From NCBI GenBank assembly GCA_013002205.1, contig JABDKN010000313.1, positions 1-48,306 of the forward strand: a stretch of DNA of 48,306 nt, in the 5' to 3' direction. Position numbers and translations under genes: made by a program. The notes beneath the pieces were generated by a model. That model was not told the origin of the DNA. It searched no databases and saw only the letters and a program-made list of their open reading frames with translations. Below, in pieces: positions 1 through 48,306 of the stretch (positions are counted from its first letter, which is position 1; each line of letters starts with the position of its first letter). The DNA comes from Granulosicoccus sp. (GTDB lineage Bacteria; Pseudomonadota; Gammaproteobacteria; Granulosicoccales; Granulosicoccaceae).

Positions 1-26
1 AGTACAGCGCAAACTCGTGGGGCACT

Positions 27-707
27 CTATCGACTGAATTCCGCATCGAAAGCCTGCTTCCCTGCTCTGGTGAATATCAGGACCCGACTGTTCTGCTCTC
101 GCTTCACCCAGCGCATGGACTCGAAGCGTGCAAGTATCGCCCTGCCAAGACTGCCGGCCAGGTGTGAGCGACGTTCACTCCAGTCCAGACAGCTGCGGCA
201 CAGTGGCGTACGCGAGGCCTTGAGGGCCTCGAGCTCGATACCGAAGTTCATCATATATCGTTCACCAGCACCACTCAGCGCCAGATTACCGCTGCTGGTC
301 ACGAGCAAGCGCCTGGCAAGCAGGCTGTCATAGAGCCGAATTCCCCTGGAGCCTGCCAGATGGTTATAACAGATTCGTGCTTCACGCATAGCAGCATCAC
401 GCGGCCCGGTCAGCGTGCGCAGCGGTACCTCGTTGCCGGCCAGCCCCATCAGTGTCTCCAGCAACGCGGCAATATCCTCACTGGCCAATGCAAAGTACTT
501 GTGCCGCCCTTGTCTTTCCAGCTTCAGCAACCCGCCTGCCAGCATTTTCGACAGGTGTGTCGTTGCGGTCTGTGCGGTAACGCCGGACTCATTCGCCAGT
601 TCAGAGGCGGTCAGCGCCTTGCCATGCATCAACGCCGAGAGCATCTGCGCACGCGTATTGTCCCCCAGCAACGTGCCGATTCTCGCAATATTGGGTGTGC
701 CCTGCAT
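27..707 (-). CDS. ArsR-type winged-helix transcriptional regulator
   Basis: This 226-residue protein is a DNA-binding repressor-like regulator. Residues about 12-75 form a winged-helix HTH: a helix starting LGDNTRAQML, a recognition region SGVTAQTATTHLSKM, and a wing ending RQGRHKYFAL. The C-terminal part has Cys113 in RICYNHLAG and Cys170/Cys173 in PLCRSCLDWSERR. This C-terminal pattern (CYxHLAG, DWSERRxHLAG) is familiar in a non-metal ArsR subgroup, so the cysteines need not bind metal. It is transcribed divergently from the NIPSNAP gene at 798. An inverted repeat just outside its start codon (710-725) could be its own operator. The ligand is unknown. Family assignment is firm; the target is inferred from position. 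Confidence 0.85.
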   Translation of the reverse strand: MQGTPNIARIGTLLGDNTRAQMLSALMHGKALTASELANESGVTAQTATTHLSKMLAGGLLKLERQGRHKYFALASEDIAALLETLMGLAGNEVPLRTLTGPRDAAMREARICYNHLAGSRGIRLYDSLLARRLLVTSSGNLALSGAGERYMMNFGIELEALKASRTPLCRSCLDWSERRSHLAGSLGRAILARFESMRWVKREQNSRVLIFTRAGKQAFDAEFSR

Positions 708-709
708 AG

Positions 710-725
710 TTCGATGATAGTCGAA
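710..725. promoter_or_regulatory. Inverted repeat, candidate operator of the ArsR-type regulator
   Basis: TTCGA-N6-TCGAA lies 2 bp upstream of the regulator's ATG and about 70 bp upstream of the NIPSNAP gene. It sits where a divergent autoregulatory site would be. A CATAAT hexamer (727-732) follows and could be a -10 for the rightward gene. The repeat is seen; its use as an operator is inferred. Confidence 0.4.
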
Positions 726-797
726 GCATAATCCCTTTGTAAACCTGCATGCTCCCCGCTACAGACACCGCAGTCAACCATCCAATCGGAGCCCCAT

Positions 798-1121
798 ATG
801 CTGACCTGCATCATTCGCTACCAGATAGATCCAACTAAAAAGACCTGTTTCGAACAATATGCCCGTAACTGGGGCCAGGCTATCCCACGCTGCGGGGCAG
901 ATCTGATCGGCTATTATGCACCCTGCGAAGGCTCGACGACGCTGGCCTATGGCATCTATAATATTGCAAGCCTGGCGGCGTATGAACGGTACCGGGCTCG
1001 ATTGACCGAGGATCCGCTGGGCCGGGAAAATTACGAATTCGCCCAGCGCGAAAAATTTCTGTTGCGCGAAGACAGAACCTTTCTGACACTCGCATCCGCA
1101 CCTCACGGTACGGGGACATGA
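798..1121 (+). CDS. NIPSNAP family protein
   Basis: This 107-residue single-domain protein matches the NIPSNAP ferredoxin-like fold family. It begins with a beta strand (MLTCIIRYQIDP). A stretch around residues 15-45 (CFEQYARNWGQAIPRCGADL) leads into the GYYAPCEGSTTLAYGIY strand. The YERYRARLTEDPLGRENY motif is typical of bacterial members. The biochemical role of these small proteins is mostly unknown. The start at 798 is supported by GGAG about 6 nt upstream. It is divergent from the ArsR-type gene, so it may be that regulator's target. No signal peptide is visible, so it is probably cytosolic. Confidence 0.85.
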   Translation: MLTCIIRYQIDPTKKTCFEQYARNWGQAIPRCGADLIGYYAPCEGSTTLAYGIYNIASLAAYERYRARLTEDPLGRENYEFAQREKFLLREDRTFLTLASAPHGTGT

Positions 1122-1249
1122 TCGCCGCAATACTTGAAGTCCTGCCTGCCGATCAGCACCGGCAGACCTATCTCGCCATCGCAGCCAAACGCGCCCTTGC
1201 TCGACTCGATCGATGGGATTAACGGTGATTCAGCGTGGTGGCTGGACAG

Positions 1250-2007
1250 TCAATCACCTTTGCTGAGCGTGGATTGCGCGAAGAACGTTTCCAGTTGGTC
1301 GTACACGCCTGGAAATGCCGTGACGAGACTGTCGGGATCTTCGAAGAAACATTCACAGCAAACCGCAAAGAACTCTGCTGCGTTCATGGCGGCGTAGGGG
1401 TCGATTCCCGCAGGTTCTCCTGCATCCAGCCGACGGCTCAACTCTTCGAAAGCCTCTTGGAAAACCGCCGACCAACGCCGCGCCGACATGGCCGATGGCA
1501 TGGGTGGAAATCCGTTCACTGCGCCGTTCACACCATCAATCTTGTGCGCAAATTCGTGGATGATCACATTACCGGCAGGCCGCGGGTTCCGCACTGTTGA
1601 CCACGACAACACTACCGGTCCGCGCAACCATGACTCGCCTGCCAAAGCGAGGTCACCGGCGTGAACGACCCCCGACTGGTCGATCTGCTGGTGAGGGGCG
1701 ATAAACACATCCGGGTAGACGATTATCGAATGCAAGTCGCCGTAGTCGATGTGCCGCAGATTCAACGTCAACAGACAGGCGTGAAGCGCAATCTGTAGAC
1801 GCATGGCATCGTCCAGAATCATGCCGTTTGCCGATTCGAAGGACTTCTCCTGAATGAAGGCTGCGGCGTCATGGCGCAGACGCGCCATGGAGCCTGCATC
1901 CAGATGCCGTGCGGCTGAGCTCAGTGTGACGATGCGTGCCCACAGTGCATCGGAAACGCGGCTATCGTCGCGGTGAAGGTAAGCAAAAAGCCGCTTTATC
2001 CAGGACA
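1250..2007 (-). CDS. mtfA: MtfA-like zinc-dependent peptidase (M90 family)
   Basis: The 252-residue protein aligns end to end with the MtfA family (E. coli protein about 265 residues). MtfA binds the Mlc/DgsA repressor in enterics and has aminopeptidase activity. The zinc motif HEFAHKID is at residues 151-158 and the likely third ligand is Glu212 in AAEFFAV. Upstream are the family's typical IIVYPDVFIAP and GPVVLSW segments. It is cytosolic, with no signal peptide. It lies downstream of the transglycosylase gene on the same strand with a 64 bp gap, so co-transcription is possible. No Mlc homologue is in the window, so the glucose-PTS role known in E. coli cannot be assumed. The ATG codon occupies 2006-2008. 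Confidence 0.88.
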
Positions 2008-2072
2008 TGTCGGGTACTCAGCCCGGCAATGTCGCCGGGCTGCGGTGACAGGTTCTCGCGGCCGGTCTGCCC

Positions 2073-4076
2073 TCAGGCCCCGGAGGCTGCCGGTATCGGA
2101 CGAAGTTTTGTGCTCAGTCGCTGAGCCTGTCCGGTCAGGTTGTATTCATAGATTGCCGAATAGGCCATGACGGCACGGACATAGCGCCTCGTTTCGGTGT
2201 ACGGGATGGAATCGATCCACACATCGGCATCCACCATGTCGTTACGCAACCACTTATCAACCCGGTGAGGCCCAGCGTTGTAGCTGGCTGTGGCCAGTAC
2301 CTGATGATCATCGAAGCGGTTCATGACATGACGCAGATAATAGGTGCCGAAGTCGATGTTCGTGGCCGAATCGGTCAGATCACCACGCCAGTTCTTGTTG
2401 CCCTGCAATTTGGCAACATACTTTGCGGTGCGCGGCATCAGCTGCATCAGGCCCACGGCCCCCGCCCTGGATCGGATATCGCGAATGTAGGCACTCTCGC
2501 GCCGCATGACACCGAATATCCAGGCCGGTTCGATGCTGTTCTGCGCCGAAGCTTTAGCTACCTCAGTGCGATAGAGAACCGGAAATCGCAATGAAATTGC
2601 TCGTTTGTGTTCGCTGATGCCTGCGGTATAGATTGCTCTGTCGTGCAACCCCCACTCACTGGCCAGCACGGCAGCAGCCGAAATCTCGTCTGCTTGTCTG
2701 CCCTTGAGCCAGTTGTTCCACTCACGACGACTTTCATTGGTCAACTCGACGTAATGGAACTCCCGTGATCGAATCAATTCGGGCGTATCGGACAAGGTCG
2801 CCATCAAGTCAGGATCGGGAGCTATCGGCTGGTCATAGATGGAATATTCCAGTTGCAGCCTGTCGGCCGCCAGGAAACCGTAGTAGGACTGCAGGCCTGC
2901 CAGTTCGCTGTAGATACCATTGGCCTCTTCGAGCCGCCCCAGTTTTTCCAGCGCACGAGCTTCCCAATAAGCCCAGTGATCTTCCACCTGCTCCTGCAGG
3001 GGCAGATCGGCGATGCTGCGATGAACCGACTCCCAGTCCTCGGCCCACAGAGCCGTGCGTATGCGCCACTCCTTCAGCTCCAGGTCGTCGGCTCTGGCCG
3101 TAAACTCATTCAGCCATCCATGAGCCTCCGGCATGCGTCGATAGGCTGCGCGCATGGCCAGGGCACGATGGGTATCGTAATAGCGATCCTCGTAAAACGA
3201 ATAGCGATCGCGCACTCTCAGCCAGTGCTTCATGGCGGCCTGGGTATCTTCTCGGGACCAGTCGACTACCAGATCCGCGACGATGCGTCGATTGAGCACC
3301 GTGTTCTCATCCAGTGCACCGCTGGTGAGGAATTGCTGCGGTGCCTTGCCGGCGTCGATCCAGCGCTTGACCAGTTTACGATCACGGCTAGCCAGATACC
3401 CAAGCATGGGGGTGACAAATTCCGGTTTGTTCTGCTCCATCGACTGGAATATTCTTTCCCAGATGGCAGGCACCGTCGGCGTGTGCCTGGATTCCAGATT
3501 CGACAGGATGGACTGGCAGGCAGTCCTGTGCCTGACCGGCTTGACCCACATGGCGATGGAAGCCTCATCAAATCCATCCAGCAGTCCAACCGCGCTGTGC
3601 GCCTGCAAGGTTTCACAGGGCATACCGGCCGCCAGGCGGGACTTGCCCAGGGCAAGAAACGTGCGCCACTGCCCGGTATCGGCAAATCGTTTCTGCAGGG
3701 TACGGGTCAGGCGCCGCGTCAGCGATGCATCGGCGGTCCGTTTCTCGAATTCGTTGAGCAGCGCGATGTCGTCCGATCCAGGCTTGCCGGTGGACCACAT
3801 GCGCTGCAGCCTGGCGAATTCCAGGTATTCCTGAAGCGGGTAGCCTTGCAGCGATGAGCGCAAGGCTTCGAATTTTTTCAATTTGCCTGCCGACAGGGCA
3901 TCCAGTGCCTGGCGAAACCTGTCCCGTTCATCGACCAGATGCGCGTAGGCATCCGTATCGGATGGCACCACATTGGCACTGAGCGTAGCCGGTATCGAAG
4001 ACAACGCCATACTGACCAGTGCCACGTTCAGTACGCCCGCCAGACGCGCCGCCTGTCGCTTATGTTCACACTTCAT
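2073..4076 (-). CDS. slt: Soluble lytic murein transglycosylase (Slt70-type)
   Basis: This periplasmic enzyme cleaves peptidoglycan glycan strands to 1,6-anhydro-muropeptides. From the ATG at 4076 it has 667 residues. The first 35 residues look like a signal peptide (basic start, then GVLNVALVSMALSSIPATLSANV). The middle is a long alpha-helical superhelical U/L region. The C-terminal SLT domain carries the catalytic Glu in MRRESAYIRDIRS (about residue 527), then GLMQLMPRTA and ATASYNAGPHRV. The open frame extends to 4226, but that would place the start inside trhO and ahead of the signal peptide. AGGG about 9 nt before the ATG at 4076 supports the shorter form. It is divergent from trhO, with 89 bp between starts. 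Confidence 0.93.
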   Translation of the reverse strand: MKCEHKRQAARLAGVLNVALVSMALSSIPATLSANVVPSDTDAYAHLVDERDRFRQALDALSAGKLKKFEALRSSLQGYPLQEYLEFARLQRMWSTGKPGSDDIALLNEFEKRTADASLTRRLTRTLQKRFADTGQWRTFLALGKSRLAAGMPCETLQAHSAVGLLDGFDEASIAMWVKPVRHRTACQSILSNLESRHTPTVPAIWERIFQSMEQNKPEFVTPMLGYLASRDRKLVKRWIDAGKAPQQFLTSGALDENTVLNRRIVADLVVDWSREDTQAAMKHWLRVRDRYSFYEDRYYDTHRALAMRAAYRRMPEAHGWLNEFTARADDLELKEWRIRTALWAEDWESVHRSIADLPLQEQVEDHWAYWEARALEKLGRLEEANGIYSELAGLQSYYGFLAADRLQLEYSIYDQPIAPDPDLMATLSDTPELIRSREFHYVELTNESRREWNNWLKGRQADEISAAAVLASEWGLHDRAIYTAGISEHKRAISLRFPVLYRTEVAKASAQNSIEPAWIFGVMRRESAYIRDIRSRAGAVGLMQLMPRTAKYVAKLQGNKNWRGDLTDSATNIDFGTYYLRHVMNRFDDHQVLATASYNAGPHRVDKWLRNDMVDADVWIDSIPYTETRRYVRAVMAYSAIYEYNLTGQAQRLSTKLRPIPAASGA

Positions 4077-4165
4077 GTCCACACCCTGAGTGTCTTCGCC
4101 AGGCGATGCGATACGGACCTGACTGAAGAAAGATAGAATTGTTGTTATAAACCCTACTGTAGTCC

Positions 4166-5056
4166 ATGGCTGAAAAAATGCGAGTGATAGACAATCAGGA
4201 AGCACAACGATGTGCGTCCGTTTCAACTACCCCGACTGTCTGCGTCAATCTGTCCGGTTACCGATTCATACGACTGGATTACCTGCCGATCCTGCAGGCC
4301 GACCTGCACGCTGATTTGCGCAAAACCGGCGTACTCGGCACTATATTACTTGCCGAGGAAGGAATCAACGTGGCGCTGGCCGGTAACCGCGACCAGTGCG
4401 ATGCTGCGCGCGCAGTATTTGACGCCGATGAGCGCTTCCGCAAGCTCTGGCTCAAAGAGAGCGTATGCGATGTGCGGCCATTCTCAAAACTCAAGGTAAG
4501 GATCCGTCATGAAATCATTGCCTTCGATGGCCCCGAAGCCCGTGCACGCCAGCTGGAGCGGCCCGATGCCCCGGCGTTGTCTCCCGAGATGCTGCGTCAG
4601 TGGCTGGATTCAGGCAAGGATATTACTCTGCTGGATACCCGCAACACCTATGAAGTGGAATCCGGCACCTTCAGAGGGGCGACACATCTGGATATCGCCC
4701 ATTTCAGGGATTACCAGACGGCCGTCAGAGAGGCAGTGAAGGCTGGCAAACTGGACACCAGCAAACCCGTCGTGACGTTTTGTACGGGCGGTATTCGCTG
4801 CGAGAAAGCGGCTCCGTGGATGATCGAGCAGGGTTTTCGCGAGGTCTACCAGATCGAAGGCGGCATACTGAACTACTTTGAAAAAACCGGTGGCAGGCAC
4901 TGGGAGGGTGACTGTTTCGTGTTCGATGACCGGGTGGAACTGGACAAGGCCCTGCAGCCCACCGGTGCTACCTGGTGCACCGATTGCCAATTGACCATCG
5001 GACCCGGCAGGCAATGCCACTGTCAGTCGGGTAGCGTTGCCATGGAGACGGTATAG
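4166..5056 (+). CDS. trhO: tRNA uridine(34) hydroxylase (rhodanese-like)
   Basis: TrhO (YceA family) hydroxylates the wobble uridine of certain tRNAs, the first step to 5-methoxyuridine or 5-carboxymethoxyuridine. The 296-residue protein has the N-terminal acylphosphatase-like domain (GTILLAEEGINVALAG, about residues 57-73). A rhodanese domain follows, with Cys206 in TFCTGGIRCEKA. The C-terminal cysteine cluster (Cys271, Cys274, Cys284, Cys286) could hold zinc. No clear Shine-Dalgarno precedes either the ATG at 4166 or the next one at 4178, so the exact start is uncertain by four codons. Its 3' end overlaps the convergent methyltransferase gene by 34 bp. Confidence 0.93.
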   Translation: MAEKMRVIDNQEAQRCASVSTTPTVCVNLSGYRFIRLDYLPILQADLHADLRKTGVLGTILLAEEGINVALAGNRDQCDAARAVFDADERFRKLWLKESVCDVRPFSKLKVRIRHEIIAFDGPEARARQLERPDAPALSPEMLRQWLDSGKDITLLDTRNTYEVESGTFRGATHLDIAHFRDYQTAVREAVKAGKLDTSKPVVTFCTGGIRCEKAAPWMIEQGFREVYQIEGGILNYFEKTGGRHWEGDCFVFDDRVELDKALQPTGATWCTDCQLTIGPGRQCHCQSGSVAMETV

Positions 5057-5604
5057 CTCTTGCCCTGCTTCAGTTTGCTGTAGTTACCGAAAGTCTCGTT
5101 GAAGGATCGCTTGACGAAATCGCGCAGCCCGTTGATCGTCACCACGACGATACGGGCACCCGGCAACATGCGGGTGCGGGCATCGTGAAACAGGATCTGG
5201 AAAAATTCATTACCCACCTTGGCGGGCAGATTGGACACGACAAGACTGAGACGCAGTTGCCCGGGTACGTGGCTGAACCCGTTGCTCAGGTAGGTGTGTG
5301 TATTGTGCAGTTCATTGCGCTCGGCATTGGCCTGTGTGTACTGCACTGCCAGGAAATCCTTGTCCACCAGGTGAACCGACCCCCGCGGGGCGCGCTGCGC
5401 TATGGATAATCCGAGCGGCCCGTAACCGCAGCCCATGTCCAGCGCCACATCGTCGTCACGTACCTCCAGATGCTGCAGCAGCAGCAGCGTCCCCTCATCG
5501 ATGGCGCGTGGCGAAAACAGGCCCCAGGTGGTGTGAAAACGGAGTGTATTGCCAGCAAGCTCGGCATCGATGACGAGATCTTTGCGTAAATGTTCGACAG
5601 ACAT
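5023..5604 (-). CDS. Class I SAM-dependent methyltransferase, RsmC/RlmG-like small form
   Basis: This protein of about 193 residues is a single Rossmann-type methyltransferase domain. The SAM-binding loop is [11 protein letters not shown] (about residues 56-66) and the acidic strand end is VHLVDKD. The motif IV position reads [10 protein letters not shown], where RsmC/RlmG enzymes have NPPFH-like sequences. An early [19 protein letters not shown] stretch is also typical of that 'MTS' family. It corresponds to the C-terminal half of RsmC without its N-terminal domain, so the rRNA substrate is not assured. The frame is open to 5682, but the ATG at 5604 starts at the conserved region and leaves room for adk's upstream signals. 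The last 34 bp overlap trhO tail to tail. Confidence 0.8.
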
Positions 5605-5698
5605 TGCACGAGTATGGCACCGGATGAGCAGATTTCGTGCATTCAGGCGTTTATTTCGATACCCTTCCCGCTGCTGTTTCATTATTCAGGAGCATTAC

Positions 5699-6364
5699 AT
5701 GCGGTTGATATTGTTGGGTGGACCAGGGGCTGGCAAGGGCACCCAGGCCGGGTACCTCACAGAGCGTTACGGTATCCCGCAGATATCCACCGGTGACATG
5801 CTGCGCGCTGCGGTAAAAGCACAGACTCCGCTGGGAATCGAGGCCAAGAAGGTCATGGATGCGGGGGACCTCGTATCCGATGACATCATCATCGGGCTGG
5901 TCAAGGAGCGTATCCGGCAGCCGGATTGCGAACAGGGATTTCTGTTCGACGGATTTCCGCGTACGCTGGCGCAGGCCGATGCGCTCAAGCAGGCCAATAT
6001 CGAACTGGATGCGGTCGTCGAAATCGATGTCGATGCCGAAGAGATCATCAAGCGTATGGGCGGTCGTCGCATTCATGAGCCCTCCGGACGCAGTTACCAT
6101 GTCCTGTACAACCCGCCAAAGGTGGCAGAGCGTGACGATGTGACGGGAGAGCCTCTGATTCAGCGGGAAGATGACAAGGAGGAAACGGTGCGTTACCGGC
6201 TGAGCGTCTATGAAGAGCAGACCGCGCCGTTGAAAGATTACTACCAGACATGGTCAGCTGCGGACGACGAGGCGGCACCCTCCTACATCAAGGTGCATGG
6301 CATAGGCAGCGTGGACGACATCAAGCAGAAGATCTTCGACAGTCTGGATACTGCAACGGCCTGA
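5699..6364 (+). CDS. adk: Adenylate kinase
   Basis: It catalyses ATP + AMP to 2 ADP in the cytosol. The ATG at 5699 has AGGAG 6 nt upstream and gives 221 residues, the usual length for the long bacterial form. The P-loop is [10 protein letters not shown] (residues 7-16). The AMP-binding [10 protein letters not shown] and the [13 protein letters not shown] segment follow. The LID region ([20 protein letters not shown]) has no zinc cysteines, as in the Gram-negative type. The reading frame is open upstream to 5549, but that extension overlaps the divergent methyltransferase and is unlike the family. It is monocistronic as far as can be seen, converging on the hydrolase at 6448. Confidence 0.97.
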
Positions 6365-6404
6365 TCGGTCGCAACATACCTGGTGTCGGCACGGGAGTCG
6401 TCTA

Positions 6405-6425
6405 CGGGGTCACGCCCGGGTTTTT
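6405..6425 (+). terminator. Possible weak terminator after adk
   Basis: A short CGGG/CCCG stem is followed by GG and five T residues, 41 bp after the adk stop and between two convergent genes. The stem is only four base pairs, so this is tentative. Confidence 0.25.
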
Positions 6426-6447
6426 CCCGCGCCGTATGAGGCGGACA

Positions 6448-7257
6448 TTACAGCAGCACACGCCTGGCCGCCTGTAGCGTCTGCTCAGGCTGCTCGCTCA
6501 TGACCATATGACCGCACTGGGACAGGATCACCAGTTCGGCACCCAGCATGCTCGCCAGGTTGCGGCTCATCTTTATCCCAGTCATGCGATCGCTGTCGCC
6601 GACGATCAGTGTGGTTTTTCCCGGTCCAAAGCTGTCCGCGACCCGGGCAAGCCCCTGGTACTCATTACAGGCGGACAGATCGGCATACAGCACACCTGGT
6701 TTTGCGCGCTCCAGCAAGGCCATGGCACTGTTCATCACGCTGATGCCGGCCACCGCATTGTGACCCAGTTGCGAGCTGAAGCAGTGGCCATAAATCGAGA
6801 TCATATCAACTGCCGACTGGTCATCGGCCTGCGCCGCATCCAGCAGCGGTTGACCCACAGGCATGGGGTATCCGGCACCGAACAGCAACAGGTGTTCCAC
6901 GGCATCCGGCCGCAGTCCGGCCGCCGCGCACACCACCAGGGCTCCCATGCTGTGCCCGCCCAGAACCACTGGCTCATGCGGCAGGCCATGCGCCTGCTGC
7001 AGAAGATCCAGTAGCTGCCAGAGATGCTGGGCCTGCGACTCGATCGACGTCAGTATCTCACCACCAGACGCTCCATGCCCCGGCAGATCCGCGGCAACCA
7101 CATTGTAGCCATGCCGTGCAAAGTATCGCGCCAGCAGGACCCAGATCGTGCGGTCCATCCCCGCCCCGTGCTGCAGCACCAGTGTCTTGCGGCCAGCTTG
7201 CCAGTCCGTTCCGCCTTGCCCGATGAAACACGGTGCGCCGTTGATCACTGCCTTCAC
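6448..7257 (-). CDS. Alpha/beta hydrolase
   Basis: A 269-residue alpha/beta-hydrolase fold protein. The oxyanion region reads LVLQHGAGMDRTIW, then the DLPGHGASGG strand. The nucleophile elbow is GGHSMG (Ser103). The likely acid is in IVGDSDRMT (Asp221 or Asp223) and the base is His250 in CGHMVM. No signal peptide is visible. Its ATG overlaps the metY stop by four bases (ATGA), so translation is probably coupled. Substrate cannot be read from sequence. The link to metY suggests a possible ester or thioester substrate in sulfur amino acid metabolism, but this is only inference from position. Confidence 0.85.
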   Translation of the reverse strand: MKAVINGAPCFIGQGGTDWQAGRKTLVLQHGAGMDRTIWVLLARYFARHGYNVVAADLPGHGASGGEILTSIESQAQHLWQLLDLLQQAHGLPHEPVVLGGHSMGALVVCAAAGLRPDAVEHLLLFGAGYPMPVGQPLLDAAQADDQSAVDMISIYGHCFSSQLGHNAVAGISVMNSAMALLERAKPGVLYADLSACNEYQGLARVADSFGPGKTTLIVGDSDRMTGIKMSRNLASMLGAELVILSQCGHMVMSEQPEQTLQAARRVLL

Positions 7258-8606
7258 GAGCTGAACTCCGCCGGCTTGCCGAGCTTGCCTGTCGGCGTGC
7301 CGGCAGTCACGCGTTTCCTGCCTGCGCGCCGCAGAGCCTGAGCCAGATCGGCCAGCAGGTCGTCCAGGTTTTCCAGGCCCACCGACAGTCGCACCAGACC
7401 GGGCGAAATTCCGGCTGCCAGCAGATCCTCATCGTCCATACGCGAATGCGTGGTACTGGCTGGATGGATCACCAGCGACTTGGCATCACCGACATTGGCC
7501 AGATGGGAAAACAGCTGCAGACTTTCAATGAAGGCGCTGCCGGCGGGACGGCCACCGGCAAGTTCGAAACTGAATACGGCGCCACAGCCTCTGGGCAGGA
7601 GGTGCCTGGCCAGGTCATGATCCGGGTGTTCGGGTCGGTCCGGGTGGTGAACCGTCGACACCTCCTCATGCTCCGCCAGATAGTTCACGATGGCGGCGGT
7701 GTTGCTGACATGGCGATCCATACGCAGCGGCAGGGTTTCCAGTCCCTGCAGCAGATGGAACGCATTGCCCGGCGACAAGGTGGCACCAAAGTCTCGCAGT
7801 CCCTCCTTGCGTGCACGCATGATGTAGGCCGCAGGTCCGAACTCCTCGACGAAATCCATGCCGTGAAAACCGGCATAAGGTTCAGCGAGTTCGGGAAATC
7901 GGCCTGAGGCCTCCCAGTCGAAACGGCCGCCGTCGATCAGCGCACCGCCCACGGCCACCCCGTGGCCACCCATGAACTTGGTCAGCGAGTGCATGACGAT
8001 GTCCGCTCCCAGGTGCAGGACCTGCATCAGGTACGGGGTCGTCAGCGTGGCATCGATCATCAGGGGGACGCCTGCGGCATGGGCAATGGCCGAGACCCGG
8101 GGGATGTCCAGTACTTCACATCGGGGATTGGCCACCGTCTCGGCGAACACCACACGGGTTTCCGGACGAATGGCCGCGGCAAATGCATCTGGATCCTGCG
8201 GATTGACAAACGTCGTCTGGATGCCGAAGCGCGGCAGTGTGTAGCTCAGCAGATTGTGTGTACCGCCGTACAGTGAGCGCGACGCGACAATGTGCCCGCC
8301 CGCACCCGTGATGGTTGTCAGGCCCAGATGAATGGCGGCCATACCACTGGCCGTACACACAGCCCCCACGCCGCCTTCCAGCGCGGCGACACGCTCTTCC
8401 AGCACGGCCACGGTTGGGTTGGATATGCGCGAGTAGACGTGCCCGGCACGCGCCACATCGAACAGGGAGGAGGCTTTGTCACTGTCATCGAAGACAAACG
8501 AGGTGCTCTGGTAAATCGGTGTCGCCCTGGCACCCGTCTCGCGATCGGGTTGTTGACCGGCATGCAGCGCCAGTGTGTCGAATCCCAGGAATGTCGGATC
8601 GCTCAT
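7254..8606 (-). CDS. metY: O-acetylhomoserine sulfhydrylase (Cys/Met metabolism PLP enzyme)
   Basis: It probably makes homocysteine from O-acetylhomoserine and sulfide. From the ATG at 8606 it has 450 residues, close to the 425-450 of MetY enzymes and longer than cystathionine synthases (about 390). PLP binding is shown by the YSRISNPTVAVLE segment and by SLTKFMGGHG with Lys210 as the Schiff-base lysine. The long insert around FPELAEPYAGFHGMDFVEEFG is typical of the MetY group. The frame is open to 8666, but the extension has no family similarity. The downstream hydrolase overlaps by 4 bp. metH elsewhere in the window would methylate the homocysteine produced. Confidence 0.9.
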   Translation of the reverse strand: MSDPTFLGFDTLALHAGQQPDRETGARATPIYQSTSFVFDDSDKASSLFDVARAGHVYSRISNPTVAVLEERVAALEGGVGAVCTASGMAAIHLGLTTITGAGGHIVASRSLYGGTHNLLSYTLPRFGIQTTFVNPQDPDAFAAAIRPETRVVFAETVANPRCEVLDIPRVSAIAHAAGVPLMIDATLTTPYLMQVLHLGADIVMHSLTKFMGGHGVAVGGALIDGGRFDWEASGRFPELAEPYAGFHGMDFVEEFGPAAYIMRARKEGLRDFGATLSPGNAFHLLQGLETLPLRMDRHVSNTAAIVNYLAEHEEVSTVHHPDRPEHPDHDLARHLLPRGCGAVFSFELAGGRPAGSAFIESLQLFSHLANVGDAKSLVIHPASTTHSRMDDEDLLAAGISPGLVRLSVGLENLDDLLADLAQALRRAGRKRVTAGTPTGKLGKPAEFSS

Positions 8607-8732
8607 GTATCTTCCCCGTTCAGCATAGGTGAATGCAGCTCGCCAAAGAGTGCCGTTGTACCACACCGGTGCCGCCGGCTCCGAAACGGCAAGGGCATTC
8701 TCTGACAGATCCTGCGATCGAGTCCGCGCGCT

Positions 8733-10535
8733 TCAGGTGATACCGAATTCTTCCTCGCGCGCCCGCTTGATGACATCGTAGTGTTCGGCCAGCAGATCGC
8801 TCTTGGTCACCACGCCCAGCAGTTCCGGCTTTTTCGGTTTGGCACGGTTGACCACCGGCAGATACTCCTGCTTGTGTTCGGCCATACTCTGCACCGCTGT
8901 CACGATGTTGGTCAACGAGGTGATGGCATATGCCGAATCCAGTGCACCATCGATGGCCGGTGAATCCATGCCGTTGTCAATCGCGTGACTGATCAGCAGG
9001 GACAGATTGACGCTTCCCCTGAAGACACCATCCTCGTCCACGAATATCGCAATACGCTGGCGCTCCTGGCCCATACGCGATTCCAGTTCTCCGGTGGTTA
9101 TATCCGTGTGTACCTGCAGGTAACCGGTACGAATCAGTTTTTCCACCCTGTGAGTCATCAACAGACTGATATCCCGGCCACTGGCCAGACTGACATTGCG
9201 CCTGGCCAGCTGCCAGCGAAAGAAGGAGCCGTGCTCGCCCGATTGCATGACCGTACTGGCAACGGCGGCAGCGGTCATCACCCCGAGCGTAATGCCGTAG
9301 TCGTGGGTCAATTCGAACACGATCAATACCGTGGATATGGGTGCGCCCAGCAGTGCTGATCCCATGGCCGCCATGCCAATGGTGGCATAGACTCCCTGAT
9401 CACTCAGGGGCAGTCCGCTCAGGCTGGCCAGTGCCCAGAACACGCCGCCGAGCATGGAGCCCATGAAAATGGCGGGGCCGAATATGCCCCCGGCAAAACC
9501 ACTGCTCAGCGCCAGACACACCACGACGAACTTGGCAAGCAGCAACCAGGCAACCAGGCCGTTGTCCAGATCGCCGCGCAAGGCCAGCAAGGTTCCCTCG
9601 AAACCGATACCCAGGATGTGCGGTAGCGGCAGGGCTACGATACCGATCATCGCCCCCGCCAGGGCTGGCTGACACCAGCGCGGCAGGCCGCTGCGCTTCC
9701 AGGCCTGCTCGAAACCCCCGGTGAGTGCCAGCATGGCCTTGGCAACCCAGGCTCCCAGAATGCCCAGTGAAGCAAACAGGATGAGCTCCCAGTTGGAGGC
9801 GATGGCATTGGGCAACACCGGGAATAACGCCTGCTGACCCAGAAAATACTCACGCACCAGCATCGCCAGCATGGTGGCGATCACGATGGGCGCAAAGACA
9901 CGCAGCGTGAAGTAGCCGACGATGACTTCCAGCGCGAAGATCACCGCGGCAATAGGTGTATTGAAGGACACGGCCACGGCCGCTGCCGCACCACAGCCGA
10001 GCAAGGCCAGTGACTGCTTGTGGGGAAGGCCCAGGCGTTCAGCAAGCCACGCACTGATGGATGCCCCGATGTGCACAGCGGGACCCTCCCGGCCCAGGGG
10101 TGCCCCCAGACCCAGGGAAATGGCCGCAGCAAGACCTGCCCCGACACCGGAACGTACCGGCATCCGGGCACTGTTGAGAGCACAGGCTTCCATGACGTCG
10201 GCAATGCCGTGGTAACGCCTGCCTGGCAGAAACTGCATGAGGATACCCAGCACCAGCCCGCCTGCCGCCGGCACGAGAACAACCTGCCAGGCAGGCCTGG
10301 CTGCGATGATCTGTGCATAGCGGATTTCCGAGGCCGCACCATAGCCAATCCACTGGAACAACAGGACCAGCTTGATCAATACCAGGGTAGAGAGTCCGAC
10401 GAGCGCACCAATCAGGGCAGCCAGGACGAAGAAGGCGAGTCGTTGCCCCAGCCTGGATTCCAGCAGGCGTCGCCAGCGTGACTCTGTTGGAGACCGTCTG
10501 CCAGCAACGACAGGTGGCCGTTCTGGCTGCTTCAC
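8733..10535 (-). CDS. ClC-family chloride channel or H+/Cl- exchanger with CBS domains
   Basis: A 600-residue inner-membrane protein with about ten hydrophobic segments (residues about 33-430) and a C-terminal CBS pair (about 450-590, ending LLGVVTKSDLLAEHYD). The filter motif GREGPAVHIG holds the gating Glu150, and GGIFGPAIFMG is the second conserved loop. Glu203 in FALEVIVG matches the internal proton glutamate of E. coli ClC-ec1, which favours an exchanger over a channel. The first ClC motif (GSGIP) is not canonical here. It follows ubiH by 8 bp at the end of the ygfB-pepP-ubiH unit. CBS domains suggest nucleotide or ionic regulation, an inference from the family. Confidence 0.92.
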   Translation of the reverse strand: MKQPERPPVVAGRRSPTESRWRRLLESRLGQRLAFFVLAALIGALVGLSTLVLIKLVLLFQWIGYGAASEIRYAQIIAARPAWQVVLVPAAGGLVLGILMQFLPGRRYHGIADVMEACALNSARMPVRSGVGAGLAAAISLGLGAPLGREGPAVHIGASISAWLAERLGLPHKQSLALLGCGAAAAVAVSFNTPIAAVIFALEVIVGYFTLRVFAPIVIATMLAMLVREYFLGQQALFPVLPNAIASNWELILFASLGILGAWVAKAMLALTGGFEQAWKRSGLPRWCQPALAGAMIGIVALPLPHILGIGFEGTLLALRGDLDNGLVAWLLLAKFVVVCLALSSGFAGGIFGPAIFMGSMLGGVFWALASLSGLPLSDQGVYATIGMAAMGSALLGAPISTVLIVFELTHDYGITLGVMTAAAVASTVMQSGEHGSFFRWQLARRNVSLASGRDISLLMTHRVEKLIRTGYLQVHTDITTGELESRMGQERQRIAIFVDEDGVFRGSVNLSLLISHAIDNGMDSPAIDGALDSAYAITSLTNIVTAVQSMAEHKQEYLPVVNRAKPKKPELLGVVTKSDLLAEHYDVIKRAREEEFGIT

Positions 10536-10543
10536 CGCCTCAC

Positions 10544-11794
10544 TCAGCTGGTCAGCCCCATGGTCCGCCGTGCAAAGTGCGTGCGCAGTGGCCCCAGTGT
10601 ATCCAGTCCCAGCAAGACGGCAGAGCGCACATGACCTGGCAATGCCGCACGACCGCGAAACCCCCGCGCCAGAGTCTCGGTAAAGCGAACGACCTGCCGC
10701 TGATCATTTCGCCGGGCCTCGACGAAGTGCCTCAGCAAGTCCGCCTCACCCGGATCTGCTCCCCTGTTGGTACCCAGAAGCCGTACCAGACAGGCCACAT
10801 CCCGCATCGCCAGGTTATAGCCCTGGCCACCGACCGGGTGCAGCAGTCGCATGGCGTTGCCAAGCAGTACGGTGCGCGTTGCCGTCTGCGCGCTCGCCTC
10901 GATACGCAGCAAGGGCACCGTCAGGCGCGGACCGACAGCCTCGAAACGTCCCAGGCGGTAGCCGAAGCGTGCCTGCAGGCGCGCCAGATAAGCCGCGTCA
11001 TCCAGGTCATCGATGGTCGATCGTTCGGCAGGTTCCATGCAGTCCACTACACTCATATAGGGACCGGTGCGAGGCAGAAAGGCCAGTGGACCGGTGTCGG
11101 TGAATCGCTCGTGGGCAACACCATGGTGCGCATCCTCCAGTTTGACGATGCTCAGTGCCGCTGCCTGGCCGTAATCTGTCTGCTGCCTGCCGATGCCTGC
11201 CGATTCACGTACGGCCGAGCTGACACCATCCACCGCCAGCAACAGGCGCGCCCTGAACGGTGGCCCGTCGGCCAGGTGCACCTCGACGAACGAAGCCTGC
11301 TCACGTACCGCGACGACCCTGGCCCCCGAGTGAAAGGCAACACCTTGTGCAGCCAGCATCGAGCGCATGACCTGGGTAAAATTGGCATTGTCCACCACGT
11401 AGCCCAGTGCCTCGACATGCAGCTCATCGGCCCGTAATCGGGTAGCCCCGAAATAGCCTTTCTGTGTGACGTTTACCTGGCGGATCGGTGCTGCATCATC
11501 CGCTACGGCAGACCACAGGGCATGCTGTGCGAACCATTGCTGTGTGCCCAGGCTCAGGGCGGTACAGCGCTGCCGTAGCACCCGCTCATGCGCTTGCCAT
11601 GGCGTTGCTGCCCGATCAGGACCGGCAGAGACGGGGGCGTCACGCACCGCTGCCGCGCTCGATCGGCTCGCAGCCTCACCCGCATCGAGCAGGACGACGT
11701 CCCAGCCGTTCGCGGCCAGCACCTGTGCCAGTGGCGTTCCCACCAGTCCGGCTCCGGCTATGACCACATCCGTGATGTCTGGCTGGGAATTCAT
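10544..11794 (-). CDS. ubiH: 2-octaprenyl-6-methoxyphenol hydroxylase-type FAD monooxygenase
   Basis: A UbiH/UbiF-family aromatic hydroxylase for ubiquinone synthesis. The N-terminal FAD dinucleotide fold reads VVIAGAGLVGTPLAQVLA. The C-terminal FAD motif is LLGNAMRLLHPVGGQGYNLAMRD. Length from the ATG at 11794 is 416 residues, near the usual 390-410. That ATG overlaps the pepP stop by one base (TGATG), which argues for this start over an ATG five codons upstream. Position after pepP favours UbiH over UbiI or UbiF, but sequence alone does not prove which ring carbon is hydroxylated. The protein is probably peripherally associated with the membrane. Confidence 0.88.
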   Translation of the reverse strand: MNSQPDITDVVIAGAGLVGTPLAQVLAANGWDVVLLDAGEAASRSSAAAVRDAPVSAGPDRAATPWQAHERVLRQRCTALSLGTQQWFAQHALWSAVADDAAPIRQVNVTQKGYFGATRLRADELHVEALGYVVDNANFTQVMRSMLAAQGVAFHSGARVVAVREQASFVEVHLADGPPFRARLLLAVDGVSSAVRESAGIGRQQTDYGQAAALSIVKLEDAHHGVAHERFTDTGPLAFLPRTGPYMSVVDCMEPAERSTIDDLDDAAYLARLQARFGYRLGRFEAVGPRLTVPLLRIEASAQTATRTVLLGNAMRLLHPVGGQGYNLAMRDVACLVRLLGTNRGADPGEADLLRHFVEARRNDQRQVVRFTETLARGFRGRAALPGHVRSAVLLGLDTLGPLRTHFARRTMGLTS

Positions 11795-13140
11795 CAGTGT
11801 CGCTTGCACATGAATGCTTCAATGTCATCAACACACTTCGGCACACCGTCGGTCAGTATCTCGTGACCGTCGCGTGTTACCGCCACATCATCCTCGATGC
11901 GGATTCCAATGTTCCGGTAGGCTTTGGGCACCTTTCCCGATTGACCCAGGTACAGGCCTGGTTCCACGGTCAGCACCATACCCGGTTCCAGAATCCGCCA
12001 GTCGCCATTGATCTTGTATTCACCCACATCGTGCACGTCCATGCCCAGCCAATGCCCGGTACGGTGCATGTAATAGGGCTTGTAGGCCTCATCCTTTATC
12101 AGGGTCGGCAACTTGCCTTTGAGCACACCGATATCGCGCAGACCACGGGTCAGCACCTTGACTGCCGCGTCGTGAGGATCGTTCCAGTGATTGCCGGGCT
12201 GGATCGCCTCGATGGCGGCCAACTGGGCTTCGAGTACAATTTCATAGACGGTCCGCTGCTCGTCGGTAAACCTGCCATTGACAGGAAAGGTGCGCGTGAT
12301 ATCACCGGCATATCCTGCCACCTCGGCACCTGAATCGATCAGCACGAGTTCCTTGTCGAGCAGCACGTCGTTGTTCTCGGTGTAATGCAGAATACAGCCG
12401 TTTGCCCCGCCGCCGACAATCGGCAGAAAAGCATGGGTCGCGCCGCTTGACCGGTACTCTGCAATGAGTTCGGCTTCCAGTTCATATTCGCGCATACCGG
12501 GTCTTACGGCCCGCATGGCACGGGCATGGGCCGATGCGGTGAGCCTGGCTGCCCGACGCAGCGCGGCAAGTTCAGTTCGACTCTTGTGCACACGCATCTC
12601 GTGCAGGTGGAAATCCAGCGATATGAAGGTATCCGGATCGCCACCCTCCCGCTGGCGACTCGAACGGGCTTTGTTCAACCAGCCCAACAACCGGGCATCG
12701 AACGCCAGATCCTTGCCCAGTGTGTGGAAGACGGACTGTTTGTTCTCCAGCAATCCCGGCAGTATGTCATCCAGGTCGCCGATGGGAAACGCATCGTCTG
12801 CACCCAACGCATCCGGGGCATCCTCAACACCCAGCCTGCGCCCATGCCATGTTTCCTTGTCCGCATCACGTTCGCGGCAGAACATCAGATACTGTCCGGC
12901 ACGGCGATTGGGCACCAGTACCATCAACGCGTCCGGCTCGTCAAACCCGCTGAGATACAGCAGATTGCTGTCCGCCCTGTAGGGGTACTCGGTGTCACGG
13001 CTGCGCATGCACTCACGCGCAGAGGGGATGACCGCAATCGAGTGGTCGCCCATGATGCGCATCAAGGTGCGACGGCGGCGCTTCAGTTCTGCGCCATGAG
13101 ACTTGGTGAATCGCCGCGTCCGTGATGTACCCTTGGTCAT
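11794..13140 (-). CDS. pepP: Xaa-Pro aminopeptidase
   Basis: A 448-residue M24B metallopeptidase that removes N-terminal residues preceding proline. The N-terminal creatinase-like domain contains the YPYRADSNLLYLSGF segment typical of PepP. The pita-bread catalytic domain carries dimetal ligands in VLIDSGAEVAGYAGDITRTF, HRTGHWLGMDVHD, TVEPGLYLG and RIEDDVAV. Its ATG overlaps the ygfB stop (ATGA) and its stop overlaps the ubiH start. The three genes are therefore probably translated together, an order conserved in enterics. Confidence 0.95.
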   Translation of the reverse strand: MTKGTSRTRRFTKSHGAELKRRRRTLMRIMGDHSIAVIPSARECMRSRDTEYPYRADSNLLYLSGFDEPDALMVLVPNRRAGQYLMFCRERDADKETWHGRRLGVEDAPDALGADDAFPIGDLDDILPGLLENKQSVFHTLGKDLAFDARLLGWLNKARSSRQREGGDPDTFISLDFHLHEMRVHKSRTELAALRRAARLTASAHARAMRAVRPGMREYELEAELIAEYRSSGATHAFLPIVGGGANGCILHYTENNDVLLDKELVLIDSGAEVAGYAGDITRTFPVNGRFTDEQRTVYEIVLEAQLAAIEAIQPGNHWNDPHDAAVKVLTRGLRDIGVLKGKLPTLIKDEAYKPYYMHRTGHWLGMDVHDVGEYKINGDWRILEPGMVLTVEPGLYLGQSGKVPKAYRNIGIRIEDDVAVTRDGHEILTDGVPKCVDDIEAFMCKRH

Positions 13141-13700
13141 GATGGTTGGTTCTGAGTGGCAGGGGTGATGGGACGAAGCTCTTCCAGCACGAGGAGTACC
13201 CCGACACGCACATATTCGAGCAACTCTATGAAGACACTCTCCTCGGCGGTGGAGTCGTCGATGTCGACCGCCTCGATGGACTGGAAATCCTCGATGATCT
13301 CGCGGGCGTCTGCCGGCAGCGGCTTATGTCCCCGCTGACTCAACGCGAGTCCGATGCCATAGGTGAAGCCACCGCAAAAGTCACCCAGTGCCCGTGTTCG
13401 CACCTGCACCGGTACTTCATCATCCGGCAGGGCCGGGGTAAATTCCAGGTCCGCATCGTTGAGTGAGCTGAGTGTCTGGGCAAACCATTCGTCCAGTGTC
13501 TTCAGTTCACCAGCCTTGCCTGCCACGGAATCGGCTGACAGTGAGGCCGCATCCAGTAGTTCGGTGAACCAGCGCCTCTTCGCTGCGCTGCTGGGCATGG
13601 AACACAGCAACCCGCAGCACAGCCCATGCACTTCAGACAGGGGTAACGGCATCTCCAGCCGCTCCAGTGCACTGGACAGGATCTCATTGGACAGGGTCAC
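13137..13700 (-). CDS. ygfB: UPF0149 family protein YgfB
   Basis: A helical protein of about 187 residues in the YgfB/YecA family. Conserved stretches include EVHGLCCGLLCSMP near the N-terminus, DFCGGFTYGIGL in the middle and FIELLEYVRVGVLLVLEEL near the end. The frame is open to 13874, but an extension that long would run through the divergent zapB-like start. The GTG at 13700 gives the family's normal length (E. coli about 192) and is the best start, though the ribosome site is weak. It is the first gene of the ygfB-pepP-ubiH-clc unit. In Pseudomonas a YgfB homologue affects beta-lactam resistance; that role is not implied here. Confidence 0.85.
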   Translation of the reverse strand: MTLSNEILSSALERLEMPLPLSEVHGLCCGLLCSMPSSAAKRRWFTELLDAASLSADSVAGKAGELKTLDEWFAQTLSSLNDADLEFTPALPDDEVPVQVRTRALGDFCGGFTYGIGLALSQRGHKPLPADAREIIEDFQSIEAVDIDDSTAEESVFIELLEYVRVGVLLVLEELRPITPATQNQPS

Positions 13701-13774
13701 AAAAATTGCGTCATTCCCAGCGGAACAGTGTTGAAGTATACAATGAGCGTCATGCAACCAGACAGGGCCAGGGC

Positions 13775-13996
13775 ATGAGTCTGCCGACACTAGACGAGCA
13801 ATTCGAGGCACTAGAAGCGCGCATGGAGGAGTTGATGGCACTGTGTACGCGGCTGCGCCAGGAAAATCGCTCACTCAAGGATCAACAGAGCTCACTGGTG
13901 GAGGAACGCGCCCGGCTGATCGACAAGAACGAGACGGCACGCAGCAAAGTGGAACAGATGATTACTCGTCTCAAATCGATGGAAATGAGTCAATGA
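13775..13996 (+). CDS. Small coiled-coil protein, TIGR02449/ZapB-like
   Basis: A 73-residue protein that is almost wholly a heptad-type coiled coil from residue 5 on (LDEQFEALEARMEELMALC, then alternating charged and Leu/Ile positions to LKSMEM). It lies directly before zapA with an ATGA overlap. That is the place of the short gene known in many gammaproteobacteria as the TIGR02449 family, thought to work in cell division like ZapB. The start at 13775 is preceded by AGGGCCAGGG. The frame is open upstream to 13667, but this overlaps ygfB and lacks coiled coil. Function is inferred from context and structure type. Confidence 0.8.
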   Translation: MSLPTLDEQFEALEARMEELMALCTRLRQENRSLKDQQSSLVEERARLIDKNETARSKVEQMITRLKSMEMSQ

Positions 13997-14370
13997 GCAG
14001 CCCGCACGATCGCACTCCTGATGCAGGTGGCAGCCGCCCTGCACGCCTGCGCATCCTGGACAAGGAAGTACAGATAGCGTGCAAGCCCGGGGAGGAAGAC
14101 GACCTGATGCAGGCTGCTGCCTACATAGACAAGTCCATGCGCGACCTGCGCAGGCGCAATACCACGTCAAGCATTGAGAAAATCGCCATCCTGGCGGCCA
14201 TCAACACCGCCAATGCCCTGCTCAAGTCACGCTCGCAGGAGAGCTTGCCGGGTACCGTCGAGGGCGCCGGGGATACGGCAACTTTCACCGAGCGCCTGAC
14301 AGCGCTGAACAACAGGCTGGATGAACTGCTCGAGGACGATGTCGCAAATCAGACAGTGACACCCGAGTAA
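13993..14370 (+). CDS. zapA: Cell division protein ZapA
   Basis: ZapA binds FtsZ and promotes filament bundling at the Z-ring. The 125-residue protein has an N-terminal globular part. It includes LRILDKEVQIACKPGEEDDL and AAAYIDKSMRDLRRRN, which match the ZapA FtsZ-binding region. A helix (KIAILAAINTANALL) and a C-terminal coiled coil (ERLTALNNRLDELLEDD) follow. The ATG overlaps the previous stop by 4 bp. The order small coiled-coil gene, zapA, 6S RNA, fau is a conserved block in this class. A 14-residue polar N-terminal extension precedes the conserved domain. Confidence 0.92.
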   Translation: MSSPHDRTPDAGGSRPARLRILDKEVQIACKPGEEDDLMQAAAYIDKSMRDLRRRNTTSSIEKIAILAAINTANALLKSRSQESLPGTVEGAGDTATFTERLTALNNRLDELLEDDVANQTVTPE

Positions 14371-14419
14371 CCAGTCTGTCAGTGTCTGTCATCGCCGGAT
14401 CATGCTAACCTGTAATTCG

Positions 14420-14592
14420 TATCTTCTGCGGTGTTGGTTATCTGGTCGGGTATATCCCTTGAGCCTAATTTATAACCCCGGGGATGATCTGGTCGCTGTT
14501 GTTGTGCACGTCCGCTACGGCGGAAAGCCTGATACGGTTCCAGTTGTCCCCACCTGAACCGCCCGGTTCAAGGTAGCACACCGGAGACGGCA
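14420..14592 (+). ncRNA. ssrS: 6S RNA
   Basis: 6S RNA mimics an open promoter and binds the sigma-70 RNA polymerase holoenzyme. This stretch lies between zapA and fau, its conserved genomic site. It shows the expected parts. The 5' side of the bubble is CCCTTGAGCC (14456-14465). The apical-arm segments ACGTCCG and GAAAGCCTGATAC match E. coli positions. The 3' side carries the TGAACC/GGTTCAAGG hairpin (14554-14573). The ends pair through CGGTGT (14429-14434) with ACACCG (14578-14583), with weaker pairing beyond. A TGTAAT hexamer at 14411-14416 could be the -10. Ends are uncertain by about 10 nt. Confidence 0.85.
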
Positions 14593-14611
14593 CCGTGGTT
14601 GATACACTTTC

Positions 14612-15232
14612 ATGACACCGAGCCATCCGACGGAGCAGGTCACCAGCGCTGAACGCCAGAGGCTGCGACAACGGCTCCGGAGGGCCAGGGATGAAATCGA
14701 TCCTCTAACTGTCGCCGGGAATTCGAGCATCATTTCGGCGCAGCTATTGCCACTGCTCTCCACTGCACGCACCATCGCCGGCTACCTGGCAATTGGCAGC
14801 GAAGTGCACCTCGACGACACCCTGGCCCGATGCCGCGAGCGAGGGCAGATAACCTGCGTTCCGATAACCAGGCCCGATCACACGCTGCTGTTCACGCCAT
14901 TCGATTCGGCAACGACCCTGACTGTGAACCGCTTCGGCATACGTGAGCCGGTTTTCGATGAACAAAGCTGCCTGAGTGCGACATCGCTCGATGCGGTCAT
15001 CGTGCCGCTGGTCGGATTCGATCGACATTGCCATCGCATCGGCATGGGCGGGGGCTACTATGACCGGACCTTCGCACAGCCGGTCGGAGGCCGTGCACGA
15101 GCGACGGAAAAGCAAGCACTGTTGATCGGCGTCGCCCATGAGGTGCAATACGTCGAGCAGCTGGTACCTGACTGGTGGGATGTGCCGCTGGATGTTGTCG
15201 TCACTGAACGACGCATCGTTTACAGGCAATGA
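14612..15232 (+). CDS. fau: 5-formyltetrahydrofolate cyclo-ligase
   Basis: It converts 5-formyl-THF to 5,10-methenyl-THF with ATP (MTHFS, ygfA in E. coli). The 206-residue protein has a basic N-terminal helix (ERQRLRQRLRRARDEI). The IAGYLAIGSEVHLD strand and the ATP-binding signature RIGMGGGYYDRTF (about residues 141-153) follow. It ends with an EQLVPDWWDVPLDVVVTE segment typical of the family. It sits immediately after 6S RNA, as in E. coli, where it can be co-transcribed with ssrS. It converges on ilvA with 84 bp between stops. Confidence 0.92.
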   Translation: MTPSHPTEQVTSAERQRLRQRLRRARDEIDPLTVAGNSSIISAQLLPLLSTARTIAGYLAIGSEVHLDDTLARCRERGQITCVPITRPDHTLLFTPFDSATTLTVNRFGIREPVFDEQSCLSATSLDAVIVPLVGFDRHCHRIGMGGGYYDRTFAQPVGGRARATEKQALLIGVAHEVQYVEQLVPDWWDVPLDVVVTERRIVYRQ

Positions 15233-15316
15233 GCCAGGCGTGGGTCGATGCACTGCCAGCGAAGCCCAGTCTTCTGGCACTGTTCTCGTTCGGCACCGCG
15301 GAAATTTCGATCGGAC

Positions 15317-16837
15317 TCAGCGCAGGAACAGTGAATAGGCTTCGTTGGCTGATTCATCCTCGACCTTGTACCCCAGTGTCGCGATGAAGTTACTCAGTTT
15401 GTCCTCTTCTCCTTCGGGCAATGACATACCCACCAATACGCGTCCATAGGCAGCACCGTGGTTGCGGTAATGGAACAGCGTGATGTTCCAGCGCTGCCCC
15501 ATGGCCTGCAGAAAGTCGAGCAAGGCACCGGGACGTTCGGGAAAAACGAAGCGATAGAGCCGCTCGGAAGACATGCCGGCGTGGCCGCCGATCATGTGTC
15601 GCAGATGCAGTTTGGCCGTATCGTTGTGAGTCATATCCAGCACCTCATACCCGTTGTCACGTAAATGACTCATCAGTGCATCGCGCTCGTCTGCCCCACC
15701 GGACAACTCGACACCGGCAAATACATGGGCCATGTCGGTATCGGCATAGCGATAGTTGAACTCGGTAATTCTGCGCTTGCCCAGTGACCGGCAGAAGGCC
15801 AGAAAACTGCCGGGTTGTTCCGGGATAGTGACGCCCAGCAGCGCCTCGCGGCTTTCACCGATTTCCACCCGCTCCGCCACATGCCGCAAGCGGTCGAAAT
15901 TGATGTTCGCGCCACTGTTGACCGCAATCAGGGTCTGACCTGATACACCCCGCTCACGCACGTATCGCTTCATGCCCGCAACAGCCAGTGCGCCTGCAGG
16001 TTCGGTCAGTGTGCGTGTGTCATTGAAGATGTCTTTTATCGCCGCTGAGATTTCATCGACGGTGACCAGCACGACTTCATCGAGGTATTCGCGACAGAGC
16101 TCAAACGAGTACTTCCCCACCTGCCTGACTGCCACACCATCGGCAAACTGCCCCACCTGGTCCAGCACGATACGCTCATCCGCCAGCAGGGAATCGTGCA
16201 TGGACGCGGCATCCACAGGTTCCACGCCGACGATTCGGACATCGGGACGCAGATACTTCAGATAGACGCTTATCCCGGCCGCCAGACCACCACCGCCGAC
16301 AGGCACGAACACCGCGTCCAGTGGCCCCGGATGCTGCCGGCACAGCTCCACACCCACGGTTCCCTGTCCGGCGATGGTGTCCGGGTCATCAAAGGGATGT
16401 ATGAAGGGATAACCTCGCTGTTCGCTCAGTTTGAGTGCATGCGGCAGTGCTGTGTCGAAATCGTCTCCGTGCAGCAGTGCTTCGGCGCCGAGGGCGCGTA
16501 CGGCCTCCACCTTGATACCGGGCGTCGTCTGCGGCATCACGATCACCGCGTGCAGGCCCAGCTTCTGCGCTGCCAGTGCCACACCCTGAGCATGATTGCC
16601 TGCCGAGGCGGCGATCACCCCGGCTACCGATCGCTCCTGCATCAATTTGTGGATACGATTGAACGCACCACGACACTTGAAGGAGAAAATCTGTTGTTCA
16701 TCTTCACGTTTCAGCCACACGGCATTACCCAGCCGCTTTGACAGCTGCGCTGCCTCGTGCAGGCGGGTTTCCACGGAGACGTCATAGACCCGGGCGGACA
16801 GGATACGTTTGATATACTGATCTTGTAGCTGGCTCAT
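15317..16837 (-). CDS. ilvA: Threonine ammonia-lyase, biosynthetic
   Basis: It deaminates threonine to 2-oxobutyrate, the first step of isoleucine synthesis. The 506-residue protein has a PLP fold-type II catalytic domain (Lys54 in [11 protein letters not shown], then [15 protein letters not shown] and a [10 protein letters not shown] phosphate loop). Two C-terminal ACT-like regulatory regions follow (from about residue 325, starting [17 protein letters not shown], and from about 420, [14 protein letters not shown]). The two ACT-like regions mark the biosynthetic, isoleucine-inhibited type rather than the short catabolic TdcB. The ATG at 16837 is preferred; a TTG codon lies just before it. 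It is divergent from rpiA. Confidence 0.95.
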
Positions 16838-16974
16838 CAATGGCCCGTGTCAGGCTGGGTTCGGATAGAACCCGCAAATGTACTCGGTTTCCCGTCTCAG
16901 TGCTCCCTGTTCAACTCGGAACTTTGCGCCGGCTCATCACCACAATTTTCAACGGCAGGTATCCACCAGAAACC

Positions 16975-17631
16975 ATGCATCCCGGAAAACAGGCGGCAGC
17001 GCTCGCCGCACTCGAGTATGTCGCCAACGATGCCCTGCTCGGTGTAGGCACGGGTTCGACGGTGAACGTGTTCATCGATACGCTGGCCGCGCGTGGGCCG
17101 CGCATCCAAGGCGCTGTGGCGAGTTCCGAGGCAACGGCCGAAAGGCTCAAATCCCACGGTATCGATGTCCTGGATTTGAACATGACCGGGTCGCTGGAAC
17201 TGTACATCGACGGTGCAGACGAGGTGAACCCGGCACTGCAACTGATCAAGGGTGGAGGCGGTGCGCTGACGCGGGAGAAGATCATCGCCGCTGCCAGCCG
17301 CGAATTTCTGTGTATCGTTGACCGCAGCAAGCAGGTCGAGGTGCTGGGTGATTTCCCATTGCCGGTCGAGGTCATTCCCATGGCACGCAGCTTCGTTGCC
17401 CGGGAAATCGTACGGATGGGCGCAGACCCCGAATACCGCGAGGGCCCGCGTACTGACAATGGCAACATCATCATCGACTGTTACGGCTTTTCGATCACCG
17501 ATCCGCTCGCACTGGAAGCTGCCCTGAATGCCATCCCGGGTGTCGTCACCAACGGGCTCTTTGCCGCCAGAGCCGCCGACATCCTGCTGGTCGGGCTCGA
17601 TGACGGCAAGGTGGAGACGATCAAGCGCTAG
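16975..17631 (+). CDS. rpiA: Ribose-5-phosphate isomerase A
   Basis: It interconverts ribose 5-phosphate and ribulose 5-phosphate in the pentose phosphate pathway. From the ATG at 16975 it has 218 residues (E. coli 219). Motifs are [48 protein letters not shown] and the C-terminal [16 protein letters not shown]. The frame is open back to 16840, but the extra 45 residues are not family-like. The ribosome site before 16975 is weak. It is divergent from ilvA (137 bp between starts), and its stop is 6 bp from the convergent kinase stop, leaving no room for a terminator there. Confidence 0.95.
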
Positions 17632-17637
17632 CGCGGA

Positions 17638-20226
17638 TTATTCATGCCCCCCCGGGCCAGTGTTGTCAGGGGTCACCGATTCCAGCGGCAGCTCCAACGT
17701 GATACGCGTGCCTTCTGCGGTATTGCTGGCAGCGACCTTGCCCTGGTGAAGGGATACGACACGTGCCACCAGCGCAAGCCCCAGGCCAATGCCCTTGAAC
17801 CGAGCCGCTGTTTTCGCATCGCGTTTGAAACGAGTGAACAGCAGGTCCAGCATGTCAGGGTCGATTCCCACACCCTGGTCATCGATCGTCAACACGGCTT
17901 TCTCGCCCTGCCTGAACAGATGCACGCGCACGGTCGTATTCTCGGGGGAGAACTTGATCGCGTTACTCAGGATATTGCTGATGGCACGCTCCAGAGACGT
18001 TGCATCGCCGTCGACCCACAAATCATCATCAGCAGTATCCACATCGAACTGAATGCTGTTGCTGAGTGCCTGTGGCAACAGCTGGTCCAGAGAATTATCG
18101 AGAACGGCATTGATCAGCACGGCTACGAATTTGCCTTCCGACAGGCTGTCTGCACGGGCCACGTGCAGCAGGTCATCCATCATTACCAGACTGTTCTGAA
18201 TGTTCTGCTCGATACGCGGATCGCTGTCCTGGTCCAGCAGGTACAGAGCAGAAATCAGTGGTGATCGAAGATCATGCGACAGGTAGTCCACCATCTCGGC
18301 ACGTGCACGCTCTGCTGTACGTATGTCGGTGACGTCCAGCACACTGACACAAATCAGCCGCTCGGAGAGTTTCTCACCCACGGCATTGAAGCTGACGACC
18401 AGCTCATGCTCCTCGGCGCTGTAGGTGAGTTGACAGGGCGTGCACTCCAGTATGAGTTTCTGGAAGCGTTCCGGCATTTCGGCCTCGCCGTCATGCCAAT
18501 CGACACAGTGCACGAAATCGACGAACTCACCGCGCTCACGGAACCCTGCCACCATGGTGTAGATCAGCCGATTGGCGCGTATGCACTCCCCTGCCGCATT
18601 CCACACGGCAAATCCGATGGGACTGCCATCGAGTATCGTGTCCGAGAACACCCTCACGCTGCGCAGCCACTCCAGCTGTTCGCTGAGCTTCAGTGCATTG
18701 GATTGCAGCTTTTCGATGGAGCCAGTCAGGGCGGTGGACTGACCACGCGAACGCACACGTGCCAGATTGTTAACGTACTGAGTGATGGGTCGACTGTACG
18801 CCGGGTCCATAATGGCGATCTCGATCAACAGCGGTTGCTTGCCCGGGTATCGACGTGCGTGAACGCCGCGTCGTGCCAGCCAGCTCCCCTCATTACCCTC
18901 GACAGAGTACTCGGGCAATCCGCTCCCGCCCCTGTAGCTCTGTCCGCCTACGGTGAAACGCCATCCCTGAATGGGCAGGTGCCGTTGCGCTGACTTGAAG
19001 AAACTGGCCAGCAACTCGTTACTCGTGCTGTCACGCCTGGGCAGATAGGGTTCCAGTTTTGCGCCTTCTCTCTCCAGGAACCGGTTGACGTACTCCAGGC
19101 GATGCCAGCTCCACAACAGGTAGCTGGCCAGTATGGGGATACTGGCCGACAGCGGCGCATACCAGAGTCGACCGTAGCGATACAGCAGGAAACTGATCAA
19201 TACCGGCATGCCGGCCCCGAGTACCGCCGACAGCAACCCCCATCGAGGTGGCGCCCGGGAATACAGGAGCAGCATGATCGGCAACAGCAGCAATGCCACC
19301 AGGACGTTGAGATAGTTGCTGATCCGTGTCACCAGACTCTGATCGCGAAGTGCCGAGAACACATTGGCATGTATCTCGATACCCGGCACCGGCTGGTCCA
19401 GCGCCGACACCGGTGTTGGCACGACATCGCCAAGCCCTGTCGTGGTCATGCCGACGAACACGATCTTTCCGGAGAGCTGCCCGCGAGGCACATCGCCGCG
19501 CAATATGTCCACCGCCGCGATACGCCGGAATGAGCCATTGGGGCCATAGAATGGAATCAGCACCTCATGGTTTTCCACCCATTGGCCTTCGGTGCCATCT
19601 CGCTTCAAAAAGCGACCAGGCAGTGGATCGGGCATGACGCCCAGCGCATTCAGGGCTGCCAGGGACAACGCTGGCCAGTGTGACTGATTGAATCCGGATT
19701 TGAGAAAAATCCGGCGCACGATGCCATCGTCATCGATAGGCAGGAATATATGCCCGATATCGGTCACGTTGCGTGTGATTGCCGGAATCGGCAGGGATTC
19801 GCTGGCAATGCTGCCGCGCCCTCCCTCTGTCAATACCGGCAGAATCGATATCGGCAGTGCACGAATCGCCTGCGCCAGGCGCTGGTCGCCATCAGGATCA
19901 CTGGACGGTTCGACATACAGCAAATCCACGACCACCGCCCGGGCGCCGTGAGACTGCAACTGCTCGAGCAGGCGGGCCTGCAGTTCGCGCGGCCACGGCC
20001 AGCGTCCCAGCTCATTGAGACTGCGGGAGTCGATGGCAGCGATGACCACATCGGTGGGCACTGCGCGCTGATGCGCCCGTACCCAGGAATCGTGCAACAG
20101 CCTGTCCACCTTGTGCGTGGCATCACTCCACTGCAACAGCCACACCAGAACCAGCAACGTACACAGGAACAACAGCAGGCCTTTGAGCGTAATCCTGCGC
20201 TGACCAGCTATGGAGATGCGCTTCAT
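17638..20226 (-). CDS. CHASE2-domain sensor histidine kinase
   Basis: An 862-residue membrane kinase. After one N-terminal membrane segment (about 16-33) comes a CHASE2 sensor (about 35-300; VVIAAIDSRSLNELGRWPW, later GKIVFVGMTTTGLGD). Three membrane segments lie at about 305-375. A PAS-like region (about 525-635) leads to the dimerisation helix with phospho-acceptor His651 in YLSHDLRSP. The ATPase domain has N-box NILSNAIKFSP, DDQGVGI, and KGIGLGLALV. CHASE2 faces outside in this family. It is 42 bp downstream of the OmpR-type regulator gene on the same strand, so the two are probably cognate. The signal is unknown. Confidence 0.93.
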   Translation of the reverse strand: MKRISIAGQRRITLKGLLLFLCTLLVLVWLLQWSDATHKVDRLLHDSWVRAHQRAVPTDVVIAAIDSRSLNELGRWPWPRELQARLLEQLQSHGARAVVVDLLYVEPSSDPDGDQRLAQAIRALPISILPVLTEGGRGSIASESLPIPAITRNVTDIGHIFLPIDDDGIVRRIFLKSGFNQSHWPALSLAALNALGVMPDPLPGRFLKRDGTEGQWVENHEVLIPFYGPNGSFRRIAAVDILRGDVPRGQLSGKIVFVGMTTTGLGDVVPTPVSALDQPVPGIEIHANVFSALRDQSLVTRISNYLNVLVALLLLPIMLLLYSRAPPRWGLLSAVLGAGMPVLISFLLYRYGRLWYAPLSASIPILASYLLWSWHRLEYVNRFLEREGAKLEPYLPRRDSTSNELLASFFKSAQRHLPIQGWRFTVGGQSYRGGSGLPEYSVEGNEGSWLARRGVHARRYPGKQPLLIEIAIMDPAYSRPITQYVNNLARVRSRGQSTALTGSIEKLQSNALKLSEQLEWLRSVRVFSDTILDGSPIGFAVWNAAGECIRANRLIYTMVAGFRERGEFVDFVHCVDWHDGEAEMPERFQKLILECTPCQLTYSAEEHELVVSFNAVGEKLSERLICVSVLDVTDIRTAERARAEMVDYLSHDLRSPLISALYLLDQDSDPRIEQNIQNSLVMMDDLLHVARADSLSEGKFVAVLINAVLDNSLDQLLPQALSNSIQFDVDTADDDLWVDGDATSLERAISNILSNAIKFSPENTTVRVHLFRQGEKAVLTIDDQGVGIDPDMLDLLFTRFKRDAKTAARFKGIGLGLALVARVVSLHQGKVAASNTAEGTRITLELPLESVTPDNTGPGGHE

Positions 20227-20268
20227 GGATCGTAGCTTGGCGAAAAACGGTTGCCAGGAAACGACTGA

Positions 20269-20976
20269 TCAGGTATTGCCGGTGTGTTCTTCCAGGCGGT
20301 AACCATGCTGGTAGATGGAGGTAAGCTTCCATCGCTCGGACGCCAGCAGCTTGAGTTTCTTGCGCAGTCTGCTTGCATGGGTATCGACCGTGCGGGTGTT
20401 CAGTTCTGCCGATGTACCCCAGACCGAGGTGAGCAGGTGTTGCCGAGACAGTACTCGACCGCGATTGCGAAACATGAACAAGGCCAGTTCGTATTCCTTT
20501 TCAGTGAGCTTGATGACTTCATCATGCAGTCGAACCTGGCGATTTGCGGTATCGAATACATAGGGGGGACACTCCAGTATTTCGGTCTCTGGCTGAGCCC
20601 TGCGTGCCAGGGCATACAGGCGCGCCAGCAGCTCATGCTGCCGCACCGGCTTGGCCAGGTAGTCGTCCGCGCCTGCTCGCAGCGCCATCACAATGTCTTC
20701 TTCAGCCTGTCGCGCAGTAGCAAAAATAACTGGTATGTCGCTGGTGAGTGTCTTCCTTATCCAGTGCAGCACTTCCAGGCCGGAACTGCCACTCTGCAGC
20801 GTCCAGTCGAGTACGACTACATCGTAGCTGGATTTTCGGAACGCTCGCTGAAACTGCTCTGCAGTGTGGAAGACGCCGCAGTGATAGCCTTTGCTTTCTA
20901 TCCACCCGCTGACACGGGCGGCCTGCTCGCTATTGTCCTCCAGCAGGGCAATACGCAAGTTCTGCCTGTCGCTCAT
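20269..20976 (-). CDS. OmpR/PhoB-type response regulator
   Basis: A 235-residue two-domain regulator. The receiver domain (about 6-120) has acidic residues in LLEDN, phospho-acceptor Asp57 in VVVLDWTL, a Thr/Ala switch at IFATAR and Lys in DDYLAKPV. The C-terminal winged helix (about 135-230) reads KLTEKEYELALFMF, then VLSRQHLL and NTRTVDTHASRLRKKL. It is followed by the CHASE2 kinase, so the two form a regulator-first two-component operon. The 245 bp upstream (20977-21221) hold its probable promoter; I found no clear operator there. Targets are unknown. Confidence 0.93.
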   Translation of the reverse strand: MSDRQNLRIALLEDNSEQAARVSGWIESKGYHCGVFHTAEQFQRAFRKSSYDVVVLDWTLQSGSSGLEVLHWIRKTLTSDIPVIFATARQAEEDIVMALRAGADDYLAKPVRQHELLARLYALARRAQPETEILECPPYVFDTANRQVRLHDEVIKLTEKEYELALFMFRNRGRVLSRQHLLTSVWGTSAELNTRTVDTHASRLRKKLKLLASERWKLTSIYQHGYRLEEHTGNT

Positions 20977-21221
20977 GAATTCTCTTTTCCTGACAATACA
21001 CAGCAGTGTTACCTAATGTGCGGCCAACTGCAAACAGTGACCTGTGTATGCGCTGAATCACACAGGCCCCTCGATGAGTCGGCTGCATTCCCTGTCAGCG
21101 GCGCAACTGGCCAGCTGGAACAACAGTGTACTGGATATGAAGGCAAGTACGCTCGATGGCTGTGTAGCCGGATCGACCCTGTTGACTCAGGGTATGCTCG
21201 CCCAGTGCCTGTCGTAGCGGA

Positions 21222-21866
21222 TCAGTCCTGATGATTTAGCTTCAACGGGTTGAAATACTGGCGCCCACCTTCGAATTCGCTGATGATGGTGGCCAGTCGT
21301 GCGACCTCGGCCGACTCATCCGCCAGATTGATGTCTGCGGCATTGACGATCAGCAGCGGAGTCCGGGTATACCCGAGAAAGAAGCGCTCATACAGGGCAC
21401 CCAGCTGCTGCAGATAGTTGCTGTCGATGCGCTGCTCGTGCCCCAGTCCCCGTCTCTCGATCCGTTCGATGAGACGTTCCAGCGGTGCCTGCAGGTAGAT
21501 CACCAGATCAGGCTGTGGCACGTTGGCTACCTGCTGCTCGAAGATCTGCGAATACATCCACCATTCAGTGTGATCCAGGGTCAATTCGGCAAACAGCCGG
21601 TCTTTGTCCAGCAGGAAATCGGCCACGATGGGTTGCGTCGGATTCACCACGGCCGGATTTCTCAATGACGCCAGGCGGGACACCAGAAAGTGCAATTGCG
21701 TGTGCAATGCAGCACTCGCAGGGTCCCTGTAAAACGCCTTCAGATACGGATTGGTCGAATCGGTATCGGTCAGGAAACTGGCCTTGAAATGGGTGGCCAG
21801 TTGTGTGGCAAGAGTCGTCTTGCCGACTCCGATCGGTCCTTCGATGGCTATGAACTGATATTTCAT
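21222..21866 (-). CDS. Deoxynucleoside kinase (dNK family)
   Basis: A 214-residue P-loop kinase of the dCK/dGK/dNK family, which phosphorylates deoxynucleosides in salvage. Walker A is IEGPIGVGKTTLA (about residues 8-20). The VADFLLDKDRLFAELTL segment, DLVIYLQAPLERLIERIERRG lid area and ERF helix fit the family. The frame is open to 22040, but the ATG at 21866 begins right at the first strand. It follows folK by 62 bp on the same strand, where many gammaproteobacteria have panB/panC instead. Substrate (dA, dG or dC) cannot be read reliably. It ends the hslR-pcnB-folK-dNK series. Confidence 0.85.
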   Translation of the reverse strand: MKYQFIAIEGPIGVGKTTLATQLATHFKASFLTDTDSTNPYLKAFYRDPASAALHTQLHFLVSRLASLRNPAVVNPTQPIVADFLLDKDRLFAELTLDHTEWWMYSQIFEQQVANVPQPDLVIYLQAPLERLIERIERRGLGHEQRIDSNYLQQLGALYERFFLGYTRTPLLIVNAADINLADESAEVARLATIISEFEGGRQYFNPLKLNHQD

Positions 21867-21928
21867 ATAGTAATTGTAGCTGCACTTTCGTGCCACGCAT
21901 GAAATCAGGAGGGCTGGCGAAAGGCGGT

Positions 21929-22432
21929 TTAACCTTCTTCGTGAACCCGGATGCCAAAATGTTGACAGTTGCGTCGCAGGCTTTCCACTGAACCTAGTCC
22001 CGGCACATGAAGGCCAGGGCTGAGCTCCGCCAGCGGCCATAGCACAAAGGAGCGCATACCCAGGCCCGCATGCGGTACCTGCAGATCCGGCGTGTCGATC
22101 AGTTCTTCACCGTAGAGAAGGATATCCAGATCCAGCGGCCGCATACCCCAGCGAGGTCCACCCTGCTGTCTTCCATGCCCTCGTTCTATCGACTGCAGCT
22201 GTTGCAGCAGGGATGCTGCGGAGCCAGTGTAGTCGAACCGGCAGACCGCGTTCAGAAAGTCCGGCTGGTCCTGCGGTCCCATGGGGCGGGTTTCATACAC
22301 TGACGAACTGCGCAATGCACACACACCCGGAAGTGATGCGATTGCAGACAATGCCTGGCGGATGTGACTGACACGATCGCCCTGGTTGCTGCCCAGACCC
22401 ACGTAAACCCGGGTTTCGCCCTGACGCGTCAC
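21929..22432 (-). CDS. folK: 2-amino-4-hydroxy-6-hydroxymethyldihydropteridine pyrophosphokinase
   Basis: HPPK transfers pyrophosphate from ATP to hydroxymethyl-dihydropterin in folate synthesis. The 167-residue protein has VYVGLGSNQGDR at the N-terminus, SSSVYETRPMG, PDFLNAVCRF, and the signature RWGMRPLDLDILLYG with the metal-binding aspartates. It ends with the usual VPHAGLGMRSFVLWPLAEL. It starts with GTG 3 bp after the pcnB stop, so translation is probably coupled to pcnB. The pcnB-folK order is common in gammaproteobacteria. Confidence 0.95.
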   Translation of the reverse strand: MTRQGETRVYVGLGSNQGDRVSHIRQALSAIASLPGVCALRSSSVYETRPMGPQDQPDFLNAVCRFDYTGSAASLLQQLQSIERGHGRQQGGPRWGMRPLDLDILLYGEELIDTPDLQVPHAGLGMRSFVLWPLAELSPGLHVPGLGSVESLRRNCQHFGIRVHEEG

Positions 22433-23960
22433 GTTTCAACTTTCAGGCGGCTTGCCCACCCCTGAAGAGCCCTTGTCGCCTCCGGCTCTACGGCGTCGAC
22501 GACGGCGGCGCTTGCGTGGTGGTTTGCTGCTGTTCGCCGCTGCCGAGGATGCATTGTTCGGTTCGCTGTCATGACTCCCCTCATTCGACTCATTCGGCGC
22601 CACAGATTCACCTGCAGAGCGCGATCCTCGATCCCGTTTGTCCGGCCACACTCCCTGCGCGACCGGTCGACCAGCGGCCGCAGCCGACTGCTTCTCCTCC
22701 GAGAGCGTCTGTACGGTAGTCCACCAATTTGCGCTGGACTGCAAACGATCGTCGACCGTGGCGCGCAGGCACAGGAAATCATAGGCGGCTCGAAAACGCC
22801 GATCCTCCATCAGCTTCAAAGCACGCCCGCCCTTGAGCCTTTCCAGTCTTGGCTGCATCTGCCAGATCTCCTTCATCGGCCCGGAGAAACGCCGTGGAAT
22901 GGAAATGACACGTAACTGTCTCGACAGCACCTGGTCGGCAGCGCTTGCCAGGGCGTCGTTGACAGACAGGCCCGCAGCACACTCCGCAAGCGCCTGTTCC
23001 TCGACATCCGGCCATAACATGAATGCCAGCAGATAGGCCGGGGTAATGGGCTTTCCCTGGGCCACGCGCCGATCGGTATTCTGCAGTGCCGCATCCAACA
23101 TTGTTTCCAGCGCTTCGTCGCCTGCCTTGAGACGTTCATCCAGTAATGGGAACAGGTAGTGCAACAGCTCGTGCTCCCGGATCGAATGGAAACTGCGCAG
23201 TGCGTAGCCGCCCTGAAACAGTTTAAGAACCTCTTCGAACAGTCTCGGGGGCGGGGTGGATTTGAGCTCTCCACGAACCTGTCGCATGGCAGCCAGGGTA
23301 TCCTCGGCAATGTCGAAATCGAGTTTGGCGGCCAGTCGGACCGCACGCAGGACGCGCACCGGGTCCTCTTCGCAGCGGGTCACCGGGTCGCCGATCAAGC
23401 GGAAGACGCCGGCATCCAGATCAGCCAGTCCACCCACGTAATCCACGACAGTTCCGTCCACCAGGTTGTAATACAGGGCGTTGACCGAAAAATCCCGGCG
23501 GCAGGCGTCCTCTTCAATAGAGCCGAAAACGTTGTCACGCACGATCCTGCCGGCTGACCCCACCTCGCCCCCTTCCCCTTTGCTGTGCGCCGCTCGAAAA
23601 GTCGCCACCTCGATGATCTCCCGACCATAGACCACGTGCACCAGTCGAAAGCGACGCCCGATGATGCGCGAATTGCGAAAGAGTGCCCGAATGATCTCCG
23701 GGCTTGCATCAGTGGCGACGTCAAAATCCTTGGGCCTCAGTCCGACCAGTGCATCGCGCACACCCCCACCCACCAGGTAGGCTGAATGTCCGGCCTCGTG
23801 CAATTTGTCCAGCACCTTCTGCGCGGAACGAGCGATAGTTTTGCGCGTTACCGCATGATCGGCAGCGGCGATGATGACAGGCTGGTGGGCTGTCCTGCCG
23901 CGACCCTTGCGTGGTTTACGACCAGGTTTACCTGGCCTCGATTGTGAGGTCACCTCGGTG

Positions 23961-23987
23961 GTGTCAGTGTCAGTGTCAGTGTCAGTG
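23961..23987. repeat. GTGTCA hexamer tandem repeat in pcnB
   Basis: Four and a half perfect copies of GTGTCA on the + strand, read by pcnB on the other strand as alternating Thr-Asp. Unit length is a multiple of three, so copy changes would keep frame. Confidence 0.9.
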
Positions 23988-24001
23988 GACCTGGAGCCCG
24001 C

Positions 24002-24066
24002 CACGGAGCCCGAGCCCGAGCCCGAGCCGGAGCCCGAGCCGGAGCCGGAGCCGGAGCCGGAGTCCG
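24002..24066. repeat. GAGCCS hexamer tandem repeat in pcnB
   Basis: About ten near-perfect GAGCCC/GAGCCG units encode the Gly-Ser run of PcnB. The mixture of C and G at the sixth base shows separate sub-blocks, as expected from repeated slippage or unequal exchange. Confidence 0.85.
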
Positions 24067-24121
24067 ACCCGGAGCCTGAACGGTTCCCCGACCCGGTTCC
24101 CGAGTGTGTTTCTGAACGGTT

Positions 24122-24168
24122 CCCCGACTGGGTCCCCGACTGGGTCCCCGACCGGGTCCCCGACCGGG
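24122..24168. repeat. 12-bp tandem repeat in pcnB
   Basis: Four copies of a 12-bp unit CCCCGACYGGGT (two with T, two with C at the variable base). They encode the Ser-Gly-Thr-Gln/Arg repeats of the PcnB insert. Partial diverged copies continue to about 24080. Confidence 0.85.
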
Positions 24169-24254
24169 CCTCATCCACGCCCTGAGCCGGCCCATCAACG
24201 CCCAGCATCTCTCGTGTCTTGTTCAATGCCGAGCGTGACAACCCGGTCAATCTT

Positions 24255-24701
<447 letters not shown>

Positions 24702-24719
24702 TGAACAAAGGCTCACCGC

Positions 24720-25013
24720 ATGAAGTGCTACATTTATCGCAGCTCGATCAAAGAAGGCCTGTACGTGTATCTTGCCGATGAAAACGGACTGGAATGCTTG
24801 CCTGAGCCCGTGATGAAACAGCTGGGAACTCCCGAGTTCTCCATGTCGCTGGACCTGCATCCCGACCGCAAAATGGGCCAGGAGGATGCACGAGCGGTAC
24901 TTGACAATCTGAAATCACAAGGCTTCCATATACAGATGCCACGGGATATCGAACAACAATTGAAGAACATTGCCCTGGCCGCCAGTACCAGGCACAGAGA
25001 AAATCCCCGGTAG
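24720..25013 (+). CDS. YcgL domain-containing protein
   Basis: A 97-residue protein of the YcgL family (UPF0745). The match covers the whole length: MKCYIYRSSIKEGLYVYLA at the start, then PEPVMKQLGTPEFSMSLDL and a C-terminal segment LKSQGFHIQMPRD. The fold is known in E. coli but the function is not. AAAGG lies 8 nt upstream of the ATG. It is divergent from hslR with just 18 bp between the two start codons, so each promoter must lie inside the other gene or be extremely compact. No partner gene follows on this strand. Confidence 0.9.
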   Translation: MKCYIYRSSIKEGLYVYLADENGLECLPEPVMKQLGTPEFSMSLDLHPDRKMGQEDARAVLDNLKSQGFHIQMPRDIEQQLKNIALAASTRHRENPR

Positions 25014-25165
25014 AACTGAAACCACACGAGCCGACCTGACTGGCCCGTAGAAGCAGATCAGGCGTATCGCCCTGCTGCAGCCCGGCAGGTGATTCAGCCG
25101 GTTATCAGCAGGAATATACGACCTCGCACACCGACTTACCAGCCGGCGTACGTTAACAGTTTGTG

Positions 25166-25555
25166 TCAGTCTAGCGGGGCAGTTTGCAGAGGCCCGTCCA
25201 GAGACGCAAAATACGCGGCCAGATCCGCGATGTCCTGGTCAGATAACGCCGCGGCAAAACCTGCCATGATCGCATTCTGGCGCGTACCATCCCGGTAGCT
25301 CTTGAGCGCATGTTCGATGTAGCTGGGGTATTGTCCGGCCAGTACCGGGTTCGTGGGTATTTCAGACACTCCCTGTTCACCGTGGCAGGCAGCACAGGTC
25401 GTAGACTTTTCGGCCCCTGCAGCGGCATCACCAGCCGCCTGCGCGACACCCCCAGGCACAGCCGTGCCCAGCACGACGGCCAGGACAGCCGGCAGGCACA
25501 GTGTACGCGTGCACATTTGCTGCTTCATATCTTTGATGGCATTGAGCATGATCAT
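25166..25555 (-). CDS. Secreted monohaem cytochrome c (class I), second of a pair
   Basis: A 129-residue c-type cytochrome. The N-terminus is a signal peptide (LCLPAVLAVVLGTAVPGGVAQA, cleavage about residue 40). The haem site is CAACH (Cys54, Cys57, His58). The likely axial Met is in AIMAGFAAALSDQD, followed by the family's IADLAAYFASL helix. This is a cytochrome c4/c553-type half-domain that acts as a periplasmic electron carrier. It starts 3 bp after the stop of the related gene at 25559-26002. ATGs at 25528 or 25516 are alternative starts. Redox partner is not visible in the window. Confidence 0.88.
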   Translation of the reverse strand: MIMLNAIKDMKQQMCTRTLCLPAVLAVVLGTAVPGGVAQAAGDAAAGAEKSTTCAACHGEQGVSEIPTNPVLAGQYPSYIEHALKSYRDGTRQNAIMAGFAAALSDQDIADLAAYFASLDGPLQTAPLD

Positions 25556-25558
25556 TGT

Positions 25559-26002
25559 TTATTCTGCCCCCCTGGACGACAGCCAGGCGGCGATATCCTC
25601 GATGTCCTGATCTGACAACAAACCTGCATTGGCCTGCATGGTTGGGTGTGAACGCGTCTTGTCACGGTAGGCCTGCAGGGCGGCGATGAGGTATTCCTCG
25701 TGCTGCCCGGCAATGCGCGGTACGTGATAGGAGGGATAGGTATTCACATAATGCTTGATACCGTGACACCCCAGGCAAGTGTACGCTTTCTCGCCGCCCG
25801 CAGCGGCGTCACCTTCGGCCATCGCCACGGTGCCGGGCAACACAGCACTTGCCGCCAGCGTCAACAGGGCCGCCCGGCACAGACTGGCTGCGCCTGTTAC
25901 ACCTCGCCGGTCTACTGAGCGCACAGCGGAGTCTGCGCCGGGTCGAGCGGCCGTAGCCTGGCCGAAACTCGCCTCGGCGGCGGTGTCACACGTGGATTTC
26001 AT
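25559..26002 (-). CDS. Secreted monohaem cytochrome c (class I), first of a pair
   Basis: A 147-residue c-type cytochrome with haem motif CLGCH (Cys76, Cys79, His80). The probable axial Met is in HPTMQANAGLLSDQD, then a C-terminal IEDIAAWLSS helix. The hydrophobic stretch LCRAALLTLAASAVLPGTVAMA (about 41-62) is the export signal, but it is preceded by 40 polar residues. The true start may therefore be an internal GTG. It resembles its downstream neighbour (GDAAAG-EK, A-QAYRD, LLSDQDI segments), so the pair probably arose by duplication. Together they are equivalent to the two halves of a dihaem cytochrome c4. Confidence 0.85.
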   Translation of the reverse strand: MKSTCDTAAEASFGQATAARPGADSAVRSVDRRGVTGAASLCRAALLTLAASAVLPGTVAMAEGDAAAGGEKAYTCLGCHGIKHYVNTYPSYHVPRIAGQHEEYLIAALQAYRDKTRSHPTMQANAGLLSDQDIEDIAAWLSSRGAE

Positions 26003-26078
26003 TGATCAACTCACACCAAGTTGTAGAAAAGAGAGTGGCTGGTCTTTCGCCTGCAAAGACCCCAAGCCGTCAATTCTA

Positions 26079-26105
26079 GCGGTTGACGCGCACAGCGCCA
26101 ACCGC
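26079..26105. repeat. Strong inverted repeat upstream of the cytochrome pair
   Basis: GCGGTTG and CAACCGC arms enclose a further GCGC/GCGC pair. It lies about 77 bp upstream of the first cytochrome gene and 150 bp downstream of htpG's 3' end. There is no U-tract on either strand. It could be a transcript-end hairpin or a regulator site. The rest of 26003-26232 holds nothing I recognise apart from GGGGTATCCCC just past htpG. Confidence 0.5.
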
Positions 26106-26232
26106 ATATTGCGCTAAATTGAAGACAGCCTGCCGTTGAGCGTCGTCAGCGAGCACTTTCACCAGCGCATGCACCAGCCGTTTCGCCCCCTCGATCCCTT
26201 CATTTGCGGAAAGTGGGGATACCCCTATACCT

Positions 26233-28233
26233 CTATGAGCCTCTGAGTGCCAGAAACATCTGGTTCATGCGTTTTACGAATCCGGCACTGTCCTCGAGTT
26301 GACCGCCGTCCGCCAGCAAGGCCTGGTCCAGCAACAGATGCGCCCAGTCTTCGAACCGGTCGTCGTCCTGCTCCTTGTCCATCAGATCGAGAATCGGGTG
26401 AGTCGGATTGATTTCCAGCACCGGTTTAGTGCTGGGCAACTCGTGACCCGCCTGCTTGAGTAGCTGCTGCATGTGCAGTGCCATGTCGTGCTCACCCATG
26501 ACCACGCAGGCCGGCGAACTCGTCAGTCGGGTGGACGCCCTGACATCACTGGTGCTGTCGGACAATACGCTCTTGATCCGCTCTATGGTGGGCGCTACAT
26601 CAGCCGCTTTCTTCTCCTTTTCGGCCTTTTCTTCATCAGATTCCTTGCCGGAGCCTTCGATGGCCGACAGATCCAGATCACCCTTGGCGATGGATACGAA
26701 TGACTTGCCATCATATTCGTGCAGATAGGACATCATCCATTCATCCACGCGATCGTGCAGCAACAGAACTTCGATACCCTTGTCGCGGAAGATTTCCAGG
26801 TGCGGACTGTTCCTGGCCGCCTGGTAGCTGTCCGCCGTGATGTAATAAATCTTGTCCTGACCTGCCTTCATGCGCACGATGTAATCGTCCAGACTGGTCA
26901 GCTCGCCAGCCTTGTCATGATGCGTCGTGTCGAATCGGTACAGCCTGGCCACCTGCTCCTTGTTGGCAAAATCTTCGCCGGGGGCTTCTTTCAGACAGGC
27001 GCCGAATTCCTTCCAGAATTGCGCATAGTCTTCCGGCTGCTTGTCGGCCAGTTTTTCCAGCATGCCCAGTACCCGCTTGACTGAGGCACTGCGGATGGCA
27101 TCGATGATCTTGTTGTTCTGCAGTATTTCACGCGACACATTCAGGGGCAGGCTGTTACTGTCCACCAGCCCGCGCACGAAACGCAGGTAGCGCGGCATAA
27201 GTTTTTCGGCCTCATCCATGATGAAGACACGCTGTACAAACAACTTGATGCCGTGGCGCTGCTGGTTTCCATCGTAGAGATCAAACGGCGCTTTCTTCGG
27301 GATGTACAGCAGCGAGGTGTACTCCTGGTTCCCCTCCACCTTGTTGTGCGCCCATGTCAACGCGTTTTCGTAATCGTTGCAGACCTGCTTGTAGAAATCC
27401 TGGTATTCCTCGTCAGTGATGCTGGACTTGGGCCGTGTCCACAGCGCCGACGCTGCATTGACCTGCTCAAGTTTTGCCTCCTGCGGAACCTCTTGCGGTG
27501 CATCCTCACCCTCGACCGGCTCAGGTGCCGGAGGCACTTCGCCAAGCATCATGATCGGGAAGGTGATGTGATCGGAGTATTTCTTGATCACACTGCGCAG
27601 TCGATAGGCATTGAGGAATTCCTTGCTTTCCTCCTTGAGGTGAAGTGTAATTTCCGTACCGCGACCTGGCTTGTCCACCGTCGCCAGTGTGTATCCACCA
27701 CTGCCGTCGCTTTGCCAGCGCACACCGGCAGCGGCTGGCTCACCTGCTTTGCGGGTGGTCAGCACGACCGAATCAGCGACCACGAAAGCTGAGTAGAAGC
27801 CCACACCAAACTGGCCGATCAGCCGCGCATCGATTTTCTTGTCCCCCGTCAGTGATTCCAGAAACTGCTTCGTTCCCGACTTGGCGATGGTTCCGATGTT
27901 TTCGATGACTTCATCGCGATCCATGCCAATACCATTGTCGCTGACCGTGACCGTGCCGGCCTCCTCATTGAAGCCAACGACGATGCGAAGCTCGGGATCC
28001 TCTTCCAGCAACGCAGAGTTTTCGATCGATTCGAAGCGCAGCTTGTCGCAGGCGTCAGAACCGTTGGAAATCAGCTCTCTGAGAAAGATTTCCTGGTTGC
28101 TGTACATCGAATGGATCATCAGCTGCAGCAGCTGGTTGACCTCGGCCTGAAAGACCATTTTCTCGCCATTGGCAGGCGGTTGCTGGCCCTCGGCGGACGC
28201 CTTTTCGGCATTGGCTTCAGTTTTGTCACTCAT
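26233..28233 (-). CDS. htpG: Molecular chaperone HtpG (Hsp90)
   Basis: Cytosolic ATP-dependent chaperone. The 666-residue protein has the GHKL ATPase domain (YSNQEIFLRELISNGSDACD, VSDNGIGMDRDEV, IGQFGVGFYSAF). A middle domain (about 240-530) and a C-terminal dimerisation domain ending FVKRMNQMFLALRGS follow. It is about 40 residues longer than E. coli HtpG (624). Extra residues lie in a Pro/Glu-rich loop (PAPEPVEGEDAPQEVPQEA, about 230-250), in an acidic-basic stretch (DEEKAEKEKKA, about 545-555) and in an N-terminal extension of about 20 residues. It stands alone on the strand; a heat-shock promoter was not identified in 28234-28534. Confidence 0.97.
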   Translation of the reverse strand: MSDKTEANAEKASAEGQQPPANGEKMVFQAEVNQLLQLMIHSMYSNQEIFLRELISNGSDACDKLRFESIENSALLEEDPELRIVVGFNEEAGTVTVSDNGIGMDRDEVIENIGTIAKSGTKQFLESLTGDKKIDARLIGQFGVGFYSAFVVADSVVLTTRKAGEPAAAGVRWQSDGSGGYTLATVDKPGRGTEITLHLKEESKEFLNAYRLRSVIKKYSDHITFPIMMLGEVPPAPEPVEGEDAPQEVPQEAKLEQVNAASALWTRPKSSITDEEYQDFYKQVCNDYENALTWAHNKVEGNQEYTSLLYIPKKAPFDLYDGNQQRHGIKLFVQRVFIMDEAEKLMPRYLRFVRGLVDSNSLPLNVSREILQNNKIIDAIRSASVKRVLGMLEKLADKQPEDYAQFWKEFGACLKEAPGEDFANKEQVARLYRFDTTHHDKAGELTSLDDYIVRMKAGQDKIYYITADSYQAARNSPHLEIFRDKGIEVLLLHDRVDEWMMSYLHEYDGKSFVSIAKGDLDLSAIEGSGKESDEEKAEKEKKAADVAPTIERIKSVLSDSTSDVRASTRLTSSPACVVMGEHDMALHMQQLLKQAGHELPSTKPVLEINPTHPILDLMDKEQDDDRFEDWAHLLLDQALLADGGQLEDSAGFVKRMNQMFLALRGS

Positions 28234-28448
28234 AGACGAGTCTCCGGGGGATCACGGGATGGGTAAAGTTGGTGTGTCCGGAAGATCGGGATTCACAGCT
28301 CAGAAATCAAGCCGTCAGCAAACATCTTCCATGTCGCCGGATAAGTCGGGTACCAGGCCTCGTCGCTGATGACACACTGCCTGCGCCGCGCTTTGTCAGG
28401 ATGACCTGAGGCGACATATCGGCACACGGGCGCCTCCGGCACGGGACA

Positions 28449-28467
28449 CTGCCTGCAGGACAGGCAG
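28449..28467 (-). terminator. Second hairpin downstream of rplS
   Basis: CTGCCTG and CAGGCAG arms (7 bp, 5-nt loop), about 70 bp past the rplS stop and just beyond the stronger hairpin. There is no U-run. It may be part of a two-hairpin 3' end of the rpsP operon transcript. Confidence 0.35.
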
Positions 28468-28476
28468 GCACCGATG

Positions 28477-28506
28477 TTGCCGCAGCCTGCTGGCAAGCTG
28501 CGGCAA
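28477..28506 (-). terminator. Probable 3'-end hairpin of the rpsP operon
   Basis: Ten-base perfect arms TTGCCGCAGC and GCTGCGGCAA around a 10-nt loop, 28 bp after the rplS stop. There is no poly-U, so either Rho-dependent termination with a stabilising stem or a processed end is likely. Confidence 0.5.
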
Positions 28507-28534
28507 ACACAAGCCAGCCCGACAGGATCGTGAA

Positions 28535-28879
28535 CTACAGCTTTTCCTTGATACGGGCAGCTCGACCTGTCAATCCGCGCAGGTAATAGAGCTTGGCACG
28601 TCGAACGTCCCCTCGACGCTTGACCTCAATGCCGGCCACCAACGGGGAATAAGTCTGAAAAATACGCTCGACACCTTCACCATGCGATACCTTGCGCACG
28701 GTGAAAGCAGAATGCAGACCTCGATTACGCTTGGCAATGCAGACGCCTTCAAAAGCCTGGAGGCGCTCGCGATCGCCTTCCTTGACTCGCACCTGTACGA
28801 CAACCGTGTCACCGGCGGCGAACGCGGGCACATCCTTGCCCATCTGTTCGGAATTGATTTCGTCGATGATATTGCTCAT
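28535..28879 (-). CDS. rplS: 50S ribosomal protein L19
   Basis: L19 lies at the 30S-50S interface. The 114-residue protein is full length and typical: [27 protein letters not shown] near the N-terminus, [24 protein letters not shown] in the middle, and [29 protein letters not shown] at the end. It is the last gene of rpsP-rimM-trmD-rplS, starting 1 bp after the trmD stop. Two hairpins follow. Confidence 0.98.
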
Positions 28880-28880
28880 T

Positions 28881-29645
28881 CTATTGCTCTTCGCTTGTAG
28901 CGTCGGTGCCCTCTGCAGACGAACCGAGGCTGGTTAGAAATACCTTGTCATCCTCGGTCAGTTCCGCCTTTTCAAGCAGATCCGGACGTCGGTCCCTTGT
29001 TCTTGCCAAAGCCTGCTGACGTCGCCAGCGGGCAATGGCCTTGTGATCTCCAGACAACAGCACAGCTGGCACCGGGTGCTGGTCGAACACCTCAGGCCGT
29101 GTGTAGTGCGGACAATCAAGCAATCCATCGGTGCCGAAGGAATCCTCCTCGGCCGACAACGGATCACCCAGTACACCAGGCACCAGTCGGGAAACCGCAT
29201 CGATCACCGCCAGTGCTGCAAACTCTCCACCACTGAGCACAAAATCCCCCAGTGACACTTCCCTGTCGATCAGCGAATCGATCACCCGCTCATCAATACC
29301 CTCGTAGCGCCCGGCCACCAGTATCAGGCTGCCGCGCTCCTGCCACTCGCGTGCCAGAGCCTGATCAAACGGACGCCCCTGCGGAGACAGGTAGATCACC
29401 GGAGCATCTGGCATCGTCTCTTTCAGCGAGACGATTGCCGCACTCAACGGTGCCGGCGTCATCACCATCCCCGGACCACCGCCAAAAGGCCGATCGTCCA
29501 CAGTACGGTGCCTGTCAGCCGTCCGCTCTCTCGGGTTGGCCAAAACCAGCTCCAGCTGACCCTGCTGACGTGCCCTGCCGACCACACCGTGTTCGAGGGC
29601 ACTGGACACCAGTTCGGGAAACAATGTCACGACGCCAAACTGCAC
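28881..29645 (-). CDS. trmD: tRNA (guanine(37)-N1)-methyltransferase
   Basis: A SPOUT-family knotted methyltransferase that makes m1G37 in tRNAs reading CNN codons and prevents frameshifting. From the GTG at 29645 it has 254 residues (E. coli 255). Motifs are [46 protein letters not shown], and the SAM-knot [12 protein letters not shown]. The GTG lies 1 bp after the rimM stop with GGAT upstream. The frame stays open to 29687, but this would overlap rimM by 41 bp with no family similarity. Confidence 0.96.
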
Positions 29646-29646
29646 G

Positions 29647-30180
29647 TCAGAAATCCGGATCCCAGTCGACCGTAATGATTCTTTCAACCACGTCCACGTC
29701 CGTGATCACATCCGGCACCAGCCATGGCACCAGCACTTCCTTCGTATCGCCCTGACCTTCGCGATGATCAGCAATAACCATCACATCGTTGGCACCGGTC
29801 TCGAAGAGTCTGGAAACTGGACCAATCCGTATATCATCGACCGTCCGGACCTGCATGCCAATCAGATCCGCCCAGTAGTATTCGCCTGCCGCCGGCTCGG
29901 GCAATTCCGCCCGACTGATGGCGATGGACGCACCGATCAGGGTACTCGCCAGTTCCGGCGTATCGACTCCCTCAAGTTGCGCAACGATCGTCTTGCCCTG
30001 GGGACGACCCTGCAGCACCTGGAACTGTCTCCAACTGCCTGCCAGTTCAACCCACCACTGCGGGTAGGACACTATGTTATTGCGTGGGCTGGTGTCCGAA
30101 TGAACCTTGACCCAACCCCTCAGACCGGAAATGCCAGTTATGTGGCCCAGCAACACCCGATCGTCGGGGGCGGTAGACAT
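29647..30180 (-). CDS. rimM: Ribosome maturation factor RimM
   Basis: RimM binds S19 and helps 30S head assembly. The protein of 177 residues has the N-terminal RimM domain (LLGHITGISGLRGWVKVHSDT; later LEGVDTPELASTLIGASIAI). The PRC-barrel follows (EYYWADLIGMQVRTVDDI, VLVPWLVPDVITDVDVVERIITVDWD). The ATG at 30180 is preferred; a GTG at 30201 would add seven residues. It is the second gene of the rpsP operon, about 40 bp after rpsP. Confidence 0.95.
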   Translation of the reverse strand: MSTAPDDRVLLGHITGISGLRGWVKVHSDTSPRNNIVSYPQWWVELAGSWRQFQVLQGRPQGKTIVAQLEGVDTPELASTLIGASIAISRAELPEPAAGEYYWADLIGMQVRTVDDIRIGPVSRLFETGANDVMVIADHREGQGDTKEVLVPWLVPDVITDVDVVERIITVDWDPDF

Positions 30181-30220
30181 CTGCTTCACTGAACGACTCA
30201 CAACGGGTAATCAAACCGGA

Positions 30221-30478
30221 TCAGGCCGCCGCGTTCTCCTTGCGGTAACCCTTGACGATCCTGGACACGCGTTCGCTCATCTGTGCGCCGACACCGATCC
30301 AGTAATCGACGCGGTCCATATCGATCTGAACGGCCGATGCGTCACCACGTGCTACCGGGTTGTAGAACCCCAGGCGTTCGATGTAGCGACCATCACGACG
30401 TGCGCGACTGTCAGTTGCAACCACATGATAGAACGGTTGCTTCTTGGCGCCGCCGCGAGACAGGCGAATTGTGACCAT
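30221..30478 (-). CDS. rpsP: 30S ribosomal protein S16
   Basis: S16 stabilises the 5' domain of 16S rRNA. The 85-residue protein begins [20 protein letters not shown], with [14 protein letters not shown] and a short C-terminus ending [11 protein letters not shown]. The longer open frame to 30565 is not family-like. It is the first gene of the operon. A promoter is visible about 160 bp upstream (30638-30666), so the transcript would have a leader of about 150 nt. Confidence 0.98.
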
Positions 30479-30637
30479 GAGCCTTGATATTCCAAAAAAG
30501 TTAAGACATAGCCACACACAGCAGTGCAGCCGAAAGGTAACTCCCAATGATACGCAATTTTCCACACGACGCCAACACCCAACCAGAAATATTGGAGGCA
30601 GCGGGTCGGACCATCACAACTTGTTGATAATTAGAGG

Positions 30638-30666
30638 ATAATAGGTCGCTGGAGTATAATCATCAA
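30638..30666 (-). promoter_or_regulatory. Sigma-70-type promoter of the rpsP operon
   Basis: On the minus strand TTGATG (30661-30666) and TATTAT (30638-30643) are separated by exactly 17 bp. The A+T-rich surroundings contrast with flanking DNA. Transcription would begin near 30631 and run about 150 nt before rpsP. Confidence 0.6.
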
Positions 30667-30694
30667 TTCATAATAGGGTGAAACTGGAGTCAAT

Positions 30695-30720
30695 CGGCAA
30701 CGTTACACCAGGTGTTGCCG
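30695..30720 (-). terminator. Hairpin just downstream of metH
   Basis: CGGCAAC/GTTGCCG arms with a nested ACACC-A-GGTGT repeat, 28 bp after the metH stop. There is no U-tract. It separates metH from the rpsP promoter and may end or stabilise the metH transcript. Confidence 0.4.
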
Positions 30721-30747
30721 AGCGCAGACTACGGAGGCGTGCCCGGT

Positions 30748-33700
30748 TCAGTAGGCCAGCGAACTGGCCAGCCAGCGTTCTGACTCGCTCAGTGGCTCAT
30801 CACGGCGGTGGACGTAATCGAGCACCTGGTCCTTGCCGATCTTGCCCAGGCCGAAATATCGACTCTGCGCATGCGCGAAATAAAACCCGCTGACCGATGA
30901 TGCCGGCCACATGGCAAGGCTCTCAGTGATGGAGATGCCCGCATTCTGCACGGGATCGAGTAAGCGCCATATGACCTCTTTCTGTCTGTGGTCCGGGTTG
31001 GCCGGGTACCCAGGTGCCGGCCTTATACCCTGATAACGCTCCTTGATCAGTTCATCGTTCTCCAGGGATTCGTCCAGCACATAGCCCCATAAGCGCTTGC
31101 GCACATCCCGATGCAGGTACTCGGCAAAGGCCTCGGCCAGACGATCGGCCAGTGCCTTGGCCATGATACTGCTGTAAACATCATGCTGATCGTCGAAATT
31201 CGCCACCAAGTCCTCCAGTCCCAGCCCGGCCGTCACGGCAAACATACCGATGTAATCGCCCAGGCCGGAGTCTGCCGGCGCAACGAAGTCGGCCAGGCAA
31301 AGATTAGGCCGGCCATCGGGAAAGCGACGTTGCTGTCGCAGACAATGAATGATCTCCAGTGGCGCCTGCCTGGACTCATCGGCGAACACCGCGATGTCAT
31401 CCGTATTGACACTGCTGGCCGGGAACAGCCCTATCACCCCTCGTGCCCTGATGAAGTTCGACTTGATGAACACATCGAGCATTTCCTGCGCATCGCGAAA
31501 TAACGACCTCGCATGTTCACCGACTGTCGGGTCCTTGAGTATGCGGGGGTATTTTCCGCGGAGTTCCCAGGTATGAAAAAAAGGCGTCCAGTCGATATAC
31601 TCGACCAGCATTTCCACAGAGACGTCATCGATTACCGTCACACCAGGTGTAGCCGGCGACGGGATGGATTGACTCTCCCAGTCGATCTTCAGCCTATTGC
31701 TTCTGGCCGCCTCCAGATCCATCAACTCAACCTGACTGTTTCGTGACTCGAACCGCTTGCGGTACCGGTTATAGTCCTCTTCGAGTTCGACTTCGAATTG
31801 CTTCCGTTGTTCGCCGCTCAGCAGAGCACTGGCTACTTGTACGCAACGCGATGCGTCCACCACGTGTACTACGGGCTGCTGGTAGCGCTCGCTGATCTTC
31901 ACCGCAGTATGCATGCGTGACGTGGTCGCCCCGCCTATCAGAAGTGGCAGTGAAAAATTCTCGCGCTGCAGCTCCTCTGCGACATGAACCATCTCTTCCA
32001 GTGATGGTGTAATGAGTCCGGAGAGACCGATCATGTCCACCTTGTGCGTGCGCGCCTCATCCAATATTCGGCTGGAAGGCACCATGACGCCAAGATCGAT
32101 GACTTCGTATCCGTTGCACTGCAGAACGACGCCGACGATGTTTTTGCCGATGTCATGAACATCACCTTTAACCGTTGCCATGAGTACCTTGCCGGCACTA
32201 CGCTGCCCGTCTGCCTCCATTTCCATGAACGGCAGAAGGTGTGCAACCGCCTTCTTCATGACTCGCGCAGACTTGACCACCTGTGGCAGAAACATCTTCC
32301 CCGCACCAAAGAGGTCACCGACGCGATTCATGCCATCCATCAACGGTCCTTCAATGACATCCAGAGGTTTGTCCATCGCCAGGCGTGCCTCTTCGACATC
32401 GCTCACTATGTGCGCATCCAGCCCCTTTACCAGTGAGTGTTCGAGACGCTCCGCCAGCGGCAGGTCTCTCCAGGCGTCCGTCTGCTTTTCCACCTGCTGA
32501 TCGTCACCACGATACTTTTCTGCTATTTCGATAAGTCGATCCGTTGCATCGTCTCGTCGTGCAAGAACGGCATCGGTCACGACCTCAACGAGCTCAGCGG
32601 GCAGCTCTTCCAGGACAGCCAGCTGACCGGCATTCACGATGCCCATGCTCAATCCAGCCTTGATGGCATGGTAGAGAAATACCGCGTGTATTGCTTCGCG
32701 TACCGTGTTGTTTCCTCGAAAGGAAAACGATACATTGGACACCCCGCCGCTGACCATCACACCAGGCATTTTCTGGCGAATCTGCCTGGTTGCCTCGATG
32801 AATGCCACGCCGTATTCGTTGTGCTCATCGATACCCGTAGCGATGGCGAAGATATTCGGATCGAAGATTATGTCGCAGGGGTCAAAGTCCAATTCCCGTC
32901 TCAGCAGATCGTGCGCACGCTGGCAGATCCCTACCTTGCGTTCGATGGTGTCGGCCTGGCCCTCTTCATCAAATGCCATCACGACGACCGCTGCACCATA
33001 ACGCTGAGCCAAGCGCGCCTGTCTCAAGAACTCTTCTTCACCTTCTTTCATGCTGATCGAGTTGACCACGCATTTACCCTGCAAACAATGCAAGCCTGTC
33101 TCTATCACAGACCACTTCGATGAATCGATCATGACCGGGACTCGCGATATATCCGGTTCAGATGCGATGAGATGAAGAAACCGTTGCATCACTGCTGCGG
33201 AATCCAGTAACCCTTCATCCATGTTCACATCGATGATCTGAGCACCGTCATCTACCTGTTGCCGGGCTACATCAAGTGCCTGCTCGTACTCGCCTTCCTT
33301 GATCAGCCGAAGAAAGCGGGCTGACCCGGTGACGTTGGTCCGCTCACCTACATTGACAAACAGGCTGTCCTGTCGAATATTGAAGGCCTCGAGACCGGAT
33401 AGACGACAGATGGATTCTTTTCGGGAAACCTTCCGGGGAGATTCATCGACGATCACAGCCTGGAATGCAGCAATGTGCTCTGGCGTGGTTCCGCAGCAAC
33501 CACCCACCATGTTGATGTATCCACCCTTGACCCATTCTTGAATTTCCTCAGCCATCTGAGCTGGCGTTTCGTCGTAACCACCAAACGCATTGGGCAGACC
33601 GGCATTGGGATGCACACTGATATAGGTATCGGCAATACCAGCCAGCTCCTGGATATGCTCACGCAATTGCGCAGGGCCAAGTGCACAATTCAACCCGATG

Positions 33701-34464
33701 AACAGCGGTTTGGCGTGACGTACCGAATTCCAGAACGCTTCGACAGTCTGACCGGACAGTGTCCGCCCGGAAGCGTCAGTGATAGTGCCTGACAAGGCTA
33801 TCGGCAGGCGCATGCCACGATCGTCGAAAACGCGATTGACGGCAAAGATGGCCGCCTTGGCATTGAGTGTGTCGAAAATCGTCTCGATGAGTATGATATC
33901 GACGCCACCTTCCACCAGTGCATCGGCAGCCTCGTAATAGCACTGATCCAACTGGGCAAAGGTAATATTGCGAAAACCGGGATCTTCCACTTTCGGTGAC
34001 AATGAAGCGGTTCGATTGGTAGGGCCCAATACACCTGCCACGAATCTCGGCATGTCGGGAGTTTTCAGGGTGGCCGCATCGGCACATTGCCGGGCAATCG
34101 TCGCGCTGGCCAGATTCAATTCGTGCACGTGTTCCTGCATCGAATAATCGGCCATGGATATCGCATTCGCATTGAATGTATTGGTTTCAATGACATCAGC
34201 GCCAGCTGCCAGGAATGCGTCGTGAATACCTGCAATAACCTGCGGCTGGGTGATCGAGAGCAGATCGTTATTGCCTTTCAGATCAATTTGCCAGTCGGCG
34301 AACCGCTCACCGCGGAACGATTGCTCGGACAACTGGCATGCCTGAATCATCGTGCCCATTGCGCCGTCAAGGAGCAATATTCGTTCTTCGAGGATTTCTC
34401 TGAGTTTTGCTTCTGCGGGATTACGCGCGTGACTGGCCATTCTCTCGCCGGATAACGTGGACAT
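30748..34464 (-). CDS. metH: Cobalamin-dependent methionine synthase
   Basis: It methylates homocysteine with methyl-THF through methylcobalamin. All four modules are present in 1238 residues (E. coli 1227). These are the homocysteine domain ([12 protein letters not shown]; zinc cysteines in GLNCALG and [11 protein letters not shown]), the pterin domain ([16 protein letters not shown]), the B12 domain ([20 protein letters not shown] with the lower-ligand His) and the C-terminal reactivation domain ([16 protein letters not shown]). A start at 34464 or at 34440 is possible; the second has the better GGCGAGAG ribosome site. It lies upstream of the rpsP operon on the same strand but is separated by a hairpin and promoter. 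Palindromes lie upstream. Confidence 0.97.
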
Positions 34465-34475
34465 CAGGGCTTGAT

Positions 34476-34499
34476 TATAAACATAAAGAAATGTTTATA
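34476..34499. promoter_or_regulatory. 24-bp palindrome, candidate metH operator
   Basis: Nine-base perfect arms TATAAACAT and ATGTTTATA flank a 6-bp spacer, only 12-36 bp upstream of the metH ATG options. Symmetry and spacing fit a dimeric repressor or activator. It does not match the MetJ box (AGACGTCT) or the MetR site (TGAA-N5-TTCA). Confidence 0.45.
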
Positions 34500-34555
34500 T
34501 GTTTATTTGATGGTTCCCTTTATGATGCCGGTTTGAAAACTGACTTACCCTGACG

Positions 34556-34583
34556 CGGGGAGTTGTAGCTCAAAAACTCCCCG
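34556..34583. repeat. GC-rich hairpin in the metH upstream region
   Basis: CGGGGAGTT and AACTCCCCG (9 bp) around a 10-nt loop. There is no U-run on either side. In the metH transcript it would be a leader stem if transcription starts upstream of it. The + strand resembles a tRNA acceptor stem with a TAGCTCA-like piece, but the rest of a tRNA is missing. Confidence 0.5.
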
Positions 34584-34604
34584 ATAGACGCAAGGAACTG
34601 CTAA

Positions 34605-34618
34605 GTTATTGCAATAAC
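34605..34618. promoter_or_regulatory. Perfect 14-bp palindrome
   Basis: GTTATTGCAATAAC is fully self-complementary without spacer, 140 bp upstream of metH in A+T-rich DNA. It could be a regulator site. Confidence 0.35.
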
Positions 34619-35125
34619 ATTATATTATTCAGTAACATATGATGGTCCGACCCGGGTATGGGGTTTTTTTGACGGTGCTTGGGCTGACGGCGTCAATAAT
34701 CAAGTCACAGGCACTGGGCGTGCCAACATTCAAGCTCGCGGTGGAAATAGCAGGGCGGCGGACGGGTTTAACTCGCCTGCAACCAGAATGTCGTATCCTA
34801 GTGCCCGGTCTCTGCCCATCTCGAACTGCTGATGCTGAAAATGGAACACTGAGTGTGCTGGTCTGCTTGAGCACATGTAACCTGTTGCCCTGTAGGTCAG
34901 CTCCGCCCTGCAGAAACCTGTGGAACCGCATGAATGTGGGGTTACGTGGCATGCCGGCCACTAAAATTCATGCCAGTTCACCACCAGACAGGCAGTTTTT
35001 TTTTAGTTCGAGACAATCTTCACGTCTTCAGGCATGAATTCTGCGACACAGTTCTTAACCATTTTTGGGTTATTCGGACATTGCCCGAGATGAACAGACC
35101 CTGTCGTGCAAAGGATGTAATTGTC

Positions 35126-37615
35126 ATGGGAATACGCACCAAGCTTGTCCTCTGTCTGTTGGCGGTACTGCTCCCGCTGGTGGCGGTCAGCAGCTTCGCC
35201 ATCAGTCTATTGGACCAGCAGCTCGTGGAAAGAACCGAGTCAGCGCTTGCCAACACCCGTCGCCTGGAGGCCGCACGGATCAACGAGATCCTGGCAGCCT
35301 ATGCCAACGATGCCCGCGGGCTGGCCTCCGGTGCCCATATCAGGCAGTTCGTGGCTGCCACCAACACCTATCGCCGGACTAAACGCGATGGCGGAGATCT
35401 GCAGGAATTACAGGGTATGACGATCGGCGGCTACGATGGCTTCGCCATTGTCGACCAGGATGCCGAGTGGCCATTGCAGCAACTGGCCCTGGCAGCCCAG
35501 CGCAAGGCCGGGATCGTCGGTTCCGAGGTGGTCGAACTGAAGCTGGTAGACGATTCCGGCGAGACCCTGGGTGAGACGCTTGGCTACTCGTGGACACCCG
35601 CTGACCCATCGTTGCTGACGCAAACCCTGCGCAGCGTGAAAACCAGGTTTGGCGATGCCTTCGTCAACGACAACGGCGACCAGCGCCTGGGGATGATGTC
35701 ACCGGTGGTCAGCGACAGTGGCGAAGTGGTCGGCGCCATGCTGCTGGAAACCCGCCTGGGTCCGATCATCGACCTGGTATCCAAGCACGAGGGCGTGGGC
35801 AGGAGCAGTGAGGCTCATATCGCTCAGCCAACTGTGGACGGCCACGCCCAGTTCATCACAGCACTGCGATTTGATCGCAAGGCTGCTTTCGACAAGGTCG
35901 TCCCGGAGGCAAAGCATCTACCGATCATCCAGGCCATGGACTCCCTCGGCGGCAACATCCTGCATGCGCGTGACTATCGGGGGGTGGATTCCATATTGGC
36001 CATCGAGACCATACCCGATACCGGATGGGGCCTGGTGGTCAAGATCGACCAGGCAGAAGCCTACGCACCCGTGTACAAATTGCGCCGCCTGCTGATAATT
36101 GCAGCAGCCCTGTCGATTGTTTTCGTCCTGGTGTGCTACATGTTCTGCCTGGTGCCGATTGCACGGCGACTCAAGCGCACGGCTGTGGCAGCACGAAAGG
36201 TCATGAATGGCGACCTGACCACACGAGTCAGCGATACAATCCATGATGAAATCGGCCATCTGGCCGGGACCATCGATACGCTGGCGCGCGAGCTTGAAGC
36301 CGACCAAAAAAAGCGCACCGAAGTAGAAGCTCGGCTGCGTCACCAGGCCCTGCATGATGAACTGACAGGCTTGTTGAATCGCCAATACGCCAATTCCGTC
36401 ATCCAGCAGCTGAACGCTGACACCAGGCACAGTCATACGGTGATGTTCCTGGACCTCAACGGCTTCAAGGACGTCAACGACCTCTATGGTCATGCAGCCG
36501 GTGACGAAGTGCTTATCGATGTCGCCGGGCGACTGAGCCGCAGAATCGAGGACGGGGTCACGCTGGCCCGCTGGGGTGGTGATGAATTCGTGGTGATACT
36601 GCCGTGCTGTGAGGAAGACGCGGCCACCGAGTTCGCACTGAGCCTGCACAATGCCTTCGATGAGCCGGTCGTCTCCAGTCAGGGCGTACACAAATTGAGC
36701 TGCAGCATCGGGCTGGCAACGTCAAGCGATACGAAGTCTCTCGATGATGTCCTGATGGAGGCCGATATCCTGATGTATGAACAGAAGAAGCGCATGCGGC
36801 AAAACCGCACGAAGGTCAATATGGCCGCCCGGACAGTCGAGCGAGCACTCAAGGAAGACAGGGTCGAGGTCTGGTACCAGCCTATCGTCAGATTCCAGCG
36901 GCCCGGCAGTTATGATCTGGCCGGCGCCGAAGCCCTGGTACGGGTGCGTTCGCGTGAAGGTGGCATCGTCGGACCAGAGGACTTCCTGCCGGAGGTGGAT
37001 TCCAGGGAACTGGGGTCCGAACTCGATCGTTGTGTATTGTCACAGGCACTGGGATCGCTGACCCGCTGGAACGAAACCGGAATCGTCGGACGCGACTTCA
37101 AGTTGTCACTCAATGTCACGGCGCAGTCATTGAACGATCCCGCCTTCAGTGCCATTCTGAACAATCAACTGCAAATCGCCTCCGTATCTCCGGAGCAGAT
37201 CATCATCGAGCTGCCTCACTATTCCAAGGTGGACCCGATGGTCATCACACACTTGCGTATGCTTGGCGTAACCATGGCCCTGGATCGCATGGGAGAGGAG
37301 CCAGCCAACCTTGGTCAAACGTCCCGACTGCAGCCGGATATCGCCAAGATCGATCGACGCTGGCTCGGTGACGATGTCGTCGCACCGCATATGGTTTCCA
37401 TCTGTGATGAACTCGAGCTGAAGATCATCGTCGAGGGCATCGAGACACGCGAGCAGATGGCTGCTCTGCATGCTCTGGGTATCAAGTACTTCCAGGGCTT
37501 TCTGTTCGACAGGCCGCTACGCGCGGTGGACTTCATCAGCCGCTGGGGTGAGTCCTCTGTTCACGGCCTAGGTGACCGGTTGAGCAACCTCGGGCCATTA
37601 CGTCTCGTCAGTTGA
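35126..37615 (+). CDS. Membrane sensor with HAMP, GGDEF and degenerate EAL domains
   Basis: An 829-residue cyclic-di-GMP protein. Membrane segments at about 7-29 and 321-343 enclose a periplasmic sensor domain of dCache type. HAMP (about 345-395) leads to GGDEF (about 405-565) with intact RWGGDEFVV (484-488). No inhibitory RxxD site is in the usual place. The EAL domain keeps EAL (602-604), LNVT, KID (741-743) and VEG. Its DDFGTG loop reads DRMGEE (720-725), so the second metal Asp is lost. Diguanylate cyclase activity is likely; phosphodiesterase activity is doubtful. The ATG at 35126 follows AAGGA and opens the first membrane helix. Its last 8 bp overlap the convergent permease gene. Confidence 0.92.
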   Translation: MGIRTKLVLCLLAVLLPLVAVSSFAISLLDQQLVERTESALANTRRLEAARINEILAAYANDARGLASGAHIRQFVAATNTYRRTKRDGGDLQELQGMTIGGYDGFAIVDQDAEWPLQQLALAAQRKAGIVGSEVVELKLVDDSGETLGETLGYSWTPADPSLLTQTLRSVKTRFGDAFVNDNGDQRLGMMSPVVSDSGEVVGAMLLETRLGPIIDLVSKHEGVGRSSEAHIAQPTVDGHAQFITALRFDRKAAFDKVVPEAKHLPIIQAMDSLGGNILHARDYRGVDSILAIETIPDTGWGLVVKIDQAEAYAPVYKLRRLLIIAAALSIVFVLVCYMFCLVPIARRLKRTAVAARKVMNGDLTTRVSDTIHDEIGHLAGTIDTLARELEADQKKRTEVEARLRHQALHDELTGLLNRQYANSVIQQLNADTRHSHTVMFLDLNGFKDVNDLYGHAAGDEVLIDVAGRLSRRIEDGVTLARWGGDEFVVILPCCEEDAATEFALSLHNAFDEPVVSSQGVHKLSCSIGLATSSDTKSLDDVLMEADILMYEQKKRMRQNRTKVNMAARTVERALKEDRVEVWYQPIVRFQRPGSYDLAGAEALVRVRSREGGIVGPEDFLPEVDSRELGSELDRCVLSQALGSLTRWNETGIVGRDFKLSLNVTAQSLNDPAFSAILNNQLQIASVSPEQIIIELPHYSKVDPMVITHLRMLGVTMALDRMGEEPANLGQTSRLQPDIAKIDRRWLGDDVVAPHMVSICDELELKIIVEGIETREQMAALHALGIKYFQGFLFDRPLRAVDFISRWGESSVHGLGDRLSNLGPLRLVS

Positions 37616-39572
37616 CCAGTGGCGCAGTTCCGCGGCGCCATGCCTCATAGTAGTAACGGGTATCGATTGAGTGAGAGTAACCAAGCTGATAGCGAAACCG
37701 CGAACCGGGGATGGCATGCGCGGGTACCAGGAACTCAACCCGCAGATCATCGCCTTCACCACGCACCTGCCCTCTGAACACCGGATCCACACCGCTGGAC
37801 ACCTGAGTGGACAGTGCCCCGATGCGCACGATAAAACGCTCGGGCAGCTCGACGGTCGAGGCCGGGAAGGCTTGCTTGCCCTGCTGATCAGTTGCAGCCT
37901 GCCTGAGTGCAGACCCAGACGATGAGTCTGCGCTCAACCTGGCGGAGATTCTCGTCTGCCGGGTACCAGGCTCCCGCTGAATGACAATATCGGAAAACAC
38001 CGGATAGCGTCGAACATCCACCTCGGCATAAAGGCCTTCCATCTGCTTCCGCCAGGTCACATTGACCGTATCCAGGTCACAATCTATGGCCCGGGTGGTG
38101 TCCCGCCAGAATATCGTAGCGGGCAAGTCGCGCTTTGCCTCAGGCCTGCCGGTGGCACGCAGGAAATCGCCCAGCGACGAAAGTCCACAGGTATCCACCA
38201 GTGCTTTGGTCCACAGATCTCCCAGACTGTAATGCAACTCGGCATCGAACTGCTCGGCAAATCCGGCGGAATCGATCAGGTCGTCGAAGCGGATCTTCTG
38301 TCGCTGCCAGGATACGCTGGCCAGCTCCCAGTTGCTGCGTCGACGCTCGTTCTCGGGCACCACCTGGAAGGAAGTATATTGCGCCATGCCCTCGATGAAG
38401 AATTTCGCAGCTGAATAGTTGTCAGCCAGCGCGCGATCAGACTCGATGGCCTGCAGCACATGGGCGGTCTCATGACTGAGCACACGTCGTTGCGAGATAT
38501 TGTCGGAGAACGATTCCAGGTCCATCTGAATCTTCTTCCACTTGGCCAGCCCGGCTGCATGATCACTGCTGGCTGACAGATCGACCCGGATACTCGGCAG
38601 CACAGTCACACCCAGGATTGTGGCCAATGATTGCAGATCTGCTTCGGCATGCTCCACGATGTACTGCACCACGTCTTCGTTTTCTGCGTTGTAGACAAAG
38701 CGGTAGTGATCGGTGGCAATGACCTTGAGCGGTTGTCCTTCAGCGGTACCGGTGCCGATGCCTATTCGATAGGCCAGCATCAGGCCAAGCAGGATAAAAC
38801 CGGTCAGGCCAAACAATCCGTTGACCAGACGCATGCCACGCGTGGAGTGCTTGACCCCAGCTGAACTGGATTCAGTACGATTCCACAGTCGATAGGCAAC
38901 GAGCAGCAGAAACAGCGCAAAGCCCGTCTGCATCGCCAGTCCCCGATAATTGGCAATCAGCGCTGAGCCCTCGTATTCGTTGGACAGCAGGCTGAAGATG
39001 CTCCAGTTACCTGCGCTGCCGAGCGTATTCTCGGCCCACATCAGGATCAGCAGGTAGATGGCATAGATGACAAGACCCAATGTCCTGAACCAGGACAACA
39101 GAACCCCGTGGGACAGCACGATGAAGGCGAACAGACAGTCGCGCCAGAGCAGCGTGAACCAGACCTGTGTATAAAAGATGCCGCCTATCGACTCCGGATT
39201 AGTGGCCAGCAGCATTGCATCGATCACATAACTCAGCGTGGTGACGACACACAGCAGCAGCCACCCTGCAGCAACCTTGGCGATGAACAGGGCCGGTCGG
39301 GACACCGGCAAGGCTCGCAGAAAGTCGATGGTGGCATCGTCATACTCGCGCGGAAACAGACTATAAGCCGTGACCATGGCCAGCAACACAGAGAAGACCA
39401 CCACCGCCGTATTGCTGCTGTAATCACAATAACCCTGGCACCAGCTGCTGAAGGTCTCTTCATCGATCCGTTCGGTGAAGAACTGCATCGTGTAACCGAG
39501 TGCAAGTACCGCCAGCCACAGGTAGGCAATCGGTCGCAGCTGCCTGATCTCCTTGAGCATCAGACCCATCAT
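37608..39572 (-). CDS. ABC-2 permease fused to an extracytoplasmic gluzincin-type metalloprotease domain
   Basis: A 654-residue two-part protein. Residues about 14-268 hold seven membrane segments with a cytoplasmic coupling stretch FPREYDDATIDFLRALPVSR, typical of ABC-2 permeases. Charges place the C-terminus outside. The remaining 385 residues contain HETAH (367-371) and, 22 residues on, EGMAQY (394-399). This is the HExxH...E pattern of gluzincins, nearest in style to the 'peptidase MA' group. A beta-rich tail follows (about 520-654). An outer loop has a Cys pair (CQGYC, 45-49). Its ATG overlaps the preceding permease's stop (ATGA). It is the last gene of the three-gene ABC operon. Substrate is unknown. 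Confidence 0.85.
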   Translation of the reverse strand: MMGLMLKEIRQLRPIAYLWLAVLALGYTMQFFTERIDEETFSSWCQGYCDYSSNTAVVVFSVLLAMVTAYSLFPREYDDATIDFLRALPVSRPALFIAKVAAGWLLLCVVTTLSYVIDAMLLATNPESIGGIFYTQVWFTLLWRDCLFAFIVLSHGVLLSWFRTLGLVIYAIYLLILMWAENTLGSAGNWSIFSLLSNEYEGSALIANYRGLAMQTGFALFLLLVAYRLWNRTESSSAGVKHSTRGMRLVNGLFGLTGFILLGLMLAYRIGIGTGTAEGQPLKVIATDHYRFVYNAENEDVVQYIVEHAEADLQSLATILGVTVLPSIRVDLSASSDHAAGLAKWKKIQMDLESFSDNISQRRVLSHETAHVLQAIESDRALADNYSAAKFFIEGMAQYTSFQVVPENERRRSNWELASVSWQRQKIRFDDLIDSAGFAEQFDAELHYSLGDLWTKALVDTCGLSSLGDFLRATGRPEAKRDLPATIFWRDTTRAIDCDLDTVNVTWRKQMEGLYAEVDVRRYPVFSDIVIQREPGTRQTRISARLSADSSSGSALRQAATDQQGKQAFPASTVELPERFIVRIGALSTQVSSGVDPVFRGQVRGEGDDLRVEFLVPAHAIPGSRFRYQLGYSHSIDTRYYYEAWRRGTAPLVN

Positions 39573-41497
39573 TGAACGCTCAACCGGGTGGAATACAGTC
39601 TCAGCGGCTGGTGAAAATCGGGGCCCTCATAGTCCAGAGCGACAAGCACCCGGTCCCCGGGTGAGTAGAAGCTGTTGAGAACATGTACCTCCTCGCCAGG
39701 CTGGCATGGTGCCTCATCCTGGTACTCGTCGTCGACTTCAAATTCCGTATCGAATGGTCCGATATAGTCGTGCTTCATGACACAGAGACCTTCCCAGGAG
39801 GCAACATCGACACTGAGATTCAATGCCGAATCCCGTAGCTCATAGCCAGCGCTCAACGTGTGTACGCCGTCGGTCGTGGTGCGGCTGATAACCCGCCCCT
39901 GCAGAGACGGTATGCGCGCAAGATAACGTCGAACTGACGCCTCCTCTCGCTGGTCGGTCAACCATTGCTGCCATTGTTGATGAAAGCTGTCGAGGGGCAT
40001 TCCCAGAATCCATTCGAACCTGCTTGCTATACCTGTGCGTCGGTCTTCAAGCGTTGCCAGCGCATTGGTGGCAACCGGTTTGACGAGAAATTCATTGGCC
40101 AGTCGCAACACCGTCTCACGTCCCTGACTCTGTTCCAGAAATGCCATGGACGCCCAGGCCAGGCTCTCGGCGCCGGGATAGGAAAAGCGATCCGCAGTCA
40201 GTTGCCAGCGCTCGACCAGACGCGATGCGGCAGGGTCGATATCCAGCACCCAGAGTGCACGAGCAACCAGTTCAGCCTGGTGCTCCGGATCTATTCGTGC
40301 CCGGCCCTGCTCTACCCACCACCGGGTAAAGCCATCCAGGACCCAGTGATACGGTTCGAACATCGCGCGTCCACCGGTCTGGGCGCTCAGTACGCCATGC
40401 ATGACCACCGAGTCCAGTATCGCATCGTCGTAGCCGTCATGTTCCAGCCAGTTGGCACTGACGAAGACACCGTCCGCGGTCTCGTAATCGAAGTCATGAC
40501 GTTCTCGTCCCGGCGTCAGTGCCAGTTTCACGTCCGGTACCTTTGCCAGACCCAATGTGGCCTGTAGTGCGGAGAGCGATGCATGGGTGCGCCGGGCAAT
40601 GTCCTGCGCAGATGATTCGTTGTCTTCCTCCAGATAGAGCACGGCCACCGCAGGGTCGCCCAGGCGCACGACATAGTCACTGGAAAACTCGACAGCTTGC
40701 CTGTCATCCCGGTCCAGTAGTGTGGACCAGATGGCCATCCCGGAGGCCGCCAGCACGCCCAGTGCCACATAGTCTCTGCGCGTCATCGGCCTGGCCAGGC
40801 GTTCGACAACAGATCCCTCGCCCAGTCGGCTCAGCACGAAGCCTGCGAGGGCGAAGACCAGTGCCAGCAGCGCAGTACCGGCCATGTCCTCCCAGGGAAC
40901 GCGGTCGCGCTCGAAAACGAACAGCTGGTCATCCATCAGGGCAAACGGTGCAACACGTTCCGCATCGATACCCGGGTACCAGGCAATCAGTGCCACCAGC
41001 GCGGCGGCGAGCAGGTAGAGCGCGATGCGCAAATGCCCGCACAATGAGAAGCAGAAGACCACACTCCAGTACAGCGCACACATGACCAGGGTCTTCGCCA
41101 GGATCAGACCCAGGTAGTCAGGGGTGACATCATCTGCAACACCGGCCTGGCGGGCTGCCAGTAGAACCATCATCGTTGCAATGAATGCAAGGTAGCCATA
41201 GCCGACAAGGTACTTCAGGATCAAGGGCAGGAACGAGCCGACCGGTAACGCCTCGACAAACTGATGAGTGCCGCTGAGATACTCGCGGACGACCAGGCGA
41301 TTGCCCACGATCAGCGCTATCAGTGGCAGGAAACTCAACAACGCAAAACGCACGATCTCGAACGGGCTCATGCTGAACGGGGCCGAGGCATTCTGGGCCA
41401 GCAGCAGCAGGACCACCGCCAATGAGCCGCAGCTGAGTACCACCGCCGCCAGACGATGCTCACGTACGTCCTTGCCCAATAATGCGATCGCAGCCAT
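39569..41497 (-). CDS. ABC-2 permease with degenerate protease-like ectodomain
   Basis: A 642-residue protein with the same build as its downstream neighbour. About seven membrane segments lie at residues 16-260, with a coupling stretch VVREYLSGTHQFVEALPVGSF, then an extracytoplasmic domain. At the matching position (367-371) it reads HGVLS in place of HETAH, and the later Glu site is LDGFTRWW (388). The catalytic Glu and the second His are therefore gone. Cysteines at 572 and 598 could form a disulfide. It starts 17 bp after the ATPase stop and overlaps the next gene by 4 bp. It probably pairs with the intact permease to make a heterodimeric transporter with a pseudo-protease subunit; this is inference. 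Confidence 0.82.
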   Translation of the reverse strand: MAAIALLGKDVREHRLAAVVLSCGSLAVVLLLLAQNASAPFSMSPFEIVRFALLSFLPLIALIVGNRLVVREYLSGTHQFVEALPVGSFLPLILKYLVGYGYLAFIATMMVLLAARQAGVADDVTPDYLGLILAKTLVMCALYWSVVFCFSLCGHLRIALYLLAAALVALIAWYPGIDAERVAPFALMDDQLFVFERDRVPWEDMAGTALLALVFALAGFVLSRLGEGSVVERLARPMTRRDYVALGVLAASGMAIWSTLLDRDDRQAVEFSSDYVVRLGDPAVAVLYLEEDNESSAQDIARRTHASLSALQATLGLAKVPDVKLALTPGRERHDFDYETADGVFVSANWLEHDGYDDAILDSVVMHGVLSAQTGGRAMFEPYHWVLDGFTRWWVEQGRARIDPEHQAELVARALWVLDIDPAASRLVERWQLTADRFSYPGAESLAWASMAFLEQSQGRETVLRLANEFLVKPVATNALATLEDRRTGIASRFEWILGMPLDSFHQQWQQWLTDQREEASVRRYLARIPSLQGRVISRTTTDGVHTLSAGYELRDSALNLSVDVASWEGLCVMKHDYIGPFDTEFEVDDEYQDEAPCQPGEEVHVLNSFYSPGDRVLVALDYEGPDFHQPLRLYSTRLSVQ

Positions 41498-41514
41498 GCT
41501 ATTTCCAGTCCGAA

Positions 41515-42465
41515 CTAGGCGTTGGCCACCACGGCGATGAACACATCCTCCAGCGACATGACATCGTGTCGCCAGCCTTCATTGAGGACGATTTCGTGCG
41601 AGGCCAGCAGGTCCTCTGAAAACTGCAGGCACATTACCCATCTTCCCTGGCGCTCTCCCTCCCGCAGTACGCGCAAACGCCTGCGGGCAAACTCGCCGGG
41701 CACCGAACCGGGAACGTAGTCGGCCATGGCGATGGACCAGGTGCCTATACTGTTACGCAAAGGATCCAGCTCGCCATCGTAGATCGTACGTCCCGCTTCC
41801 ACGATACCGATGCGATCAGCCACGGCCTCTATCTCATCAATGAGATGGGTCGAAAAGAATGTGGTGGCGCCGTCACGCATGGTCTGCTCACGTACCAGAT
41901 CCAGAAACTCGCGTCGTGCCACGGGATCCATACCGGCAGTGGGCTCATCGAGTATGAGCAGCTCGGGACGAGTGGACAAGGCTATCGTCAATGCCAGTTT
42001 GGCTTTCATACCGCCTGAAAACGTGCCGATCCGGCGCTTCGCCGGTAGATCGAAGTCCGCCATCAAGTGCTGGAAACGTGGCTCGTCCCAGCGTGGATAG
42101 AAACCACTGACAAACCGTGCAAGCACTTTGGGCGTCATCCAGGGGTACATGTTCTGTTCCTGGGCGACGTAACCGATTCGCTGCCTGATGCCGGTGACAT
42201 CAGAGCTCAGGCTCTTGCCGAAAACACGAATCTGACCCGCATCGCAACGCGTTATACCCATGATGATGCGTATGGCTGTCGACTTCCCGGCTCCGTTACG
42301 ACCCAGAAAGCCGAACACCTCTCCGGGGTACACCGCAAGCGTCAGCCCGTCGAGTACCCTGAGCGAACCGAAGGACTTCTGCACCGCCTCCAGGCTCAAC
42401 ACTGGACTGCCCGTTGGACGGTATGCTGGGACGGGAGAGGCCTCGTAGGCCAGGTGGCTCATCAT
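41515..42465 (-). CDS. ABC-2 type transporter ATP-binding protein
   Basis: A 316-residue ATPase that would power the two permeases downstream. Walker A is GRNGAGKST (55-63), the Q-loop is around VAQEQNMYPWMTP, the signature is FSGGMKAKL (149-157), Walker B is LLILDEPTAGMDP and the H-loop is FFSTHLIDEIE. A C-terminal extension (about 220-316) is not part of the core. The frame stays open to 42759, but that region overlaps the divergent GFA-like gene. A TATAAT hexamer at 42490-42495 on this strand places the promoter right before the ATG at 42465. The leader would be only about 18 nt, without a clear Shine-Dalgarno. Confidence 0.92.
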   Translation of the reverse strand: MMSHLAYEASPVPAYRPTGSPVLSLEAVQKSFGSLRVLDGLTLAVYPGEVFGFLGRNGAGKSTAIRIIMGITRCDAGQIRVFGKSLSSDVTGIRQRIGYVAQEQNMYPWMTPKVLARFVSGFYPRWDEPRFQHLMADFDLPAKRRIGTFSGGMKAKLALTIALSTRPELLILDEPTAGMDPVARREFLDLVREQTMRDGATTFFSTHLIDEIEAVADRIGIVEAGRTIYDGELDPLRNSIGTWSIAMADYVPGSVPGEFARRRLRVLREGERQGRWVMCLQFSEDLLASHEIVLNEGWRHDVMSLEDVFIAVVANA

Positions 42466-42489
42466 GCGTGTTGTCGAAACTGAATGTCG

Positions 42490-42495
42490 ATTATA
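42490..42495 (-). promoter_or_regulatory. Candidate -10 element of the ABC operon
   Basis: A perfect TATAAT on the minus strand, 25 bp before the ATPase ATG, without a good -35. The region is shared with the divergent gene at 42530, for which TATAGT (42492-42497) is a possible overlapping -10. Confidence 0.35.
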
Positions 42496-42529
42496 GTTAG
42501 CCAAAGCCGCCCCGCAGGAAAAAGACCCG

Positions 42530-43144
42530 ATGTCATCACCTTTGAAGCTGACCTGCCAGTGCGGCTCCCTGAAGGCATCCGTCGATCTGCCTGCACAACA
42601 AGCGCCTACACGCCTGGTCTGCTTTTGCGAGGACTGCCGCGCCTGTGTCCGGTACCTGCAACAGGGTAGCAGGATTCTGGATTCACACGGTGGAATCGAT
42701 CTTATCCAGGTATCACCTGCGCATTTCCACATCACCGGCGGCAGGGAGCATCTGGGCAACCTGATGCTGAGCAGTCAGGGCAGTTACCGCTGGTATGCGA
42801 GCTGCTGCAACACACCCATCTGCATCACGCCACACCGTGTGTCCATGCCGTATGTCGGATTGTTGACCCGCAACCTGAGGACAGGCGGAAAAAAGCTGGA
42901 ACAATTGATCGGGCCAATACGCTTTGGGGTGGGAGCCGGCCGCCTGCATCCTTTGCCGGTTCCCTTCCCGGTCTCCAAAGGCTTCGGCATTCGTGGAACA
43001 CTGGGTACGCTGAGGCAGATCGCGCGCTGGAGAATGGCCGGTGACCACCAGCACTCCGAACTGATCGATGCACAAACCGGCCTCCCGGCAGTCGCACCGC
43101 GGATACTGACGTCTGCTGAACGCGACGCCCTGTACGCCCACTGA
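42530..43144 (+). CDS. GFA/CENP-V-like zinc protein (DUF6151 type)
   Basis: A 204-residue protein resembling glutathione-dependent formaldehyde-activating (GFA) folds. Cysteines lie in LTCQCGSL (Cys9, Cys11), LVCFCEDCRAC (Cys31, Cys33, Cys36, Cys39) and WYASCCNTPIC (Cys92, Cys93, Cys98). They match the CxC...CxxC...CCxTP zinc-binding order of the DUF6151 group. The C-terminal half (GKKLEQLIGPIRFGV onwards) lies beyond the GFA fold. AGGAA lies 10 nt upstream of the ATG. Enzymatic activity is unproven for this group. It is divergent from the ABC operon and convergent with the NYN gene. Confidence 0.8.
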   Translation: MSSPLKLTCQCGSLKASVDLPAQQAPTRLVCFCEDCRACVRYLQQGSRILDSHGGIDLIQVSPAHFHITGGREHLGNLMLSSQGSYRWYASCCNTPICITPHRVSMPYVGLLTRNLRTGGKKLEQLIGPIRFGVGAGRLHPLPVPFPVSKGFGIRGTLGTLRQIARWRMAGDHQHSELIDAQTGLPAVAPRILTSAERDALYAH

Positions 43145-43252
43145 GTCGCGAGTCGGGCGTGGATCCGCGACAGGTGCTCGCTACTCGGTTGCCAGGATAT
43201 CCGAACCGATCAGCGCTGTGCAGAGCGTCCCCGTGGGTTAGCAAGCTGCGTT

Positions 43253-44221
43253 TCAGTGCGTTACCTGGCGAATGATGTAGCCGCCGGAACGGTCATCCAG
43301 TTCCAACGTCAGGTACCCTCTGGCCTGCGCCTCTTCGAGCATCCTGCCGAATGAGTCGAAGCCATAGTAGCTTTCGTTGAATCCGGGCCGGCGACGTTTC
43401 AGTGTCTGCTTGACCATCGACCCCCACAGCTTGTCATTGCCATCGCGATCGACACTGAGTGCAGCGGCGGTCTCCAGCACCAGATCCAGGCCTTCCTGGA
43501 TCAGCTCCTCGCCCCGATCCTCCGCAACGTTGTCCTCATCAATGCTCTCATCCACATCGACCTGCCTGGCACGCTTCTGCTTACCGTTTGCGCGGCCTGG
43601 CTTGACTTTCGACTCGCCGGTTTCACTGACCGACTCAGCGGATTCATCCGCAGCGACGACTTTTACACCGTTCTCCCCACCTGCCCTGGCAACACGTGCA
43701 GAACGCTTCTTGGTGCGTTTGCGCTCAGGTAACTTGCGTTCCAGCTCTCGAACCAGATCGTCGTAGTAGATGAATTCGTCGCAATTGTTGATCAACAGAT
43801 CGGAGGTTGAGTTCTTGACACCTACGCCGATGACCGTTTTCGCATTCTCCCGCAGTTTGCTCACCAGAGGCGAAAAGTCCGAATCGCCACTGATGATCAC
43901 GAAGGTGTCGACATGCGCCTTGGTATAGCAAAGGTCCAGCGCGTCAACCACCATGCGGATATCGGCCGAGTTCTTGCCGGACTGGCGAACATGAGGAATA
44001 TCGATCAACTCGAACGAGGCCTCGTGCATGGCAGCCTTGAAGTCCTTGTAGCGTGCCCAGTCGCAATAGGCTTTCTTGACCACGATACTTCCCTTGACCA
44101 GAAGTTTTTCGAGAATGTAACTGATATCGAACTTCTGGTACTTGGCATCGCGAACACCCAGCGCAATGTTCTCGAAGTCACAGTACAGCGCTAGATTGTT
44201 GTCGTCGGACGAACCAGCCAT
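43253..44221 (-). CDS. NYN-domain putative ribonuclease with C-terminal OST-HTH/LOTUS domain
   Basis: A 322-residue protein. The N-terminal NYN (PIN-like) domain has all the acidic positions: YCDFENIAL (Asp15), KNSADIRMVVDALDL (Asp87, Asp93) and ISGDSDFSPLV (Asp113, Asp115). A charged, low-complexity linker (about 165-235; RKRTKKRSAR, then acidic repeats) leads to a C-terminal OST-HTH/LOTUS-like domain (about 240-320; KLWGSMVKQTLKRRRPGFNESYYGF). The family is LabA/DUF88-like and would be an RNA-binding nuclease in the cytosol. Target RNA is unknown. It lies alone between kefC and the GFA-like gene. Confidence 0.88.
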   Translation of the reverse strand: MAGSSDDNNLALYCDFENIALGVRDAKYQKFDISYILEKLLVKGSIVVKKAYCDWARYKDFKAAMHEASFELIDIPHVRQSGKNSADIRMVVDALDLCYTKAHVDTFVIISGDSDFSPLVSKLRENAKTVIGVGVKNSTSDLLINNCDEFIYYDDLVRELERKLPERKRTKKRSARVARAGGENGVKVVAADESAESVSETGESKVKPGRANGKQKRARQVDVDESIDEDNVAEDRGEELIQEGLDLVLETAAALSVDRDGNDKLWGSMVKQTLKRRRPGFNESYYGFDSFGRMLEEAQARGYLTLELDDRSGGYIIRQVTH

Positions 44222-44289
44222 GAAGTGTCAACCGTCGGATAGTAAGAAACCCTGATGCAAGCATGATACCCGAGTTGCAGGTGTTGCCG

Positions 44290-44307
44290 GTGCCAGTGTA
44301 CTGGCAC
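44290..44307. repeat. Inverted repeat between kefC and the NYN gene
   Basis: GTGCCAGT-GT-ACTGGCAC, 8-bp perfect arms, 24 bp past the kefC stop. No U-tract follows, so it could be an mRNA end stem or a regulator site for the NYN gene downstream. Confidence 0.45.
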
Positions 44308-44331
44308 GTCGCCTGGGTATCCGACCTGACG

Positions 44332-46278
44332 CTATTTCCCGTCGTCCTGTGCCACGACGGTATTGCCAGGCGGGTGCCAGTCGTGTTCGGAATGGTCCTG
44401 CCTGCGGCGTGAGTTACCGGACATCGCCGCATCCAGACTGGCCTTTATCTCCAGTGCAATCCTCACGTATTCGGCATTCTGTGATGGGGGAATATCCGGC
44501 TTGTACACCTCGGCCAGCCTGCGAATGCCCTTGAGTTCTTCGGTCACATAGACAGTGGCCGCCTTCTCCGAGTCAGCCGGATGCATACCCAGCGCCTCGA
44601 GCGCGTAGCGACCTGCCCGCAATGCACTGTCGGCGGTCTCCCTGACGATGTCGTCGGCGCCTGACTGGAACAGCCTGAAGACGTGCCGTCGGTCATAAGC
44701 CCTGGCTATGATGTGCAGGTCCGGACGCTCGCGGCGAGCGTGCGCAATCAGGGCAAGCGCCTGTTCCTGGTTGTCGATGGCAACTACCAGCAGCTGCGCC
44801 TCGTGCAGGCCGGCGGCGTGCAGCATGTCCGGTCTGGATGCATCACCATAAAATGTCATGATTTCGAAGGCGCGCATGCTTTCAATCATTTCGGCATGCA
44901 GATCGAGCACGACGGTCTTGTAACCGTTGGACATGAGCAGCCTGTTGATGATCTGTCCAAATCGGCCATGCCCGGCAATGATGACGCTGCCTTTTTCGGT
45001 GATCTCGTCATTGTCACGGGACTGGGCATCGAGCAGTCGCGGCTGTACCACTTTTTCGAAGAAGATAAACAGGGCCGGTGTCAGCATCATCGACATGGCC
45101 ACGACCAGCAGCAGAATCCTGGACAATTCCGGTGACAGCACCGATGACTGCAGACAGAAAGAGATGAGCACGAAACCGAATTCCCCGGCCTGGGCAAGAC
45201 CCAGCACCAGCAGCCAGCGATCACTGCCACGGACGCCGAACACGATGGCCAGCGCAAGCAGTACCAGCGCCTTGATGAGCATGACGCCCACCGTCAGGGC
45301 CGCCACGATACCCAGCTCATTCCACAGGACCGCAAAGTCTACGCCGGCCCCGACCGTGATGAAGAACAATCCGAGCAGCAGCCCCTTGAACGGCTCTATG
45401 TCACTTTCCAGTTCATGCCGGTATTCGCTGGTGGCCAGTACCACCCCGGCCAGGAAGGTTCCCAGTGCCGGTGACAGCCCCACCAGTGTCATCAGTAACG
45501 CCGTGCCAATGACCAGCAGCAGAGCGGCTGCCGTGAACATCTCCCGCAACCCCGTTTGCGCAATGAAACGGAAAACGGGACGTGACAGGTAGTATCCGCC
45601 GATGACTACCAATGCGACAGCACCCACCGTTATCACGGTAACCTGCCAGCCGGCCAGAGCCGCTGTCAGATCCATGCCCGCTGCACTGTCCGCGCCATGC
45701 CCGGCAGCGGTACCGACATCCACTGTGCCATGCGCTCCGCTGCCCATAGCGATGGCGCCGAGCTCGGGAATGGTCAGCAAAGGAATCAGCGCGAGCATTG
45801 GTATGACCGCAATATCCTGGAACAGCAATACGGAGAAGCTCGACTGGCCACCCTGGGTTTTCATCAAGCCCTTCTCATTCAGGGTCTGCAGTACGATGGC
45901 GGTGGAAGAGAGGGAAAACACCATGCCTACGGCCAGCGCGGTACGCCAGTCCAGTCCCAGCAAAACACCAGAACCTGCAATGACGCCAACCGTCAGCAGT
46001 ACCTGCAGACCACCCAGACCGAGTAAGCGGTGACGCATCGCCCACAGAGAGCGAGGTTCAAGTTCCAGACCGACGATAAACAACATCATCACCACACCGA
46101 ACTCGGCAAAATGCTGTACATCGCTGGTCTCACTGCCGACCAGTCCGGTGACCGGCCCGATCACCACGCCGGCGATCAGATAACCCAGCACCGAACCCAG
46201 GCCCAACTGCCTGGCAAGCGGTACCGCGATGACCGCGGCCAGCAGATAGATGAATGCCTGTAACAGTACGCTATCCAT
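44332..46278 (-). CDS. kefC: KefB/KefC-type potassium-proton antiporter
   Basis: A 648-residue CPA2 transporter. About twelve membrane segments (residues about 5-385) start with LLQAFIYLLAAVIAVPLARQ. A cytosolic RCK/TrkA-N domain follows (IIAGHGRFGQIINRLL, then TFYGDASRPDMLHAAG, to about residue 530) and a polar C-tail. KefB/C export K+ and are gated by glutathione adducts during electrophile stress. A Gly/His-rich loop (MGSGAHGTVDVGTAAGHGAD, about 175-195) interrupts the transport region. The start overlaps the kefF-like stop by 8 bp, as in enteric kefFC. KefB versus KefC cannot be told apart with certainty. Confidence 0.88.
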   Translation of the reverse strand: MDSVLLQAFIYLLAAVIAVPLARQLGLGSVLGYLIAGVVIGPVTGLVGSETSDVQHFAEFGVVMMLFIVGLELEPRSLWAMRHRLLGLGGLQVLLTVGVIAGSGVLLGLDWRTALAVGMVFSLSSTAIVLQTLNEKGLMKTQGGQSSFSVLLFQDIAVIPMLALIPLLTIPELGAIAMGSGAHGTVDVGTAAGHGADSAAGMDLTAALAGWQVTVITVGAVALVVIGGYYLSRPVFRFIAQTGLREMFTAAALLLVIGTALLMTLVGLSPALGTFLAGVVLATSEYRHELESDIEPFKGLLLGLFFITVGAGVDFAVLWNELGIVAALTVGVMLIKALVLLALAIVFGVRGSDRWLLVLGLAQAGEFGFVLISFCLQSSVLSPELSRILLLVVAMSMMLTPALFIFFEKVVQPRLLDAQSRDNDEITEKGSVIIAGHGRFGQIINRLLMSNGYKTVVLDLHAEMIESMRAFEIMTFYGDASRPDMLHAAGLHEAQLLVVAIDNQEQALALIAHARRERPDLHIIARAYDRRHVFRLFQSGADDIVRETADSALRAGRYALEALGMHPADSEKAATVYVTEELKGIRRLAEVYKPDIPPSQNAEYVRIALEIKASLDAAMSGNSRRRQDHSEHDWHPPGNTVVAQDDGK

Positions 46279-46906
46279 GACGTTGCGTGCCGCTCGTGGC
46301 GCCGGTCTCCAGAAGCGGCAGCTCCGTCTCGCTCAGCAGCCTTTGCCTGAATGCGGCCGGCAAATCCAGTTGCTCGTCACGCAAGGCTTCGAGCAAACGT
46401 GAATAGGTCTGCACATGGCGCTCGGTACGCCCGTCAGAGCTTGCAGTGACAGCCGAGAACAGGACCAGTGGAGGCAGGAACCGCATCTGGCACAGCCTGG
46501 CCGTCTGTTCCAGCGGAGTCAGCAATGTCCTGATGGAAAAGTGGTTGCTACCGTGAATCGAGTAGGCCGATTCTGCCCCACCCGTCGTTATCGCCACCAG
46601 GCATGATTTGCCAGCCAGCGCATCACCCCGTGGACCATAGGCAAAACCGAATTCGAGAACCAGATCCTGCCACTCCTTGAGCAGGGCAGGTGTCGAGTAC
46701 CAGTAAAACGGAAACTGGAAAACGATGACGTCGTGTTCCTTGAGACGCTGTTGTTCCGCATCGATATCGATCTTGAAGCGTGGATACAGGGCGTAGAGAT
46801 CCACGAAGGTGACACCCGGCAATTGCCGCGCAGCAGCACTCATCCTGTTGTTGACCTGCGACTGGCTGGGACTGGAGTGCGCCATCAGCACCAGTATTCG
46901 CTTCAT
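46271..46906 (-). CDS. kefF: KefF/KefG-type NAD(P)H quinone oxidoreductase
   Basis: A flavodoxin-fold ancillary subunit that activates the Kef channel and reduces quinones. From the ATG at 46906 it has 211 residues. It starts RILVLMAHSSPSQSQVNNRM, with HDVIVFQFPFYWYSTPALLKEWQD and ITTGGAESAYSIHGSN, all typical of the KefF/KefG/MdaB group. GAGG 5 nt upstream favours this start over an ATG at 46921. The end overlaps kefC by 8 bp, so the two are probably translated together and act as a complex. Confidence 0.88.
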   Translation of the reverse strand: MKRILVLMAHSSPSQSQVNNRMSAAARQLPGVTFVDLYALYPRFKIDIDAEQQRLKEHDVIVFQFPFYWYSTPALLKEWQDLVLEFGFAYGPRGDALAGKSCLVAITTGGAESAYSIHGSNHFSIRTLLTPLEQTARLCQMRFLPPLVLFSAVTASSDGRTERHVQTYSRLLEALRDEQLDLPAAFRQRLLSETELPLLETGATSGTQRHG

Positions 46907-46936
46907 AGTGACCTCGTGCAAACACCGGTCGGGAAA

Positions 46937-48082
46937 CTACAGGCAAGCCAGCAGCAGTTCCCGGGTATTGTATTCATTCATGATCACCGGATTGCCCCCG
47001 GTACTCGGGTCGGCAAGTGCCGACAGTGTCAGTGCTGCAATATCCGGATTGGTGACGCCCAGGGCTGTCAGGTTCGGTGGAATTCCGAACAAGCGGTTCA
47101 ACTCACCAACCCTTGCATGAAACCCTTCGAAACCTCCGGACAGGCCCAGGTACCGAGCAGCCTCGGCCAGGCGCCCCGCCACCGCCTCACGATTGAACAT
47201 CAGCACAGGCTGCATGACCACGGCATTGGTAGTGCCGTGATGGGTATTGAACACTGCACCGATGGGATGCGATAGCGCATGAATGGCGCCGAGTCCCTTT
47301 TGAAAGGCGGTTGCACCCATTGCCGCGGCACTCATCATGTGCGCACGTGCCTCCAGATCGGAGCCGTCTTCGAAAGCGCGCGGCAGGTACTCATTGACGA
47401 GTCGCATTCCTTCCAGTGCAATACCCTGACTCATCGGATGATAGTGCGGTGAGCAATACGCTTCCAGGCAATGGGCAAAGGCATCCATTCCGGTGCCGGC
47501 CGTAATCACAGCCGGCATGCCCACGGTCAGCTCCGGATCGCAGATCACCAGTGCCGGCAGTATCTGCGGATGAAAGATTATCTTCTTCTCGTGAGTCTGC
47601 GTATTGGTCAGGACCGAGGCACGCCCGACCTCCGATCCGGTACCAGCGGTGGTGGGAACTGCCACTACGGGGTCGATACCGGCAGGGTCTGCCCGTGTCC
47701 ACCAGTCGTCGACATCCTCGAAATCCCAGACTTCTCTCGTCTGGCCTGACATGAAGGCCAGGGCCTTGCCCAGGTCCAGGGCCGATCCCCCACCGAAGGC
47801 GACGACACCATCATGCCGACCCTGCCGATAGAGCTCCAGGCCCGCGTCGAGATTCTGCCCCGCCGGATTCATGTCCACCTCGCTGAACATGGCGCGACCC
47901 AGGCCCCCGGCCTCCAACAGGTCCAGCGTGGCCTGCGTGATCGGCAGGTTCTTCAGTCCCTTGTCCGTGACCAGCAGCGGTCTGCTGATACCCGCAACCT
48001 GGCAGGCATCGACGATCTCCCTGATCCGCCCGGCACCAAAGCGAATCGAGGTGGGGTAGTGCCAGTTTCCGGTAAGTTGCAT
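46937..48082 (-). CDS. Iron-containing (group III) alcohol dehydrogenase
   Basis: An NAD(P)-dependent dehydrogenase of 381 residues. It has GAGRIREI, the nucleotide region VVAFGGGSALDLGKA, and VPTTAGTGSEV. Metal ligands lie in GMDAFAHCLEAYCSP (Asp, His) and in IHALSHPIGAVFNTHHG (two His). These place it in the Fe-ADH family, and the metal is predicted to be iron. Start may be the ATG at 48082 or GTG at 48091; no strong ribosome site precedes either. It is 72 bp downstream of a glutamine synthetase-family gene. That pairing occurs in amine or amino-alcohol catabolic clusters, but the substrate here is not known. Confidence 0.9.
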   Translation of the reverse strand: MQLTGNWHYPTSIRFGAGRIREIVDACQVAGISRPLLVTDKGLKNLPITQATLDLLEAGGLGRAMFSEVDMNPAGQNLDAGLELYRQGRHDGVVAFGGGSALDLGKALAFMSGQTREVWDFEDVDDWWTRADPAGIDPVVAVPTTAGTGSEVGRASVLTNTQTHEKKIIFHPQILPALVICDPELTVGMPAVITAGTGMDAFAHCLEAYCSPHYHPMSQGIALEGMRLVNEYLPRAFEDGSDLEARAHMMSAAAMGATAFQKGLGAIHALSHPIGAVFNTHHGTTNAVVMQPVLMFNREAVAGRLAEAARYLGLSGGFEGFHARVGELNRLFGIPPNLTALGVTNPDIAALTLSALADPSTGGNPVIMNEYNTRELLLACL

Positions 48083-48154
48083 GTCGATCACATCAGTCAA
48101 GATTCGTTGCTCGGGTGGCCAGGGCCGGCACAATGCACTCCGACCGGCCGTTGC

Positions 48155-48306
48155 TCATGCGCGCTCGAAGCCACGTCGGATTTCGTAGTCGGTCACGATA
48201 CGGTCAAACTCTTCCTGCTCCCAACGTGCCGCGCGCACATAGTGATCGATCACCTCGTCTCCCATGGCCGCTCGCAGTACGGTGGAGTCTGCCAAGGCAT
48301 CAGCGG
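48155..48306 (-). CDS. Glutamine synthetase family protein (3' end only)
   Basis: Only the last 49 codons are inside the window; the start lies beyond 48306. The visible C-terminus reads ADALADSTVLRAAMG, then DEVIDHYVRAARWEQEEFDR and VTDYEIRRGFERA before TGA. This HY..AARWEQ.EF...VTDWE-like ending is characteristic of GlnA-family enzymes of the PuuA (gamma-glutamylpolyamine or similar) type. It therefore more likely ligates glutamate to an amine than makes glutamine. It lies upstream of the iron alcohol dehydrogenase on the same strand and could share its transcript. Confidence 0.75.
   Translation of the reverse strand, partial: ADALADSTVLRAAMGDEVIDHYVRAARWEQEEFDRIVTDYEIRRGFERA

Follow-up and report, generated by a model that had tools for sequence, protein, structure and literature searches.

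The window, a 48,306-nucleotide stretch of Granulosicoccus DNA, carries a three-gene transporter unit on the minus strand (42465 to 37608), and its host belongs to the marine Granulosicoccus-type bacteria. In the order of transcription, the genes encode an ATPase and two permeases, here called perm1 and perm2 (Table 1). The ATPase and perm1 genes are 17 bases apart and the two permease genes are joined by an ATGA overlap, so the ATPase-first ABC-2 operon described in the first-pass annotation, which was made from the sequence alone, is present as claimed. A further in-frame TTG lies upstream of the ATG at which the ATPase is taken to start. The ATPase has Walker A (GRNGAGKST), signature (FSGGM), and Walker B (LLILDEP) motifs and a C-terminal extension that ends in SLEDVFI. 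Walker A and the FSGGM signature were intact in 26 of 26 orthologues, and a search pattern for an LDEP-type Walker B, read as a pattern match only, was matched in 20 of the 26.

Table 1. Features of the three-gene transporter (window positions) and loci of related single-chain fusions.
Feature	Position	Strand	Basis
ABC-2 exporter ATPase, 316 aa from ATG	41515..42465	-	PF00005, E = 1e-29
perm1, 642 aa: ABC-2 membrane domain (~1-262) and pseudopeptidase ectodomain (~268-642)	39569..41497	-	ORF, alignment, AlphaFold/Foldseek
perm1 HGVLS (367-371), degenerate zinc-motif position	40385..40399	-	H367 kept throughout; Glu and second His missing in 26/26
perm1 invariant block E381-x2-H384-W385-x2-D388-G389, in place of the EGMA helix	40331..40357	-	Alignment
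perm1/perm2 ATGA stop/start overlap, 4 bases	39569..39572	-	ORFs
perm2, 654 aa: ABC-2 membrane domain (~1-270) and intact gluzincin ectodomain (~280-654)	37608..39572	-	PF12730, E = 1.5e-9
perm2 HETAH (367-371), predicted zinc/catalytic motif	38460..38474	-	H367, E368, H371 invariant in 28/28
perm2 EGMAQY (394-399); E394 is the predicted third zinc ligand	38376..38393	-	E394-A397 invariant in 28/28
perm2 YSLG (448-451), candidate catalytic Tyr occupying the M1 YxKG position	38220..38231	-	Y448, G451 invariant; aligns to YxK[G/A] of the single-chain fusion
Further single-chain ABC-2/M1 fusions	L133, L134

Above the Pfam cut-offs, the matches in the window were the ATPase (PF00005) and the membrane domain of perm2 (PF12730); neither ectodomain, nor any other part of the window's perm1, had a match at that level. 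At an E value of 0.1 or better, PF12730 was found in all 28 perm2 proteins and in 15 of 26 perm1 proteins. Roughly seven membrane segments had been proposed for each permease. Hydropathy bears this out for perm1, with seven segments in the window protein and in most of the relatives shown, but a simple threshold gave five in the window's perm2 versus seven in two of its relatives (loci L043 and L056); helices in the AlphaFold models number about seven in both permeases. The last membrane segment is preceded by a positively charged loop, and each ectodomain has an invariant pair of cysteines (C572/C598 in perm1 and C462/C498 in perm2) that probably forms a disulfide. Both features fit a periplasmic location of the ectodomains. 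The two permeases are paralogues over nearly their whole length (hhalign probability 97.6, 594 columns), while a link between the ectodomain sequences alone was not significant. With ABC-2 membrane domains and a cognate ATPase whose motifs are intact, the system is a type V (ABC-2) exporter.

The two ectodomains differ in their putative active sites. As first read, one permease carries HETAH followed by EGMAQY, and this is perm2; the other has HGVLS at the same numbering and LDGF (residues 387 to 390) in place of the glutamate motif, and this is perm1. Across 28 perm2 proteins with identity down to 30%, H367, E368, H371, E394, G395 to A397, Y448, G451, C462, and C498 were all invariant, so the HExxH is conserved among orthologues. 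The HExxH was absent from every one of the 26 perm1 proteins aligned: after the invariant H367, the Glu position is occupied by G, H, or Q and that of the second His by S, L, I, or similar residues, and the position expected for the Glu of EGMA holds an invariant D388. Since no perm2 protein departs from the four gluzincin residues and no perm1 protein retains the set, the pattern is not due to chance, and the alignments uphold the earlier idea of a matched, presumptively active and inactive pair. Among close relatives, dN/dS was 0.05 to 0.09 for the perm2 ectodomain (0.01 to 0.05 in the active-site region) and 0.095 to 0.143 for the perm1 ectodomain (0.03 to 0.1 in the dead-site region). These low values indicate that the dead domain of perm1 is maintained by purifying selection and is not decaying. 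H367, H384, and D388 of perm1, the latter two within the invariant E-x2-H-W-x2-D-G context, could conceivably form a metal or ligand site.

The fold of these domains was assessed from AlphaFold models searched against the PDB with Foldseek. The ectodomains were modeled with confidence (pLDDT mostly >85 over residues 350 to 540), and the membrane parts more weakly. The best matches of perm2 were M1 aminopeptidases (IRAP, 5mj6, E = 5.7e-5; ERAP1, E = 6.2e-5; probability 1.00), accompanied at the same probability by LTA4H and a TFIID entry (7edx chain B), which we take to be TAF2, a pseudo-M1 protein. The perm1 ectodomain matched aminopeptidase N (E = 1.2e-3, probability 1.00) as well as the metalloprotease ZmpA and LTA4H, and its membrane part matched KpsM, NosY, CcmB, and TarG. 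Global TM-scores were low (~0.25) because multidomain proteins were compared at once and the alignments were partial. Searching the sequences of solved structures with the perm1 and perm2 profiles returned no relatives. Judging from the models, the ectodomains both appear to adopt an M1-aminopeptidase-like gluzincin fold, with a type V (ABC-2) exporter fold for the membrane part. A gluzincin fold around HETAH, as first surmised, is thus predicted, and it is M1 type. The more specific label of a peptidase-MA-like domain fails: no match to Pfam Peptidase MA was obtained, and the models suggest an M1 catalytic domain with a C-terminal beta-sandwich instead. Around the HExxH, only sub-threshold matches to DUF6055, eCIS_core, and SprT-like families were seen, and DUF6055 was rejected as the ectodomain family for that reason.

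The catalytic-domain fold and the C-terminal beta-sandwich are shared with M1 aminopeptidases (IRAP, ERAP1, PepN, and LTA4H) and with the pseudo-M1 TAF2, and the HExxH...E and Tyr residues are held in common with the aminopeptidases. However, membership in the M1 family fails on sequence. PF01433 (Peptidase_M1) matched none of the 28 perm2 proteins, and its sole match in the whole genome was the C195 gene. The perm2 spacing is HExxH-x22-E rather than the HExxH-x18-E of M1; a GLAxW-type strand without a Glu takes the place of GAMEN; and the N-terminal domain of M1 enzymes (domain I) is absent from the ectodomain. The Tyr motif reads YSLG, YGIG, or YTLG across perm2 proteins, with Tyr and Gly invariant, whereas GAMEN (or AMEN), HExxH, and YxKG mark the true M1 enzymes encoded in the same genomes. 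An attempted profile link to these PepN-like enzymes failed, as the alignment extended little beyond the HExxH. The lack of GAMEN and of domain I argues against predicting aminopeptidase activity, and it makes an endopeptidase-like or otherwise specialized activity seem likelier than trimming by an aminopeptidase. Leader-peptide removal by M1 proteases, acting as both endo- and aminopeptidases, has been documented in the case of AplP (PMC10885120).

It is improbable that both ectodomains are structural only, serving as a periplasmic gate or chaperone in which the HExxH is a relic or holds zinc for stability. In favor of this idea, the motif is certainly missing from one of the two domains, and zinc may play a structural role. 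Yet E368 would act as the catalytic base rather than as a ligand, and it is invariant in 28 of 28 proteins, as is Y448; a relic would be expected to drift, as perm1 did. Judging from the invariance of the four catalytic/zinc residues and Y448, the perm2 site very probably does chemistry on a peptide.

Conservation of the system was read from extracted stretches of 27 loci. The order ATPase-perm1-perm2 was kept in 25 of the 25 related loci in which all three genes were readable, as well as in the window, and all of these loci belong to Granulosicoccaceae; named records among the relatives are Granulosicoccus and other members of that family. Pairwise distances of the three proteins correlated at 0.91 to 0.97 across 25 loci, which is what joint inheritance of a unit would give, though shared species ancestry contributes to the correlation. 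The conserved order, the ABC-2 domains in both permeases, and the folds speak for the predicted heterodimer of ABC-2 type served by an ATPase of its own. Among 36 family genomes, a protein search turned up perm2 relatives in 28 (window included), and its single match outside the family (genome G040, from another family of the class) was a generic ABC-2 match. With a perm2 profile, 34 of 48 family genomes matched, two of them by generic ABC-2 pieces only, leaving 32 that carry perm2. Outside the family, the full profiles returned only generic ABC-2 matches to the membrane part from the 274 genomes of gammaproteobacteria searched, and the ectodomain profile had no match besides the window in 398 Pseudomonadota genomes. 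That the arrangement is conserved across the family probably means a built-in machine, one that would handle peptides leaving the membrane.

Distribution also bears on a different role, in which the ectodomains would bind, and perm2 cleave, an external antimicrobial or host-derived peptide while the pump expels it or detaches it from the membrane, a protective function and not the export of the cell's own product. The system is patchy in the family, being missing for instance from many genomes of genus g4; no precursor gene is linked to it; and, among named models, the ATPase best matches PmtA and DrrA, both of the export/resistance type. Against this, nearly all genomes of the window's genus have the system, a pattern closer to that of a housekeeping function than to that of an accessory resistance island, no matches were found on the plasmids searched, and most loci have no linked two-component regulator. 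We consider a sensor or resistance pump of this kind rather unlikely.

Downstream of the operon and convergent to it, a protein with GGDEF and EAL domains and a periplasmic sensor region is encoded at 34934 to 37615, its coding end overlapping that of perm2 by 8 bases. This neighbor is common to only 12 close relatives (window included), and deeper clades have other neighbors. Because the neighbors change between clades, the three genes appear to stand alone, with the substrate not encoded next door. In three genomes (loci L045, L046, and L047), a secreted DUF4159-type protein is encoded directly upstream of the ATPase on the same strand, and a gene for an MscS-like channel follows. The family holds several solitary DUF4159 paralogues besides the copy in the MoxR/vWA operon. 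DUF4159 was not taken as a partner, since the remaining copies inspected did not adjoin ABC-2 operons.

The first-pass annotation knew of ABC-2/M1 fusions and did not recognize this domain pair; the pair is best described as a two-chain variant of the single-chain [ABC-2]x2-M1 fusion, the nearest known kind. An example of the latter occurs in the sister genome G010, where an ATPase (L131:9988-10857) adjoins a 1,213-aa [ABC-2]x2-M1 protein (L131:6337-9978). G010 carries this fusion locus (L131:6337-10857) besides the two-chain system. Full-length relatives of the fusion were found in 2 of 143 gammaproteobacterial genomes sampled. In its second half, the fusion can be aligned to the membrane domain of perm2 up to and including the last segment (probability 85.7), and its HEIAH, EGLTE, and YAKA align, with weak statistics, with HETAH, EGMAQ, and YSLG of perm2. 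Both systems combine ABC-2 membrane domains, an extracytoplasmic M1-type gluzincin, and an adjoining ATPase gene, and this shared layout and the alignments lead us to regard the window system as a two-chain, twin-ectodomain form. In the fusion, a single chain of ~1,200 aa holds the two ABC-2 halves together with one complete M1 domain, which has its N-terminal region and a GAMEN-like SExIGF strand; here, two genes encode two chains whose ectodomains are shorter, the one active-looking and the other dead. A search of the open-licence literature found no experimental description of ABC-2/M1 fusions.

Other transporters resemble the system in part. The type V exporters NosDFY, KpsMT, TarGH, and CcmAB have a similar membrane fold and ATPase type, but their permeases lack a peptidase ectodomain. 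Peptidase-containing ABC transporters (PCATs) are likewise exporters fused to a peptidase. In PCATs, however, a C39 cysteine peptidase lies on the cytosolic side of a type IV exporter fold, while here a predicted zinc peptidase lies on the outer side. Myxococcus MasABK, considered from a text match, is unrelated, and in the TMcin system (TmcBC/TmcP) the protease and transporter genes are separate and of other families.

We have high confidence in the anatomy and conservation of the system. As to its role, we favor, with a probability of roughly 0.45, a heterodimeric, peptide-processing exporter in which a peptidase outside the cytoplasm is paired with a pseudopeptidase. An ATPase homodimer would lie beneath a perm1-perm2 heterodimer in one type V exporter, with each permease ending in a periplasmic domain of M1-type gluzincin fold. 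A peptide or peptide-bearing lipid would be moved or extracted from the inner membrane or cytoplasm and cleaved at its exit by the perm2 domain, acting as a working zinc peptidase, much as if TAP had its trimming peptidase, ERAP1, built into the pump. The perm1 domain, which keeps its fold and a conserved pocket, may bind or position the substrate, form a closed chamber with its partner, or regulate it. A narrower version of this proposal, to which we give clearly less credence, has the heterodimer as obligate, the dead and live domains forming a two-part proteolytic chamber over the channel in which ATP-driven extrusion of peptides is coupled to endoproteolysis and the pseudoenzyme is the substrate receptor.

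Several observations count against peptide processing: no substrate gene adjoins the operon, the sequence profiles have no link to true M1 enzymes, global TM-scores are low, and lipids or polysaccharides are frequent cargoes of type V exporters. The cargo might be a lipid, a polysaccharide, or an envelope precursor, with export coupled or regulated through the action of the peptidase on an envelope protein, and the fold neighbors from polysaccharide, teichoic-acid, and cofactor systems (KpsM, TarG, NosY, and CcmB) would suit such a pump. But the three genes have no consistent linkage to genes for polysaccharides or lipids, and the invariance of the perm2 active-site residues and Y448 also speaks against it; we judge a nonpeptide cargo somewhat less probable still than the protective role discussed above. 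If the peptide-processing reading is true, Granulosicoccaceae would possess a pump with a peptidase and a pseudopeptidase in its two halves, on its outer face, the topological reverse of known peptidase-containing exporters. The natural active/inactive pair would offer a clean test of the service that a pseudopeptidase renders its partner, and the simpler two-chain form could give access to the ABC-2/M1 fusion group as a whole.
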